Assembly (NCBI GenBank): GCA_943332855.1
Contig: CALQRA010000007.1
Location: 1-47,077 of the forward strand
DNA length: 47,077 nucleotides
Direction of reading: 5' to 3'
Source of the DNA: Candidatus Kuenenia stuttgartensis
GTDB lineage: Bacteria; Planctomycetota; Planctomycetia; Pirellulales; UBA1268
In this document: piece by piece, positions 1 to 47,077 of the stretch
Numbering within the stretch: position 1 is the stretch's first letter
Layout: each line of letters starts with the position of its first letter
Position numbers and translations under genes: made by a program
Notes under the pieces: generated by a model
Databases searched by the model: none
Seen by the model: only the letters and a program-made list of their open reading frames with translations
What the model was told of the DNA's origin: nothing

Positions 1-1074
1 GTTGTTGTCGTTGAACATGTGCCATTGGCTGCCGTACCCGTCGACCGGGCGCGAGGCGCCGGTGGCGAGCTGGAGGACGTAGAGGGGGGGCGCCCCGACG
101 ACGAACATCCGCAGCGACCTCGACCCCCATTCACCGATGATGTCCCCGGAGGGATTCCCCTCGAGGATGATGCCGGTGATCGCGGCGACACCGAACACAG
201 GGAGGGCGTAACGCCCCTCACCAAGTGGCTTGCAATCGGAGAAGAACGTGCCGAGGTCGGTCGGTGTCACGCTCTGTTGCCACGCCGTCTGCATCGTCGT
301 GTCGAAGCCGGTGTTCGCCATCAGGGCGCCGGCACCGAAAGCGGCGGTCAGGCAGACGAGGCTGTCGCACGAATAGAAATTGCGGTAGTCCTCGACGACC
401 TTGTAACCCGACCTTGCCAGGCGGGGATAGCCGCTGTGGGCCCAGGGGGGCTCACGATCCGCGACCCCATCGATCCCGTCGCTGGACAGCCGGGGAAGGG
501 AATAGATCGGATCGGCCGCCGGGGCCAGCCTGGCGACGAGCATCGTCGTCACGTCGCGGCTCCCGGAGAGCGGTTGCTCCGTCCGCCAACCGCCGATCAG
601 TTCCACGCGTCCCGGCCCCGCTGGAGCATGGGCTTCGGCGATCGACTGCGTCTCGAGCATCGCTTCGATCCAGGCCCCGGCCGTCCCGGGAGAGTAGCGC
701 ACGATGAGTCGCTGCCGGCGGGGCTGGGAGAGATTCGGGCTGGTGGGGATCACGCCTGGCACAAGCGGTTCGGCCGGCGGTTCGACCCACGCCGATTCGA
801 TCACCCCCTGCCCCGATGAACGGTCTGCGAAATCGGGCTCCACGACCCTCGCCAAGGGCCATTCGGCTGCCACCGAAGCCCGGGTCTCACGCCACAACTC
901 CCGCGGATCGGTGTCGGGGATGAACATGCCCCCCGCTTCCATCGTCGCAGCCGAACGCTCCTCGGCCCACAACGCCCCTTCTCCGGCGCCGCTGGCAAGG
1001 AGCAACAGACACCCCAGGGCCACGCCCCGTAAAGGGCGGCAGCGGGCGCGACGGTGGCGGAGCGGTGGACGCAT
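1..1074 (-). CDS. PAP2-family phosphatase-like secreted/membrane protein, 3' truncated by window edge
   Basis: The frame is open from an ATG at 1074 to the left edge (358 codons, no stop), so the C-terminus is missing. The N-terminus is a basic stretch followed by a hydrophobic segment (about residues 17-37), which looks like a signal peptide or anchor. Further on, the DYRNFYS..L and ANT segments and the block ending SRPVDGYGSQWHMFNDNN resemble the region of PAP2 (type 2 phosphatidic acid phosphatase) proteins just before the PSGH/VSGHA catalytic motif; that motif would lie outside the window. PAP2 proteins dephosphorylate lipid or polyprenyl phosphates at the membrane. It lies 80 bp downstream of the HlyD-type gene on the same strand and may be its operon partner. 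The family call is moderate because the catalytic motifs are not in view. Confidence 0.68.
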   Translation of the reverse strand, partial: MRPPLRHRRARCRPLRGVALGCLLLLASGAGEGALWAEERSAATMEAGGMFIPDTDPRELWRETRASVAAEWPLARVVEPDFADRSSGQGVIESAWVEPPAEPLVPGVIPTSPNLSQPRRQRLIVRYSPGTAGAWIEAMLETQSIAEAHAPAGPGRVELIGGWRTEQPLSGSRDVTTMLVARLAPAADPIYSLPRLSSDGIDGVADREPPWAHSGYPRLARSGYKVVEDYRNFYSCDSLVCLTAAFGAGALMANTGFDTTMQTAWQQSVTPTDLGTFFSDCKPLGEGRYALPVFGVAAITGIILEGNPSGDIIGEWGSRSLRMFVVGAPPLYVLQLATGASRPVDGYGSQWHMFNDNN

Positions 1075-1154
1075 GGGGCGCGGAGTCTTTCAACCCCCGC
1101 CAGGTCTGGCAAGCCTGGAATCGGTCCGGCCGAACGCCGGAAGCCCCAGCCTGC

Positions 1155-2366
1155 TCAACGTCCCCCGTTGTTCCCAGCTGGGCTTTCTTCCCCTCCCTGC
1201 CCTGTCCTCCCCGCACCGTCATCAGCCTCGATGAACACATCGACCTGTTGCCCGACGAAGAGCCTCTTTCCGCTACCAGAAGGACCGTCTCGTTCGGGAG
1301 AGCAGTCGTAGATGACCTGGAGGACGCGGGTATCCACCCGCTCCGAGTTGTCCCCCGTGAGCGACTTCTTGGGGACGACGAACGGCTCGACCCGGACAAA
1401 GGCGAGCGTGTATTCGGTGCCGGCGCTCCCCCGCGGGACTGCACGGGCTGCGAACGCCGGATCGAAGCGGTCGATCTCGAACTCGTCGATGTCGACTCGC
1501 ACATGGAGCCGATCGACGTTCCCGAGAACGATCAGCGGCTGTCCCGGCGGGGCACCGACAAACTCCCCGGGCCGGACGTTGACTTGCAGCACCGCGCCGG
1601 CCACGAATGACCGCACGGTGAGCCGATCGAGGTCGATCTCCATCTTGGCGAGGTCGGCCTCCGCCTTGAGAACGGCGGCCCGCGACACATCGCGGTCGTA
1701 ATTCCACGACCCCGCTTCACGGAGGGCAAGCTCCGCCTCGGCCTTCTGAAGGGCCGCGCGAGCGAAGGCATCGGCCTCGCGTTTCTCGATCGCGTCCTGC
1801 TCGGTGATCACCTGCTTGGCAAACAGATCCTCGGCCCTCCGCAGGGCGTCGGCAGCCGCGATCCCGGCGGCCTTGGCTTCATTGACGGTGGCCACCAGCG
1901 GCGGAATCGTTTCCAGACGGGGCTCCGCCTCGAGGCGGATCAATTCACTTCGGGCCTGCGACACCGCCGCCTTCCGCACCTCCAACTCGCCGCGCAGATC
2001 CCGGTCGTCAAGGCGGAACAGCGGCGTTCCCCCCTCGATCCTGTCGCCGACCTTCACGAGCACCTCAACGACGACCCCTGGAGTCGCGGAACCGACGGCA
2101 ATGTTCTCCGACTGCGCCTCGACAATCCCGGAACAGGCGAGGGTCGCGGCGAACGGGCTCCGCGGTGGCATGGCCGGCGGGGCCGGTGAGTGCTCCACCC
2201 GTCGGGTGCTCCAGACAAACCAACCGGCGAACGCCGCCAGCGCCACAGCCACCAAGGGGAGAGCGATCTGTGTCGCCAGATCGGCGATGCTCCTGGGGCG
2301 TTCAAGGCGGTGTTGGATCGGTGCGGGTGGGGCAGACTCCGCGGTGTGGGCCAGAGAATCGTTCAT
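1155..2366 (-). CDS. HlyD/DevB-type periplasmic adaptor (membrane fusion protein) of an ABC exporter
   Basis: This 403-residue protein has one N-terminal membrane helix (about residues 28-50), a biotinyl-lipoyl-like strand pair around VGDRIEGGTPLFRLDDRDL, and a long Ala/Glu-rich coiled-coil hairpin (about 120-250). A second lipoyl half and a beta-barrel region follow (LTVRSFVAGAVLQV, RPGEFV). This is the layout of DevB/MacA/HlyD adaptors, which bridge an inner-membrane ABC exporter to the outer envelope. I chose the ATG at 2366 because it lies just after the stop of the upstream ATPase gene (2377), 10 nt away; an in-frame start at 2471 would overlap that gene. The substrate of the exporter cannot be told from sequence. 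Confidence 0.88.
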   Translation of the reverse strand: MNDSLAHTAESAPPAPIQHRLERPRSIADLATQIALPLVAVALAAFAGWFVWSTRRVEHSPAPPAMPPRSPFAATLACSGIVEAQSENIAVGSATPGVVVEVLVKVGDRIEGGTPLFRLDDRDLRGELEVRKAAVSQARSELIRLEAEPRLETIPPLVATVNEAKAAGIAAADALRRAEDLFAKQVITEQDAIEKREADAFARAALQKAEAELALREAGSWNYDRDVSRAAVLKAEADLAKMEIDLDRLTVRSFVAGAVLQVNVRPGEFVGAPPGQPLIVLGNVDRLHVRVDIDEFEIDRFDPAFAARAVPRGSAGTEYTLAFVRVEPFVVPKKSLTGDNSERVDTRVLQVIYDCSPERDGPSGSGKRLFVGQQVDVFIEADDGAGRTGQGGEESPAGNNGGR

Positions 2367-2376
2367 GGATGCCTTC

Positions 2377-3117
2377 CTACGTGTGGTGCGGGGGTGCACC
2401 AATCGCTCCCCTTCTGCGGGCCTCGATCGAAACGATCTGACCGTCCTCCATCGTCGCAATCCGGTCGGCATAGGGATAGACCCGCTGGTCGTGGGTGACG
2501 ACGATCACGACCCTGTCCGGGCGGACTGCAAGCCCGGCGATCAGCTCCATGGTGATCCGACCATTCTCCGCATCGAGGGCGCTGGTCGGCTCGTCGCAGA
2601 TCAGAAGGCGGGGCTGGTGGACGAGTGCCCGGGCGATCGCCACGCGCTGCTGCTGACCGCCGGAAAGCTCGCTCGGCAGATTCGTCAGCCGGCCCCCGAG
2701 CCCGAGCCGGTCGAGGAGGGCGGCCGCCTTCGGGAGGGCCCTTGCCCGTGACCAGCCGGCGATGATCAGCGGCACCGCCGCGTTCTCCACGGCCGTGAGG
2801 GCGGGAAGGAGATTGTACGACTGGAAGATGAAGCCAACATTCGAGCGGCGGAACCGCACCCGCGCCGCCGGTGACATGGCGCCAAGATCGTGGCCGAGGA
2901 CCTGCACCTCTCCTCCGGTGGGCTGGAGGGTGCCGGCGATGATCGAGACGAGCGTCGTCTTTCCGCATCCGCTCGGGCCGACGAGCATCAGCAACTCGCC
3001 GTGGGGAATGTCGAGGTTGACGCCGCGCAGCGCCCGCGTCACGGCATCGCCAGAGCCGAAGTCGCGAGTCACGCCCCGGACCTGGACGGCGGACGACTGG
3101 GGGACGGTGGGGGGCAT
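2377..3117 (-). CDS. ABC exporter ATP-binding protein, DevA/LolD/MacB type
   Basis: This 246-residue ATPase has a Walker A (GPSGCGKTT), a Q-loop (FIFQSYNLLPALTAVEN), the signature LSGGQQQRVAIARAL, a Walker B (LLICDEPTSALD) and an H-loop (VTHD). The Q-loop and LSGGQQQR wording is typical of the LolD/MacB/DevA group, which powers FtsX-type permeases by mechanotransmission and does not itself move substrate through a channel. It sits between the permease gene (31-bp gap) and the adaptor gene (10-bp gap) on the same strand, so the three form one exporter operon. Length is normal for the group. Confidence 0.93.
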   Translation of the reverse strand: MPPTVPQSSAVQVRGVTRDFGSGDAVTRALRGVNLDIPHGELLMLVGPSGCGKTTLVSIIAGTLQPTGGEVQVLGHDLGAMSPAARVRFRRSNVGFIFQSYNLLPALTAVENAAVPLIIAGWSRARALPKAAALLDRLGLGGRLTNLPSELSGGQQQRVAIARALVHQPRLLICDEPTSALDAENGRITMELIAGLAVRPDRVVIVVTHDQRVYPYADRIATMEDGQIVSIEARRRGAIGAPPHHT

Positions 3118-3148
3118 CGGGATTCACCCGTGACGGCAAGGATGGGGG

Positions 3149-4285
3149 TCAGCCCCGGAACACGATCGCCGGATCGACGATGAACACCCGGCGAATAGAA
3201 AGGAGGCTCGCCAAGAGCACGATCAGAAAGACCGCCACGCCCGTGATCACGAGCACCTGCCAGGGCATGTAGAACGAGAGCTTCGAAAACGATCGCGTGC
3301 TCCATCCGAACAGCGCTGCGAGGCCGACGCCGACGCCGAGCCCGACGAGCCCCACGTGGAGGGCCTGGGCGAGGACCATGAGCAGGATCGTGCCGTTGCC
3401 GGTGCCCATCGCCTTGAGGGCCCCGAACTGACGGAGATTCTCCACGATGAACAGGTAGAACGTCTGCCCCGCGATGGCCGTACCGACGAGAAACCCGAGC
3501 CCCACCGTGATGCCGAAATTGATCGGAATCCCGGTGTTGCGCAGATAGTAGCGAATCGTCTTGGCGAGGAAGTCGTCGCGTGAGAGCGCCTGGAGCCCGG
3601 TCTGGGCGCTGATCCGCCCGGCCAACTCCGCCGCGGCGACGCCGGGGGCCGGTTCGGCGAGGACAAACGACAGCACCTTGCGCTCCGGCGGCGCGAACCG
3701 GATGGCCTGGGAGTATCGCGTGTAGACCACCGCAAAGCTCTGAAAGGTCTTGCGGGCCTTGGCGAGGCCGACGATCACCGCCCGCCGGTCGTTCATCTCG
3801 ATGATCCGCCCACGCTGGAACGGTTCGTCCGGCCAGAGCTTCCGGTATCCGACGATGTCCATGATCACCGCGTCGGGGGCACGGAGGTCGTCAATGCTCC
3901 CCTCGATCATGTTCAGCGGAGCGCCGATAAACGTGGCGTCGTCGAGGCCGAGGAGGATCACCTGCTCATAGGAGCCCCCTTCGAGCCTGGCCCGGGCGAT
4001 CCCTTTGTAGAGCCGGACGGCCCAGTCGACGCCCGGAACCCCGCGGACGCGGTAGAGGTGGGTATCGGCCATCGGTTTGACGTCGTCGACGTATTTCACC
4101 TTCGGGTCCATCACCCAGACACCCGCCCCCTCGACATCGAGGATCTGGCTGACCGTCAGGGCCATCAATCCACAGAAGATCGACGACTGCTGGGCGATGA
4201 GGAGCGCGGCGAAGGCGACGCCGAACACGATGCCGAGATACTTGGCACGGTTCCCGATCAGCATTTTCCAGGCGATCCAAAGCAT
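3149..4285 (-). CDS. FtsX-family ABC exporter permease, DevC type
   Basis: This 378-residue protein has a first membrane helix at about residues 15-37, a large extracytoplasmic domain (about 40-250), and three further helices near 258-282, 305-330 and 345-370. That four-helix layout with a big first loop is the FtsX/MacB_PCD permease pattern. The motif ENLRQFGALKAMGTGN in the cytoplasmic loop after helix 2 matches the region that contacts the ATPase in DevC/MacB proteins. It is the first gene of the minus-strand exporter operon and is divergent from recQ, with 150 bp between the two starts, so this gap probably holds both promoters. Confidence 0.88.
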   Translation of the reverse strand: MLWIAWKMLIGNRAKYLGIVFGVAFAALLIAQQSSIFCGLMALTVSQILDVEGAGVWVMDPKVKYVDDVKPMADTHLYRVRGVPGVDWAVRLYKGIARARLEGGSYEQVILLGLDDATFIGAPLNMIEGSIDDLRAPDAVIMDIVGYRKLWPDEPFQRGRIIEMNDRRAVIVGLAKARKTFQSFAVVYTRYSQAIRFAPPERKVLSFVLAEPAPGVAAAELAGRISAQTGLQALSRDDFLAKTIRYYLRNTGIPINFGITVGLGFLVGTAIAGQTFYLFIVENLRQFGALKAMGTGNGTILLMVLAQALHVGLVGLGVGVGLAALFGWSTRSFSKLSFYMPWQVLVITGVAVFLIVLLASLLSIRRVFIVDPAIVFRG

Positions 4286-4435
4286 GGGCTGGAGTGTACC
4301 GGCCGGGCAGCCCGCATGGCATCACCCCGGCCACCAGCGGGAAACGTGCCGCGGACGAATCGTCCGACCCCGCTGACGCGCCTCGCGGGAAGGCTGTGGT
4401 ATTCTGCGACTCCGCAACCACGAGCAGGTATCCAC

Positions 4436-6325
4436 GTGCCAGGGCAGGCTGCCCCCCCACCGTCCGAGCCCTCCGGTCCGTCGTGCGGTGCATCGCCGCC
4501 GGTCGATCCGCGCATCACTTCAGTGCTCGCGCGTTGGTGGGGCTTCGACCAACTTCGCCCGCTCCAAGCGGAGGCGATCGCGGCGGCGCTCGATGGCCAC
4601 GATTCGGTCGTCGTCATGCCCACCGGCGGGGGCAAGAGCCTCTGCTACCAGCTACCGCCCCTGGTCGGGGAGGCCACCGACGTCGTCGTCTCGCCGCTGG
4701 TGGCGCTGATGAAGGACCAGGTCGACGCCCTCGAGGCGATCGGCTATCCCGCAGCCGCCCTCCACTCGCAGATGTCCCAGGAGGAGCGGTCGAACGTCCG
4801 CGACCGGCTTGCCGCCGGGGAGCTGCGGCTCCTGTTCACGGCGCCGGAGCGGCTCGTCAACAGCGGGCTCCTCGACCTCCTCGCCCGCGTCGGCGTGAAG
4901 CGATTCGCGATCGACGAGGCCCACTGCATCAGCCAGTGGGGGCATGACTTCCGCCCCGAATACCGGCAGCTCGCCCTCCTCCGCGACCGCTTCCCCGCGG
5001 CCAGCGTCCACGCCTTCACTGCCACCGCCACGCCACGCGTCCGGGCCGACATCGCCGCCCAGCTCCACCTCCGCTCGCCGCGGGTGCTCCTCGGGACTTT
5101 CGACCGGCCGAACCTCTGCTATCGCGTCGTTCCGCGCACCGACCGAATCGCACAGACGCTCACGACGCTCGGCCGCCACCGGGGCGAGGCCTCGATCGTC
5201 TACTGCATCTCGCGGAAGGAGACCGAGCAACTCGCCACCCGGCTCGCCGCCGAGGGGATCCTCGCCAAGCCGTACCACGCCGGACTCGACCCGACCAAGC
5301 GGCGCCGCACCCAGGAAGCGTTTGCCCGCGAGACGATCGACGTCGTCGTCGCGACCGTCGCCTTCGGCATGGGGATCGACCGCTCCGATGTCCGTCTCGT
5401 CCTCCACACCTCGCTCCCCAAGAGCCTCGAGGCCTACCAGCAGGAGACGGGGCGGGCCGGTCGCGATGGACTGGCGGCCGAGTGCGTCCTCCTCTACTCC
5501 TCCGCCGACGTCTTCAGCTGGGAATCGCTCGTCCGGAAGAGCGCCGGCGAATCGGATCTCGACCCCGACGAGCAGGAGCGACTGATCGCCGGACAACTCG
5601 AGCACCTCCATGCGATGCGCCGGTATGCCCAGGCCGCGCGCTGCCGGCACGCGGCCATCTCGGAGTATTTTGGGCAGGCCTACGGCGCCGAGCCCTGCGG
5701 GGCATGCGACGTGTGCCTCGGCGAGACGGAGAGCCTCCCCGATTCGACTGTCATGGCTCAGAAGCTGATCTCCTGCGTGGCCCGGGTCGGCGAACGGTTC
5801 GGGGTCCGTCATGTCTGCGAGGTCCTCCGTGGCGCGAAGACAGACGGGATCGTGCGCCACGGCCACGAACGGCTGTCGACGTTCGGGCTCCTCGCCACGA
5901 TCGACCAGCGGACGGCAGAGAACCTCGTCCATCAACTCCTCGATCAGGGCCTCCTCGCCCGCAGCCCCGGAGACCGTCCGGTGGTGTTGCTCAACGCCCT
6001 CTCCTGGGAGGTGATGCGTGGGCAACGGCCGGTGGTGCTCCTCGAGCCGCGCGCCGGCAGAGCGAAGGCCTCGAAAGCCGACGCCGACGACTGGCAGGGG
6101 GTCGACCGCGATCTCTTCGAGCGGCTCCGTTCCTGGCGGCGGCGGGTGGCCGAGGCCCGCGGCAAGCCGGCCTGGACGATCCTCGACGACAAGGCGCTGC
6201 GTGCAATTGCCCGCGACAAGCCGACGAGCCCGGCGGCCCTGCTGCGGGTGAAGGGGATCGGGGAGAAGCGTTTGGCCGATTTCGGGGACGCAATCCTCGA
6301 TCTCGTGGCCGGAAAGCCAGCCTGA
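4436..6325 (+). CDS. recQ: ATP-dependent DNA helicase RecQ
   Basis: This is a 3'-5' DNA helicase of recombination and repair. The GTG start at 4436 has AGCAGG upstream, clears the divergent permease gene and gives 629 residues, close to the usual ~610. Visible motifs in order are the Q-motif/0 region (FDQLRPLQAEAI), Walker A MPTGGGKSLCYQLP, motif II DEAHCISQWGHDFRPEY, motif III FTATATP, motif IV YCISRKE, motif V VVATVAFGMGID and motif VI QETGRAGRDG. The RecQ zinc-binding Cys set follows (RCRH and CGACDVC), then a winged helix and a C-terminal HRDC domain (WTILDDKALRAIA..VKGIGEKRLADFG). All key catalytic residues appear present. Confidence 0.96.
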   Translation: MPGQAAPPPSEPSGPSCGASPPVDPRITSVLARWWGFDQLRPLQAEAIAAALDGHDSVVVMPTGGGKSLCYQLPPLVGEATDVVVSPLVALMKDQVDALEAIGYPAAALHSQMSQEERSNVRDRLAAGELRLLFTAPERLVNSGLLDLLARVGVKRFAIDEAHCISQWGHDFRPEYRQLALLRDRFPAASVHAFTATATPRVRADIAAQLHLRSPRVLLGTFDRPNLCYRVVPRTDRIAQTLTTLGRHRGEASIVYCISRKETEQLATRLAAEGILAKPYHAGLDPTKRRRTQEAFARETIDVVVATVAFGMGIDRSDVRLVLHTSLPKSLEAYQQETGRAGRDGLAAECVLLYSSADVFSWESLVRKSAGESDLDPDEQERLIAGQLEHLHAMRRYAQAARCRHAAISEYFGQAYGAEPCGACDVCLGETESLPDSTVMAQKLISCVARVGERFGVRHVCEVLRGAKTDGIVRHGHERLSTFGLLATIDQRTAENLVHQLLDQGLLARSPGDRPVVLLNALSWEVMRGQRPVVLLEPRAGRAKASKADADDWQGVDRDLFERLRSWRRRVAEARGKPAWTILDDKALRAIARDKPTSPAALLRVKGIGEKRLADFGDAILDLVAGKPA

Positions 6326-6404
6326 AGGCGTGAGTCGCCGGCGGATCTTTCGATTGGGGAAGTCGCGCTCTGCGATCGGGGCGCTGTCTGCCACAATTGA
6401 CACG

Positions 6405-7202
6405 ATGGGAAGCCCGATCCGCACCCTCGTCGCCGCTGCCGCCTCCAGGCTCGGGTATTTCGCGTCGAAACGCACGGCGATGGCCGAGCTGCGCCGGGTC
6501 GTCGATCTCCTCCGGCCTGTCGATGCGGGCCATCGGCTTGTGCGGATCGGTGGTGACGGCGACGGCGGGTATCTCCTCCCCAATGATCTCGACGGAATCA
6601 CCGCCTGTTTCTCCCCCGGCGTCGACCGGCAGGCGACCTTCGAGAACGCGCTGGCCGGGCGCGGTATCGGCTCCCACCTCGCCGATCGCTCCGTCGCCGC
6701 CGCGCCCGCCGGGTGCTCACCGTTGAGCTTCGAGCCGGTCTTCCTCGGCACCTTCGACGGCGCGGGCACGACCACGCTCGGGAGCTGGGTGGGGCGGCAC
6801 GCCCCCGCCGATGCGGGCGACCTGCTCCTCCAGATGGACATCGAGGGGGCCGAATACGGCGTGATCGACAACGCCGAGTGTTCCCTGCTGCGCCGATTCC
6901 GGATCCTCGTCATCGAGTTCCACCACCTCGACGCGCTCGGCCAGCCGTTCGCCTGCCACCGCATCAGCGAGGCGCTGGAGAAGCTGCGCCTCGATTTCGT
7001 CCCGGTCCACCTCCATCCCAACAACTATGCCGGGATCGTCCGCATCGGTGGCTTCCCGGTGCCGCCGCTCCTCGAGGTGACCTTCCTGCGGAAGGACCGC
7101 TGCCAGTCGGCTCGGCCGCGGACCGACTTCCCCCATTCGCTCGACCGCGACAACGTCCCCCGGAAACGTTCAGCCGTGCTGCCACGGGAGTGGTACGCGT
7201 GA
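6405..7202 (+). CDS. FkbM-like SAM-dependent methyltransferase
   Basis: This 265-residue soluble protein carries DGDGGYLLP near residue 50, FSPGVDRQATFE, and the acidic block LLQMDIEGAEYGVID followed by LVIEFHHLD. DGGY, the DIEGAE motif and the later FHH are features of FkbM/Methyltransf_21 proteins, which methylate hydroxyls on sugars or other small molecules. It starts 79 bp after recQ. A GTG at 6330 in the same frame would give a 290-residue form; I prefer the ATG at 6405 because the family domain begins soon after it and the upstream residues look non-conserved. The substrate is unknown. Confidence 0.72.
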   Translation: MGSPIRTLVAAAASRLGYFASKRTAMAELRRVVDLLRPVDAGHRLVRIGGDGDGGYLLPNDLDGITACFSPGVDRQATFENALAGRGIGSHLADRSVAAAPAGCSPLSFEPVFLGTFDGAGTTTLGSWVGRHAPADAGDLLLQMDIEGAEYGVIDNAECSLLRRFRILVIEFHHLDALGQPFACHRISEALEKLRLDFVPVHLHPNNYAGIVRIGGFPVPPLLEVTFLRKDRCQSARPRTDFPHSLDRDNVPRKRSAVLPREWYA

Positions 7203-7221
7203 CGCGCCGGCCGACGGCGGA

Positions 7222-7935
7222 TCAGCCTTCGCCGAGGTAGGCCTCGCGGACGCGTCGGTCACCGGCGAGGTCCCTGCCCGGGCCGGAGAGGGTGATCCGG
7301 CCGGTCTCGAGGACATAGCCACGATCGGCGAGCTTGAGGGCCGCCCGGGCGTTCTGTTCGACGAGGACGACGGCGATCCCGCGCTTCGCGAGGCTGCCGA
7401 TGACCTCGAAGATCTTCTGCACGATCAGCGGGGCAAGTCCCAGCGATGGCTCGTCGAGGAGGAGGAGCTTGGGCCGGCCGATGAGGGCCCGGGCCAGCGC
7501 CAGCATCTGCTGCTCGCCGCCGGAGAGTGTCCCCCCCATTTGGCTCATCCGCGCGCCGAGGACGGGAAACAGGCTGCAAGCCTCGTCGATGTCGCGGGCC
7601 ACCATCGCCCGGTCGGTCTGCGTGAAGCCGCCGAGTTGGAGATTCTCCCGCACCGAGAGCCGGGGAAAGATCCGGCGCCCCTCCGGGGCATGACCGATGC
7701 CGAGCCGGGCGATCGCGTGGGTCGGGAGGCCGGTGATCGGACGGCCGGCAAACGAGATCGCTCCCCGACGCGCTGGCACGACGCCGGAGATCGCCATCAG
7801 GAGCGACGTCTTCCCGGCGCCGTTGGCGCCGATGATCGCCACCGTCTCCCCCTCGGCGACCTCGATCGACACTCCATCGAGCGCCCGGATCGGGCCATAC
7901 CCCGCTTCGAGTTCCTTCACTTCCAGGATCGGCAT
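7222..7935 (-). CDS. livF: Branched-chain amino acid ABC transporter ATP-binding protein LivF
   Basis: This 237-residue ATPase has a Walker A (GANGAGKTSLL), the LivF-type RLGIGHAPEGRRIFP block, the signature LSGGEQQMLALARAL, a Walker B LLLLDEPSLGLAP and the H-loop equivalent VLVEQNA. The EGRRIF wording and the VEQNA ending separate LivF from LivG. I chose the ATG at 7935 because GGGGAG lies six nt upstream; ATG 7941 and a GTG at 7965 are in frame but poorly placed. It is the last gene of the liv operon and converges with the methyltransferase gene, leaving only 19 bp between the two stops. Confidence 0.95.
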   Translation of the reverse strand: MPILEVKELEAGYGPIRALDGVSIEVAEGETVAIIGANGAGKTSLLMAISGVVPARRGAISFAGRPITGLPTHAIARLGIGHAPEGRRIFPRLSVRENLQLGGFTQTDRAMVARDIDEACSLFPVLGARMSQMGGTLSGGEQQMLALARALIGRPKLLLLDEPSLGLAPLIVQKIFEVIGSLAKRGIAVVLVEQNARAALKLADRGYVLETGRITLSGPGRDLAGDRRVREAYLGEG

Positions 7936-7975
7936 CGCCATCTCCCCCTGCCCCGCTCCGGCCACGGGTTTTTTG

Positions 7976-9295
7976 TCAGCCTTCGCCGCCGAGATAGGCC
8001 TCGATCACCTTTTCATCACGGCGCACCTCGGCCGGCGTGCCCTCGGCGATCTTCGTTCCGTGATCGAGGACGGCAATCCTGTCGCTGATCCGCATCACGA
8101 CGTTCATGTGGTGTTCGATGAGGAGCACGGTCACGCCCCGATCCCGGATCCGTTCGACGAGCCCCGCAAGGTCGGCCGCCTCGTTCGGATTCATCCCCGC
8201 CGCAGGCTCGTCGAGGAGGATGAGCTTCGCCCCGGTGGCCAGGGCCCGGGCGATCTCGAGGCGGCGCTGGTCGCCATAGGGGAGCTGGCCGGCGATCCGG
8301 TTGGCGTCGCCGGAGAGCCCGACAAAGTCGAGGGCCGCGATCGCCTTCTGCCGCGCCTCGGCCTCGGCCCGGCGGTTTGCTGGGGTCCGCAGAAGCATCG
8401 AGAACACACCCCCGGGGATCGTCCGGTCGAGTCCGACCAGTACGTTCTCGAGGGCGCTCATGCTCGAGAAGAGGCGGATGTTCTGGAAGGTGCGCGAGAT
8501 GCCGGCCCGGGCAACGACGTGCGGCGAGCGGCGGCCGCGCTGCCAGACGGCGAGCGTCCCGGCACTGCCGAGGAGCAGGCCCGCGATCAATCCCAGCCAG
8601 CCCCGCCACCGGATCCGGCTCTTGCCGGCGGCAAGACGATCGAGCACCTCCTCCTTCACGACGGGGAGCGCGACCAGCGGGGCGGCGGCGGCTTCTCGCT
8701 GGTTCAGATCGGTGGCATCGGGGACGGTGCCCGGCCCGGTGCGCCGGGCGGTGACCTTCGCCTGGAGGGCGTCGCGCACGAGCCTCGCCTCCCCTAGGTC
8801 GCGCTTGATCGCCAGGACATCGCTCCCATCGGCGCTGACGACTCGCCATTTCCCCGCCATCTGATCGATCGCTAGTTCAGAGCGGAAGTAGCCGCGGAGG
8901 CGCTCCATCGCCCCCGACATCGTGAACGGTTCCCCGGTGATCATCCCCCGCTTCACGACCGCCATCCAGAGCCGATCGACATCGACCGCCGCGGCGGCGA
9001 AGAGCAGACCCGTGAGGAGGCCGACGGCGAGCGCCCGAAGGATCGTCCCCGGCGTGAAGGACCGCTCCAGCCGCTTCCCCCGGAACCGCACCGATCCCGA
9101 CGACGGCGCGTAGATGCCGCTGACACAGTTGAAGGCGGTGGTCTTGCCAGCGCCGTTGGGGCCGATGAGGGAGACGATGCTCCCCTCGGGAACATCGAGA
9201 TCGAGCTCCGACACGGCGACGAGCCCACCGAAGCGCACCGTGACCCGGTCGACATGGAGCAGGGGCGTCCCGGCTGGGCCGGCGTTGTTGTTCAT
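7976..9295 (-). CDS. livG: LivG ABC ATPase with a ~180-residue insert containing two predicted membrane segments
   Basis: The ends are ordinary LivG: Walker A GPNGAGKTT (residues 45-53), AGISRTFQNIRLF (264-276), the LivG-type signature LPYGDQRRLEIARAL (338-352), Walker B LILLDEPAAGMNP and the LLIEHHM switch. LivG is normally about 250-260 residues; this protein has 439. The extra residues, about 78-258, sit between the strand after Walker A (VRFRGKRLE) and the RTFQ Q-loop. They hold a hydrophobic segment at 85-104, a soluble domain with a KWRVVSADGSDVL strand pair and charged helices, and a second hydrophobic segment at 233-250. The frame is open throughout and the gene overlaps livM by 4 nt, so it is not a cloning or frameshift artefact of this window. 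Function of the insert is unknown. Confidence 0.93.
   Translation of the reverse strand: MNNNAGPAGTPLLHVDRVTVRFGGLVAVSELDLDVPEGSIVSLIGPNGAGKTTAFNCVSGIYAPSSGSVRFRGKRLERSFTPGTILRALAVGLLTGLLFAAAAVDVDRLWMAVVKRGMITGEPFTMSGAMERLRGYFRSELAIDQMAGKWRVVSADGSDVLAIKRDLGEARLVRDALQAKVTARRTGPGTVPDATDLNQREAAAAPLVALPVVKEEVLDRLAAGKSRIRWRGWLGLIAGLLLGSAGTLAVWQRGRRSPHVVARAGISRTFQNIRLFSSMSALENVLVGLDRTIPGGVFSMLLRTPANRRAEAEARQKAIAALDFVGLSGDANRIAGQLPYGDQRRLEIARALATGAKLILLDEPAAGMNPNEAADLAGLVERIRDRGVTVLLIEHHMNVVMRISDRIAVLDHGTKIAEGTPAEVRRDEKVIEAYLGGEG
8522..9064 (-). other. Membrane-hairpin insert inside the LivG ATPase
   Basis: This stretch codes for LivG residues of about 78-258. It contains a ~20-residue hydrophobic helix (TILRALAVGLLTGLLFAAAA), about 125 mostly soluble residues rich in charged helices, and a second helix (WLGLIAGLLLGSAGTLAV). 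If both cross the membrane, the middle domain would be on the far side while both ATPase halves stay in the cytosol. The insert boundaries are estimated from where the LivG core motifs stop and resume. Confidence 0.7.
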
Positions 9296-10404
9296 GATCC
9301 CGCCCCCCCGTCGCGGAGTTCAGACGCCAGACGCCGCGACGGGATCAGCCCCTCCGGCCTGTACCGCATCACGAGCACCAGCGCCACGCCGAAGATCGCC
9401 AGCCGCCAGCCGCTGAAGGAGAGGTAGCTCAGCCCCTTCGGATTGACATTCATCTGCTGGATCCAGGAGTCGGCCCAGGGCGCCAGGACGGTGTCGAAGC
9501 CGACGAGGATCGCCACCCCCAGGAGCGTGCCGGGAATGCTTCCCAGGCCCCCGAGGATCACGGCACAGAGGACCATGATCGAGCGGTTGAAATCGTAGGC
9601 GTTGGGATCGGCGGTGGTCGACAGGCTCGCCGCGTAGAGGCAGCCGGCCAGCCCCGCAACGGCCGACGACATCGCGAACGCCGCGAGCTTGACCTTCGTC
9701 GCGGAGATCCCCATCGCCTGCGCGGCGAGCTCGTCCTCGCGGACGGCGACGAGCGCCCGGCCGAGGCGCGAGTTCTCCAGCCTCCGCATGGCGAGCACGA
9801 CCCCGGCGAGCGAGAGGAGCGCGAGGTAGTAGAACCAGCGCGGGTCGATGGCAAACTCCTTCCCGAGATCGATCCCTGCGACCGTCACCCCAGCGCCGGG
9901 GGGCGGGACGGGATTGAGCCCCTTCATGCCGCCGGTGATCTGCTCGAGATTCCGCAACGTGACTTTGACCACCTCGCCGAAGCCGAGTGTGACGATGGCC
10001 AGATAGTCGCCACGGAGCCGGAGCGTCGGGGCGCCGAGGGCAAGCCCAGTGCCGGCGGTGACGAGGACAGCGATGACGGCGGCGGCCAGGAACCCGATCT
10101 GGAACGGATACATCGGCACGGTGAGGATCGCGAGAACGTAGGCCCCGATCCCGAAGAACGAGGCGATGCCAAGATGGACCAGCCCGGTGTAGCCGACCAT
10201 CACGTTGAGGGCCAGGGCGAGGATGCAGTAGATGAAGAGATTCGTCACCTGCCCGCCGAGGGCACCGCCGAGGGCGGGGATCACCAGAGGCGCGATCGCC
10301 AGCACGGCGAGCGTGGCCAGCTCCCAGCGCTGCGCGAGGAATGCCCAGGGGCCGGTGGAGGGATCCGGTGGGACAGATGTTCGGGAGGCTCGATTGGTGG
10401 ACAC
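9292..10404 (-). CDS. livM: Branched-chain amino acid ABC transporter permease LivM
   Basis: This 370-residue multi-span membrane protein has the LivM pattern: NVMVGYTGLVHLGIASFFGIGAY, then RLRGDYLAIVTLGFGEVVKV, the RLENSRLGRALVAVREDELAAQAMGI EAA-like cytoplasmic loop, and AVILGGLGSIPGTLLG near the end. About eight to ten helices are visible. The start is a GTG at 10404, 5 nt after the livH stop, with GGAGAAGG upstream. The 3' end overlaps the livG start by 4 nt, which suggests translational coupling. LivM pairs with LivH to form the transport channel. Confidence 0.95.
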   Translation of the reverse strand: MSTNRASRTSVPPDPSTGPWAFLAQRWELATLAVLAIAPLVIPALGGALGGQVTNLFIYCILALALNVMVGYTGLVHLGIASFFGIGAYVLAILTVPMYPFQIGFLAAAVIAVLVTAGTGLALGAPTLRLRGDYLAIVTLGFGEVVKVTLRNLEQITGGMKGLNPVPPPGAGVTVAGIDLGKEFAIDPRWFYYLALLSLAGVVLAMRRLENSRLGRALVAVREDELAAQAMGISATKVKLAAFAMSSAVAGLAGCLYAASLSTTADPNAYDFNRSIMVLCAVILGGLGSIPGTLLGVAILVGFDTVLAPWADSWIQQMNVNPKGLSYLSFSGWRLAIFGVALVLVMRYRPEGLIPSRRLASELRDGGAGS

Positions 10405-10409
10405 GGCGT

Positions 10410-11327
10410 CTACACCTTCTCCTTCACCCGGCGGCCGAGGAGGCCCTCGGGACGGAAGACGAGGATCACGATCAGGATCGCGAACACGATCGCCCCGGTC
10501 CAGCGCTCACCGACGTAGGCGCTGGCCAGCGCCCGCACCAGGCCGATGACGAGCCCACCGAGGACGGCGCCGGGGATGCTGCCGATTCCCCCCAGCACCG
10601 CAGCGGTGAAGGCGTAGAGGCCGTTCTGGAACCCCATCTGGAAACCGATGGTGTTGATGTAGAGCCCATAGATCACGCTCGCCGCGCCACCGAGGAAGCC
10701 GCCGATGAAGAACGTGGCGGCGATCACCTGATCGACATCGACGCCGACGAGGGCCGCCGCCGTCGGATCCTGCGACACGGCGCGCATCGCCTTCCCGAGC
10801 TTTGTTCCCTTCACGAGCACCGAGAGGGCCACCATGAGCGGCCCAACGATGATGACGACGAGGAGATCCTTCCAGGTGAATTGAAGGGCGTCGTTATGGA
10901 GGAGGTTGGTCGAGGGGAGGAGTTCGGGGAACGACTTGTCGGCCGGCCCGAGCCAGAAGAGGCCGATGTTCATGAAGATGAATGACACGCCGATCGCCGA
11001 CACCAGGGGGGCGAGTTTGGGCGCGTTGCGGAGCGGCTTGTAGACGATCCGGTCGACCGCCACGTTGAGCAGGCCGCAGAACAGCCCGCAGATGAGAACC
11101 AGTCCCCCGATCCCCACCCAGGTGGTCGCCGGCCCGGCGGCGGTCATGCCGAGGGCCCCGACAAGCGATAGCGCCAGACAGGCCCCGAGCATGATCAGAT
11201 CGCCGTGGGCGAAATTGATCAGCCCGATGATCCCGTAGACCATCGTGTACCCCAGCGCCACCAGCGCGATGAGCGCGCCGTTGGTGAGGCCGATGAGGCA
11301 CTGTTGGAGGAGGAACTGGAAGGACAC
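10410..11327 (-). CDS. livH: Branched-chain amino acid ABC transporter permease LivH
   Basis: This 305-residue membrane protein starts with the LivH hallmark MSFQFLLQQCLIGLTNGALIALVALGYTMVYGIIGLINFAHGD pattern (residues 1-43, abbreviated here to its position). It ends with the AVLGGIGSIPGAVLGGLVIGL block shared by LivH and LivM. The EAA-like loop is GTKLGKAMRAVSQDPTAAALVGVD. It lies 34 bp after livK and 5 bp before livM. Length and helix count fit the family. Confidence 0.95.
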   Translation of the reverse strand: MSFQFLLQQCLIGLTNGALIALVALGYTMVYGIIGLINFAHGDLIMLGACLALSLVGALGMTAAGPATTWVGIGGLVLICGLFCGLLNVAVDRIVYKPLRNAPKLAPLVSAIGVSFIFMNIGLFWLGPADKSFPELLPSTNLLHNDALQFTWKDLLVVIIVGPLMVALSVLVKGTKLGKAMRAVSQDPTAAALVGVDVDQVIAATFFIGGFLGGAASVIYGLYINTIGFQMGFQNGLYAFTAAVLGGIGSIPGAVLGGLVIGLVRALASAYVGERWTGAIVFAILIVILVFRPEGLLGRRVKEKV

Positions 11328-11361
11328 GCGGATGGATTCCGGGGAAGGATCGGACCGGGAT

Positions 11362-12660
11362 TCAGGGGCTCCCGCCCCCCGGGGGGTCGGCCCGGGGTGA
11401 CGGCTCGTCCGGGGGAGGGGTGACGAGATCCGCTTCGTCGAGGATCTCCTCGAACTCGAAGCGCCCCCCCTTCACGACATTCACGGTCAGCGTGCGGAGG
11501 GTCGTGTCGCCGTTCTCGTCGAAGCCCCAATGGCCGAGGGCCCCGTCGAAGTCACGGATCGCCAGTGCCGCGTCGCAGATCGCGCGGCGGTCCTTGCTGC
11601 CGGCGGTCGCGATCGCTTCGATGGCCACCCGGGCTGCCTCGTAGCCGTAGACGGCGTAGGCCTCCGGGAGCTCCCCGTACTTCTCCCGGTAGCGATCGAC
11701 GAACTCGCCCCCCTTGCCGGTGAGCTTCTCCGGCGGGAGCCCGCCGAAGGTGACGAAACAGCGTCCCTCGAGGTTCGCCGCCCCGGCCGAGTCGATAAAC
11801 ACCTGCTCCATGCAGCCGTCGGGCACCATGAGATCCGCGCCGACGCCGGCCGCGGCCATGTCCTTGGCGAGTTGCCCCCCCTTGCTCTGCGTCGTGCCGC
11901 CGAAGTAAACGAGATCGGGCTTCGTCGACTTGATGCTCGCCATCAGGGATTTGAACTCCTGCGCCTTGGCATCGATCGAGTCGTGCCCGAGGACCTCGAT
12001 GCCGAGCTCGCGGCAGCGCTCGTCGAAGAGGTCGGCGATCCCCTTCCCGTAGACTTCGTTGTCGTCGAGGATGTAGACCTTCGTGACGCCCCGGCGCTGC
12101 GCCCAGTCGGCCGCCATCGGCCCCTGGAGGTCGTCAGCGGGAACGACGCGGGTGTAGTTGCGCCGGCCGGTGGGACGGTAGACCTCCGGCTCGCCCGGAA
12201 CTCCGAGCCCCGGCTTCGTCAGCCCCACGGCCGTGTTGGCTGGCGACACCATGAGCAGATCGCCGAGATTGAGAATCGGCATCGAGACCTTGGCCGCTCC
12301 CGAGTTGAATGTACCGATGTAGGCACAGACATCCGGATCCTGGAGGGCGCGGCGGGCATTGGCCGCCTCGGCCTCGCTCGTCCACTGCCCGGCGGCGGCG
12401 GTCGAATCATCGAGATCGAGGTACTCGATCCGGAACCGGCCCACCTTCCCCCCCGCCTCGTCGATCGCCATGCGGATGCCGCGGACGAGCGTGTCGGACT
12501 GGTGCTTCGCCGAGCCGGTCCGCGGCAGGCTGCTGACGATCTTGACCAGATCCGGATCGGCCGGGCGGCAACCGACCATCGCCAGAACTCCGGCGAGCAC
12601 CGGGAGCAGTCCGGCGAGGCGGAAGAGGAATCGGCGATCGGGCCGGGAGGATGGAGTCAT
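11362..12660 (-). CDS. livK: Branched-chain amino acid substrate-binding lipoprotein LivK-like
   Basis: This 432-residue exported protein begins with a basic n-region, a hydrophobic stretch and a lipobox (AMVGC, about residues 25-29), so it should be lipid-anchored. The mature part has the Leu/Ile/Val-binding fold pattern: IVSSLPRTGSAKHQSDTLVRGIRMAIDEAGG at the first lobe, YIGTFNSGAAKVSMPILN, NYTRVVPADDLQGPMAADWA, KVYILDDNEVYGKG and YAVYGYEAARVAIEAI. It heads the liv operon, supplying ligand to LivHM. The ATG at 12660 was chosen because upstream in-frame sequence belongs to the neighbouring rlmKL region in another frame. The C-terminus is Pro/Ser-rich (PPPDEPSPRADPP). Confidence 0.93.
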   Translation of the reverse strand: MTPSSRPDRRFLFRLAGLLPVLAGVLAMVGCRPADPDLVKIVSSLPRTGSAKHQSDTLVRGIRMAIDEAGGKVGRFRIEYLDLDDSTAAAGQWTSEAEAANARRALQDPDVCAYIGTFNSGAAKVSMPILNLGDLLMVSPANTAVGLTKPGLGVPGEPEVYRPTGRRNYTRVVPADDLQGPMAADWAQRRGVTKVYILDDNEVYGKGIADLFDERCRELGIEVLGHDSIDAKAQEFKSLMASIKSTKPDLVYFGGTTQSKGGQLAKDMAAAGVGADLMVPDGCMEQVFIDSAGAANLEGRCFVTFGGLPPEKLTGKGGEFVDRYREKYGELPEAYAVYGYEAARVAIEAIATAGSKDRRAICDAALAIRDFDGALGHWGFDENGDTTLRTLTVNVVKGGRFEFEEILDEADLVTPPPDEPSPRADPPGGGSP

Positions 12661-12742
12661 GCGACGAATGTAGAACCGACGTTTTCCGGCCGCAACGGCC
12701 CTCCCTCTAATCCGCTCCCCCGGAAGGCCCGCTCGCAGGCCT

Positions 12743-15076
12743 TCATTGCCGCACCATTCGCCAGGCCCGGTGGATCCGCTCATTGCGAAAATCCTCGGGG
12801 ATTGTGCGGTTGGTGATCTCCCGGAAGCTGAAATCGGCCGCCAGTGTGGCCTCCGCCAGGTGAAAGCGGCGGAAGTTTGTGGAGAAGTAAACGGTACCGC
12901 CTGGGGTGAGATTGCGGGCCACCAGGGCAAGGAGCTCGGCATGGTCGTGCTCCACATCCCACGGCACCTCGCTGCGGGCCGAGCGGGAGAAGGTGGGGGG
13001 ATCGACGACGACCAGATCGAAAGGGGGCTCACCGCGGCGGGCCCGGTGTTCGAGGAAGGCGCGGGCATCGTCGCGGACGATCCGGTGGCGACCGGCATCC
13101 TTGAATCCGTTGACGGCGAGATTGGTGCGTGTCCAGTCGAGGTAGGTGTTGGAGAGATCGACGCTGACCGTGTCGGTCGCCCCCCCGGCCGCCGCGTACA
13201 CCGAAAAACTCCCGGTGTAGGAGAAGAGGTTGAGCATCCGTTTCCCGGCGGCCTCGTCCCTGACCATGCCGCGCGTGACACGGTGATCGAGGAACAGACC
13301 GGTGTCGAGGTAGTCGGAGAGGTTGACCTCGAACGACAGCCCCCCCTCCCTGACCTGGAGGAGCGCCTCGCGGCCATCGACCTTCTCGTATTGCCCCCCC
13401 TCGCGCTGCCGACGCCGGATCTTCAGAAAGGTGCGGTCGTGGTGAACACCGAGCTCCGCGGCGGCCGCCTCGATCATCCGGTCGAGCCAGACTTCATGCT
13501 CGATCTCGGTGCGATCGTGGGGGCGTTCGTACTCGGCGGCATGGAGCCAGCCGGCATACCAATCGATGACCAGCGGCACCTCGGGGATGTCACGGTCGTA
13601 GATCCGGAAGGCATCGGTGCCGATGCGCCGCGCCCACTTGGAGAGATGCTTGAAGCGTTTGGCGAGACGCCGGCGGAAGTCGCCGATTTGGTCTTCGACG
13701 GGCCTCGTGCCGCTCCGCGGCGGGCCCGCCGGCCTGCCGGCGGGGGGAGCGGGGAGCGGTGGAAGGGGAGCGTCGAGCAGCGCGTCCGGTGCGTCGAGCG
13801 CATCCAAGCCATGCGCTGCCGGAGCCGGAAGCCGCTCGGTCTCCGGCGGCAGGTGCGGGCGCTCACGGATCTCCACCTCGAGGAGCCGGCAGGCGATCGG
13901 GCCGTTGGGGAGATAGACGCGGTGGGTGGGCCGGAGCCCGAGGTAGCCGGCGACCGGCGTATCGGGGGCGAGAATGGCTGCGTGCCATCCGCCGCAGGCG
14001 CGCACGAGCCAGTCGCCGATGCGGCGGAAGAGGGCCCCGGCGCGGGGGAGTGCGAGGCGTTCACCATAGGGGGGATTGGTGACGATCAGGCCGCTTCCGC
14101 CCGCAGGCATCGCCTGCTCGAAATGCTTTTGTTCAATCGTGAGCGCCGCCGACACACCGGCAGACTCGGCACACAATCTCGTCGCTTCGACGGCTTTGGG
14201 GTCGAGATCGCTCGCCTGAAAACTGCCGGGGGGGGTGATGACGCGGGCCTCGAGTTCCGCGACGAGCCGGCCGGCGAGGTCGCGGTCGCAATCACGGAAC
14301 CGGAAAAAACCATGGCCGTTGCGGCGCGCCCGCCACAGCCCCGGCGCCATCCCCGCGGCGATCGTCGCCGCCTCGACGACGAACGTCCCCGAGCCGCACA
14401 TCGGATCGAGGAGCGGCTCGCCCGGGGTCCAGCCGGTGATGGCGAGAATCCCGGCGGCGAGGACCTCGGAGAGGGGAGCGTCGACTTCCCCCGTGCGCCA
14501 GCCGCGCTGGTGGAGCGACTTACCGGCGGCGTCGCGGAAGATCGTCGCGGTGTCGCCGACGAGGTGGAGCGCGAGGCGGAGCGTCGCGCCGCGCAGCTCG
14601 ACGCTCGGCCGCCGGCCGCTCGGCGTGCGGAGCTGATCGACGACCGCGTCCTTGACGATCTGAGCAGCGTAGAGCGAATGATTGAGGAACGTGTCGTGGA
14701 TCGCCGCATCGACCCGCAGGGTGTCGGAGACTTTCAGCTGCTCGCGCCAGTCGATTTGCTCCATTGCAGCGTACAGGCTCTCGGGGCTCTCTACCCGGAA
14801 GCGGCCGAGTGGCTCGAGGATGCGGATCGCTGTCCGGCTCTCGAGGACGGCCCGATAGAGCGTCTCCTTCTCCTTGCCCGGCGTCGTCGAGAATTCGATC
14901 GTCCGCCGGCCGATCCGCAGGTCGGTGGCGCCGATCGCTTCGAGCTCCCGGGCAAGGACCCATTCGAGCCCCTCGAGCGTCCGCGCCGTCATCCGCGGCG
15001 GCTCGTCGGCAATCGGCGCCGGAAGCGGGCGGGGAACGGGATGAACGGGGGGAAACGGGGCGGGCATGGCGGGCAC
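12743..15076 (-). CDS. rlmL: Bifunctional 23S rRNA (guanine-N2)/(guanine-N7) methyltransferase RlmKL
   Basis: This 777-residue fusion begins with a THUMP domain (about residues 30-190). An RlmL-type methyltransferase follows, with the motif I region PLLDPMCGSGTFVVEAA and the catalytic TNPPYGER. After a Pro/Ala-rich linker (about 405-455) comes the RlmK half with IRRRQREGGQYEK, YLDTGLFLDHR, RMLNLFSYTGSFSVYAA and VDPPTFSRS. The two halves correspond to m2G2445 and m7G2069 methylation in E. coli, where the protein is 702 residues; the extra length here is the N-terminal tail and the linker. ATGs at 15067 and 14992 are alternative starts. It ends 82 bp upstream of livK on the same strand. Confidence 0.95.
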   Translation of the reverse strand: MPAMPAPFPPVHPVPRPLPAPIADEPPRMTARTLEGLEWVLARELEAIGATDLRIGRRTIEFSTTPGKEKETLYRAVLESRTAIRILEPLGRFRVESPESLYAAMEQIDWREQLKVSDTLRVDAAIHDTFLNHSLYAAQIVKDAVVDQLRTPSGRRPSVELRGATLRLALHLVGDTATIFRDAAGKSLHQRGWRTGEVDAPLSEVLAAGILAITGWTPGEPLLDPMCGSGTFVVEAATIAAGMAPGLWRARRNGHGFFRFRDCDRDLAGRLVAELEARVITPPGSFQASDLDPKAVEATRLCAESAGVSAALTIEQKHFEQAMPAGGSGLIVTNPPYGERLALPRAGALFRRIGDWLVRACGGWHAAILAPDTPVAGYLGLRPTHRVYLPNGPIACRLLEVEIRERPHLPPETERLPAPAAHGLDALDAPDALLDAPLPPLPAPPAGRPAGPPRSGTRPVEDQIGDFRRRLAKRFKHLSKWARRIGTDAFRIYDRDIPEVPLVIDWYAGWLHAAEYERPHDRTEIEHEVWLDRMIEAAAAELGVHHDRTFLKIRRRQREGGQYEKVDGREALLQVREGGLSFEVNLSDYLDTGLFLDHRVTRGMVRDEAAGKRMLNLFSYTGSFSVYAAAGGATDTVSVDLSNTYLDWTRTNLAVNGFKDAGRHRIVRDDARAFLEHRARRGEPPFDLVVVDPPTFSRSARSEVPWDVEHDHAELLALVARNLTPGGTVYFSTNFRRFHLAEATLAADFSFREITNRTIPEDFRNERIHRAWRMVRQ

Positions 15077-15214
15077 GAGGGCGAAGGAGGCGACGGACGG
15101 AAACGGACCATCCTACCCTCCGGCCGTCGCGGAGACGGCCGATACACCGCTCGCAGCGATGACTGCCGCCTCCACGACAGCGGCGAAGCTCCGCATGGCA
15201 AGCCTCTTTCCTAG

Positions 15215-15234
15215 TCTGTACACTCAAGTACTGA
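15215..15234. promoter_or_regulatory. Candidate operator: imperfect inverted repeat upstream of the toxin-antitoxin genes
   Basis: TCTGTAC, a 6-nt spacer and GTACTGA form two 7-nt arms with one mismatch, about 85 bp before the antitoxin start. Phd/YefM antitoxins commonly autorepress by binding short palindromes near their promoter. The position is suggestive only. Confidence 0.25.
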
Positions 15235-15318
15235 GGCGATCGGTCTCCCGCCGACGGCGACGTCGGCACCCCGATCGCAGTGGCCGTCGATACACCCCCC
15301 CGAATCAGGACCCCCCCT

Positions 15319-15558
15319 TTGAAGACGGTGTCGTTCACGGAGTTCCGTGCCAACGCTGCGTCATTCCTCGATGACGTCGAGCGGGGAGAGACCGTGATCC
15401 TCCTCAGGCATGGCAAGCCGGTCGCCGAGATTCACCCGGTGGCGGCATCGGCTGGACGTCTTCCTTCGTGGCGACGCGCTGGGCCGAGGCTGATTGTGAA
15501 GGGGGCCGGACTCGCGGCGGCGATCCTAGGAGAACGGGGGCGTGAAGACGTTTTTTGA
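15319..15558 (+). CDS. Antitoxin of the Phd/YefM family
   Basis: This protein of about 79 residues begins KTVSFTEFRANAASFLDDVERGETVILLRHGKPVAEIHPV across residues 2-40, which is the Phd/YefM N-terminal DNA-binding and dimerisation pattern (key parts FRAN, FLDDV, VILLRHGKPVA). The C-terminal part would wrap the toxin. A TTG at 15319 has AGGA eight nt upstream and I prefer it; a GTG at 15280 (92 residues) lacks a good ribosome site. It overlaps the PIN-domain gene by 17 nt, which suggests translational coupling. Such antitoxins repress their own operon and neutralise the partner. Confidence 0.85.
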   Translation: MKTVSFTEFRANAASFLDDVERGETVILLRHGKPVAEIHPVAASAGRLPSWRRAGPRLIVKGAGLAAAILGERGREDVF

Positions 15559-15955
15559 CTCCTCGGCGTTCGCGAAGCGGTTCGTGGAAGAGTCGGGAAG
15601 CGATGCAGTCGAGGCGCTTTGCCTCAGCGCAGACGAACTCGGGCTGTGTGTCATCTGTCTTCCCGAAATCGTGTCGGCCCTGGCCAGGAGACTCCGCGAG
15701 AAACGGATCACCGCCGCTCAATTCGCGAAGCTTGAGCGGCATCTCCTCCACGACATCCGCGATGTGACGCTCATCGATCTCACGGCGGAAGTGATCGCGG
15801 CGTCGATCGTGGCCATCAAGGCGTCACCCGTCCGTGCCGCCGACGCACTCCATGTCGCCGCTGCGAAAGTCTGGGGAGCCGATCTGTTCGTCTCGGCAGA
15901 CGACCGGCAACTCACGGCCGCCAGAAAAGCCGGTTTGACCGCCAAGGCGGTGTGA
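15542..15955 (+). CDS. PIN-domain ribonuclease toxin, VapC family
   Basis: This 137-residue protein opens with TFFDSSAFAKRFVEESGS, the PIN start with its first catalytic Asp. It continues with an acidic residue in ICLPEIVSALARR, then RAADALHVAAAKVWGADLFVSADDRQLTAA, which holds the last two acidic positions. Four acidic residues co-ordinate Mg/Mn for RNA cleavage. The GTG start at 15542 has AGGAG ten nt upstream and lies inside the end of the antitoxin gene. The pair is a type II toxin-antitoxin module; a Phd-type antitoxin with a VapC toxin is a common mix. Confidence 0.87.
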   Translation: MKTFFDSSAFAKRFVEESGSDAVEALCLSADELGLCVICLPEIVSALARRLREKRITAAQFAKLERHLLHDIRDVTLIDLTAEVIAASIVAIKASPVRAADALHVAAAKVWGADLFVSADDRQLTAARKAGLTAKAV

Positions 15956-16097
15956 CAAGGCGTTCCCCTGGTCCGTCACGCCCGACATCACCGGAAGGTC
16001 AGCCCCGACCCGCCGGCCCAACAGGAGCCACCCCGGCCCTGCTGGCGCCTGGCCCCAAGCCCCATCCATTTGCCCGCCGGGCCGTCGAGCGCGCATC

Positions 16098-17423
16098 ATG
16101 ACGGGCATGAAACATTCATCTCTCCCCACCGTGGCCCGCGTGCTCCTCCTTGCCTGCGCCGTCGCCGTGATGCCGGCCGGGCCCCTGCCCTCTCCATCGG
16201 CCCGCGCTGACGAGCCGGCAGCGCTTGCGATCCCCGACTCCGACGACGGCCTCCCCGGCGCCGGCCCGATCCGGCGCTCCGACTGGTTCCAGAACCTGTG
16301 GAAAGAGCGCCGCGGCGTTTGGGCCAGCAGGAAGGCTGCCGACAAGCGGGCCCTCGTGTTCCTCGGTGACTCAATCACGCAGGGCTTCGGTGACGATTTC
16401 CAGGGGGCCTTTCCTGGAGCGAAGCTCGCCAATCGCGGCATCAGCGGCGACACGACCCGCGGCATGCTCCTGCGCCTCGCCGACGATTGTCTGGCCCTCG
16501 ATCCCGCCGGCGTCGTCATGCTCATGGGCACCAACGACCTCGAGGAAGGGGCGGAGCCGGAGACGATCGCCGGCAATGTGAAGGCGATCATCTCGGCCAT
16601 CGAAGCGAAGAACCCGCGGACACCGATCATCGTCTGCCAGGTCTTCCCCAGCGCCGCCGACAAGAAGCGTCCGGCCGAGAAGATCAAGAAGCTCAACTCG
16701 CTGGTCGCCGAGCAGGTGAAGGGGGACCCGCGCGTCCGTCTCGTCGACACCTGGACACTTTTTGCCAACGGCGACGGCGACGCGAAGGTGGAGGATTTCC
16801 CCGATCTCCTCCATCCCAACGAGCTGGGCTATGCCAAGTGGGTGGCCGCGATCAGGCCGGTCCTCGAGACGCTCGATCTCGTTCCCACCCCCGCCGACGA
16901 TTTCCAGCCCGAACCCGGCTCCGAACTGCTCTTCAACGGCCACGACCTCACCGGCTGGGGCTACCGCGATCAGCCGACGCTCGGCAAGCAGCTCGATCTC
17001 GACGGCCGTGAGAGCAGCCCCGATGGCCGCTACGTTGCCAAGGATGGCCGGATCGTCGTCACGACCCCGCCGGAAGGGCGCCGCGTCGAGCAGCTCTGGA
17101 CGACGAAGGAGTTCCCCGGCAACTTCGTCCTCAAGCTCGAGTTCCGGGCCACGCCGACCGCCGACAGCGGCGTCTTCATCCGTGCCCCGCAACTCCAGTG
17201 CCGCGATTATCTGCTCGCCGGTCCCTACAAGGAGCTAAAGCACTACAAGCCCCAGGACTGGAACGAACTGGTGATCACCGTCATCGACGGCAAGGCCCTG
17301 TGCCTGTGCAATGACGACATCCTCGAAGTGGCGCTGCCGGTGCCTGAGACCGGCCCGATCGGCCTCGAAGGGGATTCTGGTCAGCTCGAATACCGGCGGA
17401 TCCGGATCTCCAAGCTCCCCTGA
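16098..17423 (+). CDS. Secreted SGNH/GDSL esterase fused to a DUF1080 (3-keto-disaccharide hydrolase) domain
   Basis: This 441-residue protein has a signal peptide (basic start, hydrophobic core, SARADE cleavage region near residue 38). The first domain (about 55-270) is an SGNH hydrolase: FLGDSITQG with the nucleophile Ser, NRGISGDTT, LMGTNDLEEG, and DLLHPNELGY with the Asp-His pair. It resembles planctomycete PAF-acetylhydrolase-like or acetylxylan esterases. The second domain (about 280-441) is DUF1080/concanavalin-like: LFNGHDLTGW, NFVLKLEFRATPTADSGVFIR, and the closing GPIGLEGDSGQLEYRRIRI. The fusion suggests combined deacetylation and processing of a polysaccharide outside the cell or in the periplasm. 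ATG 16107 is an equally possible start. It converges with the GT-C gene, 9 bp apart. Confidence 0.9.
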   Translation: MTGMKHSSLPTVARVLLLACAVAVMPAGPLPSPSARADEPAALAIPDSDDGLPGAGPIRRSDWFQNLWKERRGVWASRKAADKRALVFLGDSITQGFGDDFQGAFPGAKLANRGISGDTTRGMLLRLADDCLALDPAGVVMLMGTNDLEEGAEPETIAGNVKAIISAIEAKNPRTPIIVCQVFPSAADKKRPAEKIKKLNSLVAEQVKGDPRVRLVDTWTLFANGDGDAKVEDFPDLLHPNELGYAKWVAAIRPVLETLDLVPTPADDFQPEPGSELLFNGHDLTGWGYRDQPTLGKQLDLDGRESSPDGRYVAKDGRIVVTTPPEGRRVEQLWTTKEFPGNFVLKLEFRATPTADSGVFIRAPQLQCRDYLLAGPYKELKHYKPQDWNELVITVIDGKALCLCNDDILEVALPVPETGPIGLEGDSGQLEYRRIRISKLP

Positions 17424-17432
17424 CCCAGGGGT

Positions 17433-19106
17433 TCAGCGGCCACCCCGGCGCCAGGGGGCGAGGGTCATCGGATCCCACTGGGATGTCCGTTCGTCGGCGG
17501 CATCGAGTTGCGGCCCGCGCTCCCGGTAGCCGTGCTCCTCCATCGCCGTCCGGAGGTCCGACGGCGACACGTTTCCAGGATTGTCGAGGACGAGCGTCAC
17601 GACATCGTCGGCCGTCACCGTGCCAATGGCCGAAGCATCAGCGAGCGCGACGACGGGCAGGTCGGGGCGGAGATCGATCAGGTTGCGGAGCAGGAAACCC
17701 CGACGGAGGTCGTTGGTGACGACCGTTCCCGACCAGTCACAGGCCTTTGTCCAGGCTGTCGGCATGGCGGGCTTGAGGTCGAACGACTGATCGATGAGCC
17801 CCGGCCAACTCACGATCGATTGGAGCAGTTGCAGCGCCAGAGCGATGACGGCGAGGCGGGGGGGAACGAGATTGCCAACGGCGAGAACGAGAAACACCGT
17901 GGACAGCGGCCAGATGTACGAGAAATACTGCCCCCGGAAAGCGTGGGGGGGAGAGACCCCGGTGAGGTAGAGGATCGCCGTGAAGAGGACGAACCAGGCG
18001 AGTACGAGGGCATGACGGACCCTGGGGTCGTTCAGCGTCCACCCCCCCGAACCGTCCCCGGCAGCATCGCCCCGCCGCCAGGCGAGCCGGAGGCCACCGG
18101 CCACCGTCATGGCCGCCAACCCGATCGCATAGACCGGCCAGAGCGAACGCCAGAGCGTGAAATACTCAGCCGCACCGCGCGCCAGGAGTTTGACTCGCAT
18201 GGGAGCCATGGCGGCGAGGCCCTCCGCATTGCCGGCCACGGCGGGCCGCGCGGCGGCCTTCATCCGCAGGAACTCGAAAAACTCCGGGTAGAGGAGGAGA
18301 AAAATCGCGACCGCCACGGCCCCGGCGGCGAAGTACCGGCGAGTCTGCCCTCCGAGTCGATCGATCGCCAGCACCATGAGAGCCCCGGGCACCATCGTGA
18401 TGACGAAGAAATAGTGCGTCAGCATTCCGGCGGCGCACACCAGGCAGAACAGCACCGTGATCCACGGCGCACGCTCGCCGGCGATGATCCGATCCCCGAG
18501 TTCTAGCGCGAGGAGGACGAGGACGGCGAAGAGGGGGTAATGGCGGGTCTGGAACTCGATGCCCATCACGGCCGGGGCGCAGAACCACACCGCCGCACAG
18601 GCCAGCCCCACCCGATGGCTTCCCGAGAACCGCCGGCCGAGGCGGTAGACGAGCCCGAGGGTCACCAGGGCGATTGCCAGGTTGATCGCTGACTGATTCT
18701 GGGGCGTCAAGCCGAAGAGCACGTGCTGGACATGCAGGCCCCAGAAGAAGAGCGGTGGGTGGATGTCCGTCAGGGCCAGATCGCGGGCGACCGTCCGGAA
18801 GGCGAACGAGCCGGGCCGCTGCAGAAATGCCTGGAACTCCGCCGCCGGCACGGGGCGGTTCGCCAGACCGGGCAGCTCCGCGTTGAACCGCGACTCGCCG
18901 GCCGCCGCACAGAGCCATGCGATCGACTCGTCGTGCGTCAGGCCTTCCTTGACATTCGTCACGGCATGGATCCGCACGAGAAGCGCCGCCACGATGACCA
19001 GCCAGAGGAGCACCGCGGCAAAGCGTTCCTTCGCGGTGGACCCCTTGCGGGAGGATCGCGCCGGCGGTCCCCCGTCGCCGCGGGCGACTGTCGAACCATG
19101 GGTCAT
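17433..19106 (-). CDS. GT-C family membrane glycosyltransferase (PMT/ArnT-like)
   Basis: This 557-residue protein has about eleven hydrophobic segments. After the first helix comes the loop GLTHDESIAW, an acidic D-E pair placed as in GT-C enzymes, and later DIHPPLFFWGLHV, typical of the GT39/ArnT/DUF2723 group. GT-C enzymes transfer sugars from polyprenyl-phosphate donors to acceptors on the outer face of the membrane. The ATG at 19106 has GAGGAG seven nt upstream. It lies 51 bp after the DprE2-like gene on the same strand, so I infer it uses the polyprenyl-phosphate pentose made by the genes upstream. The acceptor is unknown. Confidence 0.78.
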   Translation of the reverse strand: MTHGSTVARGDGGPPARSSRKGSTAKERFAAVLLWLVIVAALLVRIHAVTNVKEGLTHDESIAWLCAAAGESRFNAELPGLANRPVPAAEFQAFLQRPGSFAFRTVARDLALTDIHPPLFFWGLHVQHVLFGLTPQNQSAINLAIALVTLGLVYRLGRRFSGSHRVGLACAAVWFCAPAVMGIEFQTRHYPLFAVLVLLALELGDRIIAGERAPWITVLFCLVCAAGMLTHYFFVITMVPGALMVLAIDRLGGQTRRYFAAGAVAVAIFLLLYPEFFEFLRMKAAARPAVAGNAEGLAAMAPMRVKLLARGAAEYFTLWRSLWPVYAIGLAAMTVAGGLRLAWRRGDAAGDGSGGWTLNDPRVRHALVLAWFVLFTAILYLTGVSPPHAFRGQYFSYIWPLSTVFLVLAVGNLVPPRLAVIALALQLLQSIVSWPGLIDQSFDLKPAMPTAWTKACDWSGTVVTNDLRRGFLLRNLIDLRPDLPVVALADASAIGTVTADDVVTLVLDNPGNVSPSDLRTAMEEHGYRERGPQLDAADERTSQWDPMTLAPWRRGGR

Positions 19107-19160
19107 CAAAGCACTCCTCGAAGGTTCAATCCCGAACGACCCCCTCCCGGCCCACCCGAG

Positions 19161-19934
19161 TCAGAGCTTGAGACGCTTGAAGATCGCCTCGGGGATCGCA
19201 CCGATCACCGTCATCACCGGCCACCAGAACCAGGGAGTGTAAACGACGTCCCGTCGCCGCAGGATGGCCCGCTCGATGTCCCGGGCGACAGTGTCCGCGT
19301 CGGCCGCCAGAGGGGAGCGTGCGGCCGCGAGCCCCTCGGTCATCGGTGTCCGCACGATCCCCGGCTTCACCGTGAGCACGGCGACGCCGCGGGGATGGAG
19401 CCGATTCCTCAACCCGGAGAGATAGGCCGTCAATCCGGCCTTCGCCGCGCCGTAGGTGTAGTTGCTCTGCCGCCCGCGATCACCGGCCACCGAGGAGATG
19501 GCGGCGAGAAACGCACCGGGCCGATCCTCGAGCGCCCGGGCCGCGGCGGCCAGAATCATCGCCGCCGACGTGAATCCGGCATCGATCGCGTCGCGGGTCT
19601 GCCCGACGTCGAGCAGGGCCCCCGACTCGTCGGGGAGCGTCCCGTGACAGACGATGATCCCGTCGGGCGGCGCGCCGAGCAGCGCCGCGGCAGCTCCGAA
19701 CAATCCCGCCACCGCCGCGCCGTCGGAGGGATCGAACACGAGCGTGGCGACGGTCCCGCTGCCGCGGACCCGCAGATCATCGGCGAGCGGGGCCAGCCGG
19801 GCCGCGTCGCGACCGGTGACCACGAGATTCCAGCCCCTCGCCACGAGCCTCCGCCCCAGCGGGCGTGCGATGCCCGACGTCGCCCCGACGAGGATCACAT
19901 TGCGGGGGTCATCCCGTTTCGGGGTACGGCTCAT
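19161..19934 (-). CDS. SDR-family oxidoreductase, DprE2-like (polyprenylphospho-2-keto-ribose reductase)
   Basis: This 257-residue Rossmann protein has the cofactor motif ILVGATSGIARPLGRRL, ISSVAGDRGRQ with the catalytic Ser, and YGAAKAG with the YxxxK pair. The C-terminus ends in a hydrophobic amphipathic stretch (TPWFWWPVMTVIGAIPEAIFKRL), as in DprE2 (Rv3791), which suggests membrane association. DprE2 reduces the 2-keto intermediate made by DprE1 to give polyprenylphosphoryl arabinofuranose. The ATG at 19934 has AGGAAA upstream, 37 bp after the DprE1-like stop. The pairing with the DprE1-like gene is the main reason for the specific call; alone it would be a general SDR. Confidence 0.82.
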   Translation of the reverse strand: MSRTPKRDDPRNVILVGATSGIARPLGRRLVARGWNLVVTGRDAARLAPLADDLRVRGSGTVATLVFDPSDGAAVAGLFGAAAALLGAPPDGIIVCHGTLPDESGALLDVGQTRDAIDAGFTSAAMILAAAARALEDRPGAFLAAISSVAGDRGRQSNYTYGAAKAGLTAYLSGLRNRLHPRGVAVLTVKPGIVRTPMTEGLAAARSPLAADADTVARDIERAILRRRDVVYTPWFWWPVMTVIGAIPEAIFKRLKL

Positions 19935-19971
19935 GAACAGTTTCCTGGAGCATTGGCTGGAGAGCGGGGCG

Positions 19972-21333
19972 TCAGGCGGGGGTGATCCCCAGGCGCCTCG
20001 ATTGGGAGGAGGCGAACAGGCCCACCGGGTCATACCGCCGCTTGACGGCGAGAAACTCATCGAGACGCGGATACATCGCCCGGAAGGTGGTTCCATCCAT
20101 GAGCGCGTCCTTGGCGAGGTAGAGACGGCCGCCATGCTCGAGGAGAATCCGGTCGAGACGGCCGCAGAGGGCCTCGATCACGCCCCGTCGGTAGGGGATG
20201 TCGAGGGCGAGCGTGTGCCCCGGCTCGAGAAACGACAACATCGCGTCATCGGCCGGCCCACAACTCTTGAGCACGGCGAGGAACGACGCGGCGCCGCTGG
20301 CCACGATCGTGGAGAGCAGTTCGCGGAGGCCGTCGAGCGACGATTTCCGGGGAAAGAATGCCTGGTACTGGATGAATCCACGGGGGCCATAGAGGCGGTT
20401 CCAATGACGGATGGAATCGAGCGGATAGAAGAATGTGTCGAGATCGACGACCTTGCGCCGATTTCCGTGCGCGGCGTAGAAGACTTCGTTGAAGACCCTG
20501 ACACTCAAGCTATTGAGGAGGCCCACCGGCGGCGTGAAGGGGACCGACTTCACCCTTTTCCGCGGCAGCCCGAACGGATCGCGCCGCGCCTCGGGCGACA
20601 GCTCGCCGAGCAGGGTGTTTCTCCCCTGCATCACGACGCTCCGCCCCATCGCCCGCCCCGAGGCCATGCAGTCGATCCAGGCCACTGAATGCTCGCTGCC
20701 GGCATCCCCGGACTCGAACACCGTCAGGGTCTCCTCAAGGTCGGCGGTGCGATGGTAGTCGACGGTCACGCGCGACGTCTCGACCCGCACGAGCCGGAAA
20801 CAGGCGGCCATGATCATGCCGGTGAGCCCCATGCCGCCGAGGGTGGCATGGAAGAGGTCCGCGTTCTCGCCGCGCGAACAGCGCACCACGGTCCCGTCGG
20901 CCACCATCACATCGATCCGCTCGACGAACATGCCGATCGACCCGTGCCGATGGTGGTTCTTCCCGTGGACGTCGGCCGCGATGGCCCCCCCGACAGTCAC
21001 GTACTTCGTTCCAGGCGTCGTCGGCAGGAACCATCCGCGCGGCAGGAAGAGGGCGATGATCTCGGCGAAACTGACACCGGCCTCGACGTCGAGGAGCCCC
21101 GATTGCGGATCGAAGCCCCGGAAGCGATCGATCCGCGCTGTCTCGACGACCGTGCCTCCCGCGACGAAGGCTGAGTCTCCATAGGCCCTGCCGAGCCCGC
21201 GGGCGATGATGCCGGCCCCGTGATCCCCCCCCAGGGCGCGCGCCATCCCCGCCCGGTCGGCCGGCGTCGCAACGACGGAGTCGCCGACGGGAAACCTCCC
21301 CCATCCGCTCAACGTCTGGGGAGCGGGGCTCAT
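19972..21333 (-). CDS. FAD-dependent oxidase, DprE1-like (polyprenylphosphoryl-ribose 2'-oxidase)
   Basis: This 453-residue protein has the FAD-binding_4 (VAO/PCMH) pattern: GRAYGDSA, LPTTPGTKYVTVGGAIAADVHGKNHHRHGS (residues 104-132; key HGKNHH), ADGTVVRCSRGENADLFHATLGGMGLTG. The C-terminal half has FFYPLDSIRHWNRLYGPRGFIQYQ, LEPGHTLALDIP and GGRLYLAKDA. These match DprE1 (Rv3790), including the Lys at 408 equivalent to Mtb Lys418. DprE1 oxidises the 2'-hydroxyl of polyprenylphosphoryl ribose. The residue aligned with the drug-reactive Cys387 of Mtb is Ala376. It overlaps the HAD-UbiA gene by 4 nt and precedes the DprE2-like gene. Confidence 0.88.
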   Translation of the reverse strand: MSPAPQTLSGWGRFPVGDSVVATPADRAGMARALGGDHGAGIIARGLGRAYGDSAFVAGGTVVETARIDRFRGFDPQSGLLDVEAGVSFAEIIALFLPRGWFLPTTPGTKYVTVGGAIAADVHGKNHHRHGSIGMFVERIDVMVADGTVVRCSRGENADLFHATLGGMGLTGMIMAACFRLVRVETSRVTVDYHRTADLEETLTVFESGDAGSEHSVAWIDCMASGRAMGRSVVMQGRNTLLGELSPEARRDPFGLPRKRVKSVPFTPPVGLLNSLSVRVFNEVFYAAHGNRRKVVDLDTFFYPLDSIRHWNRLYGPRGFIQYQAFFPRKSSLDGLRELLSTIVASGAASFLAVLKSCGPADDAMLSFLEPGHTLALDIPYRRGVIEALCGRLDRILLEHGGRLYLAKDALMDGTTFRAMYPRLDEFLAVKRRYDPVGLFASSQSRRLGITPA

Positions 21334-22808
21334 GCCGCCACCCCCCCTCGCACCAGGCCCGCGATGATCACGAGGCAGAAACAGACCCCGGCAATGCAGA
21401 GACTGACCCGGTCACGGATGGCGAAAACCACAGGATCCTCGTCGAGATGACCGCGGTGGACAAGGAGCCAGACGCGGGTGATCCAGTAGAGCACCAGCGG
21501 ACAGATGAGCCAGAGGAGCCGACTCTCCCCGTACAGCGCGTGCATTTCGGGGCTGTTCATGTAGAGCGCGAGGACGAGCACCGACACGTAGCCACTGGCC
21601 GCACCGAAGCCCTCGAGGATGGGAAGATCCTCGACGAGATAGCCGCGCCCCGCTGGCCGATGCCCCCCTTCGGAGGCGTGCCGTCGGAGCTCGGCACAAC
21701 GCTTGGCAAACGCCAATGATGTGAAGAAGAAGAGCGAAAAAGCGAGGATCCACATACTCAACGGCACACCGGCCGCGATCCCGCCGGCCTCGACCCGGAC
21801 GGCATACATCCCCGCGAGCATCAGCACGTCGAGAATCGGCTTCCGCTTCAGCCAGGTGGAGTAGGCGAGGTTGGTGGCCATGTAGGCCACGAGGATCAGG
21901 CCAAAGGCTGGCGCGAGGGCGATGGCGGAGATCATGGCGGCCCCGAGGAGCAGCCCCGCCCCGGTGGCGACGGCCCAGGTGATCGGCAGTCGGCCGCTTG
22001 CCAAGGGGCGGTGACGCTTCTTGGGATGCTCCCGGTCGGCAGGCAGATCGGCAATGTCGTTGACGAGATAGACCGTCGAGGCACAGGCGGAGAACGCCAC
22101 GAATGCCCAGATCGCCGCAGTGATCGTGGCGACGTCGAACTTGTGCGCCAGGATCATCGGCAGGAAGACGAGGAGATTCTTGACCCATTGATGGGGCCGC
22201 AGTGACCGGAGGAGCGACCGTGGAATACTCCGACGTTCCCCGATCACCTCGACGGGCTTGCCAAGCTCGCGCACGCGGCGCTCCAACCCGGCAGTCGGCT
22301 CGACGACGATGACCCGGTCCGCCGCCCGCCACAGGGGGATATCGGCGGTCGCATCTCCCGCATAGGAAAAACCGTTGCAGCCGTTCGCCCGGACCCAATC
22401 GGTGACCGCCTGGAGTTTCCGTGCCCCCTTGAGATTGACCCCCGCATGGGAAGCGAGGACGGCGTCGAACAGCCCCAGATCGGCCGAGATCCGCGCTGCC
22501 ACGCTCTCGTGGGCCGCCGTCGCCAGCACCACAGGATTCCCGGCGCGCCGGGCCTCCGCGATCAGCCTCTCGGCCTCCGGGCGGACCGGCCAACGCGTCC
22601 AGGAATCGAGAGTGGCAGCCGCCACGTGCCCCTTGCAGGAGGACCGCCCCGCAGCGAGCCAGACGAGCACCTGTGGAATCATCCAGGGCCGGCCGAGGAG
22701 CAACCTCGTCAGGCTCTCGCCAAACACGTCGGTGGTCAGCAGGGTGCCGTCGAGATCCCAGACGCTGGCTGTTTTCGCATCAGGGCGTGGCGTCCGGGGT
22801 TCATTCAT
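21330..22808 (-). CDS. HAD phosphatase fused to UbiA-family prenyltransferase (polyprenyl-phosphate phosphoribosyltransferase-like)
   Basis: This 492-residue fusion has an N-terminal HAD domain (about 14-190) with motif I DLDGT (18-22) and motif IV GDATADIPLW. The C-terminal UbiA membrane domain (about 200-490) has eight or nine helices, the Asp-rich motif NDIADLPADREHPKKRHRP (250-268), and a second acidic loop, VHRGHLDEDPVVFAIRDR. This second form matches Rv3806c, which attaches PRPP to decaprenyl phosphate. The product carries a 5-phosphate that must be removed; the fused HAD domain is a plausible phosphatase for that step (inference). It starts 24 bp after the PfkB-type gene and overlaps the DprE1-like start. 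Confidence 0.87.
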   Translation of the reverse strand: MNEPRTPRPDAKTASVWDLDGTLLTTDVFGESLTRLLLGRPWMIPQVLVWLAAGRSSCKGHVAAATLDSWTRWPVRPEAERLIAEARRAGNPVVLATAAHESVAARISADLGLFDAVLASHAGVNLKGARKLQAVTDWVRANGCNGFSYAGDATADIPLWRAADRVIVVEPTAGLERRVRELGKPVEVIGERRSIPRSLLRSLRPHQWVKNLLVFLPMILAHKFDVATITAAIWAFVAFSACASTVYLVNDIADLPADREHPKKRHRPLASGRLPITWAVATGAGLLLGAAMISAIALAPAFGLILVAYMATNLAYSTWLKRKPILDVLMLAGMYAVRVEAGGIAAGVPLSMWILAFSLFFFTSLAFAKRCAELRRHASEGGHRPAGRGYLVEDLPILEGFGAASGYVSVLVLALYMNSPEMHALYGESRLLWLICPLVLYWITRVWLLVHRGHLDEDPVVFAIRDRVSLCIAGVCFCLVIIAGLVRGGVAA

Positions 22809-22832
22809 GGCCTCGGAGTATAGCCTTGATGA

Positions 22833-23804
22833 TCAGGTTTTTCCGCCGGCCACGGCGATCCGGGCGATTTCCACCGAGCCCGACAGGCGATCGACCGCCG
22901 ATCGATCCAGACGCCCGGCGAGGAGGGTGCCGCAGTTGAAGCTCGCGCAGGCCATACCGAAGCGGATTGCCTCGAGGGGATCCCGGCCGCGGGCGATCTG
23001 ATCGGCAATTCCCGCGGCGAGGCAATCGCCGCAGCCGATCGGATTGATGACGCGCTGGGGGCGCGGTGGCACGACGTGAAACCAGCCCGACGGACCGAGC
23101 AGGATCGCGGGCTTCGCCCCATCGGTGACGAGCACCCATTCGGCCCCCCGCTCCCGAAGCGATTCCATGGCGGCGCGGAGATCGACCTCGCTTCCGAGCG
23201 GACGGCCGACCGTTCTGGCCAGTTCTTCCCGATTCGGCTTCACAAGCAAAGGTCGGCAGGAAAGTGCCGCGACGAGCTCCGGGCCGCGGGCGTCGACGAT
23301 CGCCGGACAGGGGGTACGTTCGAGGAGGTCGCGGTAGATCGTCGCGGGGGTGCCGGCGGGGAGCGATCCCGAAAGCACGACCGCGGCGGCCCCCGCCACC
23401 GCCCCCTCGTAGGCCGACACGAACCGGGCCAGTTCCTCGGGGGTGATCGGCGGGGCATTCTCAACGAGCTCCGTAGTCCGCCCCGTGGCATCATCGAGGA
23501 GCGTCGTGCAGCAGCGGGTGTCGGCGGCGATCGGCACGGCGACAAGCTCGATTCCAAGCCCTGCCAACTCCACCGCCGTCCATCCGGCGGCCGCCCCCCC
23601 CATCACCGTCACCGCTCGGCATCCGCCCCCGAGGGTGGCCAGCGTCACCGCGACATTGAGCACCTTGCCACTGGCGCCGCGCCACACCTCGCTGGCCCGA
23701 TTAACCTCCCCGGCTTCGAGCGACGCAAACCGCATGATCGTCTGCCAGGCGGGCGACAGCCCGGCGGCCACGACGGGGCTGGAGGGAGAAAGATCGGGTG
23801 TCAT
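22833..23804 (-). CDS. PfkB-family carbohydrate kinase (FruK/LacC-like)
   Basis: This 323-residue kinase has the PfkB first-motif region GASGKVLNVAVTLATLGG and MGGAAAGWTAVELAGLGIELVAV. It also has VLSGSLPAGTP, LVKPNREELA, and the ATP/anion-hole motif NPIGCGDCLAAG with the catalytic Asp. The wording is closer to 1-phosphofructokinase/tagatose-6-phosphate kinases than to ribokinase. A TTG at 23837 is an alternative start; I chose the ATG at 23804. It is the first gene of the arabinofuranose-like cluster (24 bp before the HAD-UbiA gene). It could feed sugar phosphate into it, but may simply be co-transcribed. Confidence 0.8.
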   Translation of the reverse strand: MTPDLSPSSPVVAAGLSPAWQTIMRFASLEAGEVNRASEVWRGASGKVLNVAVTLATLGGGCRAVTVMGGAAAGWTAVELAGLGIELVAVPIAADTRCCTTLLDDATGRTTELVENAPPITPEELARFVSAYEGAVAGAAAVVLSGSLPAGTPATIYRDLLERTPCPAIVDARGPELVAALSCRPLLVKPNREELARTVGRPLGSEVDLRAAMESLRERGAEWVLVTDGAKPAILLGPSGWFHVVPPRPQRVINPIGCGDCLAAGIADQIARGRDPLEAIRFGMACASFNCGTLLAGRLDRSAVDRLSGSVEIARIAVAGGKT

Positions 23805-23837
23805 GACCGGGCCGGCTGGTGGGAAGAGGTGCGACAA

Positions 23838-24079
23838 AAGAGTGTAGGGTCAAAGCTTCCTGCTGAAGACTCGATCATGCCCGGTCTTTGCCCCTTCACT
23901 ACAGGCCATGCCCTCGACGCCCTGGCGGAGAACGTGAGTGTGACCGCCGGGCGGGAGTTTCCCTCCGACGACGATCTCGCCTCGCCCGGAGCGCGGCGAA
24001 CCGGTGAACCGGGCGGCTGGGCGCGGCCCTCCCCCCTGCCGTTTCGGTATGCTGAGGATTGCCCCCGGAGCCCCCCCCG
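23838..24079. other. Intergenic region, no supported gene
   Basis: About 240 bp upstream of the pfkB-type gene. It should hold that gene's minus-strand promoter. Open frames here lack recognisable motifs or ribosome sites, and I do not call a gene. Confidence 0.4.
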
Positions 24080-24261
24080 ATGCCCGACTATGACGGACTG
24101 CTGGCCCCGTGCGAATGACGCTGACGGCGAACCGCGACAAAGACAAGATGCACGTTCGCGACATGCTCGCGATCGGCCTCATCGACGCCTCATGGCCGGC
24201 ACGCTACCCGCCCGAGCTCGCCACCCGGCTCCAGCACCTCGTCGACGCCCCCGACGGCTGA
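24080..24261 (+). pseudogene. Remnant of a small nucleotidyltransferase-like gene (N- and C-terminal ends joined out of frame)
   Basis: ATG 24080 codes for MPDYDGLLA and then soon stops. A second frame from 24115 codes for 48 residues to the stop at 24261, containing NRDKDKMHVRDMLAIGLID and SWPARYPPELATRLQHL. In planctomycetes I remember short nucleotidyltransferase-like proteins that start MPDY..LL and end KDRMHLRDMIDVGLIDASW..RFPPELA. If that recollection is right, this is such a gene with its middle deleted and the ends in different frames. Alternatively the 48-residue frame alone is a small unknown protein. Confidence 0.42.
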
Positions 24262-24424
24262 TGCCCCCCCGAACGGATCCGAGGAAGACCGTCTTCCCGA
24301 CGAATGGGCACCCCCGACCGTAGTCGATCGAGCCCCGATCGTTCGATACTTTCCGCCACGGGCGTCCTGCCCGCGCGGGTGTCCCGTTTCCGATGTTCCT
24401 CCGGGCAGCGCCGTGTCGTCGCCA

Positions 24425-26089
24425 ATGATGAAACACCGCAACAGCCTGTTTCGCGACGACTTGGTTCGTGACAGCCTGTTTCTCGTCGCCACGTTGATCG
24501 TCCTCTTCGGGCCATTCATCATCCATGGGGGCTTTCTCCGGGATGACCTCGGGTTGCTGGCTTATCCACCCCGGACCACGACGTATCGGCACTATCAGGC
24601 TCTCATGTCGAGCCAGCCGACGATGACGGGTCGCCCCGTGTCGGCTTTGATGCACGGCATCTGCGGTTGGACCTTCGGAACGACCGCCTGGCCGTACCAC
24701 CTCGTCAATCTCACGCTCTTCGGCACGACGGTGCTGCTGGTGTTCCACGCCCTGACGCGGATCCTCCCGCGGCGGGTAGCGCTCATGACTGCCTGCTTCG
24801 CCATCGTCTATCCGTGTGCCGCTGGCTCCGTCTACTCCTCGATCATGATGAACTCGAATCTGGCTGGCTGCTGCTGGGCAGGCTCGCTCCTCATCGGCAC
24901 GTTGCCCGGGTGGTCGCTCTGGAGGGGGCCGGCTTCGGCAGCGCTTCTGCTCCTCTCGGCGCTGTCGTACGAGGCCTTCGTACCGCTCTTCCTCACGACC
25001 GTCCTCGTGCGGTACCGGATCGCTCCGCTCCAATCGCTTTCGTGGCGCGGCGTCATCGGCCCGATAATTCCCGTCGTTGCCGCCCTCCTTCTCTATGGCG
25101 TGTACCACGCGGCCATCGAGCCGGTCCTGTTCGGCGCCTCGTATTCGAGGGTCTCCATCCCCGTGCCGGCAGAGCTCGCGCGGAGACTCCTCAGCGCTGC
25201 TTTCTGGGGGACGAAAGTCGCCGGCATCGACTCTCTGCGAATCACAATCAAGTCGATCCGGTACGTCACGGCGCTGCCCGTCGCCACGCTACTGATGCCG
25301 TCACTCTGGCTTGTCGTCATCGGCTCTCTCCTCGTCAGCGCGTTCTCATCCGGGGCTACCGATGCCCCGTCCCCGGAGGCACTCCCGGGCGACGGCCCGC
25401 AGGGAACGACGGCGGTCACGATTCGGCCCGGCGCGCAGATGCCACTGATCGGCTGCCTGGTGTTCCTGACGGCGCAGACGATTTTTGTCTTCTCCGACTA
25501 CACCCCGCAGTCCTGGGGCTTTGAAAACCGCACGCAGGTGGGAGTGCGATTCGCCATCGCCTTTCTTGTCGCCGTCTTGGTCGACCGCCTCCTCCGGCTT
25601 CCTGGCAAAGCGAGCTGCCGATGGGTCGCCATGGCCGCGATCGCGCTGCTGGGATCGTTCTTCCTGGCGATGGTGGCGCAGCGGGAGGCGTGGATCGCGG
25701 CGGCCCGCTTCAACGACCGGTCACTCCACCGCGTCGAGCGGGCGATCCGCGCCCACGGCCTCGATCGGGGCCCCGCGCTCACGATCCTGACGGCACTCCC
25801 GGCGTCGTTCCCCGGTCAACTCAACCACGAGCCGATCTTCGGTGTCTCGTGGGACATCGGGGCAGCGCTGTCGCTGGCCTTTCCGACGATCGACATCCGG
25901 GCGAATGTCCCGGTTCCGACACGGACGGTTGTCAGCGACGAGGGGGTGACGATCGATCGCACCTGGGTCGCCACGTTTCCGTTCCACGTCTATTCCGACG
26001 AGACTGAATCCATCCAAACGATATCGTCGTCGGACGAGTGGCGCCGCCTGAGCACGCCACGGGCCGTCGGAGAAACAGGCGATCGTTGA
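24425..26089 (+). CDS. Polytopic membrane protein, probable GT-C-like glycosyltransferase
   Basis: This 554-residue protein has about ten hydrophobic helices. The first helix is followed by GGFLRDDLGLL, an acidic pair placed as in GT-C transferases, and then a loop with TGRPVSALMHGI. The last ~110 residues (from about 440) are a soluble domain with NDRSLHRVERAIRAHGLDRGPALTILTALP. No specific family is recognised with certainty; related planctomycete proteins are usually annotated as hypothetical membrane proteins. A GTG at 24413 lies just upstream in frame; ATG 24425 and 24428 are alternatives. It converges with the acyltransferase gene and together they suggest surface glycan assembly and decoration. 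Confidence 0.68.
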   Translation: MMKHRNSLFRDDLVRDSLFLVATLIVLFGPFIIHGGFLRDDLGLLAYPPRTTTYRHYQALMSSQPTMTGRPVSALMHGICGWTFGTTAWPYHLVNLTLFGTTVLLVFHALTRILPRRVALMTACFAIVYPCAAGSVYSSIMMNSNLAGCCWAGSLLIGTLPGWSLWRGPASAALLLLSALSYEAFVPLFLTTVLVRYRIAPLQSLSWRGVIGPIIPVVAALLLYGVYHAAIEPVLFGASYSRVSIPVPAELARRLLSAAFWGTKVAGIDSLRITIKSIRYVTALPVATLLMPSLWLVVIGSLLVSAFSSGATDAPSPEALPGDGPQGTTAVTIRPGAQMPLIGCLVFLTAQTIFVFSDYTPQSWGFENRTQVGVRFAIAFLVAVLVDRLLRLPGKASCRWVAMAAIALLGSFFLAMVAQREAWIAAARFNDRSLHRVERAIRAHGLDRGPALTILTALPASFPGQLNHEPIFGVSWDIGAALSLAFPTIDIRANVPVPTRTVVSDEGVTIDRTWVATFPFHVYSDETESIQTISSSDEWRRLSTPRAVGETGDR

Positions 26090-26185
26090 TTTGATGCCAC
26101 CCGGTCGGTGCCCGGAGCAACGCAGGGGACGCGCCGCGAACGCCTCGGCGATGCGATCGAACACGGCTCCCCGCGGACAACGGCT

Positions 26186-27223
26186 TCAAACCTGCTTGAG
26201 GTTCATCAGGCTCGCGCGAAACTGGCGGAGATCGGCCGGAAAGACAATCCCCCGGAGCCGCGGCAGCCGGGAGATGAGGCGGCCGAGGCTCCATGCGATC
26301 GCAATCGTGGCTGTCGCGACCACCGCACCGCCTGCCCGTACGCCCAACACACTGTCCGGTTTCAATTTCAGCAACGCGTAGAAAACGAGCGTGTGGAACA
26401 AGTAGATCGCGAGCGACTCGCGTCCGAGGATCACAAACACCCGTTCGACCGAACGGGGAAGCGGCAGCCCACGGATCGCAAAAAAAGCCGACAGTAAAAA
26501 TCCATCGACTGCCAGGAGATGAAGGGGGGAATCGATACCGGGCACCGCATTCAACGACAAATCACAGAAGTAACCGGCTTTCCAGACCCATCCACCAAAG
26601 AGGAGGGCAAGCAGAAATGCCGGCACGAACCGCGTGATCCGGGCATCCCGCATCCAGAGTTCACGGGCTACCGCCGCCGGAAAGAGCATGAAACCAGCCG
26701 CCGGCATGAACCATGGCACTCCCGCGAGCCATTCGCGAGGAAGACACCCGATCGAGGCGTGACACACCGCAGTGATCAACATTCCCGCCCACGGCCCCAG
26801 CCGCCTTTGCAACGAGTCGAAGACCGTGAAACAGATCAGACTGGGCAGAAACCACAACATCAACACTCCCGATACGGATTTGATGGAATCCGCTGTCGGC
26901 ACCACCAGACTCGTGACGTAATCGCGGAGCGTGTCCTCGGGACTTCGCCCGCCGGCAACCATCAAGAAAAAGACGGTCGAGTAGAGCGAGAGAAACAGGA
27001 CGTAAGGAACGTAGTACCGAAAGGATTTGTCGGCGAGTTTGCGTCCATCGGAGGGATGCCTCGACAGGCACGCCGAGAGGAGAAAAAAACCTCCGACGTG
27101 GAAGCAATAGAGGATCCTGTACAGTTCCGGCACGAAGGACGTGATCAGGAAGTTGTGGCCGACCACGATCAGGACGATCAACACGCCTTTGATCTTATCG
27201 ATGGTCATCGATGAATCCGACAT
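26186..27223 (-). CDS. Acyltransferase 3 family membrane protein (OafA/NolL-like)
   Basis: This 345-residue protein has ten predicted helices. The first carries IDKIKGVLIVLIVVGHNF, whose IKG...VVxGH pattern with the catalytic-type His is the acyltransferase-3 signature, and FHVGGFFLLSACL follows soon after. FVILGRESLAIYLFHTLVF near the end matches the closing family motif. These proteins move acetyl or similar groups onto sugars of surface glycans or lipids. The ATG at 27223 has GGGAGCAGG upstream; longer in-frame starts run into non-conserved sequence. It lies 210 bp downstream of carB on the same strand. Confidence 0.85.
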   Translation of the reverse strand: MSDSSMTIDKIKGVLIVLIVVGHNFLITSFVPELYRILYCFHVGGFFLLSACLSRHPSDGRKLADKSFRYYVPYVLFLSLYSTVFFLMVAGGRSPEDTLRDYVTSLVVPTADSIKSVSGVLMLWFLPSLICFTVFDSLQRRLGPWAGMLITAVCHASIGCLPREWLAGVPWFMPAAGFMLFPAAVARELWMRDARITRFVPAFLLALLFGGWVWKAGYFCDLSLNAVPGIDSPLHLLAVDGFLLSAFFAIRGLPLPRSVERVFVILGRESLAIYLFHTLVFYALLKLKPDSVLGVRAGGAVVATATIAIAWSLGRLISRLPRLRGIVFPADLRQFRASLMNLKQV

Positions 27224-27433
27224 CGTCCTGCTCCCCGGCGATAAAGGCGGGTGCCGTCCCCTCACTCCGACGTGATCGTCCATCCTTCCTTCTTCCCGGT
27301 CGCCCCAGTGGGGAGGAAGTACGTGGCCAGGAACGCCGGCCGGTCGGCATCGAGCCCCACTCCGCGACGCATCGCCCCCCCTTTTCTCGGACCAGACTCC
27401 CGCCCGTTTTGCCGGCGGATGGACAGCCACCCT

Positions 27434-30400
27434 TCAGCTCTTCGACGTGCCGGCCGCGACGTCAGGCGCCGGAAAACGGTCTTGGATCGCCTGGACGGTG
27501 AGCGGATCGGTCCGCATCCCCTCCATCGCCCGCACGCAGGCCTCGGCGGCGGGGAGCGTCGTGATGCACGGCACGCCATGGAGCACGCTTGCGGCGCGGA
27601 TCCGCCCCTCGTCGGTGCGGGCCCCCTTGCCGCGCGGCGTGTTGAAGATCAGGTGCACCCGGCCGTCGATGAGGTGGTCGAGGAGATTCGGATGCCCCTC
27701 CTGGAGTTTCTTGACCACTTCCACCGGGATCCCGGCGGCGGTGAGGGCCCGGGCGGTGCCGGAGGTGGCAATCAACTCGAAGCCGAGCGCCACGAGCCTG
27801 CGGGCACACTCGACGATCTGATCCTTGGCCTGCTGGCTGGCGACGCTCAAGAAAATCGTCCCCTTCTCGGGGAGGAGGATTCCGGCGGCGAGCTGACTCT
27901 TGGCAAACGCCCTGCTGAACCGGTCGGCCACCCCCATCACTTCCCCGGTCGAACGCATCTCGGGGCCGAGGGCGATGTCAACGCCGGCAAACTTTACGAA
28001 TGGGAAGACGCTCTCCTTGACGCTGAACTGCGACGGCACCGGATCGGCAACGATTCCCTGCTCCCGGAGCGACACCCCCGCCATCACCTTGACCGCCACC
28101 CTCGCCACCGCAAGCCCCGTCGCCTTGGCGACGAACGGCACGGTCCGGCTGGCCCGCGGATTGACCTCGATCACGTAGAGCGTCGGCTTGCCATCTTCGC
28201 GTTTGACGGCGAACTGGACGTTCATCAGACCGATCACGCCGAGGCTGCGGGCGAGGCCAATCGCCGCCTTCTTGATCTCCGCCACCACATCCTCGGGAAG
28301 GCTGTGCGGCGGGATGCAACAGGCCGAGTCGCCGGAATGGACCCCAGCCTCCTCAATGTGCTCCATGACCCCTGCGACGATCACATCGCGGCCGTCGGCG
28401 ATGCAGTCAACGTCGACCTCGATGGCATCCTCGAGGAAGCGGTCGATGAGCACCGGCTGCCCCTGGGCGACGGCGAAGGCCTCGGCGACGTAGCGCTCGA
28501 ACTGCGCCGTGTCGTAACAGATCTCCATCGCTCGTCCGCCGAGGACGAAGCTCGGGCGCACCAGCGACGGAAAGCCGATCCTCTGCACCTCGCGGCGCGC
28601 CTGCTCGAGCGTCCGGGCGATACCGCAGGCCGGCTGCCGGAGTTCGAGCCGCTCGAGGAGCGCCTTGAACTTCTCGCGATCCTCCGCCTGCTCGATCGTG
28701 TCAACGCTCGTGCCGATGATCGGCAGCCCCGCGGCAGAGAGCGCCCGGGCGAGGTTGAGCGGCGTCTGGCCGCCGAGTTGGACGATCACGCCGTCAGGCT
28801 GGATGCGGTCGGCGATGTTCAGCACATCCTCGCAGGTGAGCGGCTCGAAGAAGAGCATGTCACTCGTGTCGTAATCCGTACTCACCGTCTCGGGATTCGA
28901 GTTGACCATCACGCTCTCGATCCCCATCTCGCGGAGCGCGTAGCTGGCGTGGCAGCAGCAGTAGTCGAACTCGATCCCCTGGCCGATGCGGTTGGGGCCG
29001 CCGCCGAGGATCATCACCCGCTTCTTCCCCGCGGCCTTCGGGCGGGTCTCGTCCTCCTCCTCCCAGGAGGAGTAGTAGTAGGGAGTCTGGGCCTCGAACT
29101 CGGCGGCACAGGTGTCGACGGCCTTGTAGGTGGCGACGATCCCGCGCCGCTTCCGATCGTCGCGGACATCCATCTCGGCGACCCCCAGCAGGGTGGCGAG
29201 CTGGCGGTCGGAAAAGCCGGCCTGCTTGGCCGATCGCAAAAGCCCGTCATCGACTGCGCCAAGCTCGCCGAGGGCTTCCAGGAGCGCCTCCATCTCAACG
29301 ATCTGGAGGAGCTGATCGAGAAACCAGCGGTCGATCGCCGTCGCCTCATGGATCTCCTCGAGCGTCATCCCTACCTTGAAGGCATAGCGGAGATACCACA
29401 CCCGATCGGGATCGGGGATCGAGATCTTGGCGACGATGTCGTCGCGCGACGGCTCGGCCGGCGTCCCCCACAAATCCTTGCCGTCGCAGCCGAGGCCAAA
29501 GGCCCCCACCTCGAGGCCGCGGAGCGCCTTCTGAAAGGCCTCCTTGAAGGTCCGCCCGATCGCCATCGTCTCACCGACGCTCTTCATCTGCGTCGTCAGG
29601 CGGCTGTCGGCCTCGGGGAACTTCTCAAACGCAAACCTCGGCACCTTGACGACGACATAGTCGATCGAGGGCTCGAAGCAGGCCTTCGTCCGCCGGGTGA
29701 TGTCGTTGGGAAGCTCGTGGAGCAGCCAGCCGACGGCGAGTTTGGCGGCGATCTTGGCGATCGGGAAGCCGGTGGCCTTGCTCGCCAGCGCCGAGGAGCG
29801 GCTGACGCGCGGATTCATTTCGATGACGATCATCCGCCCGTTCGTCGGATGGACGGCAAACTGGATGTTCGAGCCGCCTGTGGCCACGCCGATGGCGCGG
29901 ATGACGGCGAAGCTGGCGTCGCGCATCCGCTGATACTGTCGATCGGTGAGCGTCATCGCCGGGGCGACGGTGATCGAGTCGCCGGTGTGGATGCCACAGG
30001 GATCGAAGTTCTCGATCGAGCAGATGATGACGGCGTTGTCGGCGGCGTCGCGCATCACCTCCATCTCGTATTCCTTCCAGCCGAGGATCGATTCCTCGAC
30101 GAGCACCTCCCCCACTGGCGAGAGATCGATGCCGCGCTGCACCTTCGAGTCGAACTCGTCGCGGTTGTAGGCGATCCCGGAGCCGGAGCCACCGAGGGTG
30201 AAGCTCGGGCGGATGACCGCCGGCAGGCCGACCTCGGCGAGCACCTCGCGGGCCTCCGCCAGCGACCGCACGATCCGGCCGCGGCAGGTCTCGAGGCTGA
30301 TCTTCCGCATCGTCTCCTTGAAGATCTCCCGGTCCTCGCCCCGTTTGATGGCGTCGGCCTTGGCCCCGATCATCTCCACCCCGTGCCGGGCGAGGACGCC

Positions 30401-30715
30401 GTGGCGGTCGAGCTCCATGGCGAGGTTCAGCGCCGTCTGGCCACCGAGCGTGGGGAGGATGGCGTCAGGCTTCTCGATTTCAATGACCTTCTCGAGCATC
30501 TGCCAGGTGAGCGGCTCGATGTAGGTCCGGTCGGCCGTCCCCGGATCGGTCATGATCGTGGCCGGGTTGGAATTGACGAGGACGACGCGGTAGCCATCCT
30601 CGCGCAACGCCTTGCAGGCCTGGGTGCCGGAGTAGTCGAACTCACAGGCTTGGCCGATGACGATCGGCCCGGAGCCGATGAGGAGGATCGTGTGGAGGTC
30701 GTCGCGACGGGGCAT
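27434..30715 (-). CDS. carB: Carbamoyl-phosphate synthase large subunit
   Basis: This 1093-residue enzyme makes carbamoyl phosphate for arginine and pyrimidine synthesis with the CarA glutaminase (not in this window). The start [32 protein letters not shown] (1-32) and the repeat of the same motif in the second half ([19 protein letters not shown]) show the two homologous ATP-grasp halves. Other visible marks are [58 protein letters not shown] and the C-terminal MGS-like allosteric domain. E. coli CarB has 1073 residues. ATG 30715 begins exactly at the conserved N-terminus; upstream in-frame sequence is a G/C-rich leader. It is divergent from ahpD. Confidence 0.98.
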
Positions 30716-30898
30716 GGAGGGATCCGGGCTCGTCGCCGGAGCAAGGGGGGCGGGGGGGCAACGGTTGGGGCGGGGGCGGGCTGCGGGCAAACGCGCAAAC
30801 CCTACCATCCAGCCCTCCAATCCATCAACGAACGGCTACAATTCGCGGGCCTGGCGCGCCTGACGCCCTCCCTGCCCGCTCCTCCTCCGGAAGCCCCC

Positions 30899-31438
30899 AT
30901 GTCGATCGCCACCCCCGCCCTCGACGCCCTCCGCGACACCCTCCCCGACGATCTCAAGGACATCCGCCTCAATCTCTCGAGCGTCCTCGCCGGCGAGAAC
31001 CTCACCCCCGCCCAGGCGCTCGGCACGGCGCTCGCCTCTGCCCGCTTCCTCCGCTGCCACCCGCTCGTCGAAGCTCTCGAGAGCGATCTGCAGGCCGGCC
31101 TGGCCGAGGCCGCCCCGGCCGTGCTCTCCGACGGCGTGGCGGCCGCGGGGCTGATGGCGATGAACACCGTCTACTACCGCTTCCGCCACATGATCCACAA
31201 GGAGAGCTACGACGCCCGTCCGCCGCGGCTGCGGATGAGCCGGATGATCCAGCCGGCGACGACGAAGCTCGACTTCGAGCTGATGAGCCTCGCCTGCGCG
31301 GCACTGGCCGGCTGCGAGCTCTGCCTCCAGAACCACGAGAAAAGCCTCCTTCATGTCGGCGCCAGCGAAGATGCCTGCCACGACGCGGTGCGGATCGCCG
31401 CCGTCGTCTCGGCCGTCGCCTGCGGGCTCCCGGCATGA
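30899..31438 (+). CDS. AhpD-like alkylhydroperoxidase (carboxymuconolactone decarboxylase family)
   Basis: This 179-residue all-helical protein has the AhpD active site GCELCLQNHEKSL: Cys139, Cys142 and His146. The upstream LDFELMSLACAALAGCE also fits. AhpD reduces AhpC or peroxides through its CxxC pair. No ahpC is nearby. Its stop overlaps the start of the metallopeptidase gene by 4 nt (ATGA), so the two are translationally coupled. The 183-bp gap to carB should contain the promoter for this whole plus-strand run. The length matches AhpD (about 175). Confidence 0.88.
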   Translation: MSIATPALDALRDTLPDDLKDIRLNLSSVLAGENLTPAQALGTALASARFLRCHPLVEALESDLQAGLAEAAPAVLSDGVAAAGLMAMNTVYYRFRHMIHKESYDARPPRLRMSRMIQPATTKLDFELMSLACAALAGCELCLQNHEKSLLHVGASEDACHDAVRIAAVVSAVACGLPA

Positions 31439-32709
31439 GTGCCGCGCGGACTTTTCCGAGGCAGGTCGGGGGCCTCGTGGCGCTCGGCCTGTGGCTGGCG
31501 CTCCTTGCCCCCGTGGCGATTGGTGCCGAGCCGGCCCCGACCACCGTCCGGCTCCAGGTGTTCAACCGTTCGGCCGAAGCGGCGGAGATCATCGCCCTCG
31601 ATGAGCGGGGCGGCCGGACCGCCGCCGGTGAGGTCGCCCCCGCTGGCAACACGATCCTCGTCGCATCCCCCGGGCAGGGCTACAAAATCGTCGGCCGCGA
31701 CTCTCGCGCCGAGGAACACGCTGTCGCCAGCCAGCCGGTGAAGGCCTTTGTGTTCCGGCCGGGCGCGGCCGGCGCCGCCGACGGCGACGAGGCTACCGGC
31801 GTGGGGCGCGTGATCCCTCCGCCAGCGGCCCTCAAGGTCGATCCCTTCCATACGAAATACACCAGCGCCCATGGCTTTCCGATCGTCGCCTCGGCAGCCG
31901 TGAGCGATTTCGCCCTCCTCGAGGCGGCCTATCTCATTGACGCGCTGCTCGCGGCCCGCCCCGATGTCCGCCAGGCGCTCATCGAGTCGGGTGCGCGGCT
32001 GTGCCTTTTGGGGCACGACGAATACACCACCGATCTCCCCGAGTTCGCCTTCCTCGCCGCCGCTCCCATGGAGGGCTTCCCCGGCATCTCCGGCCGCGAT
32101 TTCTGGGATGCCCGGGCCCGCGGCACCGGCGGCAGCGAGACCGATCCCTACAGCTCCTGCGGGGAGGAGAATCTCCTCGCCTATGACGGCGATCCCTATG
32201 CGGCTGAGTGCATCCTCATCCACGAGTTTGCCCACGTCATCCATCTCCGTGGGATGTCGAACGTCGATCCCTCCTTCGACGGCCGGCTCCAGGCCGCCTA
32301 CGACGCCGCAATTGAAAACGGCTTGTGGAAGGGAAAATACGCTGCGGTGAACCACCACGAGTATTTTGCCGAAGGGGTGCAGTGCTGGTTCGACAACAAC
32401 CGCGTCAACGACCACGACCACAACCACGTTCATCTGCGCAGCGAGCTTCTCGATTACGATCCGCGCCTCGCCGCCCTCTGCAAGGAAGTGTTCGGCGACA
32501 CCGAACTCCGCTACACGAAGCCAGCCACCCGTCTCACCGGCCATCTCGCCGGCTACGATCCCGCCACGGCCCCCCGCTTCCGCTGGCCCGAGCGGCTCGA
32601 GGCGGCCCAGCGCCAGATCCGCCGCCAAGCCGAGGCGCGCTCGGCCCGGGCAACCGACGCCGAGCCATCCACCGATCCAACTGCCCCTGCCCCCGAGGAC
32701 CCACGATGA
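31435..32709 (+). CDS. Secreted HExxH zinc metallopeptidase-like protein of unknown specificity
   Basis: This 424-residue protein has a signal peptide (hydrophobic 12-30, cleavage near AIGA-EP) and a small N-terminal beta-rich domain (about 35-110). The main domain has HEFAH at 263-267, the two His ligands and catalytic Glu of a zinc peptidase. A second conserved motif, HHEYFAEGVQCWFD (307-320), offers the third ligand Glu. GRDFWDARARGTGGSETDPYSSCGEENLL lies before it. A C-terminal helix is rich in Arg/Ala. The layout fits the gluzincin group with an E..YFAEG third-ligand helix, but I do not recognise a named family. It overlaps both neighbours by 4 nt (ATGA), tying it to ahpD and the AAA+ ATPase. 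Confidence 0.8.
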   Translation: MSAARTFPRQVGGLVALGLWLALLAPVAIGAEPAPTTVRLQVFNRSAEAAEIIALDERGGRTAAGEVAPAGNTILVASPGQGYKIVGRDSRAEEHAVASQPVKAFVFRPGAAGAADGDEATGVGRVIPPPAALKVDPFHTKYTSAHGFPIVASAAVSDFALLEAAYLIDALLAARPDVRQALIESGARLCLLGHDEYTTDLPEFAFLAAAPMEGFPGISGRDFWDARARGTGGSETDPYSSCGEENLLAYDGDPYAAECILIHEFAHVIHLRGMSNVDPSFDGRLQAAYDAAIENGLWKGKYAAVNHHEYFAEGVQCWFDNNRVNDHDHNHVHLRSELLDYDPRLAALCKEVFGDTELRYTKPATRLTGHLAGYDPATAPRFRWPERLEAAQRQIRRQAEARSARATDAEPSTDPTAPAPEDPR

Positions 32710-34043
32710 CCGCCGATCCCGCCTCCCCGAAATCGAGCCGTTGTGTCGATGAGATTCTGGCAGCAGCGAGCGAGGAGAGCCGGGCCGCGCTCAAGGTGCT
32801 CGGCGAGCTTGTCGGCAATGAGCCCGCCTCGGTGGCCACGCCGGCGCAGTTTGCCACGCGTCACCTCGGGATCGATCCGCTGTCGCTGGCGAGCACCCGG
32901 TTCACCGGGCCATCGACCTCGCTGGCGATCCTCGGCAACATGCTCCGCCTCGAGATCGCCAAGCATGGTGATGCCGTTCTCATCGGCTCCCCTGGCGACG
33001 GCCTTCCCCCCACCTGGTCGCAACTCGATCTCGGCCTCGACGAGCACGGCGTTAACACCCAGGTGACGGTGCCGGGCCGGCTCGTGGCCTTCTTTCCCGC
33101 CGGCACGCTCACCGCGAAGGGGCTCTGCGTCCTCGTCGACGATCGCCACTGGTCGCGGGAGTTTGCCATCCTCTCCGCGAATGCCGACAAGGGAGTCGCC
33201 GAGGGGCTCCTCGCCTCGTTCCGGGAGCGGCTCAAGTCGAGCGACAATCCCCTCCGTGGCCGTGTCCTCCAGGCGAGCGTCAACGACGGCTGCATCCGGG
33301 TCGGCGTCAGCCCGGCGATTGACAGCCGGCGCGAGGGGCTGATCCTCCCCGACGACCTGTGGCGCGAGATCGACGTCTTTCTCGCCGCCGCGACGACGCG
33401 CCGCGAGCTCCTCCGTTCGCTCGGCCTGGGAACAAGCCGCGGCCTCCTCATCGCCGGGCCGCCGGGCGTCGGCAAGACGCACCTCGTCCGCGTCATCGCC
33501 GCGAGCCTCGTCGGGCAGTACACGACGATCCTCGCCGATGCCACGTCGATGCGGCATGCCCTGGCCGATCTCTACGCCGAGAGCGACACCTTCGGGCCGA
33601 CGCTCATCGTCCTCGACGACATCGATCTCGTCCTCGGCCACCGTGATTCCGGCGGCGACAACACCGCCTTGGCCGACTTCCTCGCCACGCTCGACGGCGT
33701 CCGGCAGCGTGACGACGTGCTCACGATCGCCACGACGAACGACCCGAAATCGCTCGACCCGGCGGCGCAGCGCTCGAGCCGGTTCGACATGATCGTCACG
33801 CTCCCGATGCCCGACGCCCCGTCGCGCGCCCGGATCCTCGGCCGGCATCTCGAGCCGCTCGGGCTCTCGATCGATCTCCACGCCATGGCCGAGCATCTCG
33901 AGGGGGCGACCGGCGCCGACGTCCGCGAAGTGGTGCGCCGGGCGATCCTCGAGCACGGCAGCTCGTTCACCCAAAGCCAGCTCACCGACATCGCCCTCTC
34001 CGGACGGTGGCGGGCCACCGTCAACCGGCGGAAGTATCTTTGA
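32706..34043 (+). CDS. AAA+ ATPase with a unique N-terminal domain (module copy 1, AAA-A)
   Basis: This 445-residue protein has a ~230-residue N-terminal region with no motif I recognise. A single AAA+ domain follows: Walker A GPPGVGKT (251-258), Walker B IVLDDID (301-307), sensor 1 TTND (343-346), arginine-finger region QRSSRFD (355-361) and a lid ending in SGRWRATVNRRKYL. The usual DE of Walker B is DD here, so the catalytic Glu is replaced by Asp. The start ATG 32706 overlaps the metallopeptidase stop by 4 nt. The last 78 residues are nearly identical to a decayed fragment at 39299-39535. It belongs to the classical (FtsH/CDC48/Bcs1-like) AAA clade by its fingers. Its partner is probably the TPR membrane protein downstream. 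Confidence 0.85.
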   Translation: MTADPASPKSSRCVDEILAAASEESRAALKVLGELVGNEPASVATPAQFATRHLGIDPLSLASTRFTGPSTSLAILGNMLRLEIAKHGDAVLIGSPGDGLPPTWSQLDLGLDEHGVNTQVTVPGRLVAFFPAGTLTAKGLCVLVDDRHWSREFAILSANADKGVAEGLLASFRERLKSSDNPLRGRVLQASVNDGCIRVGVSPAIDSRREGLILPDDLWREIDVFLAAATTRRELLRSLGLGTSRGLLIAGPPGVGKTHLVRVIAASLVGQYTTILADATSMRHALADLYAESDTFGPTLIVLDDIDLVLGHRDSGGDNTALADFLATLDGVRQRDDVLTIATTNDPKSLDPAAQRSSRFDMIVTLPMPDAPSRARILGRHLEPLGLSIDLHAMAEHLEGATGADVREVVRRAILEHGSSFTQSQLTDIALSGRWRATVNRRKYL

Positions 34044-34072
34044 GTGCTGGGGCGACGGGTACCCCACGCGGG

Positions 34073-34180
34073 CCGACGATTCGAGAATCGCTCGCGACCG
34101 CCAACGTTAACCACCTCGATGCCAACAAAGTCTGAATGGACGACGACATCCACGAGCAGATCGGAATCGGTCGACGATGA
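34073..34180 (+). pseudogene. Remnant of the C-terminus of a TPR-AAA-D gene (module copy 1)
   Basis: In one frame this stretch reads PTIRESLATANVNHLDANKV, a TGA stop, then MDDDIHEQIGIGRR and a final stop. It aligns codon for codon, without gaps, to the last 35 codons of the intact ATPase gene ending at 37440 (PTTREWFATAK to YLGITRR). Shared residues include PT.RE, ATA, M.DDI, G.I and RR-stop. In both places the final TGA overlaps the ATG of the following TPR membrane gene. The simplest reading is that a second AAA-D gene once stood here and was lost except for its tail. Confidence 0.7.
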
Positions 34181-35469
34181 GCCGGCACCGGGAACGAGCC
34201 CTGCTGCTGATGGACCGCAACCGGCCCGACGAGGCGATCAGGGAATTCCACGGGGCCCTGACGGAAGATCCGGGCGATGCTACGGCGCATGCCTGTCTGG
34301 CGATCCTGCACGCCCAGCGCAGGGCCTGGAAACAGGCCAATGACCATGCCCAGCAGGCCGTGGCCCTGTCCCCGGATCGAGCCTTCTCGCACAAGGCGAT
34401 GGCGATCGTTTTCTTCCACCGCAATCGGTTCGATCAGGCCGCCTCGGCGATCACCGAGGCGATCCGTCTCGATCCGCACGATGCGGATTTGTTTCGCCTG
34501 TTGGCCGCCATCCACCTGTCGACCGCTGACTACACGAAAGCCCTGAAAGCCGCCGACGACGGCCTGGCAATCGATCCCGAGCACCCCGGCTGCACGACCT
34601 TGCGATCCCGGTCGCTGTTGCTGCTCGGCGACCGTGAAGCCGCGGCCGCGACGATCGACGAGGCATTGCGGAGAAAGCCGGACGATTCGGCAATACACGC
34701 CACTCAAGGGTGGGCGATGCTGCACGCCGCAGATCCGCAGCGTGCCATCGCCCACTTTCGTGAAGCCCTGCGAACCGATCCGGAGGGCAGGTACGCCCGA
34801 TTGGGCATCGTGGCGGCCCTCAAGGCCAGGAATCCGGTCTACTGCTGGCTCCTCGCCTGCTTCCTCAGGACGCGAACGACGCTGCCTGTGGTGCGGTGGC
34901 TCCTGGTGGTGGGAGGGGTCGTTGCTGCCGAGGTTATTGCCGAGAGATGGCCTACCAACCCCACCGCAGCCTGGATTCTCGGCATCGTGTTCTCGATCTA
35001 TGGCATCTTTGCCACTCTCACCTGGGTCGGCGACCCCGCGTTCGATCTTCTGCTGTTCCTCGATCCGGTCGGCCGGCACGCGCTCAACGGGGCCCGGCGG
35101 AGGAGGGCGATCCTCTCCGGAAGCCTGCTCACGGTTGCGCTGATTGCCGCCACGGTCGGCATGGCCACAGGATCGTCCGCGGCGATCTTGGTGGCGATCC
35201 AGTGGGCCCTCACGGCCGTGGTCGCGACGACCATCCATGCCTGCGACGACGGCTGGCCACGAGCGACGATGGGGATCCTCGTGATGAACGTGACTGCAAT
35301 GGCGATCACAACGACGGTGATGGCTCTGGCGGGAACGGCGTTCGGAATGAACTCCCGCGACATACTCCGATTCGAACACGTGAGGGCGTCGACTGGCGTA
35401 TTCTTCTTTTCCTGGTTCGTCGCCATGATCGTGTCGGTGTTCATGACCGGAAGGCGGGTCCGTCACTGA
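34177..35469 (+). CDS. TPR-repeat protein with a C-terminal membrane domain (module copy 1, B1)
   Basis: This 430-residue protein has about six TPR units in residues 1-215 (for example DEAIREFHGALTEDPGDATAHACLAILH and AASAITEAIRLDP). The conserved link ALKARNPVYCWLL follows. The membrane part has about six helices (near 239-257, 264-284, 310-330, 335-353, 362-388, 405-424), with the conserved loops LTWVGDPAFDLLLFLDPVGRHAL and ATTIHACDDGWPR between them. TPRs normally bind partner proteins; here they should face the cytosol where the AAA+ ATPase is. No named family is known to me. The equal-length paralogue at 37437-38729 aligns without gaps to my eye. Confidence 0.85.
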   Translation: MSRHRERALLLMDRNRPDEAIREFHGALTEDPGDATAHACLAILHAQRRAWKQANDHAQQAVALSPDRAFSHKAMAIVFFHRNRFDQAASAITEAIRLDPHDADLFRLLAAIHLSTADYTKALKAADDGLAIDPEHPGCTTLRSRSLLLLGDREAAAATIDEALRRKPDDSAIHATQGWAMLHAADPQRAIAHFREALRTDPEGRYARLGIVAALKARNPVYCWLLACFLRTRTTLPVVRWLLVVGGVVAAEVIAERWPTNPTAAWILGIVFSIYGIFATLTWVGDPAFDLLLFLDPVGRHALNGARRRRAILSGSLLTVALIAATVGMATGSSAAILVAIQWALTAVVATTIHACDDGWPRATMGILVMNVTAMAITTTVMALAGTAFGMNSRDILRFEHVRASTGVFFFSWFVAMIVSVFMTGRRVRH

Positions 35470-35525
35470 CCGTTGACGAGGGCAACTTCCTGCGGCGACA
35501 AGACCATGAGGAGACCGCGACGACG

Positions 35526-35795
35526 ATGACGACCCTCCTCCAAGCGATCGTCCCTCTGGCGGCCCTCGCATTCTTGATCTGGATGCTCGCCAGTTCACGC
35601 CGCGACCGTGGCAGCGAATTCATCAATCCCGACGACCCACGGCAGATTAGCACGCTCGTCGGCTTGGCAGGCGGATCGATCCCCGATGCGGCGACACTCC
35701 GCTTCGCCCTCGACCGGTTTCAAAAGCAACACGGACGCCGGGCCACCACCCGCGACATCGGCACCGTGCTGGGGTTGATCAAGGGATCGAGGTGA
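35526..35795 (+). CDS. Small single-pass membrane protein (module copy 1, C1)
   Basis: This 89-residue protein begins with a hydrophobic helix (residues 3-22, MTTLLQAIVPLAALAFLIWM) and ends in a soluble tail with a strongly conserved block at 49-72 (GGSIPDAATLRFALDRF..). The tail then carries TTRDIGTVLG. The paralogue at 39632-39901 has the same length and differs at 16 of 89 positions by my count, with residues 49-72 identical. It starts 56 bp after B1. The downstream frame starts in a GTGA overlap with its stop. The function is unknown; position and topology suggest a membrane adaptor for the ATPase/TPR complex. Confidence 0.82.
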   Translation: MTTLLQAIVPLAALAFLIWMLASSRRDRGSEFINPDDPRQISTLVGLAGGSIPDAATLRFALDRFQKQHGRRATTRDIGTVLGLIKGSR

Positions 35796-36100
35796 CGGTT
35801 CGATTCGACGATGCCGCCTCGGAGGAGCAGCGCACCGAGGCCGCCGCGCGAAGGCTCCTCCCGGCTGCCACGGGGCATTCCGCGGAGCCCGCCTGGCACG
35901 CGATCCTCGGAGGCAAAAACCGGTGGCGTGCCTTCCTGCAGGGAGGGAAGTATCTTGGACGGGGGGCTCACCCACCGCCCAGTGAGGGGAGCGCCCCGCG
36001 AAACCGGATCGATGCCCCGGCCCCCCTCCGCGCCCGAAGGCCTCAAGGCCCCGGAAGCTCGCGGCAATTCCTTTCAGGACCGTGTCTCACCAACCCATGA
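35792..36100 (+). CDS. Possible short protein following C1, or remnant (module copy 1, X1)
   Basis: A GTG overlapping the C1 stop (GTGA) opens a 102-residue frame starting MTVRFDDAASEEQRTEAAAR. The same first nine codons (one base different) follow C2 at 39898, where the frame then diverges and ends after 37 residues. The start and coupling look real. The latter half, with AHPPPSEGSAPRN and a frame that runs over the start of the next ATPase gene, looks non-coding. I therefore suspect the front part of a lost gene, not an intact one. Confidence 0.3.
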   Translation: MTVRFDDAASEEQRTEAAARRLLPAATGHSAEPAWHAILGGKNRWRAFLQGGKYLGRGAHPPPSEGSAPRNRIDAPAPLRARRPQGPGSSRQFLSGPCLTNP

Positions 36101-37440
36101 CTGCATCCGATCCACACGAGGCGTTCCGCGAGGCACTCGCCTGCTCGCCCGACAACGTCCCCCTCCGCCGGCTCCTCGCCGATTCGCTCCTCGCCCACGG
36201 CCTCGCCGATGAGGCCGAAGTGGAATACCGCCGCGGCCTGGTTCTGGCTCCTACCGACGCCAACCTGCAACTCGGGCTTGTCCGCGCCTTTCTTCGCCAA
36301 GAGAAATCGTCAGCGGCCCTGGCGCTGATCGAGGCGATGGTGAAGCGCCCGGACGGTCCGGCCGAGGTGTTCGTGATCCACGCCCGGCTGCTGGCGGCGC
36401 GGGGAGAGATCCCGGCGGCCATCGCCCAATACCGGCTCGGCATCGAAAGCGATCCCGCGGCGGCCGATGCCGACTTCGAAGCCCGCTTCGGCCTCGGGCT
36501 CCACGATGACGGGGGCGAGGTCTCGGAGGGGCGTGTCCGCGAACGCGAAGAGGAGGGACGGTTCGAGATCGACGTCGAGCGGCCGCGGATCCGGTTCGCC
36601 GACGTCGGCGGGATGGACGATCTCAAGGAGGAGATCCGCCTCAAGATCATCCACCCCCTCGCCCATCCGGAGCTCTACCGGGCCTACGGCAAGCGGATCG
36701 GCGGCGGAATCCTCATGTACGGGCCACCGGGCTGCGGCAAGACGCATCTGGCGCGGGCGACCGCAGGCGAGATCAAGGCCGGATTCCTCTCCGTCGGCAT
36801 CTCCGACATCCTCGACATGTGGCTCGGGTCGAGCGAGCAGAATCTCCACGACGTCTTCGAGCAGGCCCGGGCCAGTGCACCATGCGTCTTGTTCTTCGAC
36901 GAAGTCGACGCTCTCGGAGCCCGGCGCAGCGACATGGTGCGCAGTGGTGGCCGTCATATCATCAACCAGTTTCTCGCGGAGTTTGACGGCGCGAGCGCCT
37001 CGAACGAGGGCGTGCTCGTCCTCGCCGCCACGAACTCACCGTGGCATGTCGATCCCGCCTTCCGCCGCCCCGGTCGCTTCGACCGCGTCCTCTTCGTGCC
37101 CCCTCCCGACACCCCTGCACGCGAACAGATTCTCGGGATCCTTTGCCGCGACAAGCCGGCGGCCGGCGCCGACATGGCGGCAGTGGCCCGGAAGACCGCC
37201 GATTACTCCGGCGCCGATCTCAACGCCGTGGTCGATCAGGCGGTGGAGGGAAAGCTCCGCGAAGCGATGAAGGCGGGCACGCTCAAGCCGCTCTCCACCG
37301 CCGACCTCCTGGCGGCCGCGGCGCGCCACAAGCCGACGACGCGGGAATGGTTTGCCACCGCCAAGAACCACGCCCTCTACTCCAACGAAGGGGGCATGTA
37401 CGACGACATCCTGAAATATCTGGGAATCACCCGCCGATGA
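36097..37440 (+). CDS. TPR-AAA+ ATPase, CDC48/FtsH-type fold (module copy 2, AAA-D)
   Basis: This 447-residue protein has TPR-like helices in residues 1-125 (SDPHEAFREALACSPDNVPLRRLLADSLL, AEVEYRRGLVLAPTDANLQLGL), an acidic linker (137-160) and an AAA+ domain introduced by IRFADVGGMDDLKEEIR. Walker A is GPPGCGKT (209-216), Walker B FFDEVDALG (266-274), sensor 1 AATN (310-313), and the arginine fingers are in RRPGRFDR (323-330). The lid has YSGADLNAVV. These are the marks of the CDC48/katanin/FtsH clade, with no protease domain. A GTG at 36082 is an alternative start. Its TGA overlaps the start of B2 (ATGA), so ATPase and TPR membrane protein are coupled. Confidence 0.92.
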   Translation: MTASDPHEAFREALACSPDNVPLRRLLADSLLAHGLADEAEVEYRRGLVLAPTDANLQLGLVRAFLRQEKSSAALALIEAMVKRPDGPAEVFVIHARLLAARGEIPAAIAQYRLGIESDPAAADADFEARFGLGLHDDGGEVSEGRVREREEEGRFEIDVERPRIRFADVGGMDDLKEEIRLKIIHPLAHPELYRAYGKRIGGGILMYGPPGCGKTHLARATAGEIKAGFLSVGISDILDMWLGSSEQNLHDVFEQARASAPCVLFFDEVDALGARRSDMVRSGGRHIINQFLAEFDGASASNEGVLVLAATNSPWHVDPAFRRPGRFDRVLFVPPPDTPAREQILGILCRDKPAAGADMAAVARKTADYSGADLNAVVDQAVEGKLREAMKAGTLKPLSTADLLAAAARHKPTTREWFATAKNHALYSNEGGMYDDILKYLGITRR

Positions 37441-38729
37441 GCGCCCACCTGCAGCGCGCCTTGTTGCTCATGCGGCAGGATCGCGCCGACGAGGCGATCC
37501 GGGAGTTTCACGCCGTCCTCGCCGAGGATTCCGGCAATGCCACGGCGCACGCCTGCCTGGCACTGCTCCACGCCGAGCGTGGGGCCTGGAAAGAGGGGGA
37601 CGACCACGCCCGCCAAGCCGTGGCCCTGACGCCCGACAGCCCGTTTGCGCATTACGCCCTGGCGAAGGTGTTCTTCCACCGCCAACGCTTTCCCGAGGCA
37701 GCTTCCGCCATCGAGGAAGCGATCCGCCTCGATCCCTACGACGCCGATTCCTTTTCCCTCCTCGCTGCGATCCGCATGTCGACCAGCGCGTGGAAGAAGG
37801 CCCTCGCCGCGGCCGATGCCGGCCTGGCGATCGACCCGGAGCATCAGGGCTGTACGACGGCCCGCTCCAGGTCCCTGCTGCAACTCGGGGATCGCGAGGC
37901 GGCCGCCGCGACGATCGAAGGAGCGCTGCGCCGCAACCCAGACGACTCGGCCACCCACACCACGCAGGGGTGGGCGATGCTCCATGGAGGCGATCCGAAC
38001 CGGGCGGCCGAACACTTCCGCGAGGCACTCCGCCTCGACCCGACAAGCGAGTACGCCCGCAGCGGCATCGTCGAGGCGCTCAAGGCGCGGAATCCGATCT
38101 ACCGCTGGCTCCTCGGCTATTTCCTCTGGATGGAAAAGCTCCCGCCGCGGATGCGTTGGGGGGTCGTGGTGGGGGGCTTCTTCATCGCTCGGACCCTCGC
38201 CCGCCGGCAGCCAGCGAGCGACGCCGAGGGCTGGATGATTGGCATCTTCCTCGCGGCCTACGGTGCCTTCGCCCTCCTCACCTGGGTCGGCGACTCCGTC
38301 TTCAACCTCCTATTATTCCTCGATCCGCTCGGCCGACACGCCCTCGATCCCGATCAGCGACGCGGCGCCATGCTGTTCGGGATCATCCTCCTCGTCGCTC
38401 TTTCACTGGCGGTCGCCGGCTTTGCCGGAGGATCGGCCGCGATGCTCTCGGCAGCGTTCGCCTGGGGACTCACGGCGATGGTGGCGACGACGATCCATGC
38501 CTGCCAGCGGGGCTGGCCGCGGTGGGTCACGGTCGCTGCCGTGTCGGTCGTCGCGATGCTGGCGGCAGCGATGACAGCCGCCGCCATCGCCGGAGCGGCG
38601 ATCGGCTTGGCCCCGGAGGAGGTGTTCGAGCGTGAGGGCGCACGACTGGCGGCAATGCTGTTCGTCCCTGCCTGGTTCGGCACGATGATCCTCTCGCAGG
38701 TGATGACCCGGCAGCAGGTTCGCCATTGA
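37437..38729 (+). CDS. TPR-repeat protein with a C-terminal membrane domain (module copy 2, B2)
   Basis: This 430-residue paralogue of the protein at 34177-35469 has the same order: TPR units to about residue 215, link ALKARNPIYRWLLGYF, six membrane helices and loops LTWVGDSVFNLLLFLDPLGRHAL and ATTIHACQRGWPR. Both copies end in RQVRH/RRVRH. The ATG at 37437 lies in the stop of the TPR-AAA-D gene (4-nt overlap), which fixes the start and suggests equimolar production. Divergence from B1 is much greater than that between the C1/C2 pair or the AAA-A fragments. The duplication may therefore be old with later conversion of its ends. Confidence 0.88.
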   Translation: MSAHLQRALLLMRQDRADEAIREFHAVLAEDSGNATAHACLALLHAERGAWKEGDDHARQAVALTPDSPFAHYALAKVFFHRQRFPEAASAIEEAIRLDPYDADSFSLLAAIRMSTSAWKKALAAADAGLAIDPEHQGCTTARSRSLLQLGDREAAAATIEGALRRNPDDSATHTTQGWAMLHGGDPNRAAEHFREALRLDPTSEYARSGIVEALKARNPIYRWLLGYFLWMEKLPPRMRWGVVVGGFFIARTLARRQPASDAEGWMIGIFLAAYGAFALLTWVGDSVFNLLLFLDPLGRHALDPDQRRGAMLFGIILLVALSLAVAGFAGGSAAMLSAAFAWGLTAMVATTIHACQRGWPRWVTVAAVSVVAMLAAAMTAAAIAGAAIGLAPEEVFEREGARLAAMLFVPAWFGTMILSQVMTRQQVRH

Positions 38730-38870
38730 AGCTCCCCCGGCGGTGGCACCTGTGCGACTTCTCCCCACCAGAGGAGGCAACAGAGCGGAGGAGAATCAGG
38801 TCGCCGGCCGCAAGCTGCCCTTGGAAAAGTCATCCCTGACCGAACCGGCCCGTTCGTCGCCGAGGTCGGC

Positions 38871-39158
38871 TCACAGCATGTCAAGCTCACCGTCCCCGTA
38901 GCGATCGGCGGCTTCAAGCCGGTCACAGAGCTTGAAAAGTTGATTCTGCAACCTCCCCGGCTGCATGTCATTGATCGAGCAGCAGAGATCACCGATGAGT
39001 TGTTTGAGCTCAAAGCAGTCCATCGGCACAACTTCGATTTCGCGGCTCGTGGAGCAAGCCTGCAGGGCGGCTTCGATCCGAGCGAATGGATAGCCGTAGC
39101 GGAGGAGCAGCGAGCGTTCGGACGGTGTGAGCGTCATATCAATCGCGTCGCGGGGCAT
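38871..39158 (-). CDS. Hypothetical protein, 95 residues, antisense inside the module
   Basis: This minus-strand frame reads MPRDAIDMTLTPSERSLLLR, continues with YGYPFARIEAALQACST and ends GDGELDML. It has mixed hydrophobic and charged composition typical of a small helical soluble protein, unlike the Arg/Pro-rich shadow frames nearby, and AAGGACGG lies upstream of ATG 39158. ATG 39137 is an alternative start. I do not recognise a family. It interrupts the module between B2 and the AAA-A remnant, so it may mark the insertion that broke copy 2. Confidence 0.55.
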   Translation of the reverse strand: MPRDAIDMTLTPSERSLLLRYGYPFARIEAALQACSTSREIEVVPMDCFELKQLIGDLCCSINDMQPGRLQNQLFKLCDRLEAADRYGDGELDML

Positions 39159-39298
39159 CGAAGACCGTCCTTGCGTCTCTTTTCCAAGTCCGAAAAGCGT
39201 CCAGGCCGCATCGCAGGCTGGCAGGCCTCAAGGATATCGATGATGAATCGCTCCATGAAGAGTGTCAAGCCAACGGCGGATCCACTCTCAGCCACCCG

Positions 39299-39535
39299 AT
39301 GCCCGACGCCCCGTCGTGGGCTCGGATCCTCGGCCAGCATCTCGAGCCGCTCGGGCTCTCGATCGATCTCCATGCCGTGGCCGAGCATCTGGAGGGGGCG
39401 ACTGGCGCCGACGTCCGCGAGGTGGTGCGCCGAGCGATCCTCGAACACGGCAGCTCGTTTACCTAAAGTCAGCTCACCGACATCGCCCTCTCCGGCCGGT
39501 GGCGGGCCACCGTCAACCGGCGGAAGTATCTCTGA
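39299..39535 (+). pseudogene. Remnant of the C-terminus of an AAA-A gene with an in-frame TAA (module copy 2)
   Basis: Read from 39299, this stretch matches the last 78 codons of the ATPase gene at 32706-34043 with four changed codons: Arg to Trp, Arg to Gln, Met to Val, and Gln to a TAA stop at 39464-39466. Both copies end at RRKYL-stop. Upstream of 39299 the similarity stops abruptly, so the Walker A/B region is absent and the fragment cannot be an ATPase. It lies 96 bp before C2. High identity points to a recent duplication or gene conversion. Confidence 0.9.
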
Positions 39536-39631
39536 GAGCGCCCGGCGGCTCCTTCGGATGCCGTAGACTTTTCCCCAGCGTCGCCACACGCAGCGATTCC
39601 AGCGGTTAAGAGCGAGCCCCCCGTGACAACC

Positions 39632-39901
39632 ATGACGACCCTGCTCCAGGCGATCGTCCCGCTGTCGGCCCTGGCCTTTTTCATCTGGATGCTCGCCAGC
39701 TCGCGCAACGGGAGCCGCAGCGAGTTCATCGACTCCGATGACGCCAGGCAGATCGGCACGCTCGTCGGCCTCACGGGCGGATCGATCCCCGATGCGGCGA
39801 CGCTCCGCTTCGCCCTCGACCGGTTTCAAAAGCAACACGGCCGCCGGTCGACCACCCGCGACATCGGCGTCGTGCTGGGGATGATCAAGGGGATGAAGTG
39901 A
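39632..39901 (+). CDS. Small single-pass membrane protein (module copy 2, C2)
   Basis: This 89-residue paralogue of C1 (35526-35795) has an N-terminal helix MTTLLQAIVPLSALAFFIWM, the identical block at residues 49-72, then TTRDIGVVLGMIKG. A GTG three codons upstream (39623) is also in frame; ATG 39632 gives the same length as C1. Most of the 16 differences fall in the juxtamembrane linker (26-42) and at the last two residues, leaving the soluble block untouched, which indicates selection on it. It remains open even though its adjacent AAA-A copy is broken, so it is probably still in use. Confidence 0.82.
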   Translation: MTTLLQAIVPLSALAFFIWMLASSRNGSRSEFIDSDDARQIGTLVGLTGGSIPDAATLRFALDRFQKQHGRRSTTRDIGVVLGMIKGMK

Positions 39902-40011
39902 CGGATCGATTCGACGATGCCGCCCGCAGTTCATCGCGGTCACGCAAGATAACTTCCCCAACAGAGTTCGTGTGGATGCAGCGAGCCAAACTTCGACGGC
40001 ATTCTGCCTGA
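39898..40011 (+). pseudogene. Short frame after C2, probable truncated X gene (module copy 2, X2)
   Basis: A GTG overlapping the C2 stop opens MTDRFDDAARSSSRSRK and ends after 37 residues. Its first 27 nt match the frame that follows C1 with a single base change, after which the two diverge completely. This marks the 3' edge of the duplicated unit or of a conversion tract. No function is implied. Confidence 0.35.
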
Positions 40012-40511
40012 CGGCACCCCCGATCTGACTTTCCGGTGAATCTATGTCTCTGGCGCACTCGCCCCGCTCGTGAGCAGTGTCCCCGCCCCGAACGCAGCCG
40101 CGGAGAAGCTTTCCTTCCCGCCCTACCCGGCCCACTTCGCTGTCAGACCGCTCGGGTCGCCGCGGTCGAGGAGGTTTTCCTCGTGGCAAAAACGGCTGGA
40201 ATCCCTTTTGAAGAAGGGGCGAAACTTCCAAAGCAATCGCACGCAGTGGCCACCTGTTGCCTGATTGGCCGCAGGTGGACAAACTATTTGGGGGGGTTAT
40301 CCGTCCCGGAGTTTTCTGGGGGTGGTCATCTGGAAAACCGGGGCGTCCCCTACGCACACGAGACCCGACCATGCCACAAGCCGCGCCGGTCGCCGCCGAG
40401 CCGTTTTCCATTCCAGTTGATGCCGCGCTCAGGTTCTGTCTTCCTCGGAAGCGGCGTGCGACGATCGGCATCCGTGTCGAAAAGGCGCTTCGTCGGCTCT
40501 GCTCAATCCCG
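40012..40511. other. Intergenic region of about 500 bp, no supported gene
   Basis: Between the module and the repeat-protein gene I see no coding frame with recognisable motifs, no tRNA and no clear terminator. An in-frame extension of the repeat-protein gene reaches back to 40257 but reads as non-conserved sequence. The promoter of that gene should be here. Confidence 0.4.
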
Positions 40512-43364
40512 ATGTCGCTCTCTGGTTGGCGAAGGGATGGATTCGGCGGCAGCGAGCGCGGGGGGGCAATCCGCGAACGTCGGGGAGGGAAGAGCGGTCG
40601 ACTGAAGATGAGGCTGGCGGCCGAGTCGCTTGAGTCACGCCATGTGCTCGCGTATGCAGTCGGTATAACACCGACGGCTCCCCCGGCTAACGCGATCCTC
40701 TTCCTCGATGGCGCCGAGGCGTGGACCCGCTCCACGCTCCTCGCTGATGCCCCGGCAGTTCCTCGCCTCCTCCCGAGGATGTCCGTCACCGCTCCCGGAG
40801 CGGCGTTGGGAACGACCCCCTGCGTCGGCGACTACAGCGGCGATGGCCTCGACGATCTCGCCTGGCGATCGGCCGACGGTCGGGTGTGGGTCTCGGTGTT
40901 CTCTCCGCAATCGGGCTTCTCGGGCCCGCAGCGCTGGGGACAGTTGCCGGCTCAGATCCCCTGGGATTCGGCGCGGAGCGGGGATTTCAACGCCGACGGC
41001 CGAGTCGACCTCCTGGTCCGCAATCCGACCACCGGCAACTGGCGGCTGCTCGCCTCCACAGGCGGATCGTTTGCTGCCTCGACGGTTGCGGGGACCTGGG
41101 CGACGAATGTCGCCTGGACCGACATCGTCCAGGGTGACTTCGATGGCGACGGCGGCGCCGACGTAGCCGGCCGCGATCCGGCGACCGGAGCCTGGACGGT
41201 TTCTCGGGGAACTCCGACCGGGTTCGAAACCCATGTCTGGGGGAGGATGGACGCGGCCACCCCATGGCAGGGCGTGCGGGCGGCCGACTTCGACGGTGAT
41301 GGCCGGGCCGACATCATCGCCCGCAATCCCATGAACGGAAACTGGCGCCTCTGGACCAGCGATGGCAGCAGTCTCCGCCTTGGTGAGATCCGGGCCACGT
41401 GGGCCGCCGGCACCGTGTGGACCGATATCACCGTCGGTGATTTCGACGCCGACCGTCGTGCTGACATTGCCGCACGCGACCCCGCCTCCGGGCAGTGGAC
41501 GGTATCCCGTGGATCATCCGCGGCGTTCACGACGTCGGTGTTCGGCGGTCTCCCGGCTGCGACAACGTGGAAGGGATTCGTGGCTGGCGACTTCAATGGC
41601 GACGGTCGCACCGACCTGGCCGCCCAGAACGTCGTCAACGGTAACTGGAGGATGTTGCCGAGCACCGGAGCCGCCTTCGGGCAAAGCCAGGTGCTCGGTT
41701 CGACTCCGGTCGGGGGCGACCGCGCTTCTCCCCGTCCGCTGCGACTGGCCTATGAGCGGCTCAATGCAGGCTTTGACACGGCGAAGCCGGGCTTGCTCGC
41801 CGACTTGAGCCCGTACGAAGTCACGGTCCGCCTGACGCCACCTCCGACCGGCGGATACGCCTCAGCACCACGCGACTTCACGACCGCCGGAAACCGTGTG
41901 TTTTTCGTGGCGGAGACGCAGACTTCGATACTGGTACAACTCTTCCCCGTTGGCCATTCCCTTACCTTCGGGTCTTTGGGGCGGGAACTCTGCGTCACGG
42001 ACGGCACAGCGGCGGGCACCAGGCTCGTGCGTGACATCCGACCCGACGGGAGTTCGAACATCTCCTCGCTGACCGCGGTGGGCGACCGCGTCTTTTTCGT
42101 CGCCACCGACGGCCCCGCCGGCTACCAGATCTGGACGAGCGACGGCACGGAAGCCGGGACGTTCCCGATCATGGATCGGCGATTCGGCGAGAACTCGCGT
42201 CCCGACAGCCTGACAGCCGTCGGGGGGACGCTGTTCTTCGTCGCTCCCGATCCTGTGGATCTGAGCTACGAACTCTGGAAAAGTGACGGGACGCGGTCCG
42301 GAACGTCATTCGTGAAGGATGTGTGGCCCCAGTCGTGGAAGTCAAGAATCGGAAACCTCCTGAACGTCGACGGCACGCTCATGTTCACGGCCTTTGATCC
42401 GGCCATCGACGGCGGCCGTACCCCGACGATCTGGTCGAGTGACGGTACGGCCGTCGGGACGATCCGAATCGGTCAGTTTCCCTCGGGTGTCGAGGGAGTA
42501 TCGCAGCTCACGGCAGCGGGCGGAAAGTTGTTTGCGGCCGCTTCAAACCTCGCGGCGCGCGATGAATTGTGGGTCTTGGATGCCGGGGCCCGCATGGCGC
42601 GGATGGTCCTCGACATTAATGCAATTGGTGGCTCTTCGATCTCCTCGCTGACTCCCCTCGGGAACGTCGTGCTGTTTTCGGCGAACGATGGCATTACAGG
42701 CGACGAACTGTGGCGTTCCGACGGCACGGCCGCCGGGACCCGCCTCGTCCTCGACATCCAGCCGACGTACTACAACCAGCAGTATTGGACACCGCCCGTC
42801 CGCACCACGGCGCCGATCGCTGGGATGATCTTCCTGCCCCCGAATGACCCGAATTGGATGTCGGGCTCTCGACCGGCAGACTTCGTGGTCTTCAACGGCC
42901 GCCTCGCATTCACCGCGTTCGACACGATCCACGGCCGGCAGGTGTGGACGAGCGATGGAACCGCCGCCGGTACTTGGCGGGTGAGCGACATCGATCCGAT
43001 GCCGGCGTGGTGGGGGCTCGATTCGTGGATTTCACTTGCCGCTGTCGGTCGGCAGTTGTATTTCAGCCGTGCGAGTCTCCCCGTCAGCCAATGGCCTCTA
43101 CTGTCGCCGTGGGCGGTTGTGCCGTCCTTCAAGTCACTTTGGCGTACGGATGGGTCGCCGGACAGCGCGGTGAAAATCGCCGGAGCGGAAGTCAACAGCG
43201 ACTGGATCTCTTGGGTCGGACTGACCGGACAGGGGTATTCTTCAGAATCGCGGAAGGTCCTCGCCGCAGTCGGATCGAGCCTGATCTTCAGCGGCAGCGA
43301 CGCAGGCCTCAACAACGAGCCCTGGAAGCTCGACCCTGCCGACAAGACCCGCAGCGTCACCTGA
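40512..43364 (+). CDS. Large secreted repeat protein: FG-GAP/VCBS repeats followed by ELWxSDGT repeats
   Basis: This protein of about 950 residues opens with a basic stretch and LAAESLESRHVLA, the LExR..LA motif found near the N-terminus of many planctomycete exported proteins. Next come six FG-GAP-like units with acidic calcium-type loops (DYSGDGLDD, DFNADGRVD, DFDGDGGAD, DFDGDGRAD, DFDADRRAD, DFNGDGRTD), which probably form a beta-propeller. About eight units of the ELWxSDGTxAGT type follow (for example DELWRSDGTAAGTRLVLDI). The role is probably adhesion or ligand binding at the surface; no catalytic motif is seen. The start is uncertain: ATG 40371, 40512 and 40608 are possible and none has a strong ribosome site. 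Confidence 0.85.
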   Translation: MSLSGWRRDGFGGSERGGAIRERRGGKSGRLKMRLAAESLESRHVLAYAVGITPTAPPANAILFLDGAEAWTRSTLLADAPAVPRLLPRMSVTAPGAALGTTPCVGDYSGDGLDDLAWRSADGRVWVSVFSPQSGFSGPQRWGQLPAQIPWDSARSGDFNADGRVDLLVRNPTTGNWRLLASTGGSFAASTVAGTWATNVAWTDIVQGDFDGDGGADVAGRDPATGAWTVSRGTPTGFETHVWGRMDAATPWQGVRAADFDGDGRADIIARNPMNGNWRLWTSDGSSLRLGEIRATWAAGTVWTDITVGDFDADRRADIAARDPASGQWTVSRGSSAAFTTSVFGGLPAATTWKGFVAGDFNGDGRTDLAAQNVVNGNWRMLPSTGAAFGQSQVLGSTPVGGDRASPRPLRLAYERLNAGFDTAKPGLLADLSPYEVTVRLTPPPTGGYASAPRDFTTAGNRVFFVAETQTSILVQLFPVGHSLTFGSLGRELCVTDGTAAGTRLVRDIRPDGSSNISSLTAVGDRVFFVATDGPAGYQIWTSDGTEAGTFPIMDRRFGENSRPDSLTAVGGTLFFVAPDPVDLSYELWKSDGTRSGTSFVKDVWPQSWKSRIGNLLNVDGTLMFTAFDPAIDGGRTPTIWSSDGTAVGTIRIGQFPSGVEGVSQLTAAGGKLFAAASNLAARDELWVLDAGARMARMVLDINAIGGSSISSLTPLGNVVLFSANDGITGDELWRSDGTAAGTRLVLDIQPTYYNQQYWTPPVRTTAPIAGMIFLPPNDPNWMSGSRPADFVVFNGRLAFTAFDTIHGRQVWTSDGTAAGTWRVSDIDPMPAWWGLDSWISLAAVGRQLYFSRASLPVSQWPLLSPWAVVPSFKSLWRTDGSPDSAVKIAGAEVNSDWISWVGLTGQGYSSESRKVLAAVGSSLIFSGSDAGLNNEPWKLDPADKTRSVT
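40824..41660 (+). repeat. Six coding FG-GAP/VCBS-like repeats
   Basis: The units are each around 130-150 nt. They carry alternating DxDxDGxxD acidic loops and NWRL or WTVSRG phrases, so they alternate between two subtypes. They lie within the large secreted protein gene. Confidence 0.8.
41981..43177 (+). repeat. About eight coding ELWxSDGTxxGT repeats
   Basis: Recurrent phrases include ELCVTDGTAAGTRLV, QIWTSDGTEAGT, ELWKSDGTRSGT, TIWSSDGTAVGT, ELWRSDGTAAGTRLV, QVWTSDGTAAGTWRV and SLWRTDGS. They are irregularly spaced, with one degenerate unit (ELWVLDAGARMARMV). This repeat class is common in planctomycete, cyanobacterial and myxobacterial surface proteins. Confidence 0.8.
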
Positions 43365-43463
43365 TGCCCGGCGGGCAAGCGAACGCTCGTTCCCGTTCCG
43401 CGGCGCGGCCGGAGCGGAAATCGATCCCGGCCAGGGATTGATCAATCTCTCCAGAGGACCCCC

Positions 43464-43799
43464 TCACCCCAGCTCGCGGAGATACTCAAGCGTGTAGATG
43501 CCACTGGAATGGCCGTCGGAGAACTCGATGCTGTAGGCATACTGCCCCACCGGCTGCATCCCGGCGATCGAGAGCGGCACGAGCTCCTGCGGCGAGAGCA
43601 CCGTCAGCAGCCCCTTCGGCTTCGGCGCCGCCCGCTCCTCGCGGCAGGTGGCACATGGACAGGCGTCGCGAAGGAGCCGCGGCGAATAGGGGCTGCGCAC
43701 GCCGTCGCTCCAGCCGATCTCCACGCTGCCGTCGGGCAACCGGCGGATCGATGCGGGATGGGCGGAAGGGGACGGCTTGTTGGTCGATGGGTCGCTCAT
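43464..43799 (-). CDS. DUF971-domain protein
   Basis: This 111-residue protein has SIRRLPDGSVEIGWSDGVRSPYSPRLLRDACPCATCREE in residues 18-56 (key W.DG, LR..CPCA.C) and YAYSIEFSDGHSSGIYTLEYLREL at the end. This is the DUF971/GBBH-like N-terminal fold seen as a stand-alone protein near iron-sulfur and Mrp/ApbC genes and in gamma-butyrobetaine hydroxylase. The Cys pair CPCATC may bind metal. The ATG at 43799 overlaps the stop of the ligase gene by 4 nt, so they are coupled. Confidence 0.9.
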   Translation of the reverse strand: MSDPSTNKPSPSAHPASIRRLPDGSVEIGWSDGVRSPYSPRLLRDACPCATCREERAAPKPKGLLTVLSPQELVPLSIAGMQPVGQYAYSIEFSDGHSSGIYTLEYLRELG

Positions 43800-45127
43800 G
43801 CATCGCTCCTCGGTGACGGTCTTGTGTCGTGACGGCGGTCGATGATCCGCCTCCCTTTCCCCTCGAATCGCGGCAGGCTCCCGGCCGGGACCGCCGTGAC
43901 GCCGACGCGGAGCCCGAGGCGGAGATGAAGCTCCCGGGCAACGCGGCGCGGATCGTCGAGCCGATCTTCGATCTCGATCGCCAACTCGTCGAGGCTCTCG
44001 CGCGAGAAGACCGTGAGCCGGTATTCAACCACCTCGGGAAAGCTCCGCACGATCCCATCGATCGCCCCAGGGAAGACGTTCACGCCGCGAACGACGAGCA
44101 TGTCGTCGGCCCGGCCGATCACCCCCCCCTCGAGCTTCACCCACGGACTCTCTCCCGCAGCGATCTCGGCGTCGTCGGGCCAGCGCGGACGGACGAGGTC
44201 GCCGGTGCGGTAGCGGAGGACCGGAGCGCCGACGCGGCCGAGCGTCGTCAGCACCAATTCGGCTAGCTCCCCCGGAGCGGCCGGATGACCGGTCTCGACC
44301 GAGAGAAACTCCGGGTGGAACCAGGGCTCGAGGACGTCGAGATGCCGGCCACGCCGATCCCCCACCCCCCACGGGCCGACTTCGCTGGCGCCGGCGTGGT
44401 CGAGGACGTCTGCATCCCAGGCCAACCCGATCCGGTCGCGCACCGCAGCCACCGATCCCCCCGGCTCGCCGGCCACGATCACCAACCGGATCGGCAGGCT
44501 GGCCAGATCGAGCTTCGCTTCCGCCGCCACTTCAGCCAGATGGAGCGCATAGCTCGGCGTCACCATGAGCACCGTGGCGGAGAGACTGCGGGCCATCTCC
44601 AGGCGCGCCAGCGACGACAGCCCGCCAGTCGGGATCGCCATCGCGCCACAGGCAAGGACGCCGTCGAAGCCACTCCAGAAGCCGAGGAACGGGCCAAACG
44701 ACGAGGCGACGAGAACGCGGTCGCCAGGGCCGACCCCACCCCGCGCGAGGATCGCCCGCCAGCATTCCATCCACCAAGTCCAATCGCTCGCGGTGTCAAA
44801 CACCGGCATCGGCCGGCCATGCGTGCCGCTCGTGCGATGGCAGCGGACGTACGACGCGAGCGGAAAGGTGAGATTCGCCGGCAGGCCGGTCGCCGCGGCC
44901 CCGGCGACGAGCTCTTCTTTCGTCGTCACCGGCCAGGTGGAAAACTCGGCGAGCGACTCTGGCAGCGCCCGGCTAGCCCCGAGCTTCGCGGCATAGAAGG
45001 CATTGGCGGGGAGGATCTCCGTCAGGCAGGCGCGGAGCTTCGCGAGCTTGAGACGGTCGAGCGCGGCGCGCGGAGCGGCCGGGAGGGCTAGCGTGGAAGA
45101 AGATTCGTCGCCGGGGATCGATGCCAT
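43796..45127 (-). CDS. Phenylacetate-CoA ligase-like AMP-forming ligase (PaaK family)
   Basis: This 443-residue protein has PVTTKEELV, the phosphate-loop YVRCHRTSGTHGRPMPVF, VIVAGEPGG, HAGASEVGPWG, LRYRTGDLVRP and IGRADDMLVVRGVNVFPGAID, which are the AMP-binding and C-terminal motifs of PaaK-type ligases. It activates a carboxylic acid as an acyl adenylate and normally transfers it to CoA; the actual acid is unknown. It lacks a phenylacetate catabolic neighbourhood and instead is coupled to DUF971, so a different substrate is likely. Length is typical for PaaK (about 440). Confidence 0.88.
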   Translation of the reverse strand: MASIPGDESSSTLALPAAPRAALDRLKLAKLRACLTEILPANAFYAAKLGASRALPESLAEFSTWPVTTKEELVAGAAATGLPANLTFPLASYVRCHRTSGTHGRPMPVFDTASDWTWWMECWRAILARGGVGPGDRVLVASSFGPFLGFWSGFDGVLACGAMAIPTGGLSSLARLEMARSLSATVLMVTPSYALHLAEVAAEAKLDLASLPIRLVIVAGEPGGSVAAVRDRIGLAWDADVLDHAGASEVGPWGVGDRRGRHLDVLEPWFHPEFLSVETGHPAAPGELAELVLTTLGRVGAPVLRYRTGDLVRPRWPDDAEIAAGESPWVKLEGGVIGRADDMLVVRGVNVFPGAIDGIVRSFPEVVEYRLTVFSRESLDELAIEIEDRLDDPRRVARELHLRLGLRVGVTAVPAGSLPRFEGKGRRIIDRRHDTRPSPRSDA

Positions 45128-45160
45128 GCGGAGATTATGGCACGACGAGGCGCCGCCGGC

Positions 45161-45796
45161 TCACAGCCCTGCGGGAGGTGCCCCGAGGCTCGGAATCCCC
45201 TGCGCCGGCGCGTTGAAGCGCGGCGGCTGGAGCGACGAGCCGGGGAACTGGAGCGGGCCGGCGGCAGGGGGCGGAAGCTGGCCAGCGGCCGGCGGGGGGA
45301 ACGAGGGCTGCTGGGGCAGCCGCGGGAGGGGAGGCGCGACCCCCGGAAGCGGCGTTGCGGCCACCGGGGGGAGGCTGCCGGCGGCGAGGCGGGCGGTCTG
45401 GGCGCGGGCGACGACGAGCTCCGCCGGCTGCGATTCGGCCGGGGCCATCGCCAGATCGACGACGCGCTCGTCGCGGATCTCCCAGGGCCAGAGGTTTTCG
45501 CTCACGAAGTCGAGCGGAAACACCTCGTACCAGGGGACGGGCAGGGGCTGGCGCACAGTCAGGGTCTCGAAACCGTCCTTGACCAGACGGATCTTCCGCG
45601 TGCCGTAGTAGACGAAGTCGGTCGAGACGGGTGTCGTCCCGACTTGATAGTCGTCGACGTAGACGAGGGCCCCGGGGGGATTGGAACGGATCGTCATCCG
45701 CCGCTGCACGCACCCGCCCCCGCTGGCGAGGAGAACGGCCGCCAGGGCGGCACGCCACGCGATTCGGCCACGGCGGTGGGGGCAGAGGAACAACAT
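45161..45796 (-). CDS. PEGA-domain lipoprotein
   Basis: This 211-residue protein starts MLFLCPHRRGRIAWRAALAA, followed by a lipobox (ASGGGC, near residue 29). The mature part begins with a PEGA domain, MTIRSNPPGALVYVDDYQVGTTPVSTDF (key NPPGA.VYVD, G.TP), and KIRLVKDGFETLTV. The C-terminal third is Pro-rich (residues of about 130-211). PEGA domains are thought to bind surface or wall material. An ATG at 45949 in frame would add 51 residues without conservation; I chose 45796 because it places the lipobox at a normal distance. It is divergent from the PP2C gene with 177 bp between. Confidence 0.82.
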   Translation of the reverse strand: MLFLCPHRRGRIAWRAALAAVLLASGGGCVQRRMTIRSNPPGALVYVDDYQVGTTPVSTDFVYYGTRKIRLVKDGFETLTVRQPLPVPWYEVFPLDFVSENLWPWEIRDERVVDLAMAPAESQPAELVVARAQTARLAAGSLPPVAATPLPGVAPPLPRLPQQPSFPPPAAGQLPPPAAGPLQFPGSSLQPPRFNAPAQGIPSLGAPPAGL

Positions 45797-45973
45797 GCCG
45801 GCTACGGTAGGGATCGGGGCCAGCCGCCGCCAGACCGGCCGCCGGGAGCGTTCCCTCCCCCCCAACCCCTTTTCCCGGGCCGGTTTGCGGTCGCCGGAGG
45901 CGTTCGCGGCCGTTAGAATCCAGCGGTTTCCGGCCGCTCGGCCGTTCATCCCCCTCCTTCAGGTTGTTCACGC

Positions 45974-47077
45974 GTGGGAACCGGCACCACCCTCGTGCAC
46001 TGCGAGCAGACCGACATCGGTCGCCGCCGCGCCAACAACCAAGACTCCCTGGCGGTGGTCCCGCCGGTCAGCCCGCAGCAGTACCAGTCGCGCGGCTGGA
46101 TGTTCCTCGTCGCCGACGGGATGGGCGCCCATGTCGCCGGGGAACGGGCAAGCAAAATCGCCGCCGAGCAGGTCCCTCTGATCTACGAAAAGAACGCGCA
46201 GCGCTCCCCCCCTCTGGCGCTGCTGCGTGGCCTCGAGCAGGCCAACGCCGAGATCAACCTCCGCGGCCGGAGGCAGCCGGAGTATCTCGGCATGGGGACA
46301 ACCTGCACAACGCTCGTCCTCGTCCCCCGCGGCGTACTGGTGGGCCATATCGGCGACAGTCGCGCCTACCGACTCCGGGGCACGACGCTCGATCAACTCA
46401 CCCGCGACCACTCGGCCGTGTGGGAACTCGAGAGCCAGGGTGGGCTGTCGCGCGAACAGGCCGAGCGGACGGTGGGGAAGAATGTCATCACCCGCTCGAT
46501 GGGCCCGCACTCCCGTGTCGAAGTCGACATCGAGGGGCCCCATCCGGTCGAGCGGGGGGACGTGTTCCTTCTCTGCAGCGACGGCCTGTCGGGGCAGGTA
46601 GCCGATGAGGAGATCGGGCTGTTGCTGAAAGAGCTCCCACCTCGCGACGCCTGCACCGCGCTCGTCGGCTTGACGCTCGTCCGCGGCGCTCCCGACAACG
46701 TCACGGTGATCGTGGCAAAGGCCGGGGAGGAGGAGGTGTCGGCCAACGTTCCCGGCGCCCCCGCCTGGGCGCTCGACGAGGATTACCAGCCCCAACACCA
46801 GACCAAGCAGCTCCCCTGGAGGCAGCTGGGGATCGCCGCAGCCAGTCTCCTCATCGCGCTCCTTCTGAGTCCGTGGGGGGATTTCGCCCGATCGCTCGGC
46901 GACCTGCCCCGGACGATCTGCAGCGTCGCCAGCGTAGGGGCCTTGCTCGTGATGCTGGCGATGGTGGTGATGGCCTTCGTCGGCTTCGCCATGCCCGCCG
47001 GCGATGGCCGCTCGCTCGCCTCCGGCCGCCGGCTCGGACAGGGCCCCTACCGAACCTACAACTGCACCCCGCGCGGA
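45974..47077 (+). CDS. PP2C/Stp1-type protein phosphatase with C-terminal membrane helices, truncated by window edge
   Basis: The frame is open for 368 codons to the right edge. The catalytic domain (about 1-250) has RRRANNQDSLAVV, FLVADGMGAHVAGERAS, VGHIGDSRAYRL, FLLCSDGLSG and GAPDNVTVIVAKAG, with the Asp ligands of the two-metal PPM phosphatases all present. Two hydrophobic segments follow (about 280-293 and 312-336), then a Gly/Arg/Tyr-rich tail (GQGPYRTYN). It probably reverses Ser/Thr kinase signalling at the membrane. The GTG start at 45974 is weakly supported by a ribosome site; the catalytic domain begins right after it. Confidence 0.92.
   Translation, partial: MGTGTTLVHCEQTDIGRRRANNQDSLAVVPPVSPQQYQSRGWMFLVADGMGAHVAGERASKIAAEQVPLIYEKNAQRSPPLALLRGLEQANAEINLRGRRQPEYLGMGTTCTTLVLVPRGVLVGHIGDSRAYRLRGTTLDQLTRDHSAVWELESQGGLSREQAERTVGKNVITRSMGPHSRVEVDIEGPHPVERGDVFLLCSDGLSGQVADEEIGLLLKELPPRDACTALVGLTLVRGAPDNVTVIVAKAGEEEVSANVPGAPAWALDEDYQPQHQTKQLPWRQLGIAAASLLIALLLSPWGDFARSLGDLPRTICSVASVGALLVMLAMVVMAFVGFAMPAGDGRSLASGRRLGQGPYRTYNCTPRG

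Follow-up and report, generated by a model that had tools for sequence, protein, structure and literature searches.

The window analysed here is a stretch of 47,077 nucleotides from a draft planctomycete genome (contig CALQRA010000007.1); the draft is 4.9 Mb in size and 91% complete. On the minus strand, at 17433-22808, the window carries a cassette of four genes. Their products are a fusion of HAD and UbiA domains, an FAD oxidase of the DprE1 type, an SDR of the DprE2 type and a GT-C-like polytopic protein. The HAD-UbiA gene is single-copy in this genome. The cassette and its flanking genes are:

16098-17423, plus strand: GDSL/3-keto-disaccharide hydrolase-domain protein; flanking gene, convergent with the cassette.
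17433-19106, minus strand: GT-C-like polytopic membrane protein, 557 aa from the ATG at 19106; Pfam PMT_2, hydrophobic segments and motifs.
19161-19934, minus strand: DprE2-type SDR, 257 aa; best PDB match to DprE2, S-Y-K residues and tree.
19972-21333, minus strand: DprE1-type FAD oxidase, 453 aa; full-length match to M. tuberculosis (Mtb) DprE1, residues and tree.
21330-22808, minus strand: HAD-UbiA fusion, 492 aa; NCBIfam PRK08238, DPPRS structure match and catalytic residues.
22833-23804, minus strand: PfkB-type sugar kinase; flanking gene outside the cassette, with orthologues in DprE1-less relatives.

The preliminary description listed five same-strand genes here, with one 4-nt overlap and gaps of 24-51 bp. 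This layout was confirmed, and the family assignments are beyond chance. From PfkB to GT-C the intergenic distances are 24, -4 (an ATGA overlap), 37 and 51 bp, and they are near-identical in three congeners. The likely starts are ATG 23804 for PfkB, ATG 19934 for the SDR and ATG 19106 for GT-C. The longest PfkB ORF begins at TTG 23837, and an alternative GT-C start lies at 19109; the TTG starts given for PfkB and GT-C in the ORF list are not conserved in congener G001. Comparison with congeners places dN well below dS for every gene at the locus, and the cassette genes are under purifying selection.

The five ORFs had been taken to imply one functional unit, a reading which does not hold for PfkB. 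Full-length PfkB orthologues are found in congeners and in family members lacking DprE1, and in five genomes (G002, G005, G008, G011 and G029) an empty gap of only 44-100 bp separates PfkB from the convergent GDSL gene. In G000, G001, G003 and G009, the HAD-UbiA, DprE1, SDR and GT-C genes occupy exactly this slot. Given how narrow the spacing is in the five relatives, the cassette comes and goes as a block of four genes, and PfkB is a conserved neighbour. Its conservation in genomes without the cassette also rules out PfkB as a member of the pathway, for example as a pentose kinase feeding PRPP. In the GDSL and PfkB trees, G001 is not grouped with the other three carriers, which implies repeated gain or loss, or else recombination. 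The data suggest that the slot between PfkB and GDSL is an exchange site for glycan genes.

In G007 (locus L129, G007:C68, 4225-6628) the slot holds an unrelated ORF of 528 aa which matches no family, and a gene with a weak match to glycosyltransferase family 29 (GT29, sialyltransferase-like). This insert was considered as a counterpart of the cassette GT-C and rejected, as the two are not homologous. The interval between PfkB and CarB also varies. In the window it contains a polytopic membrane protein without a family match (24413-26089, plus strand) and an acyltransferase-3 protein (26186-27430, minus strand). G001, G002, G005, G008 and G011 have instead a gene for a protein of ~1380-1420 aa, the G002 copy of which contains ThuA, DUF7133 and cytochrome c domains; G009 has transposases and a YhcG-type nuclease.

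The first cassette gene encodes a protein in which an N-terminal HAD domain (residues 16-159) precedes a UbiA domain (218-462). It matches PRK08238 of NCBIfam with 573 bits (cut-off 351), and the next best models are those for decaprenyl-phosphate phosphoribosyltransferase. An alignment of the UbiA half with M. tuberculosis DPPRS (solved structure 8j8j) scores 120 bits, and the two have the motif VYLVNDxxDxxADREHPxKRxRP in common. In the HAD domain, D18 (the nucleophile, in DLDGT), D20, the K in NLKGARK and the GDATAD motif are kept; in the UbiA domain, the NDxxDxxxD residues N250/D251/D254/D258 and R370/E373 of loop IV are all present. Ribosylation of farnesyl-P from PRPP and subsequent dephosphorylation have been demonstrated for Citrobacter ORF15, in which D18, N247/D248/D251/D255 and R366/E369 are the counterparts of the planctomycete residues (PMC11127046). 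The planctomycete fusion is predicted to attach Ribf-5-P, taken from PRPP, to polyprenyl phosphate and then to remove the 5'-phosphate.

The oxidase scores 472 bits against the NCBIfam DprE1 model, and the runner-up family scores 66. It matches solved Mtb DprE1 over its full length with 345 bits; the next structure, xylitol oxidase, reaches 46. The NCBIfam score is below the equivalog cut-off of 500 for DprE1, which is passed by none of the sampled planctomycetes (392 genomes); this cut-off seems to have been calibrated on the actinobacterial branch. Across 116 aligned family members, Y60, H132, K134, W230, K367, D389 and K418 (Mtb numbering) do not vary and Q334/Q336 hardly do; the planctomycete oxidase retains all nine. 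The position of Mtb Cys387 is occupied by Ala (Ala376; codon near 20206-20208, minus strand), as in 104 of the 116 aligned relatives, and Cys is present in a single row, that of M. tuberculosis. Cys387 is the residue attacked by benzothiazinones and is dispensable for activity (PMC6128881). Given the prevalence of Ala, covalent inhibition of the benzothiazinone type should for the most part affect the mycobacterial branch only. In the tree the oxidase lies inside the DprE1 family, and the branches between this family and the remaining planctomycete FAD oxidases are long and have full support. The protein nests in a mostly planctomycete set of 14 rows (SH-aLRT 99), within a large group that also contains proteobacterial sequences. 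The oxidase is predicted to act on the 2' position of polyprenyl-P-ribose.

The best PDB match of the SDR is DprE2 in the DprE1-DprE2 complex, with 82 bits against 54 for the next structure, and the catalytic triad S148-Y161-K165 is kept. It scores under the NCBIfam cut-offs both for DprE2 (149 vs 250) and for PRK07102 (264 vs 267). In the SDR tree, the generic SDRs, FabG among them, make up a single group with full support; opposite it lie Mtb DprE2 and nearly all SDRs encoded next to DprE1, and the cassette SDR is grouped with these, away from the FabG-type enzymes. The exception is a set of five deep planctomycete SDRs adjacent to DprE1, which are found on the generic side of the midpoint root. 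The cassette SDR is a predicted 2'-keto reductase that would yield polyprenyl-P-arabinofuranose.

The preliminary description regarded grouping with unrelated alditol oxidases and SDRs as evidence against its assignment; both redox enzymes group with DprE1 and DprE2. Pfam gives only general FAD_binding_4/ALO and adh_short domains, and on this basis the pair could be read as an alditol or lactone oxidase and a generic reductase, unrelated to arabinose donors. This reading is extremely improbable, as both trees speak against it, and so do the NCBIfam scores, the PDB matches and the conservation of the neighbourhood; the trees rule out both the alditol-oxidase and the generic-SDR identity. It is also improbable, if less so, that the product is a different pentofuranose, with the donor staying as ribofuranose or being epimerised at another carbon. 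Versions of the pathway for Ribf and Xylf, with a different SDR epimerase, do exist (PMC11127046), and the planctomycete oxidase and SDR are distant from the characterised mycobacterial enzymes. However, almost every residue that lines the DprE1 active site is conserved, and the Xylf version has a single GalE-like SDR, whereas Araf systems have DprE1/E2 pairs (PMC11127046). The route to an arabinofuranose donor proposed earlier, from PRPP through polyprenyl-P-ribose to polyprenyl-P-arabinofuranose, is backed by the family scores and phylogeny as well as by the catalytic residues and the order of the genes. The donor steps follow from the strong homology and the kept catalytic residues, and polyprenyl-P-D-Araf is very probably what these enzymes make.

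The GT-C-like protein matches Pfam PMT_2 with 30.8 bits (cut-off 26.1) and has many hydrophobic segments, with D60-E61 in the loop directly following TM1 and an HPPL motif at 117-120. No PDB sequence match was obtained up to E=1 and no PHROG match was found; AlphaFold2 models of it, one based on an alignment of seven divergent rows and one on the single sequence, have a mean pLDDT of only 42-44. The GT-C assignment, made from sequence features, is moderately supported, and the protein is predicted to transfer a sugar outside the membrane. Among congeners it changes at the protein level about two to three times faster than the oxidase. Its near relatives are confined to the genus and remote ones are scattered through the phylum.

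Transfer of D-Araf outside the membrane by this protein is fairly probable. PMT_2-type GT-Cs use several lipid-phosphate sugars, and it is conceivable that the donor is made while the GT-C uses another one, or that a lipid or small molecule, and not a surface glycan or protein, receives the arabinose. Distant GT-C homologues are present in planctomycete genomes without a listed DprE1 and on other contigs. Since the family also occurs away from DprE1 genes, it does not fix the donor. Related genes of Azorhizobium arabinosylate a lipo-chitooligosaccharide (PMC2443382). Against such a use of another donor or acceptor, which is unlikely, the GT-C gene is gained and lost together with the donor genes as one block, and homologues found by profile adjoin donor genes in unrelated phyla. 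A profile trained outside DprE1 loci gave five matches at E<=0.001 among DprE1 loci and their neighbours, and four of these directly adjoin donor genes, in other phyla; this supports a link without fixing the donor. For the membrane transferase proposed earlier, the PMT_2 score above cut-off, the motifs and the homologues beside DprE1 modules give moderate support, and the donor is not fixed by them.

There is no flippase gene within the cassette. Possible flippases were searched for by family (GtrA, SMR and MATE). No cassette-bearing genome yielded a GtrA protein, and SMR was not found in any of ten genomes, carriers included; as the carriers are drafts of 63-92% completeness, these absences are strong only when taken together. 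MATE proteins are present in all genomes examined, unlinked to the cassette. Emb-type arabinosyltransferase (PF04602) is absent from all 10 genomes, in a search whose control detected C. glutamicum, and arabinan synthesis of the Mycobacterium type is ruled out by this absence. LpxC is present in all genomes examined, which makes LPS a possible acceptor.

In the probable interpretation, the four genes are exchanged as a block between PfkB and GDSL and serve D-arabinofuranosylation beyond the cytoplasmic membrane. The UbiA domain would load Ribf-5-P from PRPP onto polyprenyl phosphate, and the fused HAD domain would strip the 5'-phosphate. The DprE1-type oxidase and DprE2-type SDR would then invert C2 via a 2'-keto intermediate, giving polyprenyl-P-D-Araf, which an unlinked transporter would flip. 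GT-C would finally move Araf to a lineage-specific acceptor, perhaps the O-chain of LPS, a different envelope glycan or a secreted protein. The earlier interpretation stands in large part, with PfkB left out of it, and D-arabinofuranose in a surface glycan or glycoprotein, as the preliminary description suggested, is a reasonable expectation. It is possible, though doubtful, that the GT-C founds a new family of D-arabinofuranosyltransferases whose acceptor is a surface glycan or protein specific to planctomycetes, and that the flippase is of a kind new to the pathway (neither GtrA nor SMR).

The DprE pathway is best known as a tuberculosis drug target. The mycobacterial decaprenyl-P-arabinose pathway (Rv3806c, Rv3807c, DprE1/DprE2, Rv3789, Emb/Aft) has the donor chemistry predicted for the cassette, and the cassette encodes clear homologues of Rv3806c, DprE1 and DprE2. 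Mycobacteria have a separate phosphatase, Rv3807c, whereas the planctomycete HAD domain is fused; unlike mycobacteria, the planctomycete carriers have no Emb, GtrA or SMR detected by family search, and Cys387 of DprE1 is Ala. Pilin arabinosylation in Pseudomonas aeruginosa is similar in that genes for a polyprenyl-P-Araf donor are found in a Gram-negative organism, and in O-glycosylation outside the cytoplasm, which for the planctomycete is a prediction. It differs in its pilin acceptor and in a separate phosphatase, used in place of a HAD fusion (PMC11127046).

The general scheme for lipid-P-pentofuranose, with HAD-UbiA fusions and with DprE1/E2 in Araf-containing systems, was published in 2024 under the name 'three-component' systems; HAD-UbiA chemistry and a correlation of Araf with DprE1/E2 genes were shown (PMC11127046). 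These systems (Citrobacter youngae ORF12-15; GT136) resemble the cassette in the domain order and catalytic residues of HAD-UbiA, in having a GT-C partner and in the lipid-P-pentofuranose donor, and their Araf versions carry DprE1/E2 (PMC11127046). They differ in having a MATE flippase gene, which the planctomycete cassette lacks, and no solved structure matches the planctomycete GT-C by sequence. In Azorhizobium caulinodans, four consecutive genes, noeCHOP, are involved in D-arabinosylation of the Nod factor, and noeC, noeH and noeO were proposed, from their likeness to mycobacterial enzymes, to synthesise the D-arabinose precursor (PMC2443382). The likeness, drawn from the published description, lies in four consecutive genes that include those for a D-arabinose precursor. 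The Azorhizobium genes end a nod operon and have the Nod factor as acceptor, whereas the planctomycete cassette ends with a lineage-specific GT-C. The type of pathway is thus already known from Mycobacterium, Azorhizobium, Pseudomonas and the three-component systems, and the planctomycete cassette is a solid new example. New are the GT-C restricted to the genus, the precisely defined empty site and the lack of a flippase gene in the cassette. The planctomycete occurrence may be undescribed in the open-access papers searched, where a text search gave a single paper, on algal plastids. It adds to the DprE pathway a planctomycete with precise presence and absence at genus level, and direct comparison of cassette-positive with cassette-negative congeners would be a way to look for the sugar, the acceptor and the flippase.

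Modules of the DprE1 type are common. Within 6 kb of 80 DprE1 loci from many phyla, an SDR gene of this type is found at 70, a UbiA gene at 61 and a GtrA-like flippase gene at 37; the HAD-UbiA fusion is present at 35 of the 80. Matches to the DprE1 model at E<=1e-60 occur in 84 of the 392 sampled planctomycete genomes, or about a fifth. Some Planctomycetaceae (L003, 10370-12310; L004, 2332-4263) have a DprE1-like gene followed by one for a polytopic protein of 643-646 aa, with no DprE2-type SDR adjacent at these two loci; the L003 polytopic protein has no family match. A deep, well-supported planctomycete branch of DprE1-like proteins (L162-L167), with its own branch of adjacent SDRs, lies outside the group containing M. 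tuberculosis, and its substrate may differ.
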